DNA from: Halobaculum litoreum
Lineage (GTDB): Archaea; Halobacteriota; Halobacteria; Halobacteriales; Haloferacaceae
Reading direction: 5' to 3'
DNA: 64,000 nucleotides
NCBI RefSeq assembly: GCF_030127125.1
Contig: NZ_CP126156.1
Span: 310,001-374,000, forward strand
Part shown: one piece after another, positions 1 through 64,000 of the stretch
How the letters are laid out: the number at the start of each line of letters is the position of its first letter
Numbering within the stretch: the stretch's first letter is position 1
Made by a program: the position numbers and the translations under genes
Notes under the pieces: model-generated
Databases searched by the model: none
The model's input: only the letters and a program-made list of their open reading frames with translations
What the model was told of the DNA's origin: nothing

Positions 1-93
1 TTCATCACAATAACACTACCTGTCGCGGACACCGACCGGACGTCACTGCGCCAAGCCGGTCGGAGTCGACGACCGACGATCCCCGACGGCTCG

Positions 94-1446
94 TTACGGC
101 CACAGCCCGCGGACGCTCTTGGCCTCCGCGATGCGCCCGAGCGCGACGACGTACGCCGCGTCGCGCCACGTGATGTCCTTGTCCTCGACCTCGGTGCGGA
201 CGGCGTCCCACGCCTTCAGCATCTCCGCCTCCAGTTCCGAGCGCACCTCCTCGACGGTCCACGTCCGGCGGTTGATGTCCTGCAGCCACTCGAAGTAGCT
301 GGCGGTGACGCCGCCGGCGTTCGCGAGGATGTCGGGGATCACGTGGACGCCGCGCTCGGCGAGGATCCCGTCGGCCGTGGACGTCGTCGGGCCGTTCGCC
401 CCCTCGACGACGATGTCGGCGCGGACGTCGGCGGCGTTGTCCGCGGTGATGACGTTGCCGACGGCCGCCGGGACCACCACGTCCACGTCGAGTTCGAGGA
501 TGTCGCTCCCCTCGTCGAGCAGGTCGACGCCGGCCGTCTCGGCGGCGTAGTCGGTGACGGCGTTGGGCCGCTCGGAGAAGCTCGGGACGGCGTAGGTGTC
601 GAGCCCGGCGGGGTCGTACACGGCGCCACCGGTGTCGGAGACGGACACCACGTCCGCGCCCCAGTCGTCGAGCAGGCGGGCGGCGTTGGCGCCGACGGAG
701 CCGTACCCCTGCACGGCGACCGTGAGGCCGTCGAGGTCGGAGCCGTAGTAGTCGGCGGCCTCGCGGACGACGATGGCGACCGACCGGCCGGGCGCCTCCT
801 CGCGCCCCTCCGTCCCGCCGACGACGGGCGGCTTGCCCGTGACGACGCCGGGGATGGTCTCGCCCTCCTGCATCGAGTACGCGTCCATGAACCACGCCAT
901 CGTCTGGGCGTCGGTGCCCATGTCGGGGGCGGGGATGTCCTTCTTCGGTCCGACGAACTTCCGCAGCTCCTCGGCGAAGCGGCGGGTGAGCTTCTCCGTC
1001 TCCGTCGCGGACAGCTCCTTGGGGTCGACGACGACGCCGCCCTTGCCGCCGCCGAAGGGGAGGTCCATCACCGCGCACTTCCACGTCATCCACATCGAGA
1101 GGCCGACGCACTCCGCCTCGCTGACGTGGGGGTGGAAGCGGAGGCCGCCCTTGTACGGTCCGCGCACGTCGTCGTGTTGGGCGCGGTAACCGGTGAACAC
1201 CTCGACGGAGCCGTCGTCGCGCTCCAGCGGCACCGCGACGCGGTGGACGGTCGTCGGGTGTTTCAGGCGCTCGACGACGCCGGGGTCCACGTCGATGTGG
1301 GCGGCGGCGTGCTCCAGTTGCCGGCGTGCGGTCTCCAGCGCCGTCTCGGGCTCGGCGTCGTCCTCGGTCCCGGCGTGTTCGTCGGTCGCGGCGGGTTCGT
1401 CGGTCGCGGCGCGGTCCTCGCGTGTGTCTGCGGTTCCGGTGGACAT
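94..1446 (-). CDS. gdhB: Glu/Leu/Phe/Val dehydrogenase family, glutamate dehydrogenase paralogue 1
   Basis: This gene encodes a 450-residue NAD(P)-dependent glutamate dehydrogenase that interconverts glutamate and 2-oxoglutarate plus ammonia in the cytoplasm. The substrate-binding half shows the [10 protein letters not shown] segment, the glycine-rich GGGKGG segment with the catalytic-region lysine, and IPAPDMGT. The C-terminal half has the dinucleotide-binding motif GYGSVG. A hydrophilic Thr/Glu/Asp-rich extension of about 35 residues precedes the conserved fold; the paralogue at 1759-3018 lacks it. The start is the ATG that opens this extension. It is divergent from that paralogue across a shared intergenic region. 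The family call is firm; the cofactor preference and the letter in the symbol are inferred. Confidence 0.93.
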
Positions 1447-1758
1447 GGGTGGTGTCGCCCGCCGTGTGACGGGGTGATACCGGCGGTGCGACGGATCGGA
1501 ATATAGTATTAATGATGCTGTCCGAACTAAGGTATATTACCACAACATAGGTTCGACCGGCCGGACGGATCGCACGACTCCGTCGGGGTACGTCGTGGGA
1601 CGCCGGCCGCGCGCAGTCGATCGAGGGCGGCGTCCGGACCGTCGAGGTACCGGACGCGTCGCGTGTGGCCGTCGGTAGGTATGCGTCTTAGGGAGGGTAA
1701 GGAATATCCATGATATTGATTCGGCATCGTTAAGAACGGGGACGGTGCCCGGGTACGT
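1447..1758. promoter_or_regulatory. Divergent intergenic region between the two gdh genes
   Basis: This gene-free stretch of 312 bases is visibly AT-richer at both ends than the genes around it. Facing gdhA, GTTAAGAA at about 1729-1736 lies 23-30 bases before the ATG, the spacing expected of a haloarchaeal TATA box for a nearly leaderless transcript. Facing gdhB, a TATA-like stretch (ATTAATACTATATTCC on the minus strand) lies at about 1499-1514. AATATCCATGATATT at 1703-1717 forms an imperfect palindrome that could be an operator. I see no coding sequence. The promoter assignments rest on position and composition only. Confidence 0.5.
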
Positions 1759-3018
1759 ATGTCCGGAGACGAGGCCAACCCCTTCGAGAGCCTCCAAGAG
1801 CAGATCGACGACGCGGCGGCGTACCTCGACGTCCGCGACGACGTCATCGACCGGCTCAAACACCCCGAGCGGGTGCTGGAGCTGAACCTCTCGGTCGACA
1901 TGGACGACGGGAGCCTCGGGCGGTTCACGGCGTTCCGCTCGGAGTTCAACGGCGACCGCGGCCCGTACAAGGGCGGCATCCGCTACCACCCGGGCGTCAC
2001 CCGCGACGAGGTGAAGGCGCTGTCGGGGTGGATGGTGTACAAGTGCGCCGTCGTCGACATCCCGTACGGCGGCGGCAAAGGCGGGATCGTCATCGACCCG
2101 TCGGACTACTCCGAGGCGGAGATCGAGCGTGTCACGCGCTCGTTCGCCGAGGAACTCCGTCCGTTCATCGGCGAGGACACGGACATCCCCGCGCCGGACG
2201 TGAACACCGGCCAGCGGGAGATGAACTGGATCAAGGACACCTACGAGACGCTGGAGAACACGACCGAGCCCGGCGTCGTCACGGGCAAGTCGCTGGAGGC
2301 CGGCGGGTCGGAGGGCCGCGTCGAGGCGACGGGGCGCTCGACGATGCTCACCGCCCGCGAGGCGTTCGACTACCTCGGCAAGGAGATGGACGGCGCGTCG
2401 GTCGCCGTGCAGGGGTACGGCAACGCCGGCCACATCGCCGCCTACCTCATCGAGGACCTCGGCGCGAACATCGTCGCCGTCTCCGACTCCTCGGGCGCCG
2501 TGTACGCCGAGGACGGCCTCGACGCCCGCGACGTGAAGGCGTACAAAAACGAGACGGGCTCGGTCACGGGCTACCCCGACGCCGACGAGGAGTTCGCCAA
2601 CGAGGGCCTCCTCACGCTCGACGTCGACCTGCTCGTGCCCGCGGCGTTGGAGAACGCCATCGACGGCGACCTCGCGCCGGACGTGGAGGCCGACGTGATC
2701 GTCGAGGCCGCCAACGGCCCGCTCACGCCGGACGCCGACGACATCCTCACCGACGCCGACGTCCACGTGTTCCCGGACATCCTCGCGAACGCCGGCGGCG
2801 TCACCGTCAGCTACTTCGAGTGGGTGCAGAACCGCCAGCGCTTCTACTGGACCGAGGAGCGCGTCAACGAGGAGTTGGAGCGCCACATCGTCTCGGCGTT
2901 CGACGACCTCACGACGTGCTACGAGGAGCGCGACGTGCCGAACTTCCGGACCGCCGCGTACGTCGTCGCCATCCAGCGGGTGGTCGACGCGTTCTCCGAC
3001 AACGGCAACTGGCCCTGA
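1759..3018 (+). CDS. gdhA: Glutamate dehydrogenase paralogue 2
   Basis: This 419-residue cytoplasmic enzyme belongs to the same family as the gene at 94-1446 and has the usual length for a haloarchaeal glutamate dehydrogenase. Visible motifs are [29 protein letters not shown] and the Rossmann motif GYGNAG near residue 220. The C-terminal half ends with the conserved [15 protein letters not shown] block, present almost identically in the other paralogue. The ATG at 1759 follows a TATA-like box at normal distance. Having two divergent copies suggests separate catabolic and anabolic roles, as in other haloarchaea, but the sequence does not show which is which. Confidence 0.94.
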
Positions 3019-3044
3019 GCGGTCGCACCGGCGGTCGCGTCGGG

Positions 3045-3122
3045 CCTCGGGGCGACCGCCGCGCCCGTCTCGGCGTCGCCGGCCCTCGGGGCGACCGCCG
3101 CGCCCGTCTCGGCGTCGCCGGC
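3045..3122. repeat. Two perfect tandem copies of a 39-bp unit
   Basis: Positions 3045-3083 and 3084-3122 are identical and adjacent, each starting CCTCGGGGCGACC and ending GTCGCCGGC. They lie in the gap between the gdhA stop and the next start, so they are outside any supported gene. They look like a recent slippage or unequal-crossover duplication of GC-rich spacer DNA. No function is evident. Confidence 0.85.
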
Positions 3123-3157
3123 CCGTCGTCCGCCCGTCGGAACGCGACGCGTGTTTC

Positions 3158-3919
3158 ATGCCGCTGTGGCGCGTCGACCGACGCGTGTCCTCCCTCGTCC
3201 GCCCCGCGCACCTCCGTCCGGCAGAGTCGTCGGTACCGGCCGTCGTCGCCTTCGTCGTCGGACTGCTGGTGCACGGTGCCTACGAGGTCGTCGCCGTCCG
3301 GGCCGGCCCGGTCCCGATCGTGGTGACGGCGCCGGTCGTCGCCACGCTCGCGTACCTCCGGTTCGCCCCGGCCTCCCGGCTCCGGATCGCGGCGCTGCTG
3401 GGGTGGGGGGCGGTCGCGTCGGTCGCGGGCGTCGTCGGGCTGTACCTGCTGACCGCGAACTACTACCTCCCGCGTGCACTCACGCCCGCCGAGGCGGCCG
3501 TCTACGACCTGGGGATGTTCCTGTGGTTCGTGGCGGCGGCGACCGGGGCGTACGCGCTGGCGGCGCGACGGCCGGGCCGGCCGGCGGCCGCGGCGGTGGT
3601 GGCGGTGCCGGCCGTGCAGGCGGCGTTCCACGTCCTCGTCGTCGTGGCGGTAGCCGGGGAGCGATCCGGTAGTCCCGCGGACGCGGCCCCGGCCGACGGA
3701 CGGGGCGCTCGACGCGAGGGCGCGGGGACCCGCGGCTTCATCACCGCCGCGACCGTACGGTGTCCCGATGGAGGAGGCCCGCGTCGAGGCGCTGTTCACC
3801 GCCCCAGAAGGCTCCGCGCCGATGGTCGACCACGACAGCGTCCGCCTCGTCGACGGCGGCATCGAGGGGGACCGCTACCGCGACGGCACCGGCTACTACT
3901 CCCCGTACGACGTCTGTGA
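3158..3919 (+). CDS. Multi-pass membrane protein, probably really ending at 3672
   Basis: The first 170 residues or so form a small membrane protein with about five hydrophobic segments (for example VVAFVVGLLVHG and VVGLYLLTANYYL). I do not recognise the family. As sequenced, the frame then runs on to 3919 through a proline/arginine-rich tail that is only the shadow of the MOSC gene starting at 3768, giving an improbable 152-base same-strand overlap. Restoring one G in the run at 3656-3659 would bring in the TAG at 3670-3672, ending the protein in AVAGGAIR and leaving a normal gap before the MOSC gene. I therefore regard the last 80 residues as artefactual. Confidence 0.6.
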   Translation: MPLWRVDRRVSSLVRPAHLRPAESSVPAVVAFVVGLLVHGAYEVVAVRAGPVPIVVTAPVVATLAYLRFAPASRLRIAALLGWGAVASVAGVVGLYLLTANYYLPRALTPAEAAVYDLGMFLWFVAAATGAYALAARRPGRPAAAAVVAVPAVQAAFHVLVVVAVAGERSGSPADAAPADGRGARREGAGTRGFITAATVRCPDGGGPRRGAVHRPRRLRADGRPRQRPPRRRRHRGGPLPRRHRLLLPVRRL

Positions 3920-4304
3920 GGTGACGCTCGTCGACGCCGCCGCCCTCGACACGATCCGCGAGGAGACGGGTATCGACCTCACCGACGGCCGCCACCGCCG
4001 CAACGTCGTCGTCCGCGGCGCCGACCTCGACGAGCTGCTGGGGGCGACGTTCCGCCTCGGCGACGCCGAGACGGGCGCGGTGCTCCGTGGCACCCGCCCG
4101 CGCCCGCCGTGTACCCACGTCGAACAGGTGGCGGGCGAGGACGGCGTCGCCCGCGCGCTGAAGGGCCGCCGCGGCGGCGTCTGCGCCGACGTCGTCGACC
4201 CGGGCCGCGTCGCCGTCGGCGACGGCGTCGCGGTGCTGGAGGACGACCCGCGCTCGGAGGGCCGGAAGATCGTCGACCGGCTCCGCGAGTCGCTGGGCGG
4301 CTGA
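3768..4304 (+). CDS. MOSC domain protein
   Basis: This 178-residue protein is essentially one MOSC domain, the fold named after the molybdenum cofactor sulfurase C-terminus, which handles sulfur or the molybdenum cofactor. The conserved block GTRPRPPCTHVEQ carries the cysteine typical of the family, and GIEGDRYRDGTGYYS is its N-terminal hallmark. Related stand-alone proteins (YiiM type) are involved in metal-sulfur or pterin chemistry, but the substrate here cannot be read from sequence. The ATG at 3768 opens the conserved domain directly. No molybdoenzyme gene lies alongside. Confidence 0.85.
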   Translation: MEEARVEALFTAPEGSAPMVDHDSVRLVDGGIEGDRYRDGTGYYSPYDVCEVTLVDAAALDTIREETGIDLTDGRHRRNVVVRGADLDELLGATFRLGDAETGAVLRGTRPRPPCTHVEQVAGEDGVARALKGRRGGVCADVVDPGRVAVGDGVAVLEDDPRSEGRKIVDRLRESLGG

Positions 4305-4393
4305 CGTCCCCACCGGTCGCCCGCGCGCCGGCGTGTGCGACGGCGACACACGACCGGCTTACGGCTTTTGAGGCGGTTCGCGTACCCCGGCCC

Positions 4394-5484
4394 ATGTCAC
4401 TCACACCCACGCGCCGACGGTTCGTCGGCGGCCTCGCCGCCGGGGGATCGGGGCGCTCGCCGGCTGTACGGGCGGCGTCGTGCCCGGGAGCGGCGGCGAC
4501 GGCGTCGCCGACCTGTTCGACGCGGGGCCGCCGACCCGCGGGGACCCGCTGCACCAGCCGTGGGACCCTGCCGCCGTCCGCGAGGCGACCGTCTCCGGCG
4601 GCCCGGGCAAGGACGGCATCCCCTCGGTCGACGACCCGCAGTTCGCCGCCGCCGACGAGGTGTCGTTGGCGGCCGACGACGTCGTCTTCGGTTACGCCGG
4701 CGCCGACGACGTCACGGCCTACCCCCAGTCGGTGCTCGTGTGGCACGAGGTCGTGAACGACACGCTGGACGGGACCCCGGTCGCGGTGACGTACTGCCCG
4801 CTGACGGGCACGGCGATGGGGTTCGAGCGCGGCGAGACCACCTTCGGCGTGTCGGGGCGGCTCGTCAACAACAACCTCGTGCTGTACGACCGCGCGACCG
4901 ACTCGCGGTGGCCGCAGGTGCTCGCGACGGCCGTCTCCGGCCCCCACGAGGGCGACCAGCTCCGGGAACTCCGGCTCGTGTGGACGACGTGGGGCCGGTG
5001 GCGCGAGGCGCACCCCGACACGCTGGTGATGACCGAGCACACGGGGTACGCCCGGCGGTACGGCTCGGACCCGTACGGCAACTACAACCCGACGAGCGGC
5101 TACTACGCCGCCGAGAGCCGCACGCTGTTCCCGCCGCTCGACGAGGGGTGGCGGGCGACGCAGGACGACGCCAAGCGGGTGGTCTTCGCCGCCCGGACCG
5201 CCGACCGGGTCCTCGCGTTCGACCGTCCGGCCGCGACGCGGGCGCACCTCCTCGCCACGGCCGACGGCGCGTTCGTCGCCGCGTACGACCCCGCGCTCGA
5301 CACGGCGTGGGTGTACCGCGCCGGCGACGCGACTGTCGAGCCGTCCGGCGAGAGGGACGGTCGCTTCCGCGTCGACGGCGCCGACCACCCGGCCACCGCC
5401 TTGCCGTTGGAGCCGGTGTACGCCTTCGACGCGATGTGGCACGCCGTCGGCGGCTTCTACCCCGAGGCCGAGTATGTCGCGTGA
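4394..5484 (+). CDS. DUF3179 lipoprotein, frameshifted within its signal sequence
   Basis: The intact frame 4480-5484 encodes a DUF3179 domain (YCPLTGTAMGF and VNNNLVLYDR are family hallmarks), a secreted haloarchaeal family of unknown function. The ATG at 4394 begins a twin-arginine signal, TPTRRRFVGGLAAG, in a different frame. Adding one G to the run at 4442-4446 joins the two and gives GGIGALAGCTGG, a complete Tat lipoprotein signal with lipobox LAGC. The native product is therefore most likely a membrane-anchored extracellular protein of about 363 residues. The frame break is probably a homopolymer error. Without it the protein would lose its export signal. Confidence 0.82.
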
Positions 5485-6096
5485 GGGGCGGCCGTCGCCG
5501 TCGCCCGCACCCGGCGCGCGCTCGCGGCCGCGCTCGCCGACCGCGTCGCCGCCGGCGTGTCGGTCGCGGCGACGGTCGGCTACGTCCTCGTGTACCTCGT
5601 CGCCGTCGGCGACCTCGGCCGGGCGAGCGCGGGCGTCGTCGGCGCCGGGGGCGGCGCCGCGGTCGCGACGACCGTCGCGGCGGACCCGCTCGCACGCGCG
5701 CTCGGCGGCGAGGCGGTCGCGCTCGTCACGCTGGGCCCCCTCGAGGTGCTCGTCGCGCCGGCGACGCTCGGCGTCGCGACCGGGCTGGGGCTCCTCGTCG
5801 GCGCCAACCTCGGGCTGTCTGCGCTGGCGTGGCGCGCGCCCGCCGCCTGCGGCGTCTCGCCGGCGTCGGGGCTCGCGGCCGGCCTGCCGGCGTTGCTGTC
5901 CGGGACGGCCTGCTGCGGGCCGCTGGTGTTCCTCGTCCTCGGGGTGCAGGCGACGGGCACGGCGCTGACGGCCGTCGCGTGGCTCCGGCCGGTCGCCGCG
6001 CTCCTGCTCGCGGCGTCGTTGGTGTGGGCGGCGTGGCGCCTCGACGTTCAGGCGTCGGCCGCCGACTCCTCCGGGAAGACGCTCTCGGGGACGTAG
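5474..6096 (+). CDS. Small multi-pass membrane protein, N-terminus frameshifted
   Basis: The clean frame starts at the GTG at 5557 (179 residues) and shows four to five hydrophobic segments, including YVLVYLVAVGDLG and LLSGTACCGPLVFLVLG with an unusual Cys-Cys pair. Coding-like sequence in this frame continues upstream (VAVARTRRALAAALADRV) to the preceding stop. The ATG at 5474, which overlaps the end of the DUF3179 gene, would join it if one G were restored in the run at 5485-5488, so I place the true start there. The C-terminus overlaps the convergent acetamidase gene by 49 bases. The family is not recognised. Confidence 0.65.
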
Positions 6097-7049
6097 GCCG
6101 TCACCGTCCAGTTGGGCGCGTCGACCACCTCGCTGATCTTCAGGTCCATCGCGGCCGAACAGAGGATGTACGCCTCCCCCCGTGTCAGCCCGCGGTGGTC
6201 GTGCAGGTGGGTGATCATGTGGCGCGTCGCCTTCTTCGTCGCCTCCATCAGGTCCGGGTCGATCCCGGTGGTCGCGTACATCGGCTCGTCGCGGCCGGTC
6301 GGCGTGAACGGGCCGGTCGTCGAGAACTCGGGCTGTTCGATGTCGAGGTCCTTGCGCACCCGGAGGCGCGCGGTGACGAACATCGGCGCCTCGACGCCCG
6401 TGACACACACCTCGCCGTCGCCCTGCGCGGCGTGGCAGTCCCCCGTCGAGAACAGCGCCCCGTCGACCTCCACCGGGAGGCGGACGGTCGAGCCGGCGGT
6501 CATGTGCTTGACGTCCATGTTGCCGCCCACGCTGCGCGGCGGGAGCGTGTCGTGCTCGCCCGCCTCGGCGGGGGCGTTGCCGATGACGCCCGGGAACGGG
6601 TCCAGCGGCACCTCGATCCCGTTCACGAACGTCCCGACGTCGCCCTGCAGGTCCCAGACGTGGATGCCCGGCTCCTCGAAGTCCTCGGGGAGCAGGCCCA
6701 ACCCCATCTCGCCGGGGAAGTAGACGTTGTACCCCCACCCCTTGTGTTGGAGGTCGAGCAGGTCGACCTCGAGCACGTCGCCCGGCTCCGCGCCCTCGAC
6801 GTACACCGGCCCGGTGAGCGGGTGGACCGGGTCGAAGCTCACGTCCATGACGTCCTCGGCGGTCGTCTCCACGTCGATCTGCCCGTCGACCGCGTCGCGG
6901 CACTCGAACCGCACGACGTCGCCGTCGGCGACCGTCAGCGCCGGCTCCAGCGAGTTGTCCCACGCCGAGTGGACGTTCCGGTCGGCGTCGGACAGGTGGT
7001 GGTCGACCGTGTACGGGTCGTCGGCCTCGGCGCCAGCGTCGTGTCCCAT
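6048..7049 (-). CDS. Acetamidase/formamidase family protein
   Basis: This 333-residue protein belongs to the FmdA/AmdA family, cytoplasmic enzymes that hydrolyse short amides (formamide, acetamide) to ammonia and the acid. Recognisable segments are the N-terminal AWDNSLEPAL, HPLTGPVYVEGAEPGD, the central GGNMDVKHMTAGS and the metal/active-site region FSTGDCHAAQGDGEVC. The length fits the family. It is the only gene of its kind here; no amide transporter or regulator lies nearby. The ATG at 7049 begins immediately before the conserved region. Confidence 0.92.
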   Translation of the reverse strand: MGHDAGAEADDPYTVDHHLSDADRNVHSAWDNSLEPALTVADGDVVRFECRDAVDGQIDVETTAEDVMDVSFDPVHPLTGPVYVEGAEPGDVLEVDLLDLQHKGWGYNVYFPGEMGLGLLPEDFEEPGIHVWDLQGDVGTFVNGIEVPLDPFPGVIGNAPAEAGEHDTLPPRSVGGNMDVKHMTAGSTVRLPVEVDGALFSTGDCHAAQGDGEVCVTGVEAPMFVTARLRVRKDLDIEQPEFSTTGPFTPTGRDEPMYATTGIDPDLMEATKKATRHMITHLHDHRGLTRGEAYILCSAAMDLKISEVVDAPNWTVTAYVPESVFPEESAADA

Positions 7050-7163
7050 GCCACCACACTACACCTGTTTCGGACTTAACACGACCGGTGACGTGGCGGC
7101 GGTAGCGACGCCCCGGCTATCCGGTCCGATAGTCGGGATCGGGGCTTCTTGTAGCTGTAACGT

Positions 7164-8339
7164 GTGACCGGTGACGTGAGCACGCCCTCCCTCCTCGAAG
7201 CCGGATACGATGCGCTACCCATGCAGGTCGCCGTCATCGACTCGGCCGGCGTCATCGTGCGTACCAACAGCGCGTGGCGGTCGTACGGCGACTGGGAGGG
7301 AATCGACGAGTCGACCGATCCGTGCGGCGGGAACTACCTCCGAGCGTGTCGCGGCGGCGGCGACGGCGACGGCGGCGACCGCTCGCGCGCCGTCGACGGC
7401 GGGGTCCGCGCCGCGGGGCCACGGGCCGCGGAGGCCGACGGCGAGGCGGTGGCGGAGGGGCTCGAGTCCGTCCTCGCCGGCGACGCCGACAGCTTCGAGC
7501 ACGAGTACGCGTGTCACTCCCCGGACGAGCGACGGTGGTTCCTCATGCGCGCCGCCGGCTTCGAACACGCCGGGGAGGCGTTCGCGCAGGTGACACACCT
7601 CGACATCACCGAACGGAAGCTCGCGGAGGCGACCGTCCAGTCCCGGAACGACCGGCTCGAGACGCTCGCCGGCGTCCTCGCGCACGACCTGCGCAACCCC
7701 CTCCAGGTGGTGCAGGGGCGGACGGCGCTCCTCGACTCCCGCTTCGGCGACGACGGCGACGACGACGGCGACGGCGAGGCGCCGGCCGCCGCCACCGACG
7801 CCGGCGACCACGTCGCCTCGATCGACGCGTCGGCCGACCGGATCGAGACGATCATCGAGGACGCGCTCCGGCTGGCGCGCGGCGGGTTCGAGAGCGAGGA
7901 GTCGCCCGCCGAGGTCCGCCTCCGCGAGGCCGCGGAGGCGGCGTGGGACCACGTCCGAAGCGAGGAGGCGACGGTCCGCGTCGTCGACTCGTTCGCCTTC
8001 GAGGCGGCCGCGGGCCCGCTCGGGCAGGTCCTCGAGAACCTGTTCGCCAACGCGGTCGAGCACGCCGGCGCCGACGTGACCCTCACGGTCGGGACGGTCT
8101 CCGGCGGCGCCCGACCGGACGAGCCGTCCGGGTTCTTCGTCGCCGACGACGGCCCCGGCGTCCCGCCCGGGAAGCGCGCGGCGGTGTTCGAGCCGGGCCA
8201 CACGACCGGCGACGACGGCACCGGGCTCGGGCTCGCCATCGTCGAACAGTTCGTCGAGGCGCAAGGGTGGTACGTCGACCTCGTCGAGTCCGACGGCGGC
8301 GGCGCCCGCTTCGAGGTTCGCGGGATCGAACCCCGCTGA
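7164..8339 (+). CDS. PAS-containing soluble histidine kinase
   Basis: This 391-residue sensor kinase has no membrane segment. An N-terminal PAS-like region (VIDSAGVIVRTNSAW) ends in the PAC-type LDITERKLAE. Then come the HisKA H-box LAHDLRNPL at about residue 173 and an HATPase domain with N-box LFANAVEHA, G1 box ADDGPGVPP and G2 box GTGLGLAIV. It should autophosphorylate on the H-box histidine and pass phosphate to an unlinked response regulator; none is encoded nearby. Aspartate-rich inserts interrupt the PAS and HisKA regions. GTG at 7164 and GTG at 7176 are both possible starts. Confidence 0.88.
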   Translation: MTGDVSTPSLLEAGYDALPMQVAVIDSAGVIVRTNSAWRSYGDWEGIDESTDPCGGNYLRACRGGGDGDGGDRSRAVDGGVRAAGPRAAEADGEAVAEGLESVLAGDADSFEHEYACHSPDERRWFLMRAAGFEHAGEAFAQVTHLDITERKLAEATVQSRNDRLETLAGVLAHDLRNPLQVVQGRTALLDSRFGDDGDDDGDGEAPAAATDAGDHVASIDASADRIETIIEDALRLARGGFESEESPAEVRLREAAEAAWDHVRSEEATVRVVDSFAFEAAAGPLGQVLENLFANAVEHAGADVTLTVGTVSGGARPDEPSGFFVADDGPGVPPGKRAAVFEPGHTTGDDGTGLGLAIVEQFVEAQGWYVDLVESDGGGARFEVRGIEPR

Positions 8340-8365
8340 CCGCGCCCGACGGTCGCTCGCCCGGC

Positions 8366-11300
8366 CTACCGGTCGGCCTGCACCAGCGCCACCAGCCGGT
8401 CCGTCACGCGCGCGACCGCCTCCGAGGCGTCCAGCGCGCCCGGGGGCCCCTGTCCGTTTCCGTTGCCGTTCGCCTGTCCGTTCCCGTTGCTGTTGCCGTT
8501 GCTGTTGCCGTTCGCCTGCCCATTGCCGTTGCTGTTGCCGTTCCCGTTGCTGTTGCCGTTCCCGTTCCCGTTCCCGTTCCCGTTGCCGTTCGCCTGCCCA
8601 TTGCCGTTCCCATTCCCGTTTCCGCTACCGCTGCTGTTCCCGCCTCCGTTGCCGTTCGCCTGTCCGTTCCCGTTGTCGCTGGCGTTCCCCGGTGAACTAC
8701 CGTTTCCTGCGCCCGGACCGCCGGAAGCTCCTCCGGAGGCCGTGTCGTTTGCGGACTGCCCGCTTCCCGCCGGAGAGCCGTCGCCGGCGGCGTCGTCGCC
8801 GCTCCCGGTCGTCTGTTCGTCGTCGCCGTTACCCGTGTCGTCGTCCGCGGGCGGGCCGTTCGGGTCGTCACCCTGCTGTCCCGGCGGGGTCTCGGGCGGC
8901 CCCTGACCGTTCGAGTTCCCGGGGCCCGCGTCGTCGGCCTCGTCGCCGCCGGGCGGACGTTCGGTGGAGTCGTCGCTCCCGGGCCCAGGCGACGACACGC
9001 TCGACGACTCCTCACTCTCCTCTTCGGCGTCGTTCTCCTCACTCTCCTCTTCGGCGTCGTTCTCGCTTCCGTCGTCCGCCGAGTCGCCCGTCTCCTGCTC
9101 CCCGTCGTCGTCCTCCTCTTCGTCGACGGTCTCACCGCCGTCGCCGGCTTCCTCGCCCGGCCGGTCCGTGGCGGCGGACTCGTCGTCGGAACTCCCCTCC
9201 GAGTTCCCGTCCGGGTCGTCCCCGCCGTCCCCGGCGGCGTCCGTCTCGCCGTCGTCGCTCTGGCCCGCGTTCCCCTCGGAGTCGTTCGGCTGGCCGTTCG
9301 ATCCGTCGTCGTCGGGGCTCTCGGGCGTGCCCGTCGTACCCTCCGGAGTCTGATCGTCGCTGTCGCCGTCGGCGTCACCGGCGTCACTCGTCGGCGGTGC
9401 CGACTCGTCCTCGTCCGACGGCGCGTCGGCGTCCTCGCCGCTCCCGTCGCCCTCGGGTGCGTCCCCGTCGGTAGCCTCCTCGTCGTCGCTCGGGGTCGAC
9501 GTGTCCTCCGACTGCTCCGAGGCCCCGTCGTCCGCGTCGTCGCCCGCGCCTCCGTTCCCCGGCGGCGCGTTCGACGGCGGTCCCGCTCCGTCGTTCTCGC
9601 CCCGATCGTCCCCGGGTCCGGCCCCGGACGCCCCGTCGTCGGGCGGGGTCGACTGCTCGTCGTCCCCGTCGTCGTCGCCGCCGGGACCGGCCGGCGGTTC
9701 GTCGCCGTCCGCGTCTCCCTCCTGGTCGTTGTTGGACTGGTCGTTGTTGGACTGGTCGTTGTTGGACTGGTCGTTGTTGGACTGGTCGTTGTTGGACTGG
9801 TCGTTGTTGGACTGGTCGTTGTTGGACTGGTCGTTGTTGGACTGGTCGTTGTTGGACTGGTCGTTGTTGGACTGGTCGTTGTTGGACTGGTCGTTGTTGG
9901 ACTGGTCGTTGTTGGACTGGTCGTCCTTCCCGTCTTCCCCCTCCTGCGCGCCGTCGTTCGGCGACTGGTCGTCGCTACCGGGGGGGCCGGTGTCGGAGCC
10001 GTCCTCGGCCGACCCGTCGGCGTCGCCGGACGACGATCCGCCCGACGCGCCGTCACCGGCCGGCGGCTGGTCCGGGGGCCCCTCGCCGTTCGATCCGGAC
10101 CCGGGGTCGTCGTTCCCCGGGGTGCTCTCCGGCGGGCCGCCGGGGGGCTCATCCTCCGACTGGTCGTCGCCCGCCGCGCCGGAACCGGGGGTGGCCGTGT
10201 CGTCCGCCGGCGTGTCCTCGGCCTCCTCGCCGTCTCCGTCGTCGGCCGTCTCGTCGTCGCTCCCGTCACCGTCGCCGGCGTCGGCGTCGGAGTTCTCGTT
10301 CGGCTGGTCGTCGTTCGGCTGGTCGTCGTTCGGCTGGTCGTCGTTCGGCTGGTCGTCGTTCGGCTGGTCGTCGTTCGGCTGGTCGTCGTTCGGCTGGTCG
10401 TCGTTCGGCTGGTCGTCGTTCGGCTGGTCGTCGTTCGGCTGGTCGTCGTTCGGCTGGTCGTCGTTCGGCTGGTCGTCGTTCGGCTGGTCGTCGTTCGGCT
10501 GGTCGTCGCTTCCACCGGTCGAATCGCTCCCCGCTCCGGACTGGGCTCCCTCCGCCGGCTCGTCTCCGGAAGCGCCGTCGGGCTGCTCCGAGTCGTCGGG
10601 CTGCTCCGAGTCGTCGGGCTGCTCCGAGTCGTCGGGCTGCTCCGAGTCGTCGGGCTGCTCCGAGTCGTCGGGCTCGGACTGCCCCGACTCCGGGGGGTCG
10701 TCGGCCGAGTCCTCGTCGTCCGCGGATCCCGCGCCCGATCCGTCCGACTCGCCGTCGGCCCCGGACTCCTCTGAGTCGGCGTCCTCGCCGGCCGGCGCGT
10801 CGTCGTTCCCTTCGGCTCCGGACTCCCCGGAGTCGGCTTCGTCACCGTCCGACTCGCCCTCCTCGTCCGGCGCGTCCTCGTCGTCCGGCGCGTCCTCGCC
10901 GTCCGGGGCGTCGTCGCCGCCGTCGTCGTCCGACCCGTCGTCGGGCGGGGCGGACTCGTCACCGTCGCTCGACGAACTCCCCGCGTTGCCGTCATCGTCG
11001 TCGTTCGTCGGCGGCGAGTCGTCGTCCCCGGCGGACGCGTCGTCCTCCGCTTGCCCGTCGTCGTCGCCGGCGCTCCCGGCGTTCGACTGGCCGCCCGAGT
11101 CGGCACCGGAGCCGTCGGGCCCGTCCCCGTCGTCATCGTCGTCGGTCGAACCGGAGTCGGCCGAGGCGCTCGGGGCGTCGGACGTCGCCGGGCCGCTCTC
11201 GAACAGGCTCGCGGGGTTGCCGTCGACGCGCGACTCGTCGGTCTGGACGCACCGGCCGAACAGGACGTAGGCGGCGCCGGCGTCGTTGCCGCCGCCGTCG

Positions 11301-12868
11301 TTCTCCGGCGCGCCCACGAGCACGTCCTGGGTGGCGTTGCCGCCGACGTCGCCGGCCGACGCGACCGCGTGGCCGGCCTCGTCGTCGTCCCCCTCGCCGG
11401 TGATCCGCGCGTCGGCGTCCCCGAGGCTGCTCGTCACCGCGTCGCCCCCGTTCTCGATCAGGTAGGCGGCGCCGGAGTCGTTGCCGACGCCGGTGTCGTG
11501 GCGCGGCGCTCCGACGAGTACGTCGGCTCGCGGCCCGCAGGCCGTACCGGTCACCGCGACCGAGAAGCCGGCGAGGTCGCCCGCGCCCACGCCGCGGTAG
11601 GTGCGGTCGGCCGCCGAGAGGTCGCCGCCGGCGAGCGTCCGGTTGCCGAAGAGGACGTACGCCGCCCCCGAGTCGGTGCCGTTGGCGTCGGCGAAGGGCG
11701 CGCCGATCACGAGGTCGTCGACGCCGTCGCCGTTCACGTCGGCGCCGCCCGCCAGCGCCGCGCCGGCGAAGTCGCCGCTCTCGGCGCCGGTCACCTCGAC
11801 GCCGGCCTCGTCGAGGACGCTCGCGTTGGACGCCGCGAACACGTCCGAGAGGACGTACACCGCGCCGTCGTTGGAGCGGTTCGCCCGGTCGGTGTCGGAC
11901 GCCGGCGCCCCGACCGCGGCGTCCGCGCGGCCGTCGCCGTCGATGTCGCCGACTCCGGCGACCGCCGACCCGGCCAGGTCGTTGTCGTCCTCGCCGTAGA
12001 ACGCCGCGTCCGCCTCGGACAGCGACAGGGTCCCCGTCGGCCGCTCGGCGAGCGACACGAGGTACGCCGCCCCCGACTCGTTGCCCTCCGTCGTGTCCGC
12101 GCGGGGCGCGCCCACGAGCACGCCGCCGCCGGAGCCGTTCTCCGCGACGACCGTCGTCACGGCCTCGCCGGCCTCGTCGTCGACACCGGCGGCGGTCAGC
12201 GTGAGGTCGGCCGCCGCGGGGAGGCTGCTCCGCCCGGAGAGCGACTCGCCGCCGTAGACGACGTACGCCGCGCCGGCGCCGCCGTCGGTGGCGTTGCCCG
12301 CGGTGGCGTTCCCCGTCGCGTTCCCCGTCGCGTTCCCCGTCGCGTTCCCGCCGGCGTCGGCGAAGGGCGCGCCGATCACGAGGTCGCTGTACCCGTCGCC
12401 GTCGACGCCGCCGGCGACCGCGGCCCCGGCGCTCCCGTTCGCGGTGTCGCCCACGAACACGGCGTCCGCCGCCGTCACGTCGAGGTCGCCGGGGTCGACG
12501 GGGCCGTAGAAGAGGTACACCGCGCCGCCGTTTGGTGCCTGTCCGTCCGTCTCCGGCGCGCCGACGACGAAGTCGGCGACGCCGTCGCCGTTCACGTCGC
12601 CGACGCCGGCGAGGGTGTACCCCGCCATGTCGCGGCCGTTCCCGCCGCGGACGCGGACGTCGGCCGACCCCAACTCGAGCTCGCCCGCGAGCGTCACCTC
12701 CTCCGCCGCGTCCGCCGCGTCGTCGCCTCCGATCGAGATCCCCCCCGCGTCGCCGCCGCGTAAGCCCTCCGTGACGCCGGTAGGGCCGACACCGACGAGG
12801 ATCGGGGCGGCGACCACCACGAGGGCCATCACGACGACTAACGCGGGGATCCGAGCGCCGTTCTCCAT
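8366..12868 (-). CDS. Giant secreted FG-GAP (integrin-alpha-like) protein with acidic repeat tail
   Basis: This is a 1500-residue surface or secreted protein. Residues 1 to about 30 form a hydrophobic signal. About seven FG-GAP beta-propeller repeats fill residues 60-545, marked by calcium-loop motifs such as DVNGDGVADFVVGAP and DIDGDGRADAAVGAP and by recurring GAAYVL strands. From about residue 545 the chain is almost only Asp, Glu, Ser, Gly, Pro, Asn and Gln. It includes five SEQPDD units (about 732-762), fourteen QPNDD units (787-856), thirteen QSNND units (984-1049) and an Asn-Gly tail (1393-1472). No sortase or PGF anchor is visible at the C-terminus. A paralogue lies directly upstream at 13103-16437. 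The role, perhaps adhesion or cell-surface structure, is inferred. Confidence 0.85.
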   Translation of the reverse strand: MENGARIPALVVVMALVVVAAPILVGVGPTGVTEGLRGGDAGGISIGGDDAADAAEEVTLAGELELGSADVRVRGGNGRDMAGYTLAGVGDVNGDGVADFVVGAPETDGQAPNGGAVYLFYGPVDPGDLDVTAADAVFVGDTANGSAGAAVAGGVDGDGYSDLVIGAPFADAGGNATGNATGNATGNATAGNATDGGAGAAYVVYGGESLSGRSSLPAAADLTLTAAGVDDEAGEAVTTVVAENGSGGGVLVGAPRADTTEGNESGAAYLVSLAERPTGTLSLSEADAAFYGEDDNDLAGSAVAGVGDIDGDGRADAAVGAPASDTDRANRSNDGAVYVLSDVFAASNASVLDEAGVEVTGAESGDFAGAALAGGADVNGDGVDDLVIGAPFADANGTDSGAAYVLFGNRTLAGGDLSAADRTYRGVGAGDLAGFSVAVTGTACGPRADVLVGAPRHDTGVGNDSGAAYLIENGGDAVTSSLGDADARITGEGDDDEAGHAVASAGDVGGNATQDVLVGAPENDGGGNDAGAAYVLFGRCVQTDESRVDGNPASLFESGPATSDAPSASADSGSTDDDDDGDGPDGSGADSGGQSNAGSAGDDDGQAEDDASAGDDDSPPTNDDDDGNAGSSSSDGDESAPPDDGSDDDGGDDAPDGEDAPDDEDAPDEEGESDGDEADSGESGAEGNDDAPAGEDADSEESGADGESDGSGAGSADDEDSADDPPESGQSEPDDSEQPDDSEQPDDSEQPDDSEQPDDSEQPDGASGDEPAEGAQSGAGSDSTGGSDDQPNDDQPNDDQPNDDQPNDDQPNDDQPNDDQPNDDQPNDDQPNDDQPNDDQPNDDQPNDDQPNDDQPNENSDADAGDGDGSDDETADDGDGEEAEDTPADDTATPGSGAAGDDQSEDEPPGGPPESTPGNDDPGSGSNGEGPPDQPPAGDGASGGSSSGDADGSAEDGSDTGPPGSDDQSPNDGAQEGEDGKDDQSNNDQSNNDQSNNDQSNNDQSNNDQSNNDQSNNDQSNNDQSNNDQSNNDQSNNDQSNNDQSNNDQEGDADGDEPPAGPGGDDDGDDEQSTPPDDGASGAGPGDDRGENDGAGPPSNAPPGNGGAGDDADDGASEQSEDTSTPSDDEEATDGDAPEGDGSGEDADAPSDEDESAPPTSDAGDADGDSDDQTPEGTTGTPESPDDDGSNGQPNDSEGNAGQSDDGETDAAGDGGDDPDGNSEGSSDDESAATDRPGEEAGDGGETVDEEEDDDGEQETGDSADDGSENDAEEESEENDAEEESEESSSVSSPGPGSDDSTERPPGGDEADDAGPGNSNGQGPPETPPGQQGDDPNGPPADDDTGNGDDEQTTGSGDDAAGDGSPAGSGQSANDTASGGASGGPGAGNGSSPGNASDNGNGQANGNGGGNSSGSGNGNGNGNGQANGNGNGNGNGNGNSNGNGNSNGNGQANGNSNGNSNGNGQANGNGNGQGPPGALDASEAVARVTDRLVALVQADR
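8453..8690. repeat. Degenerate Asn-Gly coding repeat
   Basis: Six-base units of the type CCGTTG or CCGTTC, interrupted by GCCTGT/CCA, encode runs of Gly-Asn and Gly-Gln-Ala-Asn-Gly near the C-terminus of the FG-GAP protein. Units vary at the third codon position and in order, so this array is older or less homogenised than the two 15-bp arrays in the same gene. Confidence 0.8.
9722..9916. repeat. Thirteen perfect tandem copies of a 15-bp unit
   Basis: The unit CTGGTCGTTGTTGGA repeats thirteen times without a mismatch and encodes (QSNND)13 on the minus strand within the FG-GAP protein. Perfect identity at synonymous positions points to recent slippage or unequal recombination. Because the unit is a multiple of three, copy-number change alters protein length without breaking the frame. 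Confidence 0.97.
10299..10508. repeat. Fourteen perfect tandem copies of a 15-bp unit
   Basis: The unit TTCGGCTGGTCGTCG repeats fourteen times without mismatch and encodes (QPNDD)14 on the minus strand in the same FG-GAP protein. It is related in length and in part of its sequence to the QSNND array, which suggests that one array gave rise to the other. Confidence 0.97.
10583..10672. repeat. Five tandem copies of an 18-bp unit
   Basis: The unit CTGCTCCGAGTCGTCGGG occurs five times and encodes SEQPDD repeats (SEQPDG in one end unit) on the minus strand of the FG-GAP gene. It is frame-preserving like its neighbours. Confidence 0.92.
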
Positions 12869-13102
12869 GCGAGGAGCCCACGCCGACCGGCCACCTTGTT
12901 ACTCACAGCGCCCGACACGTCGCCGTCGAGTAACACGGCGCTACACGGCGCCGCGCTCGGGGCGCCGGACGAGACAGCGATCGGGGACGGATCGGCGTTC
13001 CCGAGGCCCGAGACGGGCGGAAAGGCCGCCGTACGACGACCACGCCGACGAGTAGCGTCGCCGTTCCGCTACACGTGGGTCCCCGAAGGACCTCCCCGGT
13101 CG

Positions 13103-16100
13103 TTACGTGGACTCCCCGCCGTCGTTCTCCGCGTCGCTCCCGTCCTCGCTCTCTTCGTTCTCGTCGTCCTCGTCTTCCTCTTCGCCGTTCTCCGCCTCAC
13201 CGTTCTCCTCGTCGTTCCCGCCGTCTTCATCCTCGCCGTTCTCCTCCTCGCTGTTGTCACCCTCCTCACCGTTCTCCTCCTCACCGTTCTCCTCCTCTCC
13301 GTTCTCCGCCTCGCCGTTCTCATCGTCGCCGTTGTCACCCTCCTCGCCGTTCTCATCGTCGCCGTTGTCACCCTCCTCGCCGTTGTCGCCGTTCTCGTCC
13401 GTGGGGTCGTCGCCGTCGGGCGACGCCGGTTCGCCGTCGTCGGTCTCGTTCCCCTCGTCCGGTTCGTCGTCGCCGTCGGGGGGCGCCGTCCCGTTCTCTG
13501 ACTCGCCGTCCGCGGGTTCGAGTCCGGTCTCCCCCTCGTCGGAGTCGACGCCCGCGTCGGCTTCGCACGCGATCTCGACGGTGTCGACGCCGACTTCGGT
13601 GACGTTCTCGTCCTCGCCGGTCAGCGTCCGCACGGTGTACGTTCCGTTCTCCAGCGTGTCGAGGGCGAGTTCGTCGTCCTCCTCGCCGGCCGGGTCGAGC
13701 GTCACGCGCTCTTCGGTGTCGCCCGGCCCCTCGACGTCGACCTGCACCGCGACCTCGTTGGGGTTCGTGACGACCAACACGCCGCCGTCGTCGTCGCAGT
13801 CGGCGGTCGCCCCGACCGGGCGCAGGTTCACCGGGGGCGCGGGCTCGTCGGGCTCGTCGGGTTCGTCGGGCGCCGTCGGGGCACAGTCGACCGCGACGGC
13901 CTCGACGCCGACCTCGGTGCCGTTCTCGTCCTCGGCGGTCAGCGTCCGCACGGTGTACGTCCCGTTCACCAGCCCGTCGAGCCGGAGCCGGTCGTCGTCC
14001 TCGCCCGCGGGCCCGAGCGTCGCGCGCTCGTCGGTGTCGTTCGGCCCCACGACGACGACCTGCACCGGGACGTCGTTGGGGTTCGCGACGACCAGCACGC
14101 CGCCGTCGCCGTCGACGTCGCAGGCGACGGTCGTCTCGACGGGGCCGAGTCCGGGGCCGTCGCCGGCGGCCGGGCAGTCGACGGCGAGTCGCTCGCGGCC
14201 GACTTCCCGCTCCCGTCCGTCGGCGGTCAGCGTGCGGACGGTGTAGCTCCCGTTCTCCAGTCCGACGAGTCGTCGGCTGTCGTTCGCCTCCCCGGCCGGA
14301 TCGAGCGCCACGCGCTCGACGGTGTCGTTCGGACCCTCGACGACCGCCACCACGGGGACGTCGTTGGGGTTCGTCACGTTCAGCGTCCCCCCCGCGGCCG
14401 CGCAGGTCGTGTTCGTCCCGACGAGCCCAGCGGCGGCGTCTCGCCGCCGTCGTCCGCGCACTCGACGGTGAGCGTGTCGCGGCCGACCGTCTCCCCGTCG
14501 CCCTCCCCGGCGGTCAGCGTCCGGACCCGGTAGTCGCCGTCCGGGAGCGCCGACAGCCGGAGGGCGTCGTCGCCGCCCTCGGCGTCGAGGGTCGTGCGTC
14601 GCTCGAACCCTCCCGGGCCGGTGACGACGACGCGAACCGGCTCGTCGTTGGGGTTCGTGACGACCAGCCGGCCGCCGTCGTCGCGACACGTCACCGCGAT
14701 CGACGCCCGTGTCAGGTCGTCGTCCTCGTCGTCGTCGTCGCGGTCCTTGTCACGGTCGTCGTCGCGGTCCTTGTCACGGTCCTTGTCCCGGTCCTCGTCG
14801 CGGTCGTCGTCCCGTTCCGCGGGGTCGTCGACGCAGTCGCCGCGCAGGACGTAGGCGATCCCGCCGTCGGCCGCACGCGGTGCCCCGACCGCCACGTCCG
14901 CGGCGTCGTCGCCGCTCACGTCGCCGGCGTCGGCGACGGCGGTGCCGGCCTCGTCGCGCGGCGTCTCCCCGCGCAGCGTCGCGTCCGCGTCGTCGAGGAC
15001 GGTCGACCCCCGTCGCACCTCGCCGTCGATCAGGTACGCGGCGCCGGAGTCGTTGCCGGCGACCGTGTCGCGCCGCGGCGCACCCACGAGCACGTCCGCG
15101 GCGTCGCCGCGCTCGCGCCGACGACGGCGACCGAGAAGCCCGCGAGGTCGCCCGCCGCGACGCCGTACAGGCGGCGGTCGGCGTCCGCGACGCTGCCGTC
15201 CTCGATCTCGCCGCCGAACACGACGTAGGCGGCGCCGGCGTTGCGGCCGGTCGCGTCGGCGAAGGGGCGCCGATCACGAGGTCGTCGACGCCGTCGCCGT
15301 TCACGTCGGCCCCGCCGGCGACGGCGGCGCCGGCGCGGTCGCGAGAGGTCGCGCCGTTCACCCGCGCGTCGGCCGTGTCGAGGCTCCGCTCGCCCCGGAG
15401 AACACGTCCGAGAGGACGTACACCGCGCCGTCGTTCGTGGCGTTCGCCCGCCGCGCGTCCGCGCCCGGCGCGCCCACCGCCAGCTCCTCGCGCCCGTCGT
15501 CGTCCACGTCGCCGACGGCCGCCACCGCGACCCCGGCCACGTCGTTGTCGTCCTCGCCGAGGAACGTCGCGTCGGCGTCGGCCAGCGACCGCCGATCCGT
15601 CGGCCCGTCGCGCAGGTCGACGACGTACACCGCGCCCGAGGCGTTGCCCGCGGAGGTGTTCGCGCCCGGCGCGCCGACCGCGACCCCGCCGCCGGCGTCC
15701 GCGTCGTCGTCGCGCCCGGCGCCCACCACGGCGACGGCGTCGCCGGCCTCGTCGCCCGCGCCGGCGCCGGCGAGCCGGACGCCGGCGGCCGTCGTGATCC
15801 GCCGCTCGCCCGAGAGCGACTCGCCGCCGTACACGACGTAGACGGCCCCCGAGTCGGTGCCGCCGGCGTCGTCGCCGGGCGCGCCGATCACGAGGTCGCT
15901 GTACCCGTCGCCGTCGACGTCGCGGCCCGCGAGCGCGGCCCCCGCCCGGTCCTCGGTGTCGACCCCGTAGAGCACGAGGTCCGCGTCGTCGGCGTCCACC
16001 TCGCCGCGGTCGACCGGCCCGTAGAACAGGTACACCGCGCCGGCGTTCCGGGCACGGGAGTCGTTGCGCGGCGCGCCGACCAGCAGGTCCGCCTCGCCGT

Positions 16101-16437
16101 CGCCGTTCACGTCGCCGACGCCGGCGACCGCGCGGCCCAGCCGGTCGCCGTCACCGGTCGCGTTGACGCGCGTGTCGGCGTCCCCGAGGTCCGTTCGACC
16201 GGTCAAAACCCCGCGTCGGTCCGGCGCGACGGTCCCGGCGTCGGGGGATCGAGCGCGCTCGCGGCCGCCGCACCCGTCGTCGCGGTGCCCGTCGTCGCGG
16301 TGCTCGTCGTCGCGGTCGTCGCCGCCCCGGACTCCCGGGCCGGGCCCGGACGGAGCGACCGCGCCGGCGACGGGGGCGACCACCGCGAGCAGGGTCACCG
16401 CCACCACCACCGCGGTCGCGTGATCGAGTCGAACCAT
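13103..16437 (-). pseudogene. Second FG-GAP secreted protein, split by four apparent single-base deletions
   Basis: The order of parts matches the paralogue at 8366-12868: a hydrophobic signal (ATAVVVAVTLLAVVAPVAG), FG-GAP repeats such as GDVNGDGEADLLVGAP, then a tail. The tail differs. It has four tandem domains of about 95 residues, each with VTNPN/VANPN-PV-V-V-GP and ending YTVRTLT or YRVRTLT, then a Glu/Asn/Gly repeat region. As sequenced, the frame shifts by one at about 15391-15394, 15264-15271, 15105-15118 and 14426-14428, always in the direction of a missing base. All pieces together give about 1110 residues. The coding sequence between breaks is undamaged, so assembly error is likelier than decay. 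The ATG at 16437 is preferred; a GTG lies at 16449. Confidence 0.8.
13130..13395. repeat. Glu/Asn/Gly-coding degenerate repeat tract
   Basis: On the minus strand this tract encodes repeated NGEEE, NGEEGDN and NGDDE units at the C-terminus of the second FG-GAP protein. The DNA units (CCGTTCTCCTCCTC and variants) are imperfect, unlike the perfect 15-bp arrays in the neighbouring paralogue. Confidence 0.75.
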
Positions 16438-16449
16438 GGCCACGGCCAC

Positions 16450-16761
16450 GCCGGGGGCCGTCCTTGTTATCCACCGTCGCCGCCGGCGGCCGCGAGCGTA
16501 GCGGCGCGTTACACGGAACCGTCGCGACGGTCGCGAGCGGGGAACCGACGGAGGGCGGCGGGATCGACGGGGTCCGGTCCGGGTCGGCGCCGCCTCGGAG
16601 GACCGGACGGCCGTCGTGGCCGGCGGTACGGTCGGCCCACCCCGGACGCGGGCGCCCTCCCGGCGACGGCCGGCGCTAAGCCGGCGTTAGTCTGCGTTCG
16701 GTCGGCTTACACTCCCGACCGAGCCGGCGAGCCGGGACGTCGGCTCGTCCGTGCGACGACG
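16450..16761. other. Intergenic stretch without recognisable features
   Basis: These 312 GC-rich bases separate the FG-GAP pair from the sugar-acid dehydratase. I see no coding sequence with haloarchaeal character, no tRNA, and only the presumed promoter region of the second FG-GAP gene at its left end. Confidence 0.5.
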
Positions 16762-18000
16762 TTACGCCTCGTCGAACAGCGTCTCGCCGTCGACCATGTG
16801 CTCGGCGACGACGTCCATGTCGAGGGTGACGCCGATGCCGGGCTCCTCGGGGACGGTGATGTAGCCGTCCTCGATGACGTCCTCCTCGACGAGGTCCGCC
16901 CACCAGCCCAGCTCGTAGGAGTGGTACTCGACGGCCAGCGAGTTCGGGATGGCGGCGCCGACGTGGGCGCTCGCCATCGTCGCGACCGGCGAGGAGACGT
17001 TGTGCATCGCGACGGGGACGTAGTACTGGTTCGCGACGTCCGCGATCTTGCGGGTCTCGCGCATCCCGCCGACCTTCGGCATGTCCGGCGCGATGATGTC
17101 GACCGCCTGGTTCTCGATGAGGCGGCGCTCCTCGGTGACGCGGTAGCGGTTCTCGCCGACCGTGATCGGCGTGACCGTCGACTTGGTGACCTCCTCTTGC
17201 ACCTCGAGGTTCTCCGGCGGGACGGGGTCCTCCAGCCACCACACGTCGTACTCCTCGATGGCGTTCGCGAGCCGCTTGGCCGAGCCGCCCGAGAAGGTCC
17301 AGTGACAGTCGAACGCGACGTCCGCGCGGTCCTTCACGCGCTCGGTGACCGCCTCGACGATCTCGGCTTTGTGGCGGATCTCGCCCGGCCGGAGGTGGCG
17401 GTTCGCGCGGTCCTTCTCGAAGCCCGAGGGGACGTCGAGGTCGAACTTCAGCGCGTCGTAGCCCAGTTCCTCGACGACGCGCTCGGCCTCGTCGGCACAG
17501 GCCTCCGGATCCGCTTCCTCCTCGGTGTGGCAGTCGCAGTACACGCGCATCTCGTCGCGGTACTTGCCGCCGAGGAGTTGGTACGCCGGCACCTCGAGGA
17601 TCTTGCCCGCGAGGTCGTGGAGCGCGATCTCGATGCCGGAGATCGCGGTGACGGTGACGCCCTCGACGGTGCCCTCGCCGCTCATCTTCTGGATGAGGTG
17701 CTCGTACAGGCGGTCGATGTCGAGGGGGTTCTCGCCGACGATCATCGGCTTCATGCGCTCGATGAGCTCCGGGACGCCGGCGCCCCAGTACGCCTCGCCG
17801 GTGCCGACGACTCCCGCGTCGGTGTAGACGCGCACGAGCGTCCACGGGAAGTTCCCGTCGACCATCGTGCACTGCACGTCCGTGATCTCGACGTCGCGGC
17901 CGCCGCCGCGCTCGGCGGTGACGCCCATCGTCTCGCTCGACAGCTCCCGCATCGTGTACTCCGCGTTCGGGTCGTGGAGCGAGTCGTAGTTCCTGCTCAT
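16762..18000 (-). CDS. Enolase-superfamily sugar-acid dehydratase (gluconate/xylonate type)
   Basis: This is a 412-residue member of the mandelate racemase/muconate-lactonizing branch of the enolase superfamily. It shows the lysine-bearing strand KFDLDVP, metal ligands in FDCHWTF, WWLEDPVPPEN and GENRYR, and the C-terminal MHNVSSP. Its length and N-terminus (YDSLHDPNAEYTMRELS) resemble the haloarchaeal D-gluconate (GnaD) and D-xylonate (XacD) dehydratases, which form 2-keto-3-deoxy acids for the semi-phosphorylative Entner-Doudoroff or pentose pathways. No other sugar gene is adjacent, so the substrate is undecided. AT-rich sequence just upstream of the ATG at 18000 is a likely promoter. Confidence 0.87.
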   Translation of the reverse strand: MSRNYDSLHDPNAEYTMRELSSETMGVTAERGGGRDVEITDVQCTMVDGNFPWTLVRVYTDAGVVGTGEAYWGAGVPELIERMKPMIVGENPLDIDRLYEHLIQKMSGEGTVEGVTVTAISGIEIALHDLAGKILEVPAYQLLGGKYRDEMRVYCDCHTEEEADPEACADEAERVVEELGYDALKFDLDVPSGFEKDRANRHLRPGEIRHKAEIVEAVTERVKDRADVAFDCHWTFSGGSAKRLANAIEEYDVWWLEDPVPPENLEVQEEVTKSTVTPITVGENRYRVTEERRLIENQAVDIIAPDMPKVGGMRETRKIADVANQYYVPVAMHNVSSPVATMASAHVGAAIPNSLAVEYHSYELGWWADLVEEDVIEDGYITVPEEPGIGVTLDMDVVAEHMVDGETLFDEA

Positions 18001-18084
18001 GGATAGCCGTTTACTCGCATTAGTGTAAAGGTTGGCTGTCCGGCCCGTCCCGGGGCGGCCGGCCGCGGCGCGGGGGCGCTCGCG

Positions 18085-18309
18085 TCAGCGGCCGCCGGCG
18101 CTGCGGACCAGCTCCACGGCGCGGTAGGAGCCGTACGAGAGGCCGACGAACCCGAGGACGAACACGGCCGCGCCCGCCGCGAGGCCGTAGTCGCGCCACG
18201 TGACGTTGACGACGACGAGCATGAGGTACACCAGGCCGGCGAGCCCCGGCACGCCGAGGATCACCGCGAGGATGGACTTCGTGTCGTCGTACGGGCGGCG
18301 TCGGGACAC
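18085..18309 (-). CDS. Small two-helix membrane protein
   Basis: This 74-residue protein has a basic N-terminus (MSRRRPYDD) followed by two hydrophobic helices (SILAVILGVPGLAGLVYLM and GLAAGAAVFVLGFVGL), with a short polar tail. I do not recognise the family. It lies between the dehydratase and the DUF7344 regulator on the same strand. Confidence 0.65.
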   Translation of the reverse strand: MSRRRPYDDTKSILAVILGVPGLAGLVYLMLVVVNVTWRDYGLAAGAAVFVLGFVGLSYGSYRAVELVRSAGGR

Positions 18310-18376
18310 ACCACCCCTTCCAGCGCCGACGGATAAAAGCTCCCGGACGGACGCGCGACCTCCGTGTGGCCCCCGG

Positions 18377-18985
18377 TCAGCGGGCCGTCGGCGGGTCGCC
18401 GCCGGCGCCGAGACGGTTCCGGCGCGAGCGCACGAGGTGGACGACGCTGGTCGCGGCGAACAGGGCGACGACCAGCGCCGCGTAGGCGGCGTCGCCGCCG
18501 ATCGAGAACGGGTAGAAGTCCAGCCACGCCACGGTCACCAGCGCCGCGGCGAACGCCGACAGCCCGAGGTAGAACTCGCTCCACGGGATGTCGTTGCCGC
18601 GGACGACGTCCATGTACACCCGGAGGTCCTCCCCGGTCTCGGTCAACTCGATCTCCTCGCGAGTCGACTCGTACCGCAACACGCCGGCCTCGTCGAGGCG
18701 CGGCAGGTGCGTCTGATGGAGCGCGACGTACGCCCGGCGTCGCTGCGTCGAGTCGACCTCCGCCACGTCGACCCCGTTCTCCCACGCCGCGACGTGCTCG
18801 GCGAGTTCGCCGATCTCGGCGCTCTCGGCGCGCATCAGGTGGTGGAGCGCGTACCGACGGCGGTCGTTGCCGAGGAGCTCGAACACCTCCGTCCGGCCCA
18901 GATCGCCCGGTCCGTCGTCGCCGGGGCCGGGCGGTCCCTCCGGTCCGAACTCGCCCGCGGTGTCGTCCACGTGGGTTGACATCAC
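18377..18985 (-). CDS. DUF7344 winged-helix regulator with two membrane helices
   Basis: This 202-residue protein carries a winged-helix DNA-binding domain of the haloarchaeal DUF7344 type (VFELLGNDRRRYALHHL, then HQTHLPRLDEAGVL). Two C-terminal hydrophobic helices would tether it to the membrane. It is probably a transcriptional regulator whose targets are unknown. It is transcribed divergently from the TasA-like cluster across a 351-base intergenic region containing an operator-like array, so autoregulation and control of that cluster are plausible. A paralogous domain without the helices occurs at 56626-57009. Confidence 0.8.
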   Translation of the reverse strand: MMSTHVDDTAGEFGPEGPPGPGDDGPGDLGRTEVFELLGNDRRRYALHHLMRAESAEIGELAEHVAAWENGVDVAEVDSTQRRRAYVALHQTHLPRLDEAGVLRYESTREEIELTETGEDLRVYMDVVRGNDIPWSEFYLGLSAFAAALVTVAWLDFYPFSIGGDAAYAALVVALFAATSVVHLVRSRRNRLGAGGDPPTAR

Positions 18986-19185
18986 CGACTACTCAGTTGT
19001 TGGATAAGTTAAAGCTCGGCCTCGGTTACCGTTCGATTGTCGTTATCTTAGTGTCAATCGAACCGAAACATGCTCCGCGCCCGGTTTTCCGGTCGTTTCG
19101 CGGTCGATCCCGCCCGGCGAGTGTCCCCGTCGACCGCGGTGTCGCTCCGGGCGTCCCGCGTCCGATCCGGGGCCTTAGGGGGCCC

Positions 19186-19264
19186 GATACCGGGTGTACG
19201 ATCCCCGATACAGGGTATAATCCCCGCGATACAGCGCCGTAGCCCCGGCACTACAGCGCTGTAT
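19186..19264. promoter_or_regulatory. Array of four palindromic motifs at 21-bp spacing, ending in a strong inverted repeat
   Basis: GATAC begins at 19186, 19207 and 19228, exactly 21 bases apart, and a related CTAC begins at 19251. Each opens a small dyad of the form TAC-N4 or N5-GTA (or TATA). The last two elements together form ATACAGCGC (19229-19237) and its exact reverse complement GCGCTGTAT (19256-19264), extended inward by GTAG/CTAC. Two-helical-turn spacing suits cooperative binding of a dimeric regulator. The array ends about 70 bases before the start of the first TasA-like gene, within the gap to the divergent DUF7344 regulator. Confidence 0.65.
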
Positions 19265-19336
19265 GCGGCTCATGAATACTACCCCCCAGTTCGTTGTCGG
19301 TTGTGTGCGCGGTGTGGTTCCGCGCGGTGTGCAAAC

Positions 19337-20620
19337 ATGTCCGACGACGACAACAGCGGCTCGACGATCGAACTGAATCGCCGCCGGGTGCTCGGTGCGC
19401 TCGGTACCATCGGTGTGGCGTCCGCGGGGGCGGGCGCGGGGACGTTCGCGCTCTTCAGCGACACTGAAGGAGTCTCCGGTAACTCAGTCCAAGCCGGTAC
19501 GCTGAATCTTGCGAACGGAAACGGCGAAGACAATATAACGGCTACTCTGTCCGCGGATGGTAACGAGGGTTCGGGAATCGCTCCCGGATATTCGGGAACT
19601 CACCTCGTCGGTATGCAGAACTCCGGGACGATCGGCGGAACACTGGACGTGACCATCGACAACCTATCGGTAACGCAGCCGAACGACCGGACCGGTGACA
19701 TTGATCCGGAGTTGCCTCTCGATCCAGCGGACATCGGGGCTGGGAACGCCGAGGATCCGGACTACCGACTATTCGAGAACCTGTTCGCTGCCACCGGGTT
19801 CGGTGAGATGGGTCCAGGAGGAAACCGAACAAACCTTATCGACGATGTCGGCTTTGAATATCCCGTCTGGACGATCCACGACTGGGTCCCGTACAGAGAG
19901 AACAACGATCTTGAAGACCTCTGGCTGGCATTCCCCGACGACGGTTCGTTCGATAGTTTTGCCGTTGCGATTGACACGGATAACTCAGGCCTCGCAGACC
20001 TCCATATCGGCTACCAGCCGGACGGCGGAAACACCGATAGTGGTTGGTTCTACAAAGAAACGACTCAGCAAGGTTACTTTACCGACAGAAAGCCGGGCGT
20101 TCCGGACGCTGTCGGATTCAAAGACGTCCGGTTCTACGGAGGGAATTACGGTGACCTGAAGATCGCCCGGATCTATATCGACGAATCTCGGCTGGGTAAT
20201 CAGTTCTCGCTCGGTGGCCATGTTGCGTACAACAGCCCGAAGGGTACCAATGGGTGGGTGGTCGCTCCAGTCACGCCAGGGTTCGATTGGCTGCAGGACG
20301 AGAACGGGGCACTGGCGACGTCAGATAATTACGCGACCGTTCGTGTCGACGGGTCGAACACCTACCGGAATATCGCAGATATGCTTGACGTCGACATTGC
20401 GATGTACGATGACTACAGCTCAGGAACTGGCCGGACAGAGATCGCTCGTGGGAAACTTTCGCAAGTATTGGACGCGGAACTAGAGGATTACGAGTTCCAG
20501 AGCGAGCCCGATCAGTTGGCAATTGAGTGGTCTCTCTCGAAGAATGTCACTAATGCGGTGCAGGGCGACGAGGCCACGTTCGACGTGACTGCAACTCTGA
20601 ACCAAGAGGACTCGCAGTAA
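19337..20620 (+). CDS. SipW-dependent TasA-like exported protein 1
   Basis: This 427-residue exported protein has the signal type processed by SipW-class peptidases: RRR at 15-17, a hydrophobic stretch of about 20 residues, then FALFSDTE. The sequence after it (VQAGTLNLAN) matches the start of TasA/camelysin-like beta-sandwich subunits. The middle of the protein is longer than in the two genes downstream. The ATG at 19337 fits the signal; the open frame extends further upstream without coding character. Its GC content is lower than its neighbours (57% and 60% in two hand-counted lines), which suggests a different origin or faster turnover. It is the first gene of a six-gene run that includes a signal peptidase. 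Confidence 0.85.
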   Translation: MSDDDNSGSTIELNRRRVLGALGTIGVASAGAGAGTFALFSDTEGVSGNSVQAGTLNLANGNGEDNITATLSADGNEGSGIAPGYSGTHLVGMQNSGTIGGTLDVTIDNLSVTQPNDRTGDIDPELPLDPADIGAGNAEDPDYRLFENLFAATGFGEMGPGGNRTNLIDDVGFEYPVWTIHDWVPYRENNDLEDLWLAFPDDGSFDSFAVAIDTDNSGLADLHIGYQPDGGNTDSGWFYKETTQQGYFTDRKPGVPDAVGFKDVRFYGGNYGDLKIARIYIDESRLGNQFSLGGHVAYNSPKGTNGWVVAPVTPGFDWLQDENGALATSDNYATVRVDGSNTYRNIADMLDVDIAMYDDYSSGTGRTEIARGKLSQVLDAELEDYEFQSEPDQLAIEWSLSKNVTNAVQGDEATFDVTATLNQEDSQ

Positions 20621-20639
20621 CCCCACCGGGTGACCACCG

Positions 20640-21815
20640 ATGCGCGACGACTCCGGTAGCTCGTTCGAGCTCTCCCGCCGCGGAGTGCTCGGCGGCCTCG
20701 TGACGATGGGCGCGGCGTCGGCAGCCGCGGGTGCGGGCACGGTGGCGCTGTTCAGCGACGAGGAGACCAGCGCGAACAACACGGTGCAGGCGGGCACGCT
20801 CGACCTGACGGTGAACGGCACCGGCTCGAACGCCGTCATCGACGTGTCGAACGTCGTCCCGGAGGGCGAGGGAAGCGACTCGGCGACGCTGCGAAACGCC
20901 GGGACGCTCCCCGGGTATCTCACCTTCGGGATCACCGGGTTCCGAACCCCGGAGAACGGCGTCAACGACCCCGAGGCGGACGCGAGCCAAGAGACGGACC
21001 CGTTCGGGTCGAACTCCGGCGGGTCGCACACGGGCGAACTCGGACAGAACCTCGAACTCCGGGTCAAACTCGTGGTCGACGGGACCGACGAGTACCTGAT
21101 CGGTCACGAGCCGGTGAACGGCGACGACGGGTACGTGCTCGCGTCGGACGTCGACCTCGGGCCGTACGACCTCGGCGAACTCCGGCTGTCGCCGGGACAG
21201 TCGGTCGACTTCGTCACGGACTACCGCGTGTACAACGCAGGCAACGAGATCCAAAGCGACAGCGTCGAGATCGAAGCCGGGTTCGCGCTCACGCAGGAGC
21301 CCGACCAGATCACGCTCCCCGAGACCCGCACCGTGGACGCGACCGCGGTCGGTCCCTCGGGGGACGCGGTCGACGCGGGCGTCGAGTTCGACCTCGCCAA
21401 TCCGTTCGGGCAGACCGCGACGGTCACCGACGTCCACATCCAGCCGACGGACACGGATCTGGTCCTCGTCAGCGACGAGACCGGCGGGACGAACTACGAC
21501 GACTACACCTACAACTCGGACGTCCACCTCGAGACACCCGACGGCGACACCGACGGCTGGGTCGACGGCGGCAGCGGCGAGTTCGACGTCCCCGGCTGGG
21601 TCGACCTCGGCTCCGACGGCTGGAGCGCCGGGGCCCAGCAGGAGGCCGTCCTCTCGCCCGGAACCACGGCGACGGTGAACCTCTACGCGTTCCGCAACGA
21701 GAGCGGGAACAAAGAGGAGATGACCGGCAAGCGGGTCCGGGTCACGTTCGACGTCAGCCTCGCCGACGGCACCGAGACGTTCGTCCCGCTCGTCGCGGAG
21801 ACACCGGGCGACTGA
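20640..21815 (+). CDS. SipW-dependent TasA-like exported protein 2
   Basis: This 391-residue exported protein has the same signal layout as the preceding gene (LSRRGVLGGLVTMGAAS, then VALFSDEE) and the same mature start VQAGTLDL. Two beta-rich halves follow; the second begins near residue 225 (TRTVDATAVG) and may be a separate domain. It starts 20 bases after the preceding stop, so the two are very probably cotranscribed. The function is inferred as a structural filament or matrix subunit by analogy with TasA of Bacillus and archaeal bundling pili; no enzyme motif is visible. Confidence 0.84.
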   Translation: MRDDSGSSFELSRRGVLGGLVTMGAASAAAGAGTVALFSDEETSANNTVQAGTLDLTVNGTGSNAVIDVSNVVPEGEGSDSATLRNAGTLPGYLTFGITGFRTPENGVNDPEADASQETDPFGSNSGGSHTGELGQNLELRVKLVVDGTDEYLIGHEPVNGDDGYVLASDVDLGPYDLGELRLSPGQSVDFVTDYRVYNAGNEIQSDSVEIEAGFALTQEPDQITLPETRTVDATAVGPSGDAVDAGVEFDLANPFGQTATVTDVHIQPTDTDLVLVSDETGGTNYDDYTYNSDVHLETPDGDTDGWVDGGSGEFDVPGWVDLGSDGWSAGAQQEAVLSPGTTATVNLYAFRNESGNKEEMTGKRVRVTFDVSLADGTETFVPLVAETPGD

Positions 21816-21944
21816 TCCGCACCGCGGCCACCGACCAGACCCACGCGGGCGCCTCGCGGCGGTTCGACTCCGCCGGTGGGTCCTTCGGACGAAGACCTAT
21901 GAGGAACCTCCCGTAAGTATCGGACAAGCGACGGACACGAACGA

Positions 21945-22850
21945 ATGGTACCCGACCTCCCCGGAACGATCGGCCGCCGCCGCCTGCTGTCGAGCCTCGG
22001 CGTGCTCGGCGCCGCCAGCGCCGCCTCCGGCATCGGCACGTGGGCGCTCCTCTCGGACACGGAGCGGACGACCGGAAGCGTGACCGCGGGGACGCTCGAC
22101 CTCCGGGTCGGCGACGGCGGCACGGCGACGCTCGCGATCGACGACGCGGCGCCGGGGGACGCCGGCGTCGCGACGGTTCCGGTGGCCAACGACGGGACCG
22201 TCGCGGGGACGCTCGGCCTCACGGTCGTCGACGTTCGCCCGAGCGCGCCCGGCGGCGGGTCCGGTGCGGACGCCGAGCGGTCGGGCGGTCCGGTCGCCGA
22301 CGTCGCGTTCCGGGGCTGCGGGAAGGCGGTCGTCGAGTTCGCCGCCGACGCGGTGTTCCCCGTCGAGCTCGACGTGCACGAACGGCGGGGGAACGGCGAG
22401 ACGGTCGACGAGACGCGGACGGTCGAGGCGGCGGAGACGACGCCGGCGACGGGCGGGCGGCGACGGACCACACTAACGCGCAGCCGGGGGAAGCTCGTCG
22501 CCGTCGGGGTCGACGACCGGACGTGGACGAACCCGAACCCCTGCGCGACCGACGGCGCCTCGGGAGACGGCGCGTCCGTCGCGCTCGCGAAGGCGCTGTC
22601 GGTCGACGCCGGCTACGCAGCCGACGAGGCAGCGGCCGGGGCGGACCCCCTCGTCCGGGCGGACCCGGCGTGGGACCTGTCGGTCCCGGCGCGGGCGACG
22701 AGCGACCGGACGCTCGCTCCGGGGGAAAGCGGCGGCTCCCAGGGCTCGACTGCGGTGCTGTACGTGGCGTGGTCGATCGACGCGGACCCCGCCGAGCCGG
22801 TCGCCGGCGGGACAGTCGAGATCGAGTTGCGACCGGAGATCCACAGATGA
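21945..22850 (+). CDS. SipW-dependent TasA-like exported protein 3
   Basis: This 301-residue exported protein has the signal TIGRRRLLSSLGVLG, followed by WALLSDTERTTGSVTAGTLDL, matching the two genes before it. A mature beta-rich region includes the cysteine-containing FRGCGKAVVEF and later TNPNPCATDG, so a disulfide is possible. It lies just upstream of the signal peptidase gene. A gap of 129 bases with an AT-richer patch (GGAACCTCCCGTAAGTATCGG) separates it from the preceding gene, so an internal promoter is possible. Confidence 0.82.
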   Translation: MVPDLPGTIGRRRLLSSLGVLGAASAASGIGTWALLSDTERTTGSVTAGTLDLRVGDGGTATLAIDDAAPGDAGVATVPVANDGTVAGTLGLTVVDVRPSAPGGGSGADAERSGGPVADVAFRGCGKAVVEFAADAVFPVELDVHERRGNGETVDETRTVEAAETTPATGGRRRTTLTRSRGKLVAVGVDDRTWTNPNPCATDGASGDGASVALAKALSVDAGYAADEAAAGADPLVRADPAWDLSVPARATSDRTLAPGESGGSQGSTAVLYVAWSIDADPAEPVAGGTVEIELRPEIHR

Positions 22851-22899
22851 CGGAGCCAGCACGCGAGGGACGGACCGGACAGCCCCGAGGTGGCGACCG

Positions 22900-23418
22900 A
22901 TGAGCCGACCGAACGCGCGGACCGTCGGCGCCGTGGCGCTGGTGCTCGTGCTCGCGCCGTTCGTGGTGTTCGCGGTGCCGCAGGTCGTCGGCGCGAGCCA
23001 CTCGTACGTCGTCCTCTCCGACAGCATGTCGCCGGAGATCCGCGCGGGCGACGTGGTCGTCGTCGACGAGGCGCCGTCGGACCGAATCGAGACGGGCGAC
23101 GTGATCACCTACGAGCGCCCCGGGGGTGACCAACTCGTCACCCACCGGGTGATCGAGGTGCGCTCCGACGGCGGCGGCGTGTCGTTCCGGACCAAAGGCG
23201 ACGCCAACGAGGATCCCGACCCACAGCCGGTCGCCGCGTCGAACGTGGTCGGCGTCGTCGCGTTCCACATCCCCCTGATCGGGCACGTCGTCTCGTTCGC
23301 GGGCTCGGACCTCGGCATCGTGGTGTTCGTCATCCTCCCGGCGGTCGGGCTCGCGGTCGGCGAGGTGTACGACCTCTACCGGGAGGCGACGGCCGACGGC
23401 GACGGAGGTGACGGCTGA
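22900..23418 (+). CDS. Signal peptidase I, SipW/Sec11 type
   Basis: This 172-residue S26B-type signal peptidase should cleave the exported proteins encoded around it. An N-terminal membrane helix (residues 9-30) is followed by the nucleophile serine in LSDSMSP (Ser42), RAGDVVVV, the histidine in THRVIEV (His82; the archaeal/ER type uses Ser-His in place of Ser-Lys), and the KGDANEDPD block with the conserved aspartates. A second membrane helix lies near the C-terminus. Its position inside a cluster of SipW-signal proteins indicates a dedicated peptidase. The stop is immediately followed by the next start. Confidence 0.92.
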   Translation: MSRPNARTVGAVALVLVLAPFVVFAVPQVVGASHSYVVLSDSMSPEIRAGDVVVVDEAPSDRIETGDVITYERPGGDQLVTHRVIEVRSDGGGVSFRTKGDANEDPDPQPVAASNVVGVVAFHIPLIGHVVSFAGSDLGIVVFVILPAVGLAVGEVYDLYREATADGDGGDG

Positions 23419-23886
23419 ATGGGCGACGTCCCGGTCCGGCGGGTCGTCGCCGCCACGCTCGTCCTCGCGGCGGCCGTGTTCGTCGGTCTCGGCGCCGACG
23501 GCGGCACCGACGCCGCCCTCTCGGACACCGAACGCGTCGGCGTCGTCGTCGAGGCCGACGAGGCGACCCACGCCGACGCGGCCGCGGGTACGTCGGCCTC
23601 GGGGACCGCGTCCACTCCGCCGCCGAACGCGACGGCGACGCCAGATCCCGACGCGACGGCGACATCAGAGCCGAACGCAACAGCAACACCCGAGCCGAAC
23701 GCGACAACGACGCCAGATCCGAACGCCACGGCGACGCCAGAACCCAACGCCACGGCGACGCCCGAGCCGAACGCGACGGCGACACCCACGCCCAACGCCA
23801 CGGCGACGCCCGAGCCGAACGCGACGGCGACACCCACGCCCAACGCCACGGCGACGAACACGACGACGGGGGGTGACGGCGCGTGA
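23419..23886 (+). CDS. Exported protein with repeated PNAT glycosylation sequons
   Basis: This 155-residue protein has an N-terminal hydrophobic segment followed by DAALSDTE, a SipW-type cleavage context. The rest is a low-complexity stalk made of nine PNAT units spaced by short Thr/Glu/Asp/Pro linkers, with one unit mutated to DPDAT. Each N-A-T is an N-glycosylation sequon, so the stalk is probably heavily glycosylated outside the cell. It begins one base after the signal peptidase stop and overlaps the next gene by four bases, so translation is likely coupled. Confidence 0.78.
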   Translation: MGDVPVRRVVAATLVLAAAVFVGLGADGGTDAALSDTERVGVVVEADEATHADAAAGTSASGTASTPPPNATATPDPDATATSEPNATATPEPNATTTPDPNATATPEPNATATPEPNATATPTPNATATPEPNATATPTPNATATNTTTGGDGA

Positions 23887-25160
23887 TCGGCGACCTCCTC
23901 GGCGGCCTCACGGTGACCAAACAGACGGTGCTCGTCGCCATCGTCGGCGGCGTCGTCGTCGGCGGCGCCGGCCTCGGCGTGCTCGGGCCGGAGCTCGGAC
24001 TGACGCAGGGCGGCGACGGGGGACCGGCGACCGAGGCGACGCCGACCGCCACCCCGACACCGACCCCGACACCGCCGCCGGTGTCGGTGACGCCGCCCGC
24101 GACGGGCACCGCGGACGGGGACGGGGGCGAGGATGGCACCCCACCCTCGACACCGTCGACGACGGCGACCGCGTCGACGACGACGACGGGGACCGCGACG
24201 ACGGACGACGGCGGCGGGGACGGCGACCCGGACGACTCGGAGGCGGACGACGACCGGAACGACGCGCCCGCCGAGCGACCGTTCGCCGACCCGGCGCTCT
24301 CGCTGTCGGTCTCGGCCCCGGCGGACGTGTCGAACGACGCGGGCGCCGTCGGCGCCGTCGGCGGCGACGTGGACGCACGGGCGTCGTGGACGGGCGACGC
24401 CGACGCGGTCGTGTTCGTCGTCAGGGCCGGCCAGCCCGACGGCACGTGGCGCGAACTCGCCCGCGAGGCGGTGTCCGTCGGCGACGCGGACGCCGTCGAC
24501 CTCGCGGACGCGGTCGGGAACACGTCGTTCACCTACGTCGACGCCGCGAACGCCTCGGCGCTGGACAACCCCACCAACGCGACGGCCGTCACCCGCTCGG
24601 GCGCGGTCGCGGTGACTGCGGTGTTCTTCGACGACGGCGAGCGGGTCGGACAGGCCCAGCGCGTCCGCACCTACGCGTTCGACGTGACCAACACCGGCGC
24701 CGTCGACCTCGCGGTCGACGAGCGGGACGCGCGCGGCCTCTCGGTCGACGACGTCGCGCCGGGGACGACCGCGGAGCGACGGATCCGCGTCCGCAACGCC
24801 GGCGCCGCCGACGGCACGCTCCGCCTCGCGTTCGCCAACCGGACGGCCGCCGAGAACGGCCTCGCCGAACCGGAGGCGCCCGTCGACGACCCGGGACGCG
24901 TCGAACTGCTCGACGCGCTCGAACTGCGCGTCTCCGTCGCCGACGGCGACGGAGGACGGACGTACCTCGTCGGCGACGCCGACCGATTCGTCCGCTACGG
25001 CGCCGTCGCCGACGGGCTGGGGTCGGTGCCGCTGGGGAGCGACCGCACGCGGACGGTCGTCGTCGAGTGGCGGGTCCCGCTCGACGCCGGCAACGGCGTC
25101 ATGACCGACTCGGTCGGCTTCGACCTGCGGCTGACACTGACGAGCGACGGCCTCGGGTAG
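23883..25160 (+). CDS. Exported Thr/Pro-linker protein with TasA-like beta domains
   Basis: This 425-residue protein is the last gene of the SipW cluster. An N-terminal hydrophobic segment (VLVAIVGGVVVGGAGLGVLG) is followed by a Thr/Pro-rich linker of about 90 residues, then beta-rich regions. The later part (TYAFDVTNTGAVDLAV, RIRVRNAGAADGTL) resembles TasA-like jelly-roll strands. It overlaps the previous gene by four bases (ATGA type). It may be a membrane-anchored minor subunit or filament base; this is inference from context. Confidence 0.75.
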   Translation: MIGDLLGGLTVTKQTVLVAIVGGVVVGGAGLGVLGPELGLTQGGDGGPATEATPTATPTPTPTPPPVSVTPPATGTADGDGGEDGTPPSTPSTTATASTTTTGTATTDDGGGDGDPDDSEADDDRNDAPAERPFADPALSLSVSAPADVSNDAGAVGAVGGDVDARASWTGDADAVVFVVRAGQPDGTWRELAREAVSVGDADAVDLADAVGNTSFTYVDAANASALDNPTNATAVTRSGAVAVTAVFFDDGERVGQAQRVRTYAFDVTNTGAVDLAVDERDARGLSVDDVAPGTTAERRIRVRNAGAADGTLRLAFANRTAAENGLAEPEAPVDDPGRVELLDALELRVSVADGDGGRTYLVGDADRFVRYGAVADGLGSVPLGSDRTRTVVVEWRVPLDAGNGVMTDSVGFDLRLTLTSDGLG

Positions 25161-25197
25161 CGGGGGACGGGGAACGGCGGCCCCGCCTGCCTCGACC

Positions 25198-25593
25198 TCA
25201 CCCGATCAACAGCCGGAGGTTCAGCGCCGTCGTGAACGCGCCGACGAACGACAGCGCCACCGGCGGGAGGTAGTAGCCGACGCGGTCGCCGGCGCGGGCG
25301 CTGGAGAGGCTGATGGCGAGACAGACGCCGAACACGGCCAGCTTCACCGCGATCAGGCCGGCCTCGCCGAAGCCGCCGACCGCGGCGGCGATCAGCGCGT
25401 TCGCCTCGTTCACGGTGTCCGAGTAGCCGATGAGCGCGAGCGTCGTCACCACGTCGCCGACGCCGTACGTCAGCGTCGCGACGAACCACAGGCGGGAGAA
25501 CTCGACGTCGTCGAACGGCGTCCCGGCCAGCGAGAGCCACCCGGCGACCCCGTCCGGGCGGTCGTCGCCGCCCGCGTCCCCTGTCATACCCAC
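25198..25593 (-). CDS. Four-helix membrane protein (DUF5658-like)
   Basis: This 131-residue integral membrane protein has about four helices: LWFVATLTYGVGDVVTTLAL, an Asn-rich loop, GLIAVKLAVFGVCLAI and VALSFVGAFTTALNLRLL. The arrangement resembles small DUF5658-type proteins; the assignment is tentative. It is convergent with the SipW cluster. Confidence 0.7.
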   Translation of the reverse strand: MGMTGDAGGDDRPDGVAGWLSLAGTPFDDVEFSRLWFVATLTYGVGDVVTTLALIGYSDTVNEANALIAAAVGGFGEAGLIAVKLAVFGVCLAISLSSARAGDRVGYYLPPVALSFVGAFTTALNLRLLIG

Positions 25594-25644
25594 GACACGG
25601 CGTGGGAGGGTGAAAACCCTCCCGGGGCGGGCCCGCGGCCGCGA

Positions 25645-26889
25645 CTACTCGCCGTCGAGGTCGGCCAGACAGCGCCACGCGTACATCGTCCGGAGGACGT
25701 CCGCCGCCGCGCCGGGCGCGAACACGAGGTCGTCGGTCGCCCGGACGTGGTCCAGCACCGACGCCGAGGAGTGCTCCGGCGCCGCCGCGACGCCGGCGTC
25801 GGTGTCGGCGGCCCACTCCATCACCCGGAGGTCGGACTTGGAGTCGCCCATGACGCAGACGAACGGGTCGTCGACGCCCAACACCGCCAGCGACGCCTCG
25901 ACGCCGGCGGCCTTGTGGAGGTCGGCCGCGGCCAACTCCGCGGCGTCGGCGCGGTACAGCGCCACCTCCAGCCGGTCGAACAGCGCCGCGGCCGCCGCGG
26001 GCACGTCGCCGTCGGCGGTCGCGCCCGCGCGCTCGACGGCGCCGGCGATCTCCGGGTCGGCGTCGGCGTAGTGCGCCCGGGCCGCCGCGGGGCCGTCCGC
26101 GAGGTCGAGGCGGTCGCCGGCGGCCTCGCCGACGAGGTCGAGCAGGTGGACCATCGCCTCGTCGATGACGGCCTCGGCGTCGTCGCTGCCGGTCTCGTAG
26201 TTGGGCTTGAGGGTGACGTTGAACTCGTTGCCCTGGAGGTGACAGCCGCGGCGGACGCGCTCGGGCGCCTCGTGGAGCACGCCGTCGCGGACGCGGTCGA
26301 CGACCCCCCGGACGTCGTCGTTGAGGTCGTCGTACAGCAGGCGTTTCGTGTCGGCGCCGCTGCCGGGGGTGAACACGCCCGCGCCGGCCTCGTACACGAC
26401 GGAGACGTCCCCCGAGTGGACCAACTCGTTGCCCAGCCCCTGGATGAGGAACCCCTTGACGTTCTCCAGCGTCTGGCCCGTACAGATCACCAGCGGCACC
26501 CCCAGCTCCTCGGCGAACTCCGTGAGGAGGTGGAGCGTCTCGCGCGGGATCTCGTTGTCCGTGTCGCCCGCCGAGCGGAGCGTCTCGTCGACGTCGAGCA
26601 CGAGCGCGTTCGGCGCGCGGCCGTGCTTCCCGTGGAGGTCGAGCGCGGTGAAGGCGGACTCGCGGTCGGCCATCGCGGCCACCTCCGCCAGCGCCGCGCC
26701 GTCGGGGCCGGCGAACGCGCGCTCGATGCGCTCGCGCCGTTCGGCGAGGTCGCCGTTGGCCTCGTCCCACCGGTCGAGGGCGACGCGGGAGTCGAGCGGG
26801 GGGAACAGGTCGACGAACTCGCGGTACGCCCGGAGGGTCTCCGTGTCGAACTCCGCGTAGAGCTGGTAGAGTCGGTCGTAGAGCGTCAT
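25645..26889 (-). CDS. HAD-superfamily hydrolase
   Basis: This 414-residue cytoplasmic HAD phosphatase-like protein has a helical N-terminal region of about 90 residues. It is followed by motif I LVLDVDETLRS (nucleophile Asp99 and Asp101), motif II LVICTGQT and a late motif IV MGDSKSDLRVM. The long region between motifs II and IV (KGCHL-like insert, LKPNYETGSDD) is a cap domain that should determine the substrate, which I cannot name. Downstream on the same strand lies an unrelated membrane protein. Confidence 0.86.
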   Translation of the reverse strand: MTLYDRLYQLYAEFDTETLRAYREFVDLFPPLDSRVALDRWDEANGDLAERRERIERAFAGPDGAALAEVAAMADRESAFTALDLHGKHGRAPNALVLDVDETLRSAGDTDNEIPRETLHLLTEFAEELGVPLVICTGQTLENVKGFLIQGLGNELVHSGDVSVVYEAGAGVFTPGSGADTKRLLYDDLNDDVRGVVDRVRDGVLHEAPERVRRGCHLQGNEFNVTLKPNYETGSDDAEAVIDEAMVHLLDLVGEAAGDRLDLADGPAAARAHYADADPEIAGAVERAGATADGDVPAAAAALFDRLEVALYRADAAELAAADLHKAAGVEASLAVLGVDDPFVCVMGDSKSDLRVMEWAADTDAGVAAAPEHSSASVLDHVRATDDLVFAPGAAADVLRTMYAWRCLADLDGE

Positions 26890-26962
26890 TGCACGGCGTA
26901 CGCGGGTCAGCCGAAAAGCGTCTGTGGATCCGCCGGTACTCGCCGTCCGGGGGGCCGCCGCC

Positions 26963-27817
26963 TCACACGCCCATCACGCCGTCCTCGGTGACCACCGCGT
27001 CGACCAGCCGCAGCGGCGTCGCGTCGTAGCCGGGGTTGGCGGCGCCGAAGCCGTCGGCGGGCTCCCGCAGCACCTCCGACTCGGGGCGGTGGGTGTTCTC
27101 GAAGGTGAACCCCGCGTCGCCGACGAACTTCGAGGACGCGCCGACGACCGTCACGGGGACGCCCCGGTCGGCGGCCGCGACGGCGATGCCGTACGTCCCG
27201 ACGCGGTTGTACACGCGGTCGTCGACGAGGCAGTTCATCCCGACGAGCACGCGGTCGCACTCCCGGAGGACGTGCCCGGCGGCGCTGTCGACGATCAGCG
27301 TCACGTCGACGCGGTCGTTGCCGGCGAGCTGGCGGGCGGTCCGCCGGCCGAGGAACCGCGGCCGCGACTCCGTGACGTACAGGTCGAACGCCGTCCCCTC
27401 GTCGAGGGCGTGCCTGAGGGCCGTCACCACCGTCGAGGAGTTCTCGTGGGTCAACAGGACGTCGCCGTCCTCGATCAGGGCCGCCGCGTGTTCGCCCGCC
27501 GCGCGCTTGCTCGCCTCGATGCGCTCGACGACCCCGTCGATCGCGGCCGAAAGCACCGCCTTCGCCTCGTCGACGGTGGCGGGGTCGGCGTCGGCGACCG
27601 CCTCGAGGATCCGCCGCTGGCTCGTGTACAGCGGCGCGTGCGACCGGTTCGCCTGCCTGAGCGTGCGGCTGTTGCGCTCCAGCGCGCGGTCGAACGCCTC
27701 GACGCCGCGGAACTCGCGGTCGAGCAGGTCGCGCAGCGCCTCGGCGGCGTCGACGGCGACCAGCGAGGCGCTCTGCGTCCGCAGCTCCTCGATCCGTCGG
27801 ACCGTCTCGTCGATCAT
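26963..27817 (-). CDS. eIF-2B alpha/beta/delta-related protein, possible ribose-1,5-bisphosphate isomerase
   Basis: This 284-residue protein belongs to the aIF-2B / methylthioribose-1-phosphate isomerase superfamily. Conserved parts are LLTHENSSTVVTAL, YVTESRPRFLGRRTA, the nucleotide-sugar loop VGMNCLVDD and NRVGTYGIAVAA near the C-terminus. Archaeal members include ribose-1,5-bisphosphate isomerase of the AMP-degrading Rubisco pathway as well as proteins of unknown role. No AMP phosphorylase or Rubisco gene is present here, so the function stays open. I chose the ATG at 27817 because the open frame upstream of it is arginine/proline-rich shadow sequence. Confidence 0.86.
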   Translation of the reverse strand: MIDETVRRIEELRTQSASLVAVDAAEALRDLLDREFRGVEAFDRALERNSRTLRQANRSHAPLYTSQRRILEAVADADPATVDEAKAVLSAAIDGVVERIEASKRAAGEHAAALIEDGDVLLTHENSSTVVTALRHALDEGTAFDLYVTESRPRFLGRRTARQLAGNDRVDVTLIVDSAAGHVLRECDRVLVGMNCLVDDRVYNRVGTYGIAVAAADRGVPVTVVGASSKFVGDAGFTFENTHRPESEVLREPADGFGAANPGYDATPLRLVDAVVTEDGVMGV

Positions 27818-27906
27818 GTCCTCGGGGACGCGCCGGTGTGTAATGATTGTGCAGGCCCGACGCACGCGGGCGGCCGGCGGTCGACGGGCCGGCTCGGGCG
27901 GCGGGC

Positions 27907-28236
27907 TCAGGCGGCGCGGAGTCGTCGGTGGAGGAGGTAGCCGACCGACACCGGCGGGAACACGAGCGCGACGAGTGCGTACAGCCAACGGACGGCGCCG
28001 ACGCCGCCGACGGTCGCGTCGCGGACGCGGGCGTCGTGGAGCAGCACCGCCGCGACGCCGGGGGCGACGACCAGCGTGTACGCGCTGCGGACGAGCGCCC
28101 ACGGCGAGGTGCCGGGGGCGAGGTAGCGCCACTCGACGAGCGCCAGCGCGACCCACGCGAGCGTCCCCGCCAGCAGCGCGGCGGTCCACGGCCCCGTCCC
28201 GTCGGCGGGGTCCGGGCGGTCCTCCGGGTGGAGCAT
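27907..28236 (-). CDS. Small three-helix membrane protein
   Basis: This 109-residue protein has three hydrophobic segments (TAALLAGTLAWVALALV, AYTLVVAPGVAAVLL, WLYALVALVFPPVSVGYLL) and a basic C-terminal HRRLRAA. The family is not recognised. I use the ATG at 28236; a GTG at 28272 would add twelve mostly Ser/Pro residues. Confidence 0.65.
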   Translation of the reverse strand: MLHPEDRPDPADGTGPWTAALLAGTLAWVALALVEWRYLAPGTSPWALVRSAYTLVVAPGVAAVLLHDARVRDATVGGVGAVRWLYALVALVFPPVSVGYLLHRRLRAA

Positions 28237-28339
28237 CGACGGCGGCGGCGACCGGGACGACGACACGGTCACACTCGGCGGCGCGCGGGCAAAAACGGCC
28301 CGCCGCGGGGTCTATGTGTCCCCGGCCCGTGCGGTTCCC

Positions 28340-28465
28340 ATGGCCGATCAGGAGCAGCGGAAGGCGACGGGCGGGATGTTGCTCGTCCTCGCCGGCGTCG
28401 CGGGGTTCATCACGCTACTGGGGATCGCGGTCATCTGGGCGTTCGCGTACGGCCCCCTCTCGTGA
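28340..28465 (+). CDS. 41-residue single-helix membrane protein
   Basis: This short gene reads MADQEQRKATGGMLLVLAG at its start and continues as one transmembrane helix (GVAGFITLLGIAVIWAF), ending in YGPLS. It has a clean ATG, acidic/basic N-terminal residues typical of haloarchaeal microproteins, and good codon usage. No partner is evident from its neighbours. Confidence 0.65.
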   Translation: MADQEQRKATGGMLLVLAGVAGFITLLGIAVIWAFAYGPLS

Positions 28466-28548
28466 GCCGTCGGGCGTCGGACGCCGGGCGCGACGCGACC
28501 GGACTGGTTCGGGTACCCATTGAACGGTGATCGTCCCGAACGGTGGGC

Positions 28549-28839
28549 ATGGAACACGGGAGCGACTCCGAACGCCCCCCGGCACACGCCGGCGAGGTAG
28601 TACGCTGTGACCCCGCGGACCCGGACACCGTCGTCGACGCCGTCGTGGAGGCGGTCGCGCGGGCGTCGGGGACCGAACCGCTGGCGCTGTCCCCGCTCGT
28701 CGGCGTCGTCGACCCCGACGCGCTGGGGGCGGTGCTGCGCGTCGCGACCTCCGACTCGACGATCAGCTTTCGGTACCACGGCCACGACGTGACGGTTCGC
28801 GGCGACGGCCGCGTCGCCGCGAGCGACCCCGGCGCGTAG
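28549..28839 (+). CDS. HalOD1 output-domain protein
   Basis: This 96-residue protein is one halobacterial output domain 1 (HalOD1), found alone or attached to haloarchaeal signalling proteins. Recognisable are TVVDAVVEAVARASGTEPLAL, PLVGVVDPDAL and the C-terminal ISFRYHGHDVTVRGDG. Its molecular role is unknown. ATG 28549 is preferred over GTG 28543. Confidence 0.82.
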   Translation: MEHGSDSERPPAHAGEVVRCDPADPDTVVDAVVEAVARASGTEPLALSPLVGVVDPDALGAVLRVATSDSTISFRYHGHDVTVRGDGRVAASDPGA

Positions 28840-29000
28840 CCGTCCCTCCGCGGGACCGAGGACCGACGGCCCCTCCCCGGGTCCGCGCCGCGTCGTCGTC
28901 GCCGGCGACGACGGGCGCGGACGCGAGACGGCCGGTCGTCACGACGAGCCGAGGAGCACGACGACGGCCCCGAGCCCGGCGGCCGGCCGAGTCCGTCCCG

Positions 29001-29858
29001 TTATGGCCCGTCGGACCCGCCGGCTCCGTACTCCTTCCCCTCGCGCGCGTCCGCCTTCAGCCGCCGCAGCGCCGCCACCGCCTGGCTCGCGTCGTACCCG
29101 AAGAACACGTCCCTCCCGTACGCCGCCGCGACCTCCGCGGCGTGGTTCAGGTCGTCGATGTCGACGTTCACGGCGTACAGTTCGACGGAGAACTCGACGT
29201 CCAGGTCGGCCAGCCGGCTCTCGAACCCCTTCGCGATCGTCTCCAGCCAGTACGTCGTCCCGTAGTGGGTGTCGTACAGCGGGACGACGAACTCGTCGAC
29301 GTACTCGGCCAGCGCCTCCAGGTCCAGCCCCGCCCGCTCGTACAGGTGGCCCGGGTACGGGTCGGGGTAGAGCGTGAGGTACACCCGCCCGGGGATCCGG
29401 TCGGTCGCCGCGGCGACGAACTCGGTGATCACCGACGCGCGCCACGCCTCCCAGTCGTCGAACTCGCTGTCCGCGAACCGCCGCTCGCACCGGTCGCAGT
29501 GACAGAACCCCTGCCGGGGGAACCCCACGTCGTCGAGGCGGACGTCGTCGTTGACGGCCGCGCAGTCCGCGACGATCTCGAGGAGGCCGCGGCGGTACTC
29601 CTCGTGGGTGGGACAGATGTACGCCCAGTCGAAGTACGTGCGGTCGCGGGTGGCCGGCCGCCCCGCCTCGTCGACCGGGACGAGGTCGGGCGTCGCCTCG
29701 GCGGCGGCGTTGTCGCCGAAACACGACACCATGTTCACGGCGGTCGCGAGCGGCTCGGCCGACCGACCGGTCACGTCCTTCACCTCGTAGAACCCGCGGT
29801 CGAACTCGGGCCACTCAACCTCCTCGGCGTTGCGGGTGACGACGCCGTACTCGGTCAT
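29001..29858 (-). CDS. TIM-barrel glycoside-hydrolase-like protein
   Basis: This 285-residue soluble protein shows strand/helix alternation like a (beta/alpha)8 barrel: DWAYICPTHEEYRRGLLEIV, DVRLDDVGFPRQGFCHCDRCERRF, RVYLTLYPDPYPGHL and VVPLYDTHYGTTYWLETIAKGF. The Asp-Asp after VRL and the C-H-C-D-R-C-E-R-RF cluster recur in glycoside-hydrolase-like barrels where a CyC-RC-F motif follows the catalytic strand. The substrate is unknown, and it has no signal peptide. The ATG at 29858 opens the conserved region; longer frames upstream are shadows. Confidence 0.7.
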   Translation of the reverse strand: MTEYGVVTRNAEEVEWPEFDRGFYEVKDVTGRSAEPLATAVNMVSCFGDNAAAEATPDLVPVDEAGRPATRDRTYFDWAYICPTHEEYRRGLLEIVADCAAVNDDVRLDDVGFPRQGFCHCDRCERRFADSEFDDWEAWRASVITEFVAAATDRIPGRVYLTLYPDPYPGHLYERAGLDLEALAEYVDEFVVPLYDTHYGTTYWLETIAKGFESRLADLDVEFSVELYAVNVDIDDLNHAAEVAAAYGRDVFFGYDASQAVAALRRLKADAREGKEYGAGGSDGP

Positions 29859-29943
29859 ACCGCGACTTGGCCGCTCGGGAGGGTACGTGTTTCGGAAAAC
29901 CGGTCGCGGGGCGCCGGCGACGCACCGGCGCGGACGGATTCGG

Positions 29944-30054
29944 TTACTCCTCGGTCTCGACTTCGACCTCGACGGGTTCGGTGTCTGAGCTGAACAGCAC
30001 GTACAGGAGGACGACGACACCGAACAACACGACGAGCTTGGACTTTCCGGACAT
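29944..30054 (-). CDS. 36-residue single-helix protein with acidic tail
   Basis: This short gene encodes MSGKSKLVVLFGVVVLLYVL followed by FSSDTEPVEVEVETEE: one membrane helix with an acidic exposed tail. The codon usage is haloarchaeal and it has a clean start and stop. It sits between the barrel protein and the zinc-ribbon paralogues. The family is not named. Confidence 0.65.
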   Translation of the reverse strand: MSGKSKLVVLFGVVVLLYVLFSSDTEPVEVEVETEE

Positions 30055-30159
30055 ACCCCGCCCTTCTGGCGGCGGGCACTAATCGTTTCCGCCCCCGGCG
30101 GCGGGATCGAGGGCGGGTCGCGAGGGCGGCGGGCGCCCCGACGGCGCGGCCGGGCGGCC

Positions 30160-31032
30160 TCAGTCGGTCGGCCGCTCCTCGTCGACGCCGACCGCGCCAA
30201 GGTCGCGGACCGCCGCGCCGCAGTCCTCGCACGCCACCACCCGGCGGGTCGGCGTCTCGCCGGGGTTCATCGTCCCGCCGCAGCAGCCGTCCGCGACGGT
30301 CGTCTCCGCGAGCGACCCGCCACACGCCGGGCACGCCGGGAGGAACAGCCGCAACGGCGACGCCGCGGGCGCGCGGACCGGTTCGGCCACCCCGACGCGC
30401 TCCATCGCGCGGACCGCCGCCACGTCGGCGACGGCGTGGACGGGGCGGAGCCACACCGCCCCGGCGTCCCCCTCGACGGCGACCCCGTCGAACCGCGTCG
30501 ACCCCTCCGCCTCGAAGGGGACGGCGTCGGCGGTCGCGGCCGCCAGCGCGTCGTCGTCGAGCGCCCGGAGTCGCTCCATCTCGTCGGTCCACGCCGTCTC
30601 GAACCCGTCCGTCAGGTGGAGGTCGCCGTCGCTCCCCTCGGTCACCACCCCGGCCTCCAGCATCGCGCCGAGCAGCTCCGCCGGGTCGTGGTCCCCGACC
30701 GCGAGGTCGTCGGACTCCCGGTCCGGGGAGCCGCCGGCGTCGTCGGCGCCGACGTGGGCGAAGTACGGCGCCAGCCCGGCGGCGCGCACCAGCCGCGGCG
30801 CGAACGCGGGGGTTCCGGGGACGACGTAGCCGCGGACGGCGATCAGCGCCGCGCCCGCCGCGAGCACGAGCAGCGCCGCGGGGATCGAGACGACTGCCAC
30901 GGCCGCGCCCGCGAGGGCGACCGCGGCGGCGTTGACGGCGGTGCAGGGCCAACACCGGTCGGCGCCGGTGTACTCCGGTCTGCGGAGCCTGTCGAGCACG
31001 CTCACGCCCGGGAGTGGCGGCCGGAGCCGCAT
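30160..31032 (-). CDS. Membrane-anchored zinc-ribbon protein, paralogue 1
   Basis: In this 290-residue protein an N-terminal CWPC pair and two hydrophobic helices (residues about 30-65) precede a soluble domain containing LTDGFETAWTDEMERLRAL and a C-terminal zinc ribbon (CPACGG, then CEDCGAAV). The soluble part is clearly homologous to the gene just upstream at 31070-31675, so the pair arose by tandem duplication. The ATG at 31032 is chosen because earlier residues are proline-rich shadow sequence. The function is unknown. Confidence 0.72.
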   Translation of the reverse strand: MRLRPPLPGVSVLDRLRRPEYTGADRCWPCTAVNAAAVALAGAAVAVVSIPAALLVLAAGAALIAVRGYVVPGTPAFAPRLVRAAGLAPYFAHVGADDAGGSPDRESDDLAVGDHDPAELLGAMLEAGVVTEGSDGDLHLTDGFETAWTDEMERLRALDDDALAAATADAVPFEAEGSTRFDGVAVEGDAGAVWLRPVHAVADVAAVRAMERVGVAEPVRAPAASPLRLFLPACPACGGSLAETTVADGCCGGTMNPGETPTRRVVACEDCGAAVRDLGAVGVDEERPTD

Positions 31033-31069
31033 AGCCGTTGCCGACACCGACGGAGGACGAAGGTCCGCC

Positions 31070-31675
31070 TCATTCGGCGTCCGTCCCCCCGGCGTCGACC
31101 GGGGCGGAGTGGCGGTGGACCTCGGCGCCGCAGTCGGCACAGCCCAGCACGACCCGCGGGGAGTCCCGGCCGGGGATCTCGTCGGCGTACCCGTCCGCGG
31201 ACGGCCGTTCGACGAGGTCGTCGCCGCAGACGGGGCACTCCGGCGTGAACAGTCGCAGCGGCGTCGCGGCCGGCGCGCGGGCGACCGCGGGCACGTCGAA
31301 CGACTCCATCGCGAGCACGGCGGCCACGTCGGCGATGGCGTCCGCGGGTCGGAGCCAGGCGACGCCCGCCTCGCCCTCGACCCGGATCCCGCCGTAGGCG
31401 CGTTCGCCCTCGGCCTCGAACGGGACCGCCCGCGCGGTCACCTCGATCAGTTCCTCGGGCTCGAGCGCCCGGAGGCGCTCCATCTCGTCGGTCCAGGCCG
31501 CCTCGAACGCGTCGGTGAGGTACAACGCGTCGCCGTCCTCGCCCGCCGTCAGCACGCCCGCTCGCAGCATCGTGTCGAGCAGGTCCGCCGGGTCGCTGTC
31601 TGGCGCGAGCGGGTCGGAGGCTCGCGACGGCTCCTCGCGACGGTCGTCGTCGTCGGCGGCGTCGAACGCGGTCAC
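31070..31675 (-). CDS. Soluble zinc-ribbon protein, paralogue 2
   Basis: This 201-residue protein shares LTDAFEAAWTDEMERLRAL, VAWLRPADAIADVAAV, APAATPLRLFTPECPVCG and the final CADCGAEVH with its neighbour at 30160-31032, but lacks the N-terminal membrane helices. The two genes are 37 bases apart on one strand. I do not recognise a named family; the zinc ribbon could bind nucleic acid or protein. Confidence 0.72.
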   Translation of the reverse strand: MTAFDAADDDDRREEPSRASDPLAPDSDPADLLDTMLRAGVLTAGEDGDALYLTDAFEAAWTDEMERLRALEPEELIEVTARAVPFEAEGERAYGGIRVEGEAGVAWLRPADAIADVAAVLAMESFDVPAVARAPAATPLRLFTPECPVCGDDLVERPSADGYADEIPGRDSPRVVLGCADCGAEVHRHSAPVDAGGTDAE

Positions 31676-31792
31676 GACCGTGTGTGTGTACGCCGGAGGC
31701 GAATAGACGTTTCCGAAGCGCCGCGGGTCGCCGCCGCTCGCCGGCCGGTCGTGACGGTCGCGAAAACGGAACCGAGAGAGGGGGGAACGCGC

Positions 31793-32404
31793 CTACAGCT
31801 CGACGGCTTCCTTCTGCCCGAGCGACTCGGGGGTCGTGAAGCGGATGCTCGTGGTCGCGCCCGACATCGTGTTGATCTTGATCGTGACCTCCTCGCCCTC
31901 GCCCAGCGCCGCCGGCGAGTCGCTCAGCGTGAGGTCGAACTCGATGTTGAAGCGGTCGTCCGCGTCGTTGAGCACGGTGTCGGAGTCGTCCGTGTTCTTC
32001 ACCGCGGTCGTGTTGAACTGCCAGCCGGCCTCGCCGGAGCTGTTGTGCGTCAGCGTCTCGGTCCCCTGCGGGCCGATCCAGTTGATCGTCGCGTTCGAGA
32101 GGTCGATCTCGCCGGCGCCCGGCGCCTGCGTCACCGTCACGTTCACCTGCTCGATCGTGTCGTCCGGGATGCTGTCGCTGCTGTTGGTGTTGACCGACCC
32201 GGTCGTGACGACCTCTTGGAGGCGGTTGCTGACCTGTTTACTGCTCTGTTGGCCGGTCTCTTGCGACTTGCTCTGGAGGAAGCCCGCGGTGTTGATCAGG
32301 ACGCCGGCGGCGATCGCCGCCACCAGCACCATCGCGATGAACACGATGAGCGTCCCGATACCGACCTGCCCGCGCTCTTCCTCGTCCGTGATGAATTCGA
32401 ACAT
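31793..32404 (-). CDS. Archaellin (major archaeal flagellin)
   Basis: This 203-residue archaellum subunit has a short basic/acidic N-terminal leader before [21 protein letters not shown], the class III signal cleaved by the prepilin-type peptidase, leaving the hydrophobic filament-core helix. The conserved [16 protein letters not shown] follows. Five N-glycosylation sequons are visible (NSS, NVT, NAT, NSS, NTT), as expected for the exposed domain. The gene stands alone: no arlCDEFGHIJ motor genes lie nearby, so it depends on a machinery encoded elsewhere. Confidence 0.95.
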
Positions 32405-32448
32405 GGGTTGATCTGCTTCGGCGCTATGCGGGTGAGATCCCCGTCGGG

Positions 32449-32456
32449 ATTTAACG
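32449..32456 (-). promoter_or_regulatory. TATA-like element upstream of the archaellin gene
   Basis: On the minus strand GTTAAATC occurs 45-52 bases before the archaellin ATG, in a local AT-rich patch inside GC-rich DNA. It fits the haloarchaeal TATA consensus and would give a short untranslated leader. The assignment rests on position only. Confidence 0.4.
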
Positions 32457-32497
32457 GAAGCGCCCCGGGTATCGGAACCGATACTCGACCCGGTCGG

Positions 32498-32965
32498 TCA
32501 GTGGACCGCGAGGTGGTCGCCGATGTCCTCGCGGACGATCTCGCCGCAGAACTCACAGCGGACGCCGTCGTCGACGACCCCGAACGCGGACTCGACGGGC
32601 TCGTCGGCGTTCGTGATGCAGTTGTGGTTCGGGCAGGTGAGCAGGCCGACGACGCGCTCGGGACGCTCGACGCGCTTCTTGTCGACCACCTCGAACTCGC
32701 GCACGATGTTGACCGTCGCCTCCGGCGCGAGCAGCGACAGCACGTCGACCTCGCCCTGGCTCAGTTCGCGGTCCTCCACCTTCACCACGTCCTTCGTCCC
32801 CAGTTTGTCCGAGGGGACGTTCATCCCGATGGAGACGCCGACGCCCTCGTCGCCGTCGATGCCGAGGATCGCGAGCACGTTCAGCGCCTGCCCGCCGGTG
32901 ATGTGGTCGATGACGGTGCCGTCGCGGATCTTCGAGACGCGCAGTTCGCGTTCCGGCTCGCTCAT
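32498..32965 (-). CDS. pyrI: Aspartate carbamoyltransferase regulatory chain
   Basis: This 155-residue regulatory subunit binds allosteric nucleotides and attaches to the PyrB catalytic trimers through a zinc site. Residues 5-100 form the nucleotide-binding domain ([24 protein letters not shown]). The C-terminal part carries the four zinc cysteines in CPNHNC and CEFC. It overlaps the end of pyrB by four bases, so the two are translationally coupled in one operon. Confidence 0.97.
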
Positions 32966-33915
32966 CGGCCACCCCCGTCGGTCGCGACCGGGTCGTCGGC
33001 GGCGCCGTCCCCGGCGAGCAGTCCGTCGAGCAGCGCCATCCGCACCGGGACGCCGTTGTGGGCCTGCGCGAAGTAGGCGGCGTACTCGCTGTCGTCGACG
33101 TCGGGCGCGATCTCGTCGACGCGCGGCAGCGGGTGCATCACGGTGAGGTCGTCGCGGGCGGCTTCGAGGGTCTCGGCGTCGATGCGGTACTGGCCCGCGA
33201 CCTTCTGGTACTCGTTCTCGTCGGGGAAGCGCTCGCGCTGGATGCGCGTGACGTACAGCACGTCCAGCTCCGGGAGCACCTCGTCGAGGTCGGTGTGTTC
33301 GCGGAGCCGGGCGCCGGCGTCGTGGAGGTCGAACTGGACGCTCCGGGGGAGCCGCAGCGACTCCGGGCTGACGAAGTGCATCCGGGCGTCGAACTCGGTG
33401 AGCGCCGACGCGAGCGAGTGGACCGTCCGCCCGTACTTCAGGTCGCCCATGATCCCGACCGTCAGGTCGTCGAGCCCGGCGCGCTCGCGCATCGTGTACA
33501 GGTCGAGCAGGGTCTGACTCGGGTGTTGCCCGGCGCCGTCGCCGGCGTTGACGACCGGCACGTCGACGAACTGGGAGGCGAGCTTGGCCGCCCCCTCGCT
33601 GGGGTGGCGGAGGACGATGCCGTCGGCGTACCCCTCGATGACGCGGACGGTGTCGGCCAGCGACTCCCCCTTCTTCACCGACGACGACTCCACCGTCCCC
33701 ATGTCGACGGTGTCGCCGCCGAGGCGCTTCATCGCGGTGTCGAACGACATCTTGGTGCGCGTGCTCGGCTCGAAGAAGCACAGCGCCAGCAGGGTGTCGT
33801 CGTAGCGGCCGGCGGCGGCGTCCGGGTCGGCGTCGAGTTCGGCCGCTCGGTCCAGCACGGCCTCGATGTCCTCCCGGGTGAGCTGGCCCGCCGAGAGGAG
33901 GTGGTCGTGTCGCAT
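32962..33915 (-). CDS. pyrB: Aspartate carbamoyltransferase catalytic chain
   Basis: This 317-residue enzyme catalyses carbamoyl phosphate plus aspartate to carbamoyl aspartate, the committed step of pyrimidine synthesis. The carbamoyl-phosphate site [12 protein letters not shown], the Lys-bearing loop [28 protein letters not shown] and the C-terminal [10 protein letters not shown] are all intact. The length is standard. It is the first gene of the pyrBI operon and lies about 300 bases from the next gene upstream. Confidence 0.98.
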
Positions 33916-34223
33916 CGATCGATACGGCGTCGGCGCGTCCCTTCAATCGCTCGGCTCGACGATCCCGCCGCTTGCCTGCGGTTTTGCACGGTGATGCTGT
34001 CCGGTGTCGCCGCGGTTTCGAGATTCGTAACGGGCCATCGGTCGCGGCTCCCCGGTCGCGGGACCGTGCGGGGCGCGCGACGAGGGACGGGTTCACGGCG
34101 ACGGGTCACGACCGATCGGAGCCGCGCGAGCGGTCGCACGGTGGTCACCTCGGATCCGGATCGTCGCGGTCGCGGCCGCAGACCGCTATCGATCACGTGG
34201 TCACACGGCGGCCACGGACGCGT
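33916..34223. other. Intergenic stretch without a recognisable gene
   Basis: This gap of 308 bases between pyrB and the ferritin-like gene contains GC-rich sequence with no believable coding frame. The part next to pyrB should hold the pyrBI promoter, but I see only a weak AT patch (CTTCAATCG) and no clear TATA box. Confidence 0.45.
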
Positions 34224-34865
34224 TCAACACACCGGCTTCACGTCGATCCCCATCCCAGCCAGCGCGTCGGCGTAGTCGTCGTACGCGATCTGCACCACGT
34301 ACTCGGCGACCATCCGCGCGCGCTCCCAGTCGTCCTCGTCGGCACACAGGTCGTCGAGGAGCGCGACCCCCCGGTCGAGCTCCGCCTCGGTCTCCGCGCG
34401 GAGGTCGCGAAAGAGGTCCGCCCGCCGCTCGTCCCCCTCGTTGACGAAGAACGAGACGATCTGGAGGTGGGTGCGGTCGCTGACGAGGCCACGCCCGACG
34501 GTCCCGGCGGCGACGCGCTCGACGGCGTCCTCGCGGGCCCGGAGGTACGTGTGCATCGCGCCGCCGTCGGCGGGGTCGTGGTCGCCGTCCAGCGCCGCCA
34601 GCGAGTCGAGCACGCGCTCGCGGTGGTCGCGCTCGCGGTCGGCCAGCCACGCGAACAGCTCGCGGGCCGCGTCGTCCGTCTCGTCGTCGGCCCACCCGGC
34701 GAACGTCGTGTGGGCGGCGTGCTCGGAGTCGGCCGCCGCGGTCAACACCGCCGTCGGCTCCAGCGTCGCGTCGGTGAGCGCGATCAGGAGCTTGTTCGAG
34801 CCGAGGCGGTCCAACTCGGTCGCCTTCGCGCCCGCCACCGCCTCGCGGAACGTCTCGCCGTCCAT
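34224..34865 (-). CDS. Rubrerythrin/ferritin-like four-helix protein
   Basis: This 213-residue helical protein has recurring acidic/His motifs: DSEHAAHTTFAGWADDE, LADRERDHRERVL, TYLRAREDAVERV and a terminal helix IAYDDYADALAGMG. The arrangement matches haloarchaeal ferritin-like or rubrerythrin-like proteins, although I cannot confirm a full di-iron ligand set by eye. The ATG at 34865 begins MDGETFREAV; longer frames upstream are antisense shadows. It is divergent from the ASCH gene 60 bases away. Confidence 0.75.
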   Translation of the reverse strand: MDGETFREAVAGAKATELDRLGSNKLLIALTDATLEPTAVLTAAADSEHAAHTTFAGWADDETDDAARELFAWLADRERDHRERVLDSLAALDGDHDPADGGAMHTYLRAREDAVERVAAGTVGRGLVSDRTHLQIVSFFVNEGDERRADLFRDLRAETEAELDRGVALLDDLCADEDDWERARMVAEYVVQIAYDDYADALAGMGIDVKPVC

Positions 34866-34925
34866 GTCCGATCGGTCGACGAGGGCGGCGTTAACGTTTC
34901 CCCCGAGCGACACCACCGAACGCGT

Positions 34926-35240
34926 ATGGCACAGATCGACGCCGGCGAGATCCTGCCGAACGAGCACGTCCGACAGCAGGCGATCGAGGGACGGCTCACC
35001 CAACTCCACCGCGGGCACGCCTACGCCGAGGAGGGCGACACCTTCGAGATCGACGGCACGACGTTCGAGGTGACGGCGATCGACCGTCGCACGCTGGGCG
35101 ACCTCACCGACGAGGACGCCCGCGCGGAGGGCTCCGAGGACCTCGCGGCGTACAAACGGCGGCTCGAACGCGTCCACGACTCCTTCGAGTGGGACGACGA
35201 CAGCGAGGTCGTCCGCCACGCGTTCGAGCCGCGGGAGTGA
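34926..35240 (+). CDS. ASCH/PUA-like domain protein
   Basis: This 104-residue protein is a compact beta-barrel with the ASCH features YAEEGDTFEIDGTTFEVTAIDRR and a C-terminal LERVHDSFEWDDDSEVVRHAFE. ASCH domains are RNA-binding folds related to PUA; some act as RNA-targeted hydrolases or coactivators. The target is unknown here. It is followed after seven bases by the rhodanese fusion, so cotranscription is likely. Confidence 0.78.
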   Translation: MAQIDAGEILPNEHVRQQAIEGRLTQLHRGHAYAEEGDTFEIDGTTFEVTAIDRRTLGDLTDEDARAEGSEDLAAYKRRLERVHDSFEWDDDSEVVRHAFEPRE

Positions 35241-35247
35241 GGCGGCC

Positions 35248-36482
35248 GTGACCGACCACGACCCCGGTCGCGGCCCCCGGCCGACGCCGCGGCGGGCGGC
35301 CTCGGCGGCGACCCCGGCGGCGAGGTCGCCCCCGAGACGCTCGCGCGACTGCTGCGCGACGGCGGGCACGTCTCCGTCCTCGACGTGCGCGACCGCCCCG
35401 AGTTCGAGGCGTGGCACGTCGACGGCCGCGGCGTCGTCGCCCGGCAGGTCGCCCACGTCCAGTTCGTCGCCGCCGGCGCGCGCGGCGAGCCGACGGCCCC
35501 GCTCCCGGACGACCTCCCCGAGCCGATCGTCGTCGTCTGCGGGCGCGGCGCGGCCAGCGCCGACGTGGCGACCCGGCTGGCCGACGCCGGCGTCGACGCG
35601 GTGAACCTCGCGGGCGGCATGGACGCGTGGGCCGAGACGTACCTCGCCGAGCCGCTCGTCCGGCGCGGCGACCTCACGGTGGTCCAGTACCAGCGCCCGT
35701 CCTCCGGGTGCCTCGCGCACCTCGTCGTCGCGGGCCGCGGCGACGACCGCGAGGCGCTCGTCGTCGACCCGCTCCGGGCGTTCGCCGACCGCTACGTCGC
35801 CGACGCCGCCGAGTACGGTGCGACCCTCCGCTACGCCGTCGACACGCACGTCCACGCCGACCACGTCAGCGGGATCCGCGCCGTACGCGAGGCGACCGAC
35901 GGCGACGCCGAGGCGGTGCTCCCGGCGGGCGCGACCGAGCGCGGCCTCGCGTTCGAACCCCGCCTCCTCGCGGACGGCGACACGCTCCGCGTCGGCGACG
36001 CCGCCGTCTCGGCGGTCCACGCGCCGGGCCACACGAGCGAGCTGACGTGTCTGCGGCTCCACCGCGACGACCCGGACGCGGGCGACGTCCTGTTCACGGG
36101 CGACGCGCTGTTCCTCCGGAGCGTCGGCCGCCCCGACTTGGAGGCGGGCGACGCGGGGGCGCGCGACCTCGCCGAACGGGGGTACGACTCCCTCCACGAC
36201 CGCCTGCTCGCGCTCCCGGAGGACACGCTCGTCGCGCCGGGCCACTTCGCCGACCTCGCGGACGCCCGGGGCGACGGCTACGCCGCGCCGCTGGCCGCGG
36301 TGCGCGACCTCGACGTGCTCGGGCTCGACCGCGAGGCGTTCGTCGAGCGCGTCGCCTCCTCGCTGCCGCCGCGGCCCGCCAACCACGAGCGGATCGTGGC
36401 GACGAACCTCGGGCGCGCGTCGATGACCGACGACGAGGCGTTCGAGGCGGAGCTCGGGCCCAACAACTGTGCGGTGAACTGA
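35248..36482 (+). CDS. Rhodanese/metallo-beta-lactamase fusion (persulfide dioxygenase-like), frameshifted near its start
   Basis: An N-terminal rhodanese domain (VLDVRDRPEFEAWHVDG, active-site loop VVVCGRGAASADVA with cysteine) is followed by a metallo-beta-lactamase domain with THVHADHVSG metal ligands, APGHTSE and LFTGDALFL. This order is the reverse of many persulfide dioxygenase fusions but fits haloarchaeal proteins of sulfur metabolism. Coding sequence clearly continues upstream of the first in-frame start (ETLARLLRDGGHVSV), while the GTG at 35248 lies in another frame. One extra G near 35279-35283 would join them as RPDAAAGGLGG. The intact protein would be about 411 residues, and the frame break is probably an assembly error. 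Confidence 0.8.
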
Positions 36483-36588
36483 TCCGGCCGCGGCGCCGGT
36501 CTCACGCCCTCGCGCGCGCCGGCTCACGGATCACGGCGTCGCCGTCGCCGGGGCCACGGCGACCCCCACGGCCCCGGGCGCTACCGGC

Positions 36589-37686
36589 TCACGCCGACTC
36601 GGCGTCCGCCGGCGTGGGGTCGCTCCGGGCGTCGGGGGCGGCCGGGAACCGCATCCGCACGCTGACGCCGGACGGCTCGCGGTTGTCCATCTCCAGTTCG
36701 CCGTCGGACAGTTCGACGATCCAGTAGATCACCCACAGGCCGAGCCCGGTGACGTGCTGGAGCGGGAGCTCCCGGGTCGCGCGGATCGCCGCGAGCTCCT
36801 CCTCGGGGACGCTCGACCCGTCGTCGACGACCTCGACGGCGACCCAGTCCCCGACGCGCTCGACGCGCACCGCGACCGACACCGTGGCCGGGTCGTTGTG
36901 GACGGCGACGTTCTCGAGCGTCTCGTGGACGGCGGCGGCGGCGTCGCGGTGCGCTTTCGCCCACGCGTCGTCGTCGGTCGACACCGTCACCGTCGCCTCC
37001 GGGTACGTCTCCCGGAACCACGACACCTCCTCGCGCGCCACCGCCCCGAGGTCCGTGTCGACGACGCCCGTGTCGTTCCAGAGGTTCGCGAGCGTCTGTG
37101 CCTTCTCGGAGAGCCCGTACACCCGGTCGACGTGCTCGCTGAGCCGTTCGAGGTCGCGCTCGACGGTCTCGTCGTCGGTCGCCGCCATCGCCCCCTCCGC
37201 GATGCCGCGGACGATCGTCACCTCGTTGCGGATGTTGTGCCGGAGCACCCGCTGGAGGACGGTCAACCGTCCCGCGACCCGGACCTGTGCGGCACGCTCG
37301 TCGTGGACGCGCTGCACGTAGTAGCCCACCAGCGACCCCGCGCTGGCCCCCAGGCTCCACCCGATCGAGACGATGAACCACGCCTCGGTGATGGGCTCGT
37401 TCGTCACCCGGCGCGCGCCGAGGTACAGCGCCGACAGCGAGCCGACGACCACCCCCGTGAGTAGCCCCGTCGCGACGATCCGCCACACCCGCTCGGCGTC
37501 GAACGACTCCCGGACGGTGCGCCACGTGACGAACACGAGCGCGAGCGCGAACACCAGCAGGATCGACGCCTCGGCCGCCTCGACGAACACGTCGTCGCGG
37601 TCGAGCCGGACGTGGAGGACCGCCAGACAGAGGATCGACGCCGCCAGCAGGGCGGGACTCAGGCGCGCCGCCCGGGTTCGATTCAC
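36589..37686 (-). CDS. Membrane histidine kinase
   Basis: This 365-residue sensor kinase has an N-terminal membrane region of four to five helices (LLAASILCLAVLHV, ASILLVFALALVFV, IVATGLLTGVVVGSL, WFIVSIGWSLGASAG), then the H-box VLRHNIRNEVTIV of the haloarchaeal HisKA type. The ATPase domain has N-box ENVAVHND, G1-like VVDDGSSVP and GLGLWVIYWIVE. Substitution of serine for the glycine in the G1 box is slightly unusual. No response regulator is adjacent; the signal is unknown. Confidence 0.85.
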   Translation of the reverse strand: MNRTRAARLSPALLAASILCLAVLHVRLDRDDVFVEAAEASILLVFALALVFVTWRTVRESFDAERVWRIVATGLLTGVVVGSLSALYLGARRVTNEPITEAWFIVSIGWSLGASAGSLVGYYVQRVHDERAAQVRVAGRLTVLQRVLRHNIRNEVTIVRGIAEGAMAATDDETVERDLERLSEHVDRVYGLSEKAQTLANLWNDTGVVDTDLGAVAREEVSWFRETYPEATVTVSTDDDAWAKAHRDAAAAVHETLENVAVHNDPATVSVAVRVERVGDWVAVEVVDDGSSVPEEELAAIRATRELPLQHVTGLGLWVIYWIVELSDGELEMDNREPSGVSVRMRFPAAPDARSDPTPADAESA

Positions 37687-37756
37687 GTCCTCCCGTTCGT
37701 AGCCACCGTGAAACCAGTTCCGGCGTCGCGTCCGCTCGTCAGACGCCCGTCACCCG

Positions 37757-38092
37757 TCAGTCGTCGTCCGCCGCGGCGGCGTCGGCCGCGGCGGCGTCCT
37801 GTTCGATGCTCGGCGGGTACTTCCCGCGGTCGAGCTTCAGGTCCGACTGCGCGCGCGCCATGCACGTCAGCGCGTACGTCTCCGCTTCCTCCTCGGTGAG
37901 CGCGCGGGCGACGGCGGCGTCCTGCGCGACCTCCCCCTCGACGATCTCGGCGGTACAGGCCAGACACATCCCGACGCGACAGGAGTACTCCTGTGCGATC
38001 CCCTCCTCGATGCAGGCGTTCAGGATGGTCTGCTTGTCGGACACCTCGATCGTCTCGCCGGTGCCGACGAACTCCACCGTGTACTCGGTCAT
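37757..38092 (-). CDS. 2Fe-2S ferredoxin
   Basis: This 111-residue plant-type ferredoxin has cluster ligands Cys38, Cys43 and Cys46 in YSCRVGMCLAC and Cys77 in ALTCMA. The C-terminus is an Ala/Asp-rich tail. It lacks the halophile-specific acidic insertion of the major haloarchaeal ferredoxin, so it is probably an accessory electron carrier. It is a solitary gene with its own short AT-rich promoter region before the ATG at 38092. Confidence 0.92.
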   Translation of the reverse strand: MTEYTVEFVGTGETIEVSDKQTILNACIEEGIAQEYSCRVGMCLACTAEIVEGEVAQDAAVARALTEEEAETYALTCMARAQSDLKLDRGKYPPSIEQDAAAADAAAADDD

Positions 38093-38205
38093 GCAAGCAC
38101 GGTTCTCGGGTTCCCCTTTCTACGTTTCGCTTGTCACCAGTGCGGCCTCGCCCAGGCCGGGCGAACGACGGGCCACACCGGGCGCGCCGCCGCCGACCGA
38201 CCGAG

Positions 38206-39018
38206 CTACCGGCCGTCGAACTCCGGCTGGCGCTTGTCGGTGAACGCGTCGACGCCCTCGGCGTGGTCCTCGGACTCCAAGACGGCCGCCTGCGCGCCGG
38301 CCTCGTGTTCGATCGCCTCCCCGAGCGTCGCGAACTCCGAGCGGAGGAGCCGCTTCGAGGTGCGCAAGGCGACGGTCGGCCCCGACGCGATGCGGTCGAC
38401 CAGCATCGAGACCTTCGCGTCGAACTGGTCGTCCGGCACCGCGTGGTTGACGACGCCCAACTCCGCCGCGCGCTCGGCGCTCAGGAGTTCGCCCGTGTAG
38501 ACGAGTTCCTTGGCGACGTTCTCGCCGACGAGCTTCGGGAGGAGGTAGGAGGTGCCCGAGTCGACCGCGAGGCCGACCTCGCGGAAGCCGAAGCCGATCT
38601 GGGCGTCCTCGTGGAGCGCGGTCACGTCGCAGGCGATGGCGAGGTTCGCGCCCGCGCCGAACGCCGCGCCGTCGACCGTCGCGACGGTCGGGAACTCGCA
38701 CTCGTACAGCCGCTTCACACAGCGGCCGATGTCCTGGATGACGTGGCGGACGGCGTGGTCGACGGGCGCGTCGGAGGCCTGTCGCTCCAGCATCGAGGAG
38801 ATGTCACCGCCCGCGCAGAACGCCGGGCCGGCGCCCTCGACGACGACACAGCGGGTGTCGCCGCCCTCGATGGCGTCGAGGGCGGCCTCGATGCCGTCGG
38901 TCATCGCGACCGACAGGGCGTTGCGCTTGTCGGGGTCGTTCAGGCGGACGGTCGCGACCCCGTCGTCGTCGCGTTCGAGCCGCACGATACCGTCGGAGAA
39001 CTCGGTGACGTCTGCCAT
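38206..39018 (-). CDS. Enoyl-CoA hydratase/isomerase family protein
   Basis: This 270-residue crotonase-fold enzyme has the oxyanion-hole segments PAFCAGGDISSM and VDGAAFGAGANLAIACD; LPKLVGENVAKELVYTGELLSA is the usual C-terminal region. It likely hydrates enoyl-CoA esters in fatty-acid or aromatic degradation. It lies directly downstream of a CoA ligase on the same strand, which supports a joint acyl-CoA pathway. The exact substrate cannot be told. Confidence 0.9.
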   Translation of the reverse strand: MADVTEFSDGIVRLERDDDGVATVRLNDPDKRNALSVAMTDGIEAALDAIEGGDTRCVVVEGAGPAFCAGGDISSMLERQASDAPVDHAVRHVIQDIGRCVKRLYECEFPTVATVDGAAFGAGANLAIACDVTALHEDAQIGFGFREVGLAVDSGTSYLLPKLVGENVAKELVYTGELLSAERAAELGVVNHAVPDDQFDAKVSMLVDRIASGPTVALRTSKRLLRSEFATLGEAIEHEAGAQAAVLESEDHAEGVDAFTDKRQPEFDGR

Positions 39019-39116
39019 ACCGGGGCGTCGTGGCCCCGGGTTATGGCCGTTTCCCCGTCACTTCGCCGCGGCGGGCGCGTCGGGGGTGGCTGGTGCGGCT
39101 CGGCCGGCGGGACCGC

Positions 39117-40674
39117 CTACTCGCCGCGCAGTTCGAACTTCTGGACCTTCCCGGTCGTCGTCCGCGGCAGTTCCTCGACGAACTCCACCTCGCGGGGGTG
39201 TTTGTACTCCGCGAGGTTGTCGAGGCAGAACTGCTTGATCGCCTCGGGCGTCACGTCCGTCCCCGGCTTGGGGACGACGAACGCCTTCACCGTCTCCCCG
39301 CGCCGGTCGTCGGGGATGCCGACGACGGCCGCGTCGGCGACCGCCTCGTGCTCGAACAACAACTCCTCGACCTCGCGCGGGTAGACGTTGTACCCCGCGG
39401 TGTTGATCATGTGCTTCTCGCGGTCGACGATGTAGAAGTAGCCGTCCGCGTCGTGGTAGCCGATGTCGCCGGTGTGGAACCAGCGCTTCCCGTCCCACTC
39501 GGTGAACACCTCCTCGTTGGCGTCCGGGCGGTCGTGGTACCCCTGCATCACGTTCGGCCCGCTGACGACGACCTCGCCGGTGATGTCGTCGAGGTCGACG
39601 TCCTCCTCGTCGACGGGCCCCTCGTCGACCGGCGGCACCTGCTCGAAGTCGTGGTCGACGATCATCGCGGAGACGCCCGGCAGCGTCTTGCCGATGGAGC
39701 CGACCCGGCGGCCCTTCCCGGGTGTGTTGAAGTGAGTGACCGGGCTGGTCTCGGTGAGCCCGTACCCCTCGTAGATCTTCGCGTCGAACAGCTCCTCGAA
39801 GCGGCGCAACACCTCGACGGGGATGCCCGACCCGCCGACGCCACACAGCCGGAGGCTGGAGAGGTCGCGCTCGGCGGCGTCGGGCTGGTTGATCATGTCG
39901 TTGTACATCGCGGGCACCCCGTGCATCATCGTCAACTCCGCCGACTCGATGAGGTCGAACGCCTGCTGGGCGTCCCACGCGGGCAGGGGGGTAGTAGGCG
40001 CCGCCGTCGAACAGCGTCGCGTTCATCACGACGGTCATGCCGTAGATGTGGAACAGCGGGAGCACGCCCAGCTGGCGGTCGTCCGTCGAGATGCCGCCCG
40101 GGACGAGCGACGCCGACATCTCGGCGTTCGACGCGAGGTTGTCGTGGGTGAGGAGGACGCCCTTCGGGGTGCCCGTGGTGCCGGAAGTGTACGGCTGGCA
40201 GGCGATGTCGTCGTCCGCGCGGGCGACGGTGTCGAACTCCGGGGCGCCGCAGAACTCCTCGAAGGAGACGGTGCCCTCGACGGCCTCGCCGACCGTCACG
40301 ACCGTGTGGACGTCCGTCTCGTCGCGTACCTCCGCGACGTGTCCGGCGAGGTCCGGAAGCGTGACGACGACCTCCGCGCCGGAGTCGGAGAGCATGTGTT
40401 CGATCTCCCGGGCCTTGTACTGCGGGTTCATGGGAACGACGACCCCGCCCGCGCGCAGCGTGCCGTGGAACCCGACCACGAACTGCGGGAGGTTCGGCAG
40501 GTAGATGCCGACGCGGCCGCCGGCCTCGACGCCGGCGTCGGCCAGCCCGGACGCGAACGCGCCCGTCTGCCCCCACAGCTCCCGGTAGGCGATGTCGGTC
40601 CCCTTGAACGAGACGGCGGTCTCGCCGGGGTGGTCCTCGACGGTCGAACCGACGTGCGTGACGAGGTTTGTCAT
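39117..40674 (-). pseudogene. Acyl-CoA synthetase (AMP-forming), split by a frame break at a G run
   Basis: The first half (from 40674) carries the AMP-binding signature YTSGTTGTPKGVLLTH; the second half (from about 39985) carries EGYGLTETSPVTHF, FHTGDIGYHDADGY, INTAGYNVYPREVE and the terminal lysine in TTTGKVQK. The frames join at the six-G run 39986-39991: removing one base gives YYPLPAWDAQQAFDL. The intact enzyme would be about 518 residues and seems functional, so this is probably an assembly error. It activates a carboxylate with ATP and CoA. Fatty acids are likely given the hydratase next door, but o-succinylbenzoate (MenE) cannot be excluded because menC lies close by. Confidence 0.85.
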
Positions 40675-40813
40675 GCCACCACACCGGAAGGACGGTCGCG
40701 GCTAAAGTCTTTCCCGGACGTTCACGTAGGTCGCCGCCGTCTCCCGAACGCTCCGCGGGCGCCCCCGGGCCGGAGCCGGTGGGGTCAAAGCCCGCGCGCC
40801 CCTCCAGGAGGGT

Positions 40814-41299
40814 ATGAGCGATCCGACCGACCGGACGCCCGACGCCGGTCCCGCACGCCCGACACGCAGACGCCTCCTCGCGGCCGTCGGGGCGGGCGGC
40901 GTCGCGGCGCTGGCCGGCTGCTCCGGCGGGGGCGCCGAGACCGACTCGGGGCCGTACAACGGCTACCTCGCGGACGCCGCCGGCTTCGACGGCGAGGCCG
41001 TCGACCGCACCGGGAACGCCGAGGTGACCGTCGCCGTCGGCACGGGCGACGGCTTCGCGTTCGACCCCGTCGCCGTCCGCGTCTCGCCCGGCACGACCGT
41101 CGTCTGGGAGTGGACCGGGATGGGGAGCCGCCACAACGTCGTCGCCGAGGACGGCGGGTTCGAGAGCAACTACTACGCCTCCGAGGGTCAGACGTTCTCC
41201 CACGAGTTCCGGGAGCCCGGCGTCACGAAGTACTACTGCACGCCCCACCGGAACCTCGGCATGGTCGGCGTCGTCGAGGTGGCCGAGGAGTCGGCGTAG
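40814..41299 (+). CDS. Halocyanin-like blue copper lipoprotein
   Basis: This 161-residue electron carrier is exported by the Tat pathway (RPTRRRLLAAVGAGG) and lipid-anchored at Cys36 (lipobox LAGC). The plastocyanin-like domain has copper ligands His107 (SRHNVV), Cys142 (KYYCTPH), His145 and Met150 (NLGMVG). It probably passes electrons at the outer membrane face. It sits as a plus-strand island between the CoA ligase and menC. Confidence 0.94.
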   Translation: MSDPTDRTPDAGPARPTRRRLLAAVGAGGVAALAGCSGGGAETDSGPYNGYLADAAGFDGEAVDRTGNAEVTVAVGTGDGFAFDPVAVRVSPGTTVVWEWTGMGSRHNVVAEDGGFESNYYASEGQTFSHEFREPGVTKYYCTPHRNLGMVGVVEVAEESA

Positions 41300-41314
41300 C
41301 CCGCCGCGGGCGGC

Positions 41315-42418
41315 TCACACCACGCCGTCGAACGCCTCGCCCGCGACGCCCGGTCCCGCCGGAACGGCGATCCGTCCGTCGGCGACCGGCGCGGGGTCGT
41401 CGTCGACGACGCCCCGCGCCAACAGCCCGCCGGTCGCGAGGCCGTGTGCGCGGTCGCCCCCGCCGGGGACCGCGGCGGCGACGTGGACGGCGGCGGCGCG
41501 TGCGACGGCGGCGTCGATCGTCGTGGTGACGACCGTGTCGACGCCGCGGTCGGCGAGGCGGCGCGCCGCGGCGACGGTCGCCCCCGGCCCGCCCTGCGCC
41601 ATCGGCTTGAGGACGGCCACGTCCGCGTGTCCTCGACCGGGTCGGGCCACCCCTCCGCCCCGCTCGGGGCGTTCACCGCCTCGTCGACGGCGATGGGGAC
41701 GCCGCGACCGCGGAGCGCGCGGAGCGCCCCGTGGTCGCCGGCGGCGACCGGCTGTTCGAGGTACTCCAACGCGACGCCGCCGAGCGCGTCGACGGCGCGT
41801 TCGGCCTCCTCGCGACGCCACGCGCCGTTCGCGTCCGCCCGGAGCCCGACGGCGTCGCCGACCGCGTCGCGGACGGCCCGGAGGCGGTCGACGTCCTCGG
41901 CGACGCCGCGGGCGCCGACCTTGCACTTCAGGCAGTCGAACCCGTCGGCGACGGCGGCCTCGGCGGCCGCCACCGTCTCGTCGACGCTCCCGTCGCCGAC
42001 GGTCGCGTTGACCGGGACCGCCGTCGCCGGGGCGTCGAGCCCCGCCTCGGCGGCCAGCGAGGCGGCCAGCGGTCGGCCGTCGCGGCGCGCCGTCGCGTCG
42101 GCGACCGCCAGCGACAGCGCGTGGGCGGCCGCCGGAGGGAGGTCGTCGACCGCCACCGGCTCGTCCCGGTCGACGGCCGCGCGGGCCCCGCGGAGCGCGG
42201 CGAGACACGCCTCCGCCGGCTCCGTCCACGGCGGGAGCGGGGCGGCCTCGCCCACGCCGCGGCACGGGCGCCCGTCGGCGAACGCCCCTCCAGCGCGACG
42301 ATCGCCACCCGGCGCTCGTCGATCTCCCCGTCGCGGTGCCGAGGGGCGAGCGCAGCGGGAGCGTGCGCTCGACGAGCCGCAGCCGCGCGTCGGCCGGGTC
42401 GAGGCCGAACCCCGACAT
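41315..42418 (-). pseudogene. menC: o-Succinylbenzoate synthase, split by three apparent single-base deletions
   Basis: This enolase-superfamily enzyme dehydrates SHCHC to o-succinylbenzoate in menaquinone synthesis. Pieces in order are MSGFGLDPADARLRLVERTL, IDERRVAIVALEG, then GEAAPLPPWTEP through FDCLKCKVG (catalytic Lys), LRADANGAW, LEYLEQPV and VPIAVDEAV, and finally DVAVLKPMAQGG. Frames change at the C runs 42326-42329 and 42285-42288 and at about 41624-41628. One G (on the coding strand) restored at each gives a full protein of about 368 residues. The start codon overlaps the menA stop (TGATG). All catalytic parts survive, so I suspect sequence error, not gene loss. Confidence 0.86.
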
Positions 42419-43365
42419 CAGAACGCCAGCCCGACCGCGAACAGCGCGGCGAACGCCGCGAGCAGCTTCCCGGTCCGCTCCAGCGCGGGGTTCAGCACGT
42501 CGCCCGCGGTCTCGGTCAGCACCGTCCGCGTCAGCGGCACGGCCAGCGGGAGCGTCGCGAGCGGCAGCAGCGTCGTGAGGTCGCCCGTCGACAGCCAGAA
42601 CACGACCGGGACCGTGTACGCCATCCCGAGGAGGAGGACGAACTGCGCCCGCGAGAAGCCGTAGCCGAAGCGGACCGTGAGCGTGTTCTTGCCCGTCTCG
42701 GCGTCCTCCTCGCGGTCCCGGAGGTTGTTGACGACGAGGATGTTCGTCGAGACGGCGGCGATCGGAAGCGAGGCGACCAGCGCCGCGGGCGGCACCAGCT
42801 CCGGGCCGGGGACGAGGGTGAGGAACGCGACGCCCGCCTCGGCCGCGGCCTGTACGTAGTAGGTGCCCGTGACGGCGACGAGGCCGAAGAAGACGAACAC
42901 GAACACGTCGCCGAGCCCGTGGTACGCCAGCGGGTACGGGCCGCCCGTGTAGGCGACGCCCATCGCCACCGAGACGAGGCCGACGATCATGATGGGGAGG
43001 CCGGCGACGGCGACGAGGTACGCGCCGACGACGACGGCCGCGAGGAACGTGAGCCACATCGCGCGTTTCACCTCCGCCGGCTCGATGAGCCCGCCCGCGG
43101 TGACGCGGGTGAACCCCTGACGGTCCGCGGTGTCGGCGCCCTTCTCGGCGTCGTAGTAGTCGTTCGCGAAGTTCGTGCCGATCTGGATCAGCGCCGCGCC
43201 GACGAGCGCGACCAGCGCGGGCAGCGGCGCGAACACGCCGTCGCGGACCGCCAGTCCGGTGCCGACGAGCACCGGCGCCAGCGCGGCCGGCAGCGTCTGC
43301 GGGCGGGCGGCGATCACCCACGCCTCGCGTCTGGAGATGTCCGCCTGCCCCGTCTCCGTACTCAT
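42418..43365 (-). CDS. menA: 1,4-Dihydroxy-2-naphthoate polyprenyltransferase
   Basis: This integral membrane UbiA-family enzyme of 315 residues attaches the prenyl tail to dihydroxynaphthoate to form demethylmenaquinone. It has eight to nine helices; the first prenyl-diphosphate motif is NFANDYYDAEKGAD, the second NNLRDREEDAETGKNT. ARPQTLPAALAPVLVGTG is typical of MenA. The ATG at 43365 is used; nine residues of upstream open frame are unconvincing. It overlaps menC by one base and follows menB, forming a men operon on the minus strand. Confidence 0.95.
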   Translation of the reverse strand: MSTETGQADISRREAWVIAARPQTLPAALAPVLVGTGLAVRDGVFAPLPALVALVGAALIQIGTNFANDYYDAEKGADTADRQGFTRVTAGGLIEPAEVKRAMWLTFLAAVVVGAYLVAVAGLPIMIVGLVSVAMGVAYTGGPYPLAYHGLGDVFVFVFFGLVAVTGTYYVQAAAEAGVAFLTLVPGPELVPPAALVASLPIAAVSTNILVVNNLRDREEDAETGKNTLTVRFGYGFSRAQFVLLLGMAYTVPVVFWLSTGDLTTLLPLATLPLAVPLTRTVLTETAGDVLNPALERTGKLLAAFAALFAVGLAF

Positions 43366-43426
43366 TGTCGGGAGGTGGGGCGGGCGGGGCAAGAAGGGTG
43401 GGCTTCCCGGTCGTCGCGGCGACGGC

Positions 43427-44359
43427 TCAGTAGTGCCAGGGGAACTGCGAGAAGTCCTGCTCGCGCCCCTCGAGGAACGCGTCGCGCCCCTCCTGCGCCT
43501 CCGGCGTCATGTACGCCAGCCGCGTCGCCTCGCCGGCGAACACCTGCTGGCCGACCATCCCGTCGTCGGTCATGTTGAACGCGAACTTCAGCATCCGCAT
43601 CGCCGTCGGCGACTTGCTCGTCATCTCGTCGGCCCACTCCAGCGCCACGTCCTCCAGTTCCTCGTGGGGGATCGCCTCGTTCGCCATCCCCATGTCCACC
43701 GCCTCCGCGGCGGAGTACGTCTTCCCGCGGAAGAACACCTCGCGCGCCTTCTTCTGGCCGACCTGCTTCGCGAGGTACGCGGAGCCGAACCCGCCGTCGA
43801 AGCTCGCCACGTCGGGGTCCGTCTGGAGGAACTTCGCGTGCTCGTCGCTCGCGAGCGTGAGGTCACAGACCACGTGCAGGGAGTGGCCGCCGCCGACCGC
43901 CCACCCCGGCACGACGGCCACGACGGGCTTGGGCATGAAGCGGATGAGCCGCTGGACTTCGAGGATGTGGAGGCGGCCCGCCTTCGCCTCGCGGACCAAC
44001 TCGTCGTCGGACTCGTCGGCCTCGTCGTCGTCGCGGTACTCGTACCCCGACTCGCCGCGCACCGACTGGTCGCCGCCCGAGCAGAACGCCCAGCCGCCGT
44101 CCTTCTCGGAGGGGCCGTTCCCCGTGAGGAGGACACAGCCGATGTCGGCCCGCTTGCGGGCGTGGTCGAGCGCGGCGTACAGTTCGTCGACGGTGCCGGG
44201 GCGGAACGCGTTGCGTTTCCCGGGGCGGTCGAACGCGATGCGGACGGTCGGCGAGTCGACCGCGCGGTGGTAGGTGATGTCGTCGAACGCGTCGCTGCCG
44301 TCGACCGGCTCCCACAGGTCCGGGTCGAAGATCGCCGAGACGGTGTCCGTGTCGCTCAT
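43427..44359 (-). CDS. menB: 1,4-Dihydroxy-2-naphthoyl-CoA synthase
   Basis: This 310-residue crotonase-family enzyme closes the second ring of the naphthoquinone. MenB-specific features are RPGKRNAFRPGTVDEL, WAFCSGGDQSVRG, VPGWAVGGGHSLHVVCDLT, SFDGGFGSAYLA and the C-terminal EGREQDFSQFPW. It carries a short acidic insertion (YRDDDEADESDDEL) typical of halophilic adaptation. It is upstream of menA, 61 bases away. Confidence 0.97.
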   Translation of the reverse strand: MSDTDTVSAIFDPDLWEPVDGSDAFDDITYHRAVDSPTVRIAFDRPGKRNAFRPGTVDELYAALDHARKRADIGCVLLTGNGPSEKDGGWAFCSGGDQSVRGESGYEYRDDDEADESDDELVREAKAGRLHILEVQRLIRFMPKPVVAVVPGWAVGGGHSLHVVCDLTLASDEHAKFLQTDPDVASFDGGFGSAYLAKQVGQKKAREVFFRGKTYSAAEAVDMGMANEAIPHEELEDVALEWADEMTSKSPTAMRMLKFAFNMTDDGMVGQQVFAGEATRLAYMTPEAQEGRDAFLEGREQDFSQFPWHY

Positions 44360-44423
44360 GCAGGAGCGGCGGCGGGAGCGCGCAAAAAGGTGCGCGTGTC
44401 GCCCGGCCGGAGGCGGCGCCGGG

Positions 44424-44951
44424 CTACCGCTCGCGACGGCGCCGGTCGGTCCGGAGCGCGTACACGTCCCGGTAGCGCTGGTCGGGGTCCGGGCCCCCGA
44501 CGGGCGCCGCGGCGAACGCGTCCGGGAACGCGACCCCGGCGACGAGCGCGAACGACACCGTCAGGACCGTCGCCGCGGCGGCCGCGACCCCGTCGAGGGC
44601 CCAGCTACCGATCGCGAGGCCGGTCACCCCGAGCACGACGCCGTTGTAGTACAGCACCCGGACCCACAGGCCCCGCGCGAGTCCCCGCGGCCACCGCGCG
44701 AAGCGGTCGTCGCGCCGGTGGAGGCGGTCGTGCCGGACGAGCGCGAGGCCGAGGAGGAACGCGAAGTAGCCGAGCACGAGCGGCACGGAGCCGTCCCGGG
44801 GGACCAGCCGGATCGACACGAGCAGCGCGGGGAACCCCACCAGCCCGTGTTCGATGAACGTGTCGAACAGGTCCTCGAGGAGCCTGCCCACGGAGTCGTT
44901 GCCGCGGCGGCTCGCGTGGCGCGCCGCCGCCTCCCCGTCGCCCTCGCTCAT
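44424..44951 (-). CDS. Membrane protein in the men cluster
   Basis: This 175-residue protein has about four hydrophobic segments (LVGFPALLVSIRLV, LVLGYFAFLLGLALV, VLYYNGVVLGVTGLAI, TVLTVSFALVAGVAF) and basic loops. I do not recognise the family. It lies between menD and menB on the same strand, so it is probably cotranscribed, but nothing shows a role in menaquinone synthesis. Confidence 0.72.
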   Translation of the reverse strand: MSEGDGEAAARHASRRGNDSVGRLLEDLFDTFIEHGLVGFPALLVSIRLVPRDGSVPLVLGYFAFLLGLALVRHDRLHRRDDRFARWPRGLARGLWVRVLYYNGVVLGVTGLAIGSWALDGVAAAAATVLTVSFALVAGVAFPDAFAAAPVGGPDPDQRYRDVYALRTDRRRRER

Positions 44952-45081
44952 GGTCGACCGGTGGCGACGGCGACTGATAAATCCCTCTCGCGGGCGCGCC
45001 CGGGCGCCCGACCGCCGGGAACCGCCGGGGACCGTCCGGTGTCGGCCGTGACCGCCCGTGACCGTCCGCGGCGGCGGCCGG

Positions 45082-46851
45082 CTACCGTTCCGCGACGCGC
45101 TCGGCGACCTCGTCGGCGAGGGCCTCGCGCACCCGGTGGCTCGCCTCGGCGTCGCTCGTCACCTCGATCACCTCCGTCCCCTCGCTCGACACGCTCTCCC
45201 GGTACCGGTCGCGGAACGTCTCGCGGTCGTCGCCGTCGACGCGGGCGAACGAGAGGTCGTACAGCGCCCCGGTCGGCTCGAAGTCGAGGCCGTGGGGCGT
45301 CTTGAACTGCCCCGTGAACGGCGGGTCGAACCGCTCGATGGGGAGCATGTGGAAGATGCCGCCGCCGTCGTTGTTGACCACGACGACCGTCGCGTCCACG
45401 TCACAGCGGCCCAGCGCGAGCAGGCCGTTCATGTCGTGGTAGTACGCCAGATCCCCCGTCACGAGCGTCAGGTCGTCCGTCGTCGCCGACCCCGCGCCCA
45501 GCGCCGTCGAGACGATGCCGTCGATGCCCGAGGCGCCGCGGTTCCCCAGCATCGTGAGTCCCTTCGCGGCCGGGGCGGCGAACCGATCGGCGTCGCGCAC
45601 GGGCATGGAGTTCGAGACGAACACGGTCGACGGCTCCGGCGCGAGGTCGACCACGTCGGCGAGGACGCGCCCCTCGAAGAAGCGCTCCTCGGCGTCGACG
45701 GCGTCCCAGTGGGCGGCCTCGGCGGCCTCCCAGCGCTCGCGCCACGCCGTCGAGTCCGGTCCGCCGACGTGTCGCGACAGCGCGCCACAGAGGCGAGAGG
45801 GGTCGGCGACGACGAGATCCGTCGCGGTGAACTCCGCCTCGCGCCACCCGCCCGCGGGGTCGACGACGAGTTGGCGGGCGTCGGTGCCCGCGAGGTACTT
45901 CCGCAGCGGCTTGGAGGTGGGCGAGGCGCCGAACCGGAGCACCACCTCCGGATCGGGCCAGTCGGCGGGCGCCCCGTTCGCGAGGACGCCGTCGTAGCCG
46001 CCCAGCACCGGCGCGACGCGCGTCGCCGACCCGAAGCGCAGCCCCGACAGCGGGTCCACGAGCAGGGGGAACCCGGTCGCGTGTGCCAGCGCCGTCACCG
46101 CCTGCGGGTCGGGGCCGGGCGGGTCCGCGGGGCCGGCGACGAGCAGGCCCCGCTCGGCGGAGAGCGCCTCCGCGAGCCGCCGGACGCCGCGGTCGTCGGG
46201 CATCGGGTGGCCCGCCGTCGTCGAGACGAACGGCTCGTCGCCGTCGCGCCCCTCGGCCGCGAGACGCGGCAGGTCGGCGGGGACGTCGCCCTCGACCGCG
46301 ACGGGTTCGAGCGGCTTGCGGAACGGGACGTTCAGGTGGACCGGGCCGGCGGGCGTCCCCTCGGCGGTCGAGACGGCGCGCGCGAGGTCCGTCCGGAGCG
46401 AGCGGAGCTTCCGGTCGTCGGCCTCGGGCTCGGGGAGGTCCTTGTACCAGCGGACGGCGTCGCCGTACAGTTTCTCCTGGTCGACGGTCTGGTTCGCCCC
46501 CGAGTCGCGCAGTTCCGGCGGGCGATCCGCCGTGAGCAGGAGCATCGGGACGCGCGACTGTGCCGCCTCCATCACCGCGGGGTGGAAGTTGGCGGCGGCG
46601 GTGCCGGAGGTACACACGAGCGGCGTCACCGCGCCGGTGCGGCGGGCGCGGCCGAGCGCGAAGAACGCCGACGCGCGCTCGTCGAGGTGGGAGAACACGT
46701 GGACGTCGGGGTGGCGGTCGAACGCGACGGTCAGCGGCGTCGAGCGCGACCCGGGCGTGATACAGACGGCGTCGACGCCGGCGGCCGCGAGTTCGTCGGC
46801 GACGGCGCGACCCCAGAGGGTGTTCCGGTTCGGCGCGCTGCCTGCGGTCAT
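45082..46851 (-). CDS. menD: 2-Succinyl-5-enolpyruvyl-6-hydroxy-3-cyclohexene-1-carboxylate synthase
   Basis: This 589-residue thiamine-diphosphate enzyme joins isochorismate and 2-oxoglutarate in menaquinone synthesis. Visible are CITPGSRSTPL and HLDERASAFFALG at the N-terminus, TSGTAAANFHPAVMEA, TADRPPELRDSGANQ, and the ThDP/Mg site GDLAYYHDMNGLL with VVVNNDGGGIFHMLP. The length is usual for MenD. I chose the ATG at 46851 because it starts the conserved NTLWGRAVADEL region; the longer frame upstream is not coding-like. It is the first men gene in transcription order. Confidence 0.96.
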   Translation of the reverse strand: MTAGSAPNRNTLWGRAVADELAAAGVDAVCITPGSRSTPLTVAFDRHPDVHVFSHLDERASAFFALGRARRTGAVTPLVCTSGTAAANFHPAVMEAAQSRVPMLLLTADRPPELRDSGANQTVDQEKLYGDAVRWYKDLPEPEADDRKLRSLRTDLARAVSTAEGTPAGPVHLNVPFRKPLEPVAVEGDVPADLPRLAAEGRDGDEPFVSTTAGHPMPDDRGVRRLAEALSAERGLLVAGPADPPGPDPQAVTALAHATGFPLLVDPLSGLRFGSATRVAPVLGGYDGVLANGAPADWPDPEVVLRFGASPTSKPLRKYLAGTDARQLVVDPAGGWREAEFTATDLVVADPSRLCGALSRHVGGPDSTAWRERWEAAEAAHWDAVDAEERFFEGRVLADVVDLAPEPSTVFVSNSMPVRDADRFAAPAAKGLTMLGNRGASGIDGIVSTALGAGSATTDDLTLVTGDLAYYHDMNGLLALGRCDVDATVVVVNNDGGGIFHMLPIERFDPPFTGQFKTPHGLDFEPTGALYDLSFARVDGDDRETFRDRYRESVSSEGTEVIEVTSDAEASHRVREALADEVAERVAER

Positions 46852-47004
46852 GCCCCGGGCTTCGACCGGCGAGCGGATAAACGGGGCGTGTCCGGATCGC
46901 GGCGACGTCGCCGACCGCCGCGACCCGCGCGGCGCGGACGGCCGAAGCCAGCCGGGAACCATCACGCACGCAGACACTTCCCGACCGATCCCGACTGACT
47001 CCCC

Positions 47005-47289
47005 ATGCGACTGCCAGAGACGCGCACGGTGTTCGCCGACCGGCTGACGTTCCCGACGGACCGCGAGACGGTGGTGACGCGGGTCGGCGACGTGCGACTG
47101 GAGGCGCCCAACGGCGAGGACACGACGGTCGCGACGGTCCTCGACCGCGCGTCGGTGTCGACGTTCGCGTCGGCGGACGACCTCCACGCCACGCTCGTGG
47201 CGTTCGTCGGCGACGCGTTCGTCGGCCGGAAGTTCTACGACGACCGCGGCGACCAGACCGCCGTCGACACCGACCAGCAGTCGTTCTGA
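47005..47289 (+). CDS. DUF5789 family protein
   Basis: This 94-residue haloarchaeal protein of unknown function has the family pattern RLEAPNGEDTTVATVLDRAS, FASADDLHATLVAFVGDAFVGRKFYDDRG. It is divergent from menD. The acidic C-terminal TAVDTDQQSF closes it. No motif suggests catalysis. Confidence 0.75.
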   Translation: MRLPETRTVFADRLTFPTDRETVVTRVGDVRLEAPNGEDTTVATVLDRASVSTFASADDLHATLVAFVGDAFVGRKFYDDRGDQTAVDTDQQSF

Positions 47290-47295
47290 CGGCGA

Positions 47296-47718
47296 CTACC
47301 CGAGCAGCCGACCGTGTTCGACTTTCATGCACCGGTCTTGGGCGGTGAGCAGGCCGGCCGCCTCGGCGCGCGCGAGCGCCTCGTCGTCGGTGATCCCGAG
47401 CTGGAGCCACACGCCCTCGACGTCGCCGCGGTCCTCGTGGCGCGCGAGCACCTCGTCGACGATGCCGGCGACCTCGTCGCCGGGGCGGAACACGTCGACG
47501 AGCCCGATCGCCTCGTCGACGTCGGCGAGCGAGTCGTACGCCTCGCGGCCGAGGACCTCGTCGGCGTACGGGTTCACCGGGATCACCTCGTAGCCGTGCG
47601 CTTGGAGGTACTTCGGGACGTCGTGGGCGGCCTTGCCGGGCGTGCTCGAGCAGCCGACGACCGCGACGGGGTCCATCGAGAGCAGTTCGCGCAGGCCGTC
47701 GTCGTCGGTGACTGGCAT
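47296..47718 (-). CDS. CoA-binding domain protein
   Basis: This 140-residue stand-alone CoA-binding Rossmann domain has VAVVGCSSTPGKAAHDVPKYL, VIPVNPYADEVLGREAY, VDVFRPGDEVAGIVDE and VWLQLGITDDEA. It is homologous to the nucleotide-binding domain of succinyl-CoA synthetase, but no catalytic partner is present. The ATG at 47718 (MPVTDDDGL) is preferred over an upstream one. The stop is seven bases from the convergent DUF5789 gene. Confidence 0.86.
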   Translation of the reverse strand: MPVTDDDGLRELLSMDPVAVVGCSSTPGKAAHDVPKYLQAHGYEVIPVNPYADEVLGREAYDSLADVDEAIGLVDVFRPGDEVAGIVDEVLARHEDRGDVEGVWLQLGITDDEALARAEAAGLLTAQDRCMKVEHGRLLG

Positions 47719-47784
47719 ACCCACACCTGCGTCGTGTCGAGTCAAAAGCGTTCGTGCGCCGACACCGGCCGGCCGTGCGAGCGA

Positions 47785-48393
47785 CTACGCGTTCGCGAGC
47801 CGCACCGTCGGCTCCCCGTCCTCCCGCGTCTCGATGATGCCGTCGAACAGCTGTTTCAGCGTGTTCATCGTCTGGTCGTCGTGGGCCGTCGAGTCGATGC
47901 AGTACAGCCCGAGGCCGTCGACGCTCTGGATCCGACCGGTGAACACGTGGAGGAAGCGGAACACGGTCTGGAGGTCCGAGTACATCAGCAGCGTCGACAG
48001 CGAGTGGACCATCACCCGGTTCTGGCGGATGCCGCGGTCCTTGTAGAACGCCTCGAGGAACTCCGAGAGCTTGATCCCGATCCCGGTCATGTCGACCGGC
48101 GAGGAGGTGTACTTGATGCGGTCGCTGTCGCGCACGTCGCCGACGCCCTGCTGGCGGGTGACGGTGTCCACGACGGCGACCGGCCGACCCTCGTACGACT
48201 CGCGTTTCTCGAACTGCGAGAGGAGCCGGTCGGCGGAGTCCTTCGTCGTCACCATGATCGCCCCCTCTCCCTTGCGGGTGCCCTCGGCGAGCACGTCCAG
48301 GGCCAGCTCCCGCTTGCCGCTCAGCGGCGGGCCGGTCACCAGGACGTTGGAGCCGGGCTCGATTTCGGCCTCGAGGGTGTCGACCTCGTACAT
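47785..48393 (-). CDS. RecA/KaiC-like ATPase domain protein
   Basis: This 202-residue P-loop protein has the Walker A motif VLVTGPPLSGKREL near residue 21 and a RAD55/KaiC-like core (GAIMVTTKDSADRLL, VMVHSLSTLLMYSDLQTVFRFLHV, LGLYCIDS). The Walker B region ends in serine/aspartate residues not typical of recombinases, so a regulatory role is more likely than strand exchange. The ATG at 48393 begins MYEVDTLEAE, the true domain start; the longer upstream frame is Arg/Pro-rich. Confidence 0.8.
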   Translation of the reverse strand: MYEVDTLEAEIEPGSNVLVTGPPLSGKRELALDVLAEGTRKGEGAIMVTTKDSADRLLSQFEKRESYEGRPVAVVDTVTRQQGVGDVRDSDRIKYTSSPVDMTGIGIKLSEFLEAFYKDRGIRQNRVMVHSLSTLLMYSDLQTVFRFLHVFTGRIQSVDGLGLYCIDSTAHDDQTMNTLKQLFDGIIETREDGEPTVRLANA

Positions 48394-48571
48394 CAGCGTG
48401 CCTCCGGGCGGGGGTCGACGCGGACGGCGCGCTCTCGCGGGCTCGTCGGTCGCTCCGTCACGCCGGGCGTCATCCAACTACCCAACCCTTGCTGTGAGCC
48501 GGTATTATTCTTTATGATTGGGAAGACGACGGGACGACGGCTGCCGATCCGTCGGGCGCCGTCCGCGCCGC

Positions 48572-49417
48572 TCACGCGACGACCGTGGCGGCGCGTCCCG
48601 CGACGAACGCCGCCGCCGCCAGGAACGTCCCCCGTTTGATCCACGTCTGGGCGGTTCCGGGGTCGCGAAAGCCCCACGCCGTCGCGCCCAGCATCGTCGC
48701 GTCCGCCGGCACGACCAACACGAGGTACGCCAGCCCGAACGTCCCCCCGAGGACCGGGAGCGCGCTCGCGAGCGTCGCCACGGCCATCACGGCCGTCGCC
48801 AGCGCCAGCGCCGTCCGTTCGCCGACGACGATGGGGAGCGTCCGGAGCCCCTCCTCGCGGTCGCCGGCGACGTCCTCGACGTCCTTCACCACCTCGCGGG
48901 CGAACGTCGCCGTCGCCGCCAGCGCGAACAGCGTCCACGTCGGCGACGCGATCGGCCCGACGGCCGCCGCGCCGAACAGGAACGTCGAGCCGGTGAGGTA
49001 CGCGACGACGAGGTTGCCCACCGCCGGCAACCCCTTGAACAGCTGTGTGTACGCCACCAGCGCCAGCAGGTTCGCCACGGCGATGCCCAGCGCCAGCGGC
49101 GGGAGCGACACCGCCGCGACGACCGCCGCGAGGAACAGCGCCGCCGCGTACGCCGCCGCGGCGCGCGCCGACACGCGACCGCTCGGGATCGGCCGGTCCG
49201 GGCGGTTCACCGCGTCGATGTCGCGGTCGAAGTAGTCGTTGACCGCGTTGCCCGCGCCCGTCGCCGCGACGGTCGCGACGACCGCCAGCGCGACCGCTCG
49301 CGTCGACCCGAGTCCGCCCGCGACGAACGCGCCGACGAACGTCAACACGCCCGCGGCGACGGCGTTGCCGACGCGAGCGAGTTCGAGGTAGCCGCCCAGC
49401 GTGCGTGTCGCTGCCAT
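48572..49417 (-). CDS. UbiA-family prenyltransferase, probable DGGGP synthase
   Basis: This 281-residue membrane enzyme has about eight helices. The two Asp-rich motifs are NAVNDYFDRDIDAVNRPDRPIP and REVVKDVEDVAGDREEGLRTLP, the pattern of archaeal digeranylgeranylglyceryl phosphate synthase, which adds the second isoprenoid chain to archaeal lipids. It is clearly different from menA at 42418. The ATG at 49417 is used; the longer frame upstream lacks coding character. Confidence 0.9.
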   Translation of the reverse strand: MAATRTLGGYLELARVGNAVAAGVLTFVGAFVAGGLGSTRAVALAVVATVAATGAGNAVNDYFDRDIDAVNRPDRPIPSGRVSARAAAAYAAALFLAAVVAAVSLPPLALGIAVANLLALVAYTQLFKGLPAVGNLVVAYLTGSTFLFGAAAVGPIASPTWTLFALAATATFAREVVKDVEDVAGDREEGLRTLPIVVGERTALALATAVMAVATLASALPVLGGTFGLAYLVLVVPADATMLGATAWGFRDPGTAQTWIKRGTFLAAAAFVAGRAATVVA

Positions 49418-49744
49418 CGTTCCCCGGCACCGACCGACCGGGGATAAGCGACGCGGAACGGCCGCGCGGCTCGCGGTGTATCGAGAGATTGCCCGGGCGA
49501 GTTGACGCCCGAGCGTCCCGGTGCCACTGATCCGCCGGTGGATTCTGCGACCATGCGGCAAGCCCGACACCGGGACCCAACCCAACATGGAACCAACGCC
49601 CGTCCGACTGCCCGCCTCCGCCCCGACCGTTGTGGCCGTCGTCGCCGATCGGTGACAATCAACTGTGGTATAAATATCTTCGGCTACGGGGCGTCGACCG
49701 GAAGCGCGGGACTTAAGCGGGACAGTCGGGTATCTGGACGCGAA
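49418..49744. promoter_or_regulatory. Region between the DGGGP synthase and tRNA-Arg, with tRNA promoter
   Basis: This gene-free stretch of 327 bases holds two AT-rich elements. TATAAATA at 49669-49676 is a good TATA box in the tRNA direction. ACTTAAG at 49711-49717 lies 28-34 bases before the tRNA, a spacing and sequence common for haloarchaeal tRNA promoters. The left part should hold the promoter of the divergent prenyltransferase gene. Nothing else is seen. Confidence 0.55.
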
Positions 49745-49819
49745 GGGCGCTTAGCTCAGTCTGGACAGAGTGCTTGGCTTCGGACCAAGTTGCCGCGGGT
49801 TCAAATCCTGCAGCGCCCA
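49745..49819 (+). tRNA. tRNA-Arg (anticodon TCG)
   Basis: The cloverleaf is complete. The acceptor GGGCGCT pairs with AGCGCCC, with A as discriminator. The D-stem is GCTC/GAGT (one G-T), the anticodon stem CTTGG/CCAAG with loop CTTCGGA giving anticodon TCG, and the T-stem GCGGG/CCTGC (one G-T) with loop TTCAAAT. No intron and no encoded CCA are seen. The GC-rich chromosome ends here and the accessory region begins, so the 3' end is a plausible integration site. Confidence 0.95.
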
Positions 49820-50324
49820 TTCGTTTCTCGAACGGTCCGAATCCGATAGACGTGGGCGGGTTGTTTATATACCAACCGTGGCTGCTGACTTTGATTTCGT
49901 TCGATGGGCGAACGATTCCGAACGATCGTGCTTCCGTCTGGGGTTTGCGCACATCTAAACCGGGGTGAAATAGTCATAATCATTGACTCGTTGGATGTGA
50001 CAGCGAATGCTGATCGTTGTCTCGCGCGCGCAGTTCTCTACGAACGAGACTAACAGGCATTTTGGATTGGAATCAACGATCTTGCTTGAGCCTGTGCGCG
50101 CGAACGGCTCCGGCGTTTCTTCGCTGATCTCACCGCTCTCAGTGTGAGCAATCGCGGTGGCTGAGTGGTTGATGCGATAGTAGACGCATTGCTGGCTCGA
50201 AGTAGTAGGCTGTCCGTGTTGGCCACCTAGTGCCGTGACCGTAGTAGACGCAATTTGTCAGGGACCGTCGAATTGTTTTTACCCTTCAGCTTGACTCGCG
50301 TCGTAGACAGCACTCCGAAGATGC
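49820..50324. other. Non-coding left border of the accessory region
   Basis: This stretch of 505 bases between the tRNA and hsdR has no believable gene. The sequence is far less GC-rich than the core. TAGTAGACGCA occurs twice, at about 50178-50188 and 50242-50252. I looked for a second copy of the tRNA 3' end here and in the rest of the window and did not find one by eye. Confidence 0.5.
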
Positions 50325-53234
50325 CTAGTTATCGCATCCTGCACCTCGTCGTTGTCCATAAACTTCGCAAAGAGCTTCCTGATTCTGGTCCATCCGGTCA
50401 ATGAACATATTGGTCAGAGCGTCGTCGAACTCCAGCGCGAAGTTCTCCATATTGTTCACTTGAGCCGAACGGCGAAGCCGATCGTCCTCCAGCGCATCCT
50501 CCTTCAACTGGTCCAAGAACAGTTGATCGGCGTCGGTGAAGTCCGTCCCAAGTTCTTCGTTGATTCGGTCGACGATGCGTGAAAGCTCCACCTCGTCGTC
50601 CTCAGACGATCCGGTTCCAGTATCGCTCGGTGAGGAGACACCTTTCCCAGACGGTCCGAGGTCGATGCTTCCCTCCTCGTTCTTTTCCAGTCGGTAGTAC
50701 TGGAGTGCGAGCTCGTCATCAAACTCGACACTGGAGCCGCCTGAACGGGGGAGTTCCTTGTAGAGGAACCTGCCGAATGTGTAGAGTTTCTCAAGCTCTT
50801 CGTCGGCGTAGTTGACAATCTGCGACTGGAACTTGTAGAGGCGGAGGAACGAGCGGAGTTTCGATATGAACTCGTCCTGCTTCTCGACTGTCGCGGTCTT
50901 GAATTGGTGCCTTGCTGGCTGCACAAGGCTACTCAGCTTTGCGTGCGCTCCCTCGGTCCCGGTGTTCGACGGGTCGAAGAACGCTTCCGCGAAACGATCG
51001 ACTTCCTCTTCCCTGTAGATTCTGAACGCGTCGAGTTCCGCTTCCAACTGGTAGATATGCTGGGGATCGGTCTTACCGTCCAACGTCGTCTTTTCGTAGT
51101 AGGGCTCGAACGCCTCACGGATATCCTCGTGATCGTTCTCGAAGTCGAGGACGAACGTGTCGTCCTTCCCCGCGTAGCGACGGTTGAGCCGTGACAACGT
51201 CTGGACGGCCTGGATCCCGGAGAGCCGCTTATCGACGTACATCGTGTGCAAGCGGGGCTGGTCGAAGCCAGTCTGGTACTTGTCGGCGACGACGAGAACA
51301 CGGTGCTCCGGCGTGTCGAACACGCTCGGAAGTTCCGACTCCTTGATCCCGTCGTTCATTCCCTCCTCGGTGTACTCGATACCACCGTCTTCGACTGTCC
51401 CGGAGAAGGCGACGAGCGTTCCGAGGTCATACCCTTGCTCGTCAGTGTACTCGTCGATCGCCTTCTTGTAGCGAACGGCGGCCTTCCGCGAGGACGTCAC
51501 GATCATTGCCTTCGCCTTGCCGCCGATCTTCTTGCTCGTGTGCTCCCGGAAGTGCTCAACGATGATCTCGACCTTCTGTGAGATGTTGTGCGGGTGGAGC
51601 TTCAGGTACTTCGAGACCGCCTTGACCGCCTTCTTCTCCGGCACCTCCGGATCCTCCTCGATGGCCTTGGCGATGCCGTAGAACGTCTCGTAGGTCGTGT
51701 AGTTCTGCAACACGTCGAGGATGAACCCCTCCTCAATCGCCTGCTTCATCGAGTAGAGGTGGAACGGCTCGGGGTCTTCACCGTCCACGCTGTGGCCGAA
51801 CGCCTGCAACGTCTTCCCCTTCGGCGTCGCGGTGAACGCGAAGAAACTGAGGTTCTCTTGGTTCCCCCGTGTCTCCGCCGCCTGCGCGATGGCGTCTTCG
51901 GCGTCCGCGTCGTCCGGGAGGTCCAACCCCGAGAGGATCTGTTTCATCTCGTGGGCCATCTCTCCCGACTGGCTACTGTGCGCCTCGTCAACGACGACAG
52001 CGTAGTCCCGTTCGGGCAGCTTCTTCGCGTGTTCGACGACGTGCGGGAACGTCTGGAGCGTCGTGATGACGACCGGCTTTCCGGCTTCCAACGCCTCCGC
52101 GAGTTCCTCAGACTTCGAACGTCCTTCTCCCTTGATCGCGTGGACGATCCCCGTCTTGTGGTCCAACTCGTAGATGGTGTTGCGAAGCTGTTCGTCTAGG
52201 ACCGTGCGGTCGGTGACGACGACGACGCCGTCGTACACCGCTTCGTCGTTCGTGTCGTGCAGTGAGACGAGGCGATGGACGAGCCACGCGATGGACTTGC
52301 TCTTCCCGCTTCCGGTGGAGTGCTGGATGAGGTAGTCCTCACCCGCGCCGTTCTCGCGCGTACTGGCGATCAACTTCCGGACGCATTCGAGCTGGTGGTA
52401 CCGAGGGAAGATCATCGTCTCTTCTTCCCCCACCTTCACGCCGTCCTGGTAGATCTCCTCCGTGTCGATGTGGATGAACCGCTGGATGATCTCCATCCAA
52501 CTGTCCTTCTCCCACACCTCCTTCCAGAGATATGCCGTCCGGTGATCGTCTTCGACCGGCGGATTCCCAGCGCCCTTCTCGTGACCCTTATTGAACGGGA
52601 GGAAGCTGGTATCGTCGCCGTTCAGTTCGGTCGTGTACGCGACCTCACGGGTGTCGATCGCGAAGTGAACGAGTGCCCCGCGCTTGAACCGGAGCGCAGG
52701 CTCGCCGGGGTCGCGGTCCTGCTTGTACTGCCGCTTCGCGTGGTCGACGGTCTGATCTGTCTGGGGGTTCTTCAACTCCGCCGTCGCGACCGGCAGGCCG
52801 TTGAGACTCAATGCGAGGTCAATCTCTAGAGACTGATCGGTCGGGGAGTATCGGAACTGCCGCGTCACACCCAACTGGTTCGCCTCGTAGCGGCGCTGCA
52901 CCTCGGGGTTCTTCCCCGTGTTCGGTTGGAAGTACGCGAGATCGATGCGGGTGCCGGTGGTTCGGAAGCCGTGGCGGAGGAGGTGAAGGGTGCCGTGATT
53001 CTCTAGTGCGCTCGTGAGTTCGCGGAGGAACCGTTCCTCAGCCTTCCCCTTATATGCGTTCTCCAGCTTCGCCCACTGGTCGGGCTGTGTCTCCTGAACG
53101 AACGAGACGACGACGTCGGGGAAGATCCCGCGTTCGGCGTCGAAGTTGCTCTTGTGGATTTGCTCGTAGCCACGGTCGAGCAGTTGGCTTTCTATGTGCG
53201 TCTCAAAGGCCTGCTCGTCGTACTGATTGCTCAT
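50325..53234 (-). CDS. hsdR: Type I restriction enzyme R subunit
   Basis: This 969-residue motor and nuclease subunit has an N-terminal PD-(D/E)XK nuclease with Asp139 (LEIDLAL) and Glu153/Lys155 (TAELKN), then a superfamily 2 helicase with Walker A HSTGSGKS (305-312), DEAH box (416-419) and the later motifs VADKYQTGFDQPRLHTMYVDK and LSRLNRR. It translocates and cuts DNA lacking the host methylation when complexed with HsdM and HsdS. The start overlaps the hsdS stop by four bases. Domains are complete, so the system looks active. Confidence 0.96.
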   Translation of the reverse strand: MSNQYDEQAFETHIESQLLDRGYEQIHKSNFDAERGIFPDVVVSFVQETQPDQWAKLENAYKGKAEERFLRELTSALENHGTLHLLRHGFRTTGTRIDLAYFQPNTGKNPEVQRRYEANQLGVTRQFRYSPTDQSLEIDLALSLNGLPVATAELKNPQTDQTVDHAKRQYKQDRDPGEPALRFKRGALVHFAIDTREVAYTTELNGDDTSFLPFNKGHEKGAGNPPVEDDHRTAYLWKEVWEKDSWMEIIQRFIHIDTEEIYQDGVKVGEEETMIFPRYHQLECVRKLIASTRENGAGEDYLIQHSTGSGKSKSIAWLVHRLVSLHDTNDEAVYDGVVVVTDRTVLDEQLRNTIYELDHKTGIVHAIKGEGRSKSEELAEALEAGKPVVITTLQTFPHVVEHAKKLPERDYAVVVDEAHSSQSGEMAHEMKQILSGLDLPDDADAEDAIAQAAETRGNQENLSFFAFTATPKGKTLQAFGHSVDGEDPEPFHLYSMKQAIEEGFILDVLQNYTTYETFYGIAKAIEEDPEVPEKKAVKAVSKYLKLHPHNISQKVEIIVEHFREHTSKKIGGKAKAMIVTSSRKAAVRYKKAIDEYTDEQGYDLGTLVAFSGTVEDGGIEYTEEGMNDGIKESELPSVFDTPEHRVLVVADKYQTGFDQPRLHTMYVDKRLSGIQAVQTLSRLNRRYAGKDDTFVLDFENDHEDIREAFEPYYEKTTLDGKTDPQHIYQLEAELDAFRIYREEEVDRFAEAFFDPSNTGTEGAHAKLSSLVQPARHQFKTATVEKQDEFISKLRSFLRLYKFQSQIVNYADEELEKLYTFGRFLYKELPRSGGSSVEFDDELALQYYRLEKNEEGSIDLGPSGKGVSSPSDTGTGSSEDDEVELSRIVDRINEELGTDFTDADQLFLDQLKEDALEDDRLRRSAQVNNMENFALEFDDALTNMFIDRMDQNQEALCEVYGQRRGAGCDN

Positions 53235-54574
53235 ACAGGTTGATCTTGCATATCACCTCGTTCCTCGCTTACATCAATCTGGCCCGTTACAGCAGCAGTG
53301 ATCAGGGCTTGGCGCTTTTCGGAAAGTAGTTCTCTAATTGATTCGATATTTTTGCTCACCTGACTAAGTTGATCGATTTTCGAGTCGAGGGATCTTGCGA
53401 TCATTGTTTGTTCGTCTTCCGGAGGAACAGGGATTATTCCCCTCCTCAAGTCATACAAGTTCACTCCTTGAACTGTCGCACCTCTGGATACCAAATCCAT
53501 CTGCTGACGGAAAGGCTCAGATTGCAGAGCATATTGTAGCCAATCGGGATCAATATGCTCTTTTGGCGAGATCCTCGCAGTATCCTGGGTCAGATTGGCA
53601 CCTTCCAACTCAGGAGGGATTTTGACCACTCGGCCAACGCTGCCACGAATTTCGTATACTAAGTCTCCAGCATCCAATTCGGACCTGCTGTATTGGTTAG
53701 ATTTTTGCTCAGTTGTTTTCGATAACAACTCTGGATCAAGTCGCTCTGGCTTACAGTCGCCGCCTTTGATGATTGGAACCCCCTCATCACGATTAGGCCC
53801 TGGCTTAATGATGCCATAGACTATCGGTGTATGGGATTTGCGCAGGTGATTCAGCCTCTTTAATTCCCAACCATAAGGGATTTGATCATACCATTCTGAA
53901 TCAACATTAAAGAAAGATCGGTCTTGGTGAACACCGCTGACTACCTCGTTAGTTATTAGCGATTTTTTGTACTCATCTAGTAGCAATTTTAATTCGTCTA
54001 AATAATCTATTGACTCAAATATCCCCGATGATTTCTTCTTGATGTATCTTGAAATATCTGCTTGCACCGGCAGGGGTGGGACAGGGATCTTGAGGTTGCC
54101 CAAATCTGCCGACCCAATAGCCGGATAGGAAACACCAGTTGAATTCGCAACAATCCACTCAATGTATGGGTTCGCTCGAATACAATAAGACAGATACTGA
54201 GGGAGAACATTCTGTTGAGGTCTAAGCACTGCAAATCCAGAGGACACAACTGTATTCTCTGTTGGTTCATCGATATAAGCTATTGCCCTCAGATACGTTC
54301 TCACAGTGGAAACTATTGTATCTCCATGGCATACCAATCGTTTGGCACGGCTTGGGGCTTCTCCAAATGTGATCTCCTCATCGAAGGTGATTTCCCCACG
54401 ATCACTGACGGAGGAAATGTCAATATATTTTATTTTGTCATTTTGATCAAACTCCCCGGTCACAGAATCAGGGTTGATCTCGCAGGCATATTTCAACGGA
54501 ACGAGTGACCAATCTGAGGGGATACTAGTCACTGGTGCGTCTTCTTCGCCGACAGTAGTTGTCTCAATTGTCAT
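53231..54574 (-). CDS. hsdS: Type I restriction specificity subunit
   Basis: This 447-residue target-recognition subunit has two target-recognition domains (PSDWSLVPLKYACEINP at the first, PYGWELKRLNHLRKSH at the second), each ending in a conserved coiled-coil helix (SGIFESIDYLDELKLLLDEYKKSLITNEV and LDSKIDQLSQVSKNIESIRELL, EKRQALITAAVTG). The order and length are normal. Its base composition is much more AT-rich than hsdR or most of hsdM (32% GC in one hand-counted line), so the specificity gene probably came from another source. It overlaps both neighbours by four bases. Confidence 0.95.
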   Translation of the reverse strand: MTIETTTVGEEDAPVTSIPSDWSLVPLKYACEINPDSVTGEFDQNDKIKYIDISSVSDRGEITFDEEITFGEAPSRAKRLVCHGDTIVSTVRTYLRAIAYIDEPTENTVVSSGFAVLRPQQNVLPQYLSYCIRANPYIEWIVANSTGVSYPAIGSADLGNLKIPVPPLPVQADISRYIKKKSSGIFESIDYLDELKLLLDEYKKSLITNEVVSGVHQDRSFFNVDSEWYDQIPYGWELKRLNHLRKSHTPIVYGIIKPGPNRDEGVPIIKGGDCKPERLDPELLSKTTEQKSNQYSRSELDAGDLVYEIRGSVGRVVKIPPELEGANLTQDTARISPKEHIDPDWLQYALQSEPFRQQMDLVSRGATVQGVNLYDLRRGIIPVPPEDEQTMIARSLDSKIDQLSQVSKNIESIRELLSEKRQALITAAVTGQIDVSEERGDMQDQPV

Positions 54575-56565
54575 TTTTCTGTGAGCGAATTCAGCATATC
54601 CACAAGTTCATTCTCTACCTCGGATATTTCTGAATTGATCTCACTAACTGGACGTGGCGGGGTGTACTTGTGGAAGTATTTTTCAAATTTTATCTCATAC
54701 CCGACTACACCAAGTGCGCCATCTTGATCGTCGTGATATTTACTGCTCTCATTAATCCACGCATTTTGCGAGTACGGTGCGACCTCTTCCTCAAAGTATT
54801 CGCGAATGTCCGTCCCAAGGGGAACACGCTCCTTCTCACGTAGGTCCGTATCGTGCTCGGGATTACCATTCCCGTCGCGACAGATCTCCGCTTCAGGGTC
54901 ACGTTCACCCAGCGCCCGTTCGATGGCGTTGTAGACGCTGTTTCGCACGTCCAACCCCTTCATATTGAGCGTCAACTCCACCTCGTTCATAAACGCCTCG
55001 CGATCCATCCAGACTTCGTCGCTGTCGAGTTCACCGAGCGCCGCCTTGATCCCTTCCTGGACTTCCTCGTCGCGGTTCGTGAACGCACGTTCGTCGTCGA
55101 GAGACTCGATCGCCTCCTCGGTCGCCCGGAAGCGTAACCGAAGCGGGCGGTCGATGACGATGCGGCGGTAGCCGAACTCTTGGTTGTCGACGACCTTCGA
55201 GCGCCCGTTGTCGTCGAGGTCGCCGAAGATCCGCGTGATCTCGGAGATGTGCTCTTCGGTGAGTTTGTGACGCTTCTCGCCGAGGCTCTCGTCCATCTCC
55301 TCGTACAGTTCGCGGGCGTCGATGAGCTGCGTCTTGCCCTTCCGTTCCTCGGGCTTGTCGTTCGATAGCACCCAGATGTACGTCCGGATCCCCGTGTTGT
55401 AGAAGAGGTTCTCCGGGAGCCCGACGATCGCCTCAAGCCAATCGTTCTCCAGGATCCAGCGCCGGATCGCCGACTCTCCGCTGTTGGGACCGCCGTTGAA
55501 CAACGGCGATCCGTTGAACACGATGGCGAGGCGTGACCCACCCTCGTCGGTGTCCTTGCGCTTGCTGAGCATGTGCTGGAGGAACAGCATCGAACCGTCG
55601 TTCACGCGCGGCGTCCCAGCGCCGAATCGACCGGCGAACCCTTTCTCCTCGTGTTCGCGCTCGATCTCTTCTTTGACCTTCTTCCACGAGACGCCGAACG
55701 GGGGATTCGAGAGCATATAGTCGAACGTCCGCCCCTCGAAGCCGTCGTTCGTGAAGGAGTTCCCGTACGCGATGTTCTCCGGGTCCTGCCCCTTGAGGAG
55801 CATATCGGAGTTACAGACCGCGTACGACTCGGGGTTGAGCTCCTGCCCGTAGACGTGGAGGCTTGCGTCACCATTCATCGCGCGGACGTGGTCCTCGGCG
55901 ACGCTGAGCATCCCACCGGTCCCACACGCAGGGTCGTAGAGGGTCCGAACCGCGCCACCTTCGGTTAGGATTTGGTCGTCCTCGCTGAAGATGAGGTTCA
56001 CCATCAGCTCGATGACCTCTCGGGGGGTGAAGTGCTCCCCAGCGGTCTCGTTGCTGAGCTCGTTGAACTTCCGGATGAGCTCCTCGTAGATGTACCCCAT
56101 CTCCTCGTTGGGGACCGTGTCGGGGTGGAGGTCGATCTCGGCGAACGACTGCATCACCTTAAACAGGAGATCCGCTTCGGCGAGTCGCTCGATCTGGTGG
56201 TCGAAGTCGAACTTGTCGAATATCTCCTTCGTCTCCTCGTCGTACTGGTTGATGTAGTAGTCGAGGTTCTCGGCGAGCTGGTCCGGGTCGTTGCACAGCG
56301 ACTCGAAGGTGTACGTACTCGTGTTGTACACCTCCGCGTTCGCCGCGCGTCTCAGCGCCGGTGCCTTGTTCTCGATTCCGGACTCTTGGAGCTGCTCGTA
56401 CCGCTCCAGTACTTCGTCCTTGTTACGCTCCGTGACACAGTCGAGGCGACGGAGGACGGTCAGCGGGAGGATGACCTTCTGGTACTCCGACTGCTTGTAG
56501 TCCCCTCGGAGAAGGTCCGCGATAGACCAAATAAAATCCGCCTTCTCGTTGAAGTTGTCTACCAT
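54571..56565 (-). CDS. hsdM: Type I DNA methyltransferase subunit
   Basis: This 664-residue N6-adenine methylase has an N-terminal helical domain, SAM motif I DPACGTGGML (211-220) and catalytic motif IV NPPFG (287-291); FTPREVIELMV is the typical lead-in. It modifies host DNA together with HsdS. The last 200 bases or so (before about 54780) share the AT-rich composition of hsdS, while the rest is GC-richer, so the C-terminal part that contacts HsdS seems to have been exchanged along with it. It is the first gene of the operon in transcription order. Confidence 0.96.
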   Translation of the reverse strand: MVDNFNEKADFIWSIADLLRGDYKQSEYQKVILPLTVLRRLDCVTERNKDEVLERYEQLQESGIENKAPALRRAANAEVYNTSTYTFESLCNDPDQLAENLDYYINQYDEETKEIFDKFDFDHQIERLAEADLLFKVMQSFAEIDLHPDTVPNEEMGYIYEELIRKFNELSNETAGEHFTPREVIELMVNLIFSEDDQILTEGGAVRTLYDPACGTGGMLSVAEDHVRAMNGDASLHVYGQELNPESYAVCNSDMLLKGQDPENIAYGNSFTNDGFEGRTFDYMLSNPPFGVSWKKVKEEIEREHEEKGFAGRFGAGTPRVNDGSMLFLQHMLSKRKDTDEGGSRLAIVFNGSPLFNGGPNSGESAIRRWILENDWLEAIVGLPENLFYNTGIRTYIWVLSNDKPEERKGKTQLIDARELYEEMDESLGEKRHKLTEEHISEITRIFGDLDDNGRSKVVDNQEFGYRRIVIDRPLRLRFRATEEAIESLDDERAFTNRDEEVQEGIKAALGELDSDEVWMDREAFMNEVELTLNMKGLDVRNSVYNAIERALGERDPEAEICRDGNGNPEHDTDLREKERVPLGTDIREYFEEEVAPYSQNAWINESSKYHDDQDGALGVVGYEIKFEKYFHKYTPPRPVSEINSEISEVENELVDMLNSLTEK

Positions 56566-56625
56566 CTATTCTGGGGATGGCGAGTCACTTGGATAAACGG
56601 TCCGGTGAAGATACCTGCCCAGTCG

Positions 56626-57009
56626 CTACTGGTCATCGAAATCAGTCCCGGTTGACGGTTCAAAATGCGCTACAGTTACTGCACCGATTCTCAACAACAG
56701 TGCGGCTACGCTTAGGTTCGGTCCAGGTGAGATTGTCTGTCGCTGAGGGTCATAGATGATGACACCAGCGTCCTGAAGTGCCGGTAGATGCGTCTGCGAG
56801 AGCGAATTGTACACGTTTCGATATGGCTCGCCCGTCGCATGGGAGACTTGCACTTGTTCCTCACGTGCAGAGATCTCACGAGCGAGAGACCGAAGAGGTA
56901 CTACTGGGAGTTCGCGCTCGTAGAGAATAGAGATAGTCTGCCTGCGGCGGGGCGTCCGTAGAATATGGTAGAGGTTGGACTCAAAGTCGTCTCCTGCTTC
57001 GTTGTTCAT
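56626..57009 (-). CDS. DUF7344-type winged-helix regulator
   Basis: This 127-residue protein is a winged-helix domain with TPRRRQTISILYEREL, EPYRNVYNSLSQTHLPALQDAGVIIYD, matching the haloarchaeal DUF7344 fold also seen at 18377-18985, but without membrane helices. It lies just upstream of hsdM on the same strand, 60 bases away, so it may control or be cotranscribed with the restriction operon. That link is inferred. Confidence 0.78.
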   Translation of the reverse strand: MNNEAGDDFESNLYHILRTPRRRQTISILYERELPVVPLRSLAREISAREEQVQVSHATGEPYRNVYNSLSQTHLPALQDAGVIIYDPQRQTISPGPNLSVAALLLRIGAVTVAHFEPSTGTDFDDQ

Positions 57010-57108
57010 GACTGTGCGATTGGATCGTTGACTATTCTGACGGTGTTGACGGCATTAACTCCTTCGTAGGAGCAAACGTGTAACAGATGTGATAGCAGAA
57101 GTCGGCCA

Positions 57109-57360
57109 ATGGAAAACGGACCAGGCCGTCCGCCTTCGGTCTCAGACGATCAGATACTGGGGGTCTTCGAATCGGCAGTAGACCCGGTACTAACGGCGTC
57201 GGAGGTCGCGGAACGGCTTGGAATGGGGCGGCGGGGGATCCTCACTCGACTTGAATCCCTCGAAGAACAGGGATATCTCCGCTCAAAGAAAGTCGGCGGA
57301 AGAAGTACTGTTTGGTGGTACCCTGGACACAGTTCTACAAGACCAGTAAACCCCGAATAG
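57109..57360 (+). CDS. Small winged-helix DNA-binding protein
   Basis: This 83-residue protein has the helix-turn-helix and wing VLTASEVAERLGMGRRGILTRLESLEEQGYLRSKKVGGRSTVWW. The fold is typical of haloarchaeal MarR/ArsR-like mini-regulators. It is divergent from the DUF7344 gene, so the pair could form a regulatory switch for the restriction operon. The ATG at 57109 starts MENGPGRPP. Confidence 0.75.
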   Translation: MENGPGRPPSVSDDQILGVFESAVDPVLTASEVAERLGMGRRGILTRLESLEEQGYLRSKKVGGRSTVWWYPGHSSTRPVNPE

Positions 57361-57458
57361 ATGGCTCGGTCTACTGTAGGTTTTGAACGACGGATTCCAC
57401 TGGAATCATCAGAATCACTTTTGACTACACGTAGCGTGGCCGAATCAAGAGCAATCAC

Positions 57459-58106
57459 TTAATCAAACTCTGGCTTCCCGACATACTGATCAAACCAGCG
57501 GGATGCATCCAACTGAGAAATTTTCCGCAGCTGGCGGAGTCGCAACACTTCCTCGGCTATCTCTGATTCCTCTGATGGCAAGTCCTGTTGAATACCCTGC
57601 AGGTAGTTGTCCCGCAACACGAGGTTTCCGTAGTTGAGATCGAGATCCACACCGATCTCCCGGTAAGTCTGGAGGTTGTCGTGCTGGTACTCCCGGTATC
57701 CCCGCTCAATACCCCCCTCAACGAGTCCCTGCATCAGGACTTGCGTCTCCTGCTTGCCCCCCGCGTACATCCCGTAGCTGAAGAACTCGAAAAGATCCAA
57801 CCAACTCCAGAGCAACTGGTCAATGTCTGGGTGGGCTGAGGTCCGCCCCTCTTCGTCCAGTTGTCGGCGCTCACGCGACCAATCGTAGGCGGGTTCGAAC
57901 AGCTGTTGGATGTCCGCAACAGGGAGGTTCTGGGCGATTATGTGGAAGTCGTAGAGGGCGTTCTTGATCCTTTCTCGAATATTGTAGCGACGTACATTCT
58001 GGGCGTTTCTATCGAGATTTTCGCCAGCTCGACCGAGTAGGATTTGGCGGTCGCGCTTGGTCAGGATCCCCCGGTCTCGTTCGACCCAATCGAATTCTTC
58101 CGACAT
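57459..58106 (-). CDS. Haloarchaeal protein of unknown function
   Basis: This 215-residue, mainly helical protein has the N-terminal WVERDRGILTKRDRQILLG and RRYNIRERIKNALYDFHIIAQNLP, a domain that recurs in haloarchaeal accessory genes without a known function. No catalytic motif or membrane helix is clear. Acidic Leu/Gln-rich helices continue to the C-terminus. Its stop lies about 100 bases from the convergent winged-helix gene. Confidence 0.65.
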   Translation of the reverse strand: MSEEFDWVERDRGILTKRDRQILLGRAGENLDRNAQNVRRYNIRERIKNALYDFHIIAQNLPVADIQQLFEPAYDWSRERRQLDEEGRTSAHPDIDQLLWSWLDLFEFFSYGMYAGGKQETQVLMQGLVEGGIERGYREYQHDNLQTYREIGVDLDLNYGNLVLRDNYLQGIQQDLPSEESEIAEEVLRLRQLRKISQLDASRWFDQYVGKPEFD

Positions 58107-58202
58107 ATCTTAGCTCACCAGCTAATTGTGATGCCATATTACTTATCTGCTGGGCTTATGCTGCAAATCAGTTAATTTCACCCCTGTCCTGGTTGGACGT
58201 GT

Positions 58203-58379
58203 ATGTCCGGTCTTGGACTACTCGCGGCGGTAGCGATGTTCACACTGACAAATGTATTCGCGGGGATGCTCCCGACAACGTTCACCGGTGATGCCCAGTT
58301 CGCCGTCTGGCTGGTCGCGCTCGTCGTCGCCATCGCCAGCTATATTTCGGTCGAGCAGGCGATGGCAAGTGCTCGGTAA
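58203..58379 (+). CDS. 58-residue two-helix membrane protein
   Basis: This short gene reads MSGLGLLAAVAMFTLTNVFA and continues with a second helix, VWLVALVVAIASYISVEQAM, ending in ASAR. It has a clean ATG and TAA stop and lies between the DUF protein and the nuclease operon. Its codon usage is closer to the chromosome than that of its neighbours. The function is unknown. Confidence 0.6.
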   Translation: MSGLGLLAAVAMFTLTNVFAGMLPTTFTGDAQFAVWLVALVVAIASYISVEQAMASAR

Positions 58380-58605
58380 AAAAAGGGAAGCTCTTGTCGC
58401 AGGTTCTCTTCATATATTGATTGGTGAGTACGACCACAGCCGATAGGCGGTCAAGTTGGCTTTCAGTTACCTGCTGCAGTTACAATTCTCATCATCGGGC
58501 CCAGTTCAACAGCCATTGACCCACTAGGGCAGTTCAATTACCTAAGAATCAATGACCGATTGAGCAAGTTCGGGGAACGCATAGTATAGGTAGTCAAATC
58601 TCGCC
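58380..58605. promoter_or_regulatory. Promoter region of the nuclease-TFB-recombinase operon
   Basis: These 226 AT-rich bases precede the nuclease gene. ATAGTATAGG at 58581-58590 ends 16 bases before the ATG at 58606 and is the likeliest TATA box, giving an essentially leaderless message. CAGTTCAA occurs twice, at about 58502 and 58531. No coding sequence is seen. Confidence 0.45.
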
Positions 58606-59697
58606 ATGCCTGAACCAGCACCCAACACCCAATCTCGAGATCCAATTGACCCTGAAAGCGTAATTTCTCAACTCTGCGGCGACTCATTCGCGAGGTGGTA
58701 TGACGATCGTGAGTTTCGACAGAACATTCTAGAAGGGCAGCCATATTTCAACGATCTAAATATATTGGATGATCCGAATCGCCACAGCCCAAGTGGCTTA
58801 TTGAACTGCCACCGAAAGCAGTTCTATCAGAAGCTGAACTCGCCCAGAGAGAAAGCGAATCCTGATGGCATCTTCTGGTTTGGAACCGCTTTCGAAGAGC
58901 AGATCGTACTGCCATTTATACAAGATCTAGCCTCGGAGGTTGGAGGATACGTTCGAAAGCATGATTGGATCGATTACAGTACGGAGGTAGACAACACCGA
59001 ATTACGATTCAAAGGAAGAACAGATCCTCTGATTGTTGATTCCGACTCGGTACCAATCGTTCCGATTGAAGTTAAAACGAGAAAGTCGGTCGAGTCGCTC
59101 GATTCGCCCTCCCCCAAACACAGGGCACAGCTTCACGCGTACATAGTTGGTCTGAGCCGCAAGTACGAAATCAAGCCGCCTGATGGGGTAATTCTGTACG
59201 GAAGCCGAGAGACGTTCGACGTCAAGACCTTTCACATTGAGTACAGCGAGCAGTTTTGGGACGAAGTTGTAGTCCCCTGGGCAGCAACGCAAACGACCTC
59301 GCTTCTCGACGAAAATCTCCCACCAGCAGACCCAGAACAAGAGTGGGAGTGTGGATATTGCTCCTATAGAGAGCGCTGTGGTAAAGGAAAATCGCCAGTG
59401 AAAGATAGCGGTGCCCACGGATTTGTTCCAGGATACACAGAATATCCCCACGAGAATGTGGAAGAGTACTTACGCCTGTTTCCAAGCGCCGCTATCCCCT
59501 CTGCAATTGCTTCGAAATTCCCCGATCTTGCTTCGGACCATTCCATCCAGGAGTGGTCCTGTGACCGCTGTGGATACTGTGCCGAGTGGGACGCCGTCAA
59601 ATCAGCTGGAGAGCCACTCTGTCCAGAGTGTGCTGAGGATGATATCTTGATATCGCTCTCACGACCAGAAATGCCCACGGTGGTCCCTGATGAGTGA
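58606..59697 (+). CDS. Cas4/RecB-like PD-(D/E)XK nuclease with extra C-terminal zinc ribbon
   Basis: In this 363-residue nuclease the core shows Asp140 (FKGRTDPLIV), Glu155-x-Lys157 (PIEVKTRK) and Gln175 (HRAQLHAYI), the RecB-type active site. One cysteine before it (Cys68, SGLLNCHRKQ) and three after it (Cys249, Cys252, Cys258 in CGYCSYRERC) are arranged as in the Fe-S-bound Cas4/AddB nucleases. A further domain at about 319-342 adds a zinc ribbon (CDRCGYC, then CPEC). No cas1, cas2 or CRISPR array is in the window, so this is not CRISPR adaptation as seen here. It overlaps the next gene by eight bases. Confidence 0.85.
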   Translation: MPEPAPNTQSRDPIDPESVISQLCGDSFARWYDDREFRQNILEGQPYFNDLNILDDPNRHSPSGLLNCHRKQFYQKLNSPREKANPDGIFWFGTAFEEQIVLPFIQDLASEVGGYVRKHDWIDYSTEVDNTELRFKGRTDPLIVDSDSVPIVPIEVKTRKSVESLDSPSPKHRAQLHAYIVGLSRKYEIKPPDGVILYGSRETFDVKTFHIEYSEQFWDEVVVPWAATQTTSLLDENLPPADPEQEWECGYCSYRERCGKGKSPVKDSGAHGFVPGYTEYPHENVEEYLRLFPSAAIPSAIASKFPDLASDHSIQEWSCDRCGYCAEWDAVKSAGEPLCPECAEDDILISLSRPEMPTVVPDE

Positions 59698-60475
59698 TGC
59701 AAACGTCGGTACCTGTGCCAATCTGTGCCCTCTCTGTGGATCCAAGTCAGGGCTGGATCCAGAGTACATGTTCGAGCAGGTCTGCGCTAATTGTGGCTTT
59801 GTTCTAGATGGTAACGACCCCAAGTTGTTCTTCCAGTCACAGAGGCCAGCAAGTGAATCCAATTTGGCGACTGAATCGTGGCTTGAGTTCGCTTCGGTAC
59901 GCAACGCGACTGAGGATCGCTTAGTCACCGCTATTGATACCATTGAGCAGCTGGGGCTACTGCTGGGCTTAGGAACTCAGTCTCGGATTCGAGGCGCAGA
60001 AATTTTCGGCCGTCTATTCGTTAATGGCGACACACACGGACGCAGAACCGAGGAACTTGCTACAGCCGCACTGTACTGGGCAGTGCGAACCGCTGACCAG
60101 CCAGTTCCGATGACAGTGTTCGCTCGATTCGGTGAAATCGAAAACTCTTCGCTCCGTCACTCCATTGACACGGTCCGTTCAGTTCTGGACATTCCAATCC
60201 CTCCAACTACACCAACAGATTACGTGGGATACCTATCTCACAGGCTCGAACTCACCGATTCAGAAGCTAATGATCTGAATCAGCGTCTTCAATCGTTTGA
60301 GGCCGTCTGTGAATGGACGGGTAGAAATCCGATAGGCGTTGCAGCTGCAGCAGTCTACCGACTACTGGATGGCGATAAGACACAGGCGGAAATCTGTGAG
60401 GCAGCAGGGATCTCCACCGAGACGATCCGGGTCAGAATAGCCGAGTTAGCAGAGGCAAGAGTCAATGATGAATGA
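59690..60475 (+). CDS. Divergent TFIIB-like transcription factor
   Basis: This 261-residue protein has an N-terminal zinc ribbon (CPLC at 13-16, CANC at 32-35) and two cyclin-like folds (about 75-165 and 172-258). The second keeps NPIGVAAAAVYRLL and the DNA-binding helix-turn-helix TQAEICEAAGISTETIRVRIAEL of archaeal TFB. The B-reader/linker region is shorter and unlike chromosomal TFBs, so it may recruit polymerase to special promoters or have another role. It overlaps the nuclease before it (8 bases) and the recombinase after it (8 to 11 bases). Confidence 0.85.
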   Translation: MSDANVGTCANLCPLCGSKSGLDPEYMFEQVCANCGFVLDGNDPKLFFQSQRPASESNLATESWLEFASVRNATEDRLVTAIDTIEQLGLLLGLGTQSRIRGAEIFGRLFVNGDTHGRRTEELATAALYWAVRTADQPVPMTVFARFGEIENSSLRHSIDTVRSVLDIPIPPTTPTDYVGYLSHRLELTDSEANDLNQRLQSFEAVCEWTGRNPIGVAAAAVYRLLDGDKTQAEICEAAGISTETIRVRIAELAEARVNDE

Positions 60476-61424
60476 GGCTCTGTCAGAATCTCAGGATTCA
60501 GGGGTGGACGATTATGTTGCCGTGGCGATTTATGCTCGAACATCGTCGAAGAGCCAGCAGTTTGGCTATTCTCTCAACGAGCAAGTTCGCCAGTGCTTGA
60601 AGCAGTGCGAGGTACAAAATTGGACAGTTCGGTTCATCTATCGAGATGAGGCTGAAAGTGGGAAAGACATAGAGCGCCCGATGTTCCAAAAGATGATGGC
60701 TGGAGCGGAGCGGCGTTGGTTCGACGTGATACTCTTCTGGAAGTTGGATCGCTTCTCAAGGAGTCTTATGCACGCCGTACAACTGGAATCGGGTCTTCGG
60801 GAATACGGAGTTGGTCTGTTCAGCGTCACCGAGCAGATAGACACCACCACTGCTGCAGGTCGGTTCAACTTCCGCAACATCGCGAGTGCAGCGGAGTTTG
60901 AACGCGACATGATACAGCAACGGACTCAGATGGGCCTCAGAGCCCTCGCGATGGATCACAAGTGGCCGAACGACCGACCACCCTTGGGGTACACGAAGCT
61001 CCCAGACGAAAGGCTCTCTATCGACTCTGAGGCATCCGACCTCGTACGAGCCATATTTGAATCATACATCGAGGAGCGTTCCATGCCCAGAGTTGCGAGG
61101 AAACTAAACGAGAATAGATCTCTGACAAGTCAAGGTAACAAATGGTGTCCTCGGGCAGTAGGAGATATTCTGCGAAATGAACTCTATACTGGGCAGTATT
61201 CAGTAGGAGATGTCTCTGAGTATGTTTCTGAATACAGAATTATCCCTGATGACGTATTCGTACGAGCGACTGAAATAAGAATGCGGTTTCAGAACCGCTC
61301 CGTGCCGCAACGTCAGATGGAACCCTCTCGAAAAGAGCGGATCGTACGGGATGTAATGGATACCTATGTCGAATTCTTGAAGTCCGGTCAAGCATCGTTA
61401 ACGGACCCCAAGAAAACTATCTGA
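60468..61424 (+). CDS. Serine recombinase (resolvase/integrase type)
   Basis: This site-specific recombinase of about 318 residues has the N-terminal catalytic domain YARTSSKSQQFGYSLNEQ with the nucleophile serine in the YARTS motif, RPMFQKMMAGAERRWFDVILFWKLDRFSRS, and an AAEFERDMIQQRTQMGL helix, then a recombinase domain (PLGYTKLPDERLSIDS, ARKLNENRSLTSQGNKW). It could cut and rejoin element DNA, for integration, excision or inversion. It is the third gene of a tightly overlapping operon with the nuclease and TFB. Two ATGs (60465 and 60468) are adjacent. Confidence 0.92.
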   Translation: MNEALSESQDSGVDDYVAVAIYARTSSKSQQFGYSLNEQVRQCLKQCEVQNWTVRFIYRDEAESGKDIERPMFQKMMAGAERRWFDVILFWKLDRFSRSLMHAVQLESGLREYGVGLFSVTEQIDTTTAAGRFNFRNIASAAEFERDMIQQRTQMGLRALAMDHKWPNDRPPLGYTKLPDERLSIDSEASDLVRAIFESYIEERSMPRVARKLNENRSLTSQGNKWCPRAVGDILRNELYTGQYSVGDVSEYVSEYRIIPDDVFVRATEIRMRFQNRSVPQRQMEPSRKERIVRDVMDTYVEFLKSGQASLTDPKKTI

Positions 61425-61506
61425 GTTTGGGAGGAGTGACGTACTACACATTGAAGGTGTATCCAGCGGTGCTAACGAATGATGTGGATGGTAAAATCAA
61501 CAGAGG

Positions 61507-61540
61507 TGGCCGTCGCTACCGGTCGAACCGTTGCTACGGC
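61507..61540. terminator. Imperfect hairpin between convergent recombinase genes
   Basis: GGCCGTCGCTAC and GTTGCTACGGCC flank a CCGGTCGAACCG centre; the arms pair over about 12 bases with two mismatches and a bulge. It sits between the stop of one recombinase (61424) and that of the convergent one (61553), where a bidirectional terminator would be expected. No T-run follows. A recombination site is an alternative reading. Confidence 0.4.
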
Positions 61541-61552
61541 CAAAGTACTTCT

Positions 61553-62764
61553 TCAGTTCTTCAGTTGGTCCAAGAGGCTCCAGAAGTCCGGTAGCTTCTG
61601 AAGGAGTTCCATGTGTTCGTAATCGCTGTCTCGGGGCCACTTACGCGACTTCCCGCACTCAGTGCAGCGATACATGTGGCCCTTGATTGGTGCACCGGTG
61701 ATCGATCGCTGTCCGTCTTTCACCAGCGCACCACGGCATGATTCGCACCGCAATTCGACTAGAGGGCTGGACTCAACGACAGTGAACAGGTCGAACTCTT
61801 GGATGAAATCTACAAGCCCTTTTGAGTTGTCAGTTTCATATTTCTGGTTCTTCTCTTCGATGATACGTTGCGCTTCGTCGAACGTTCTCTCGTCGACGAT
61901 CTGAAGCTCTGGTTCATCTCGAATTTTCCTTCCTTCGTAGTCGAGTGCGGTGTTTTCGGGGAGTTGCGGTTTCCCTTTGTACGCGAATTCTTGGAGTAGG
62001 GTTTTCACACGGTGGCCATCGAGGACATCACCGTGTCTTTGTTCAATACGTCGTTTCGCTTCTTGATATACCTCACAGTCCACGAATTCCTCAAACAGGT
62101 CTTTGACGATAGGTGCTTTTTCAGCGTTCTTCTGAATCCAGTCATCGTCAGTTAGATCGTAACCAAGCGGAACGATGGGGTTGACTGCTTTCCAATTCTT
62201 TTTCTCGATGAAACTTCGGGCCATCGATTCCTTCGATTTCCTGATTCGGAAATCGTTGTTCAGCTGTGCCATGAGCGACATGAGCGTGGTTTGCATGAGA
62301 CCACGGGTGCTTGAGACGTCTTTCTGACCAGACGGAGTGATCAGAGTCACGTCACATTCTGTTTGAAGAATGTAGATGAAGTAGAGCGTCTCAGCTGCTG
62401 CTCGACCGATTCGGTCAACATCTTGAACGAGAAGATATGACGGCCCCTCCATTTGCGCTTCTCGGAATACCCGCTGAATACCATCTCGCTCAAAACTACC
62501 ACCGGTTTGCGCCCGATCTTGGATCGGTTCGCAGTGAAGTGGGATGTCTTCGTTCTTAGCTATGCGTTTCAGTTGATCGACTTGTGTTTCTAGGCTATCT
62601 CCTTCACGAGCCTGTTTTTGACTACTGACCCGTGCGTAGATGATGCCAGTGTCCTCGCTCTCGTCAGATTGGTCTTCTCCGTTCCAACAGTCTGGCTTGG
62701 AACCCGCGTTGGGAGAGTTCTGAGAGGTGTCTTCGAAGTTGGTTAACTCAGACTGCTCCTTCAC
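61553..62764 (-). CDS. Second serine recombinase with C-terminal zinc ribbon
   Basis: This recombinase of about 403 residues has catalytic YARVSSQKQAREGDSLETQ (Ser47 from this start), YLLVQDVDRIGRAA and SLMAQLNNDFRIRKSKE, then a recombinase domain (PLGYDLTDDDWIQKN, KTLLQEFAYKGKP). A C-terminal zinc ribbon (CESC, then CTEC) ends the protein. I take the GTG at 62764 because the frame upstream, although open to an ATG at 62977 that overlaps the integrase stop (TAATG), has no coding character and contains a TATA-like CTATAAGTAC. It is convergent with the operon at 58606-61424. Confidence 0.87.
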   Translation of the reverse strand: MKEQSELTNFEDTSQNSPNAGSKPDCWNGEDQSDESEDTGIIYARVSSQKQAREGDSLETQVDQLKRIAKNEDIPLHCEPIQDRAQTGGSFERDGIQRVFREAQMEGPSYLLVQDVDRIGRAAAETLYFIYILQTECDVTLITPSGQKDVSSTRGLMQTTLMSLMAQLNNDFRIRKSKESMARSFIEKKNWKAVNPIVPLGYDLTDDDWIQKNAEKAPIVKDLFEEFVDCEVYQEAKRRIEQRHGDVLDGHRVKTLLQEFAYKGKPQLPENTALDYEGRKIRDEPELQIVDERTFDEAQRIIEEKNQKYETDNSKGLVDFIQEFDLFTVVESSPLVELRCESCRGALVKDGQRSITGAPIKGHMYRCTECGKSRKWPRDSDYEHMELLQKLPDFWSLLDQLKN

Positions 62765-62976
62765 CGATGACGAGAGTAGAACTAGTGGAACTATCCAACT
62801 CAAGATGCTAACACGGCTGATCTGCTGATAAGAGGTCTGCCCCTGAGTACTTATAGAGGGTAGGATACGGAGAGGGTACCCTGAGCGTATCCGACCTTTC
62901 TTAAGTAGTCTGTGGCAGATGCTGCGTAGCTTATAAACAGTTGGATGGAACCAGATCGCGGCCAGAGCAACGAACA

Positions 62977-64000
62977 TTACAGATATCCTCCTTCATCGAC
63001 ATCTTGGTGCAGTCGCTCGAGCCGACGACGACGGAACTTACGACGCTGTTCGGGGGTTCGCTCGTCGTAATGTTTCTCGATGACCGATTCACTCACATCG
63101 CAACGGGCACTGAGCGTTCCGACCCTGAGCCCCTGTTGGCGCATCTGTGAGATGTATCCATGGCGGAGCGCGTACGGTGGCCGACTCGATGGACACTTCG
63201 ACGCTTTATCACTGCTCTTGGCTGCCTCACACGATGCCGGATCCTTGTCATGTGGACAGCCCGAACCGATCTCACACGGTCGGCTCCACTTGTAGATATA
63301 TTTCCGCATCGTCGACTTCGAAAGACGTCCCCTTGTTGAGGTGAGGAACGGATGTCGTCCAGAAGGCGAAGTCGAATCAACCCGATGGTGTTCGACGTAG
63401 TCGCGGAAGATCTCTGCGACGTCGTTGTTGATGACAAGCTCAGTTTCACCTTTTTCACCGTTCTTGAGCGATGTCTCGCTTGGCCGATGTCGGAAGGCAA
63501 GGTAGGGCTCGTCGCCCTCTAGACGGAGATCTTTGAGATCGAGTGAGTGCAGACAACCAGGACGACGACCTGTGTGAGCATGGAAGGCCCAGACGACGTG
63601 ATCTGCAGTTGCGTATCTGTAACTCGAGAGGTGCTCAAGAATATCCTTGACACGGCTGTCAGAGATATCGATGTCTCGGACTCCTTCCCCTTCTGCAAGG
63701 GTTGGTGGATCAATGCGCTCGTGCAGACCCGACCGGACAGCCTCTATGTCCTCTAAGAATTTGATGAAGTCCCGAAGAAGGTACAGATCATCCCGCATAG
63801 TCTTCGGTGACAGCGGTGAATCACCGTTGTGACTGTCTTTTCGACGCCAGTGACGATACTGCGTGAGCTGCCGAATGGTCACTTCACTCAGGACGTCGAT
63901 CCCCCGCATCTCGCAGAATCCTAAGAAGTACTCTAGCTTCCTTCGATATTCTTCTGTGGTGTTAGATCGGACAGTAAACGACTTGTGCTCTAAGAATTCG
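62977..64000 (-). CDS. Tyrosine recombinase (phage/XerC-type integrase), 5' end outside the window
   Basis: At least 340 residues are present, continuing past the right edge (the frame stays open to 63999, reading EFLEHKSFTVRSN before the first Met). An N-terminal SAM-like core-binding region (MRDDLYLLRDFIKFLEDIEAV) is followed by the catalytic domain: Arg in HAHTGRRPG, RH in PPYALRHGYIS and the nucleophile Tyr in SVIEKHYDER. A Cys/His cluster (GSGCPHDKDPASCEA) precedes the RH motif, as in many haloarchaeal element integrases. It probably moves the surrounding element. Confidence 0.92.
   Translation of the reverse strand, partial: EFLEHKSFTVRSNTTEEYRRKLEYFLGFCEMRGIDVLSEVTIRQLTQYRHWRRKDSHNGDSPLSPKTMRDDLYLLRDFIKFLEDIEAVRSGLHERIDPPTLAEGEGVRDIDISDSRVKDILEHLSSYRYATADHVVWAFHAHTGRRPGCLHSLDLKDLRLEGDEPYLAFRHRPSETSLKNGEKGETELVINNDVAEIFRDYVEHHRVDSTSPSGRHPFLTSTRGRLSKSTMRKYIYKWSRPCEIGSGCPHDKDPASCEAAKSSDKASKCPSSRPPYALRHGYISQMRQQGLRVGTLSARCDVSESVIEKHYDERTPEQRRKFRRRRLERLHQDVDEGGYL

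Follow-up and report, generated by a model that had tools for sequence, protein, structure and literature searches.

A recurring archaeal unit of a TFB-like protein and serine recombinases, usually accompanied by an exchangeable Cas4-type nuclease

Introduction

What would a Cas4-like nuclease, a homologue of transcription factor IIB (TFB) and a serine recombinase do together in three overlapping genes? The question is raised by a locus of Halobaculum litoreum, which lies in the window analyzed here, a stretch of 64,000 nucleotides (contig NZ_CP126156.1, positions 310,001 to 374,000). A sequence-only reading of this DNA had proposed that the three genes, named NUC, TFB and SR1 below, form a functional unit that may write its own transcription program. 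Here, we report that the locus contains a real, conserved and unusual unit, and we infer a mechanism for it. The features of the locus are listed in Table 1.

Table 1. Features of the locus and of the island around it (positions in the window; "equivalent" marks positions past its end).
Feature	Position	Strand	Description
tRNA-Arg(TCG)	49745..49819	+	3' end 49807-49820 repeated at position equivalent 72110-72123; bounds the island
HsdR, type I restriction	50325-53234	-	Island cargo
HsdS, type I restriction	53231-54574	-	Island cargo
HsdM, type I restriction	54571-56565	-	Island cargo
wH2, DUF7344 protein	56626..57009	-	Putative winged helix
wH7, small winged-helix protein	57109..57360	+	Missed by the automatic gene picks
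215-aa protein	57459..58106	-	Lies between the wH genes and NUC; without Pfam hit
NUC	58606..59697	+	363 aa; Cas4-architecture PD-(D/E)XK nuclease, 4-Cys (Fe-S type) site, extra C-terminal zinc ribbon
TFB-like protein	59690..60475	+	261 aa; zinc ribbon, two cyclin folds, HTH; without B-reader/B-linker
SR1	60465..61424	+	319 aa; small serine recombinase, catalytic domain and PF07508 domain, short tail, active-site residues intact
SR2	61553..62977	-	Second serine recombinase, C-terminal Cys cluster, convergent to SR1; member of the unit
TYRa, tyrosine integrase	62977..64000	-	Abuts SR2; runs past the window to position equivalent 64113

Results

The Three Genes and Their Island

The three frames indeed overlap, NUC and TFB by 8 bases and TFB and SR1 by 11 bases in the ORF list, and a second ATG of SR1 at 60468 would reduce the latter overlap to 8 bases. 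The Pfam matches agreed with the domains claimed from the sequence: PDDEXK_1 (4.8e-10) and Cas_Cas4 (2.4e-5) in NUC, TFIIB (5.8e-14) in the TFB-like protein, and Resolvase (8.3e-35) and Recombinase (2e-12) in SR1. At the profile level, NUC matched phrog_1706, "CRISPR/Cas system associated" (1.7e-21), the TFB-like protein matched phrog_20431, function unknown (9.2e-17), and SR1 matched phrog_95, integrase (1.1e-74), which shows that all three have viral relatives at this level. A close viral source was considered and rejected, since IMG/VR held no relative of NUC among 30 pattern hits and relatives of SR1 at only 26-47% identity (best 80 of 136), and neither NUC nor TFB had a match in 50,697 phage records.

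The GC content was 0.65-0.77 in 2-kb bins before 50 kb and 0.51-0.58 thereafter. The 14-base copy of the tRNA-Arg 3' end at position equivalent 72110, which sits in a 52-base repeat of 81%, thus delimits an island of about 22.3 kb. In a genome with no NUC or SR1 hit (G063), a relative of the second tyrosine integrase of the island adjoins the equivalent repeat. Because of this arrangement and the boundary repeat in the tRNA gene, the island probably owes its insertion to a tyrosine integrase, and the trio need not have inserted it. TYRa had a Pfam match of 8.4e-4, which is below the Pfam cut-off, and a phrog_1 match of 5.1e-13.

The island also carries type I restriction genes, and genes clustering with HsdM of the window lie near two other trio loci (L038 and L074), as would suit a defense module in which NUC and the recombinases act on invading DNA. 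Against this, PADLOC yielded only Cas4 matches for the three proteins (1.1e-14 for NUC) plus a weak match of TFB to mad1 (0.015), and the neighbors vary between loci. We regard a defense function as very improbable.

Linkage and Co-variation of TFB, SR1, and SR2

In the sample of 292 haloarchaeal genomes, NUC, TFB and SR1 were found within 5 kb of each other in 20, which represent 16 genera and 7 families and have two gene orders. The trio is thus not confined to one clonal lineage, and the recurrence predicted for it was borne out. These 20 loci include one with an interrupted SR1 (L039) and one with TFB and SR1 on the strand opposite to NUC (L079). SR1 was detected at E<=1e-60 in 24 of the 292 genomes, and a TFB-like gene was adjacent in 24/24. 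NUC was present at the same locus in 20 of these 24 genomes. In G188, NUC lies at the end of one contig and TFB-SR1 opens another, of 3 kb. In the other three, NUC was either absent or not at the SR1 locus. Its place is taken by a 247-aa gene without Pfam hit in G218, by nothing in G115 and by a ParB-like gene in G066.

A serine recombinase gene of >370 aa was found on the strand opposite to NUC in 17 of the 20 trio loci. In the remaining loci, SR2 is convergent to SR1 after a rearrangement (L079), in pieces (L052) or not found (L074). The TYRa gene abuts SR2 in 7/20.

Loci of the NUC-TFB-SR1 and NUC-SR1-TFB orders formed matching groups in the trees of TFB, SR1 and SR2. The correlation of tree distances was 0.73 for TFB-SR1 (n = 24), 0.74 for TFB-SR2 (n = 22) and 0.83 for SR1-SR2 (n = 21), compared to 0.36 for NUC-TFB (n = 21), all with 0 of 2000 permutations. 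For NUC-SR1 it was 0.22 (n = 20; 18/2000 permutations) and for NUC-SR2 0.16 (n = 19; 79/2000). The comparison covered the 19-24 loci that each pair had in common, leaving out the interrupted SR1 of L039 and, for SR2, L052 (pieces), L074 (none) and L109 (partial). The distances of NUC were thus also correlated above chance with those of TFB and SR1. Such correlations could come from shared descent alone, and the point is the contrast with NUC. These results indicate that the tight unit consists of the TFB-like gene, SR1 and a second serine recombinase, SR2, which is usually convergent. Linkage and co-variation demonstrate that the genes are inherited together, but not that their products touch each other. 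The three-gene unit that had been proposed recurs as such, but the co-variation of SR2 with TFB and SR1 is tighter than that of NUC, and NUC is exchangeable. The 215-aa protein, whose family was found in fewer than 3 loci, is probably outside the unit.

NUC Is an Exchangeable Cas4-Type Nuclease

The earlier description of NUC as an Fe-S-type RecB/Cas4 nuclease with an added zinc ribbon was upheld by the alignment of 50 NUC rows, two of which (L035 and L065) have identical DNA where compared. C68, D140, E155, K157, Q175, C249, C252 and C258 were invariant in 50/50 rows, which thus all carry the catalytic D, E-x-K and Q of Cas4 and four cysteines (C68, C249, C252, and C258) from which an Fe-S cluster is predicted. 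The extra-ribbon residues C319, C322, C339 and C342 were likewise invariant in 50/50. Alignment A3 took in 23 of the 50 nucleases.

NUC was present in 45 of the 292 genomes and 28 of 77 genera, counting one genome (G195) with a short match only that gave no nuclease gene. The 47 NUC loci fell into three contexts and a remainder. Context A, in which TFB and a serine recombinase are no more than 5 kb away, accounted for 20. Context B (11 loci) is marked by F10, with a same-strand tyrosine recombinase of one family in 10/11. Context C (9 loci) has a Cdc6/Orc1-family gene upstream and, in 7/9, a transposase-like gene downstream. The features of all three contexts were missing in the other 7 loci. 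NUC is thus an exchangeable part with two further gene contexts, and this haloarchaeal Cas4-type nuclease recurs beside unrelated recombinases and replication genes.

No cas1 was found in the one genome searched, whose assembly is 86% complete. In 49800-64000, none of the 20 repeat families listed out of 25 formed an array with regular spacing. In this assembly and region, NUC is thus without the Cas1 and array partners of CRISPR adaptation, and nothing at the locus points to that process, as the sequence-only reading had maintained. A casposon is not indicated either, as no Cas1 integrase was found in the same 86% complete assembly.

The Unit in a Second Collection and in Other Archaea

A second collection with one genome per species (84,980 species) was scanned, and the best 80 of 539 SR1 loci were analyzed. 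Its haloarchaeal species overlap the 292-genome set, and the two samples are not independent. SR1 showed 41-76% identity in 29 of these 80 loci. Among these 29, TFB adjoins SR1 in 26 (21/21 haloarchaeal and 5/8 others), SR2 is convergent in 22, and the haloarchaeal-type NUC is present in 15. The 26 loci comprise 15 with the order TFB-SR1 and 11 with SR1-TFB, and the TFB and SR1 frames overlap by 4 or 8 bases in 17/26, across both orders. No TFB hit was obtained in the 51 lower-identity loci of the best 80, a soft control in which only 23/51 are archaeal by title.

The non-haloarchaeal loci with TFB were binned as Bathyarchaeota (L160, L168, and L171), Thaumarchaeota (L172) and Poribacteria (L162), and the TFB of the last points to an archaeon in the wrong bin. 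The loci in which TFB had no hit belong to bins of Hadesarchaea (L163), Archaeoglobi (L166) and Euryarchaeota (L169), and these 3/29 loci count against the recombination reading favored below. SR1 is sparse in the phylum, with 7 carriers in 392 genomes, one of them outside the class.

The gene before SR1 was also compared in loci outside those with the haloarchaeal nuclease. Five of the proteins (L151, L162, L166, L168, and L172) were chained by blastp with a weakest link of 1e-5 and share invariant H, D, E and K, an E-x-K pattern and one N-terminal Cys. Those of L151, L166 and L172 also have a C-terminal CxxC(x4-5)C. The corresponding gene matches DUF2130 in L160 and L171, and a ParB-like gene holds the nuclease place in the SR1-TFB loci L133 and L167. 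The idea that a nuclease always precedes SR1 was set aside as a motif-based lead, since hhalign of two of the five proteins against the haloarchaeal nuclease was not significant and a fold search returned 0/208 matches at E<=0.001 (model pLDDT 71). A wider reading, in which nuclease, TFB and two serine recombinases would make up an old machine of several archaeal phyla with TFB, alone or with host TBP, marking the site for the recombinase, seems rather unlikely.

The genes might also be an ordinary mobile-element neighborhood whose members travel together without working together. The spread of NUC over several contexts agrees with this, as does the decay of modules, since L039 has an interrupted SR1, L052 a fragmented SR2 and L046 a truncated TFB. 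But TFB and SR1 adjoin in 24/24 and 26/29 loci, across order changes and in distant archaea, and we consider mere co-travel quite improbable.

Conserved Residues and Domains of SR1 and SR2

R25, S27, S65, R71, D95, R96 and R99 were invariant in all 24 SR1 rows of the alignment, which came from 23 genomes and the plasmid L032 and did not include the interrupted SR1 of L039, in agreement with the intact active site claimed for SR1. Alignment A1 took in 19 of these 24. The conserved Ser and Arg, which we take to be the catalytic residues, were found in 24/24 SR1 rows and in 22/22 aligned SR2 rows. Moreover, the C-terminal Cys cluster of SR2 was invariant. SR1 has about 50 residues after PF07508 and no Pfam zinc-ribbon domain there. 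Beyond PF00239 and PF07508, it gave only a chance-level ADK match (0.18) in Pfam at E<=1. By Pfam domains, SR1 thus shows neither the zinc ribbon nor the coiled coil that follow the recombinase domain in large serine integrases. The short tail without a zinc ribbon makes a separate DNA-binding partner for SR1 plausible.

Alternatively, the TFB-like protein could be a directionality factor, deciding whether SR1 or SR2 integrates or excises DNA. Unrelated proteins serve serine integrases in this way, and TFB co-varies with both recombinases. These factors act via the C-terminal coiled-coil region of the integrase, though, and SR1 has no domain after PF07508. There is only a slight chance that TFB plays this part.

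The Linked TFBs Have Lost the Initiation Segment

The altered linker that had been read from the TFB sequence proved real. About 55-60 residues, which bear the B-reader and B-linker in host TFBs, are gone from the linked TFBs, as judged by eye from the alignment. The segment is missing in 25/25 aligned SR1-linked TFBs and visible in the 4 host TFB rows that are complete and have a ribbon (of the other host rows, one is empty, one is cut at the start and one is without ribbon). The reader and linker motifs are also missing in 5/5 non-haloarchaeal linked TFBs, one of which is shortened by its contig end. Alignment A2 took in 19 of the 25 TFBs. Of the parts of a general initiation factor, the linked TFBs thus keep the zinc ribbon and two cyclin repeats, together with the HTH, but not the B-reader and B-linker.

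The 31 linked TFBs formed their own clade with a support of 0.997, in a tree that has few canonical sequences (9) and long branches and in which the empty and the start-cut host TFBs were used from stop to stop. At the position of V283 of human TFIIB, E was found in 27/27 haloarchaeal linked TFBs. At the R286 position, R was found in the 16 of these with order I and W in the 11 with order II. Canonical TFBs have V and R at these positions in 9/9, while the four other archaeal linked TFBs are mixed and one of them has the canonical pair. V283 and R286 are presumably BRE contacts of human TFIIB, and a literature search on these contacts found no papers. Sequence data thus make it unlikely that the linked TFBs are ordinary initiation factors, because the B-reader and B-linker are missing and the proteins form a clade of their own. 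According to sections of PMC7289017, the B-linker sits deep in RNA polymerase, at the active site.

The private transcription program proposed earlier lost support with the absence of the B-reader and B-linker from 25/25 linked TFBs, and a helper role like that of TFB3 is possible. The TFB-like protein would then be a transcription co-activator or repressor specific to the element, like TFB3 of Sulfolobus, a protein inducible by DNA damage. The recombinase operon would be under its control, with recombination being independent of it. The retained zinc ribbon, cyclin folds and HTH suit such a role, and sections of PMC7289017 describe TFB3 as a paralogue that works in trans together with canonical TFB. 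Furthermore, the host genome encodes 8 proteins with TFIIB repeats (16 hits), the TFB-like protein included, and two TBPs. In contrast, TFB stands beside SR1 in both orders, overlaps it and co-varies with both recombinases, and other candidate regulators already recur upstream of NUC: wH2 in 9 of the 20 trio loci, wH7 or wH8 in 12 and neither in 6, as counted from automatic gene picks. We consider a co-regulator somewhat unlikely.

The wH2/wH7 pair is flipped in L036 and L049. Inversion of the pair by a recombinase was not supported, as neither locus yielded an inverted repeat of more than 12 bases near the module.

Searches for a Recombination Site

Neither a recombination site nor an empty site of the module itself was found. 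In 12 loci, most of the repeats detected were matches of 11-14 bases. Longer repeats were an 18-base inverted pair in L052, a 28-base direct pair in L070, a 17-base repeat in L062, a 15-base inverted repeat in L077, and 89- and 17-base repeats in L044, which has no TFB, and none of these was common to the loci. The homology of L058 and L067 (87%) ends just outside NUC and SR2. These ends were considered as an attachment site and set aside. On inspection by eye, the extra 1.1 kb in L058 resembles an insertion sequence. Some order-II loci do have a conserved block before SR2, but no counterpart of it precedes NUC in L058, L067 and L070.

Discussion

Proposed Mechanism

The recurring linkage of TFB, SR1 and SR2 is a strong claim, and among the readings compared the one in which TFB takes part in recombination ranks first. 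We tentatively adopt as possible that the locus is a site-specific recombination module of archaeal mobile elements with a TFB-derived DNA-binding partner. SR1 and SR2 would cut and rejoin DNA. The TFB-like protein would be a former transcription factor that lost its promoter-opening segment and kept the cyclin folds, HTH and zinc ribbon, and beside SR1 it might bind and bend DNA in a sequence-specific manner, helping to choose or assemble the recombination site, possibly with the host TBP. NUC, which is exchangeable and also occurs beside other recombinases and replication genes, may process DNA. The data show the genes with their conserved active-site residues, linkage and co-variation, the missing reader and linker and the separate TFB clade, whereas any contact between TFB and the recombinases, their site of action, the enzymatic activities and the role of NUC are inferred. 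A TFB without its initiation segment that is tied to a recombinase would add a novel means of controlling or targeting DNA recombination and would make a testable case for site choice by archaeal elements.

Comparison With Known Systems

The combination was not named in titles or the starts of abstracts among the matches listed, and no paper on Cas4-like proteins, haloarchaea and serine recombinases was found, in a search whose scope lay outside most subscription journals and bioRxiv. The literature consulted comprised PMC5704561, PMC4158269, PMC7289017, PMC3528665, PMC8632968 and PMC6563490. The closest statement in the parts covered, from PMC6563490, is the occurrence of TFIIB beside ParB in thaumarchaeal integrative-conjugative elements. 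These elements likewise carry a TFIIB homologue on mobile DNA, and L133 and L167 have ParB-like genes. The TFIIB neighbors named in those sections are ParB and type IV secretion genes, and no coupling to serine recombinases is described there.

NUC resembles the solo and mobile-element Cas4 proteins, as covered by sections of PMC5704561, in D, E-x-K, Q, one N-terminal and three C-terminal cysteines. It differs in that no cas1 was found in its genome, it has an extra zinc ribbon, and its partners are recombinases and a TFB. The main text of PMC5704561 does not contain the words haloarchaea, halobacteria or TFIIB. The linked TFBs share the zinc ribbon, two cyclin folds and HTH with general TFB/TFIIB factors, but differ in the loss of the B-reader and B-linker, in the altered residues at the presumed BRE contacts and in their separate clade. 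With large serine integrases, the recombinases share the catalytic and PF07508 domains and, in SR2, the invariant Cys cluster. In contrast to them, SR1 has no recognized domain after PF07508, and two serine recombinases stand with a TFB-like partner.

If the favored reading holds, an analogy can be drawn with Ty3, for which PMC8632968 describes that a TBP-containing TFIIIB complex places the integration machinery. The Ty3 case differs in that the host supplies the factor and that a retrotransposon integrase does the joining. On the wider, rather unlikely reading given above, the module would represent a basal transcription factor turned into a recombinase subunit, as a self-encoded analogue of the use of TFIIIB by Ty3.

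Variation within and around the module

The composition of the module was not constant among the relatives. In two loci (L133 and L167), ParB-like genes took the place of the nuclease, immediately before TFB and SR1. In L046, the nuclease was followed by a TFB remnant of 89 aa in which the zinc ribbon was present, and the two together probably represent a decayed module. A TFB-like protein without a zinc ribbon was encoded on the second contig of the host. In the window itself, a reading frame of 58 aa, read by eye, was located just 5' of the nuclease gene, and the product looks like a small membrane protein.

A conserved 32-base block, with 0–3 mismatches, was found upstream of SR2, the second serine recombinase, in five loci with the order NUC-SR1-TFB; among these, L070 and L164 probably represent the same contig. 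It was not found in the remaining loci of this order examined. The block may be a promoter, an operator or a recombination site.

Coordinates of the features within each locus
Feature	Locus	Position	Strand
58-aa reading frame	window	58203-58379	+
TFB-like, ribbon-less	L140	8042-8773	+
TFB remnant	L046	9204-9473	-
32-base block	L058	14875	
32-base block	L067	13902	
32-base block	L070	13490	
32-base block	L158	4644	
32-base block	L164	10150	

Other contexts of the nuclease

The nuclease also recurred in a block of replication genes, with a Cdc6/Orc1 gene upstream and mostly a transposase-like gene nearby (L054, L056, L059, L060, L061, L065, and L078; plasmids L033, L034, and L035). Identical DNA was common to L035 and L065.

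In an alternative module, F10 and a tyrosine recombinase accompanied the same Cas4-type nuclease, together with a small protein of the HTH/coil type (L064; further L043, L044, L048, L050, L053, L057, L066, L068, and L075). The F10 of L064 had no Pfam match, and no column in the alignment of 12 F10 sequences held an invariant acidic residue. In a fold comparison, the predicted structure of the L064 protein was similar to DnaQ-type exonucleases (best E 8.7e-5, TM ~0.5).
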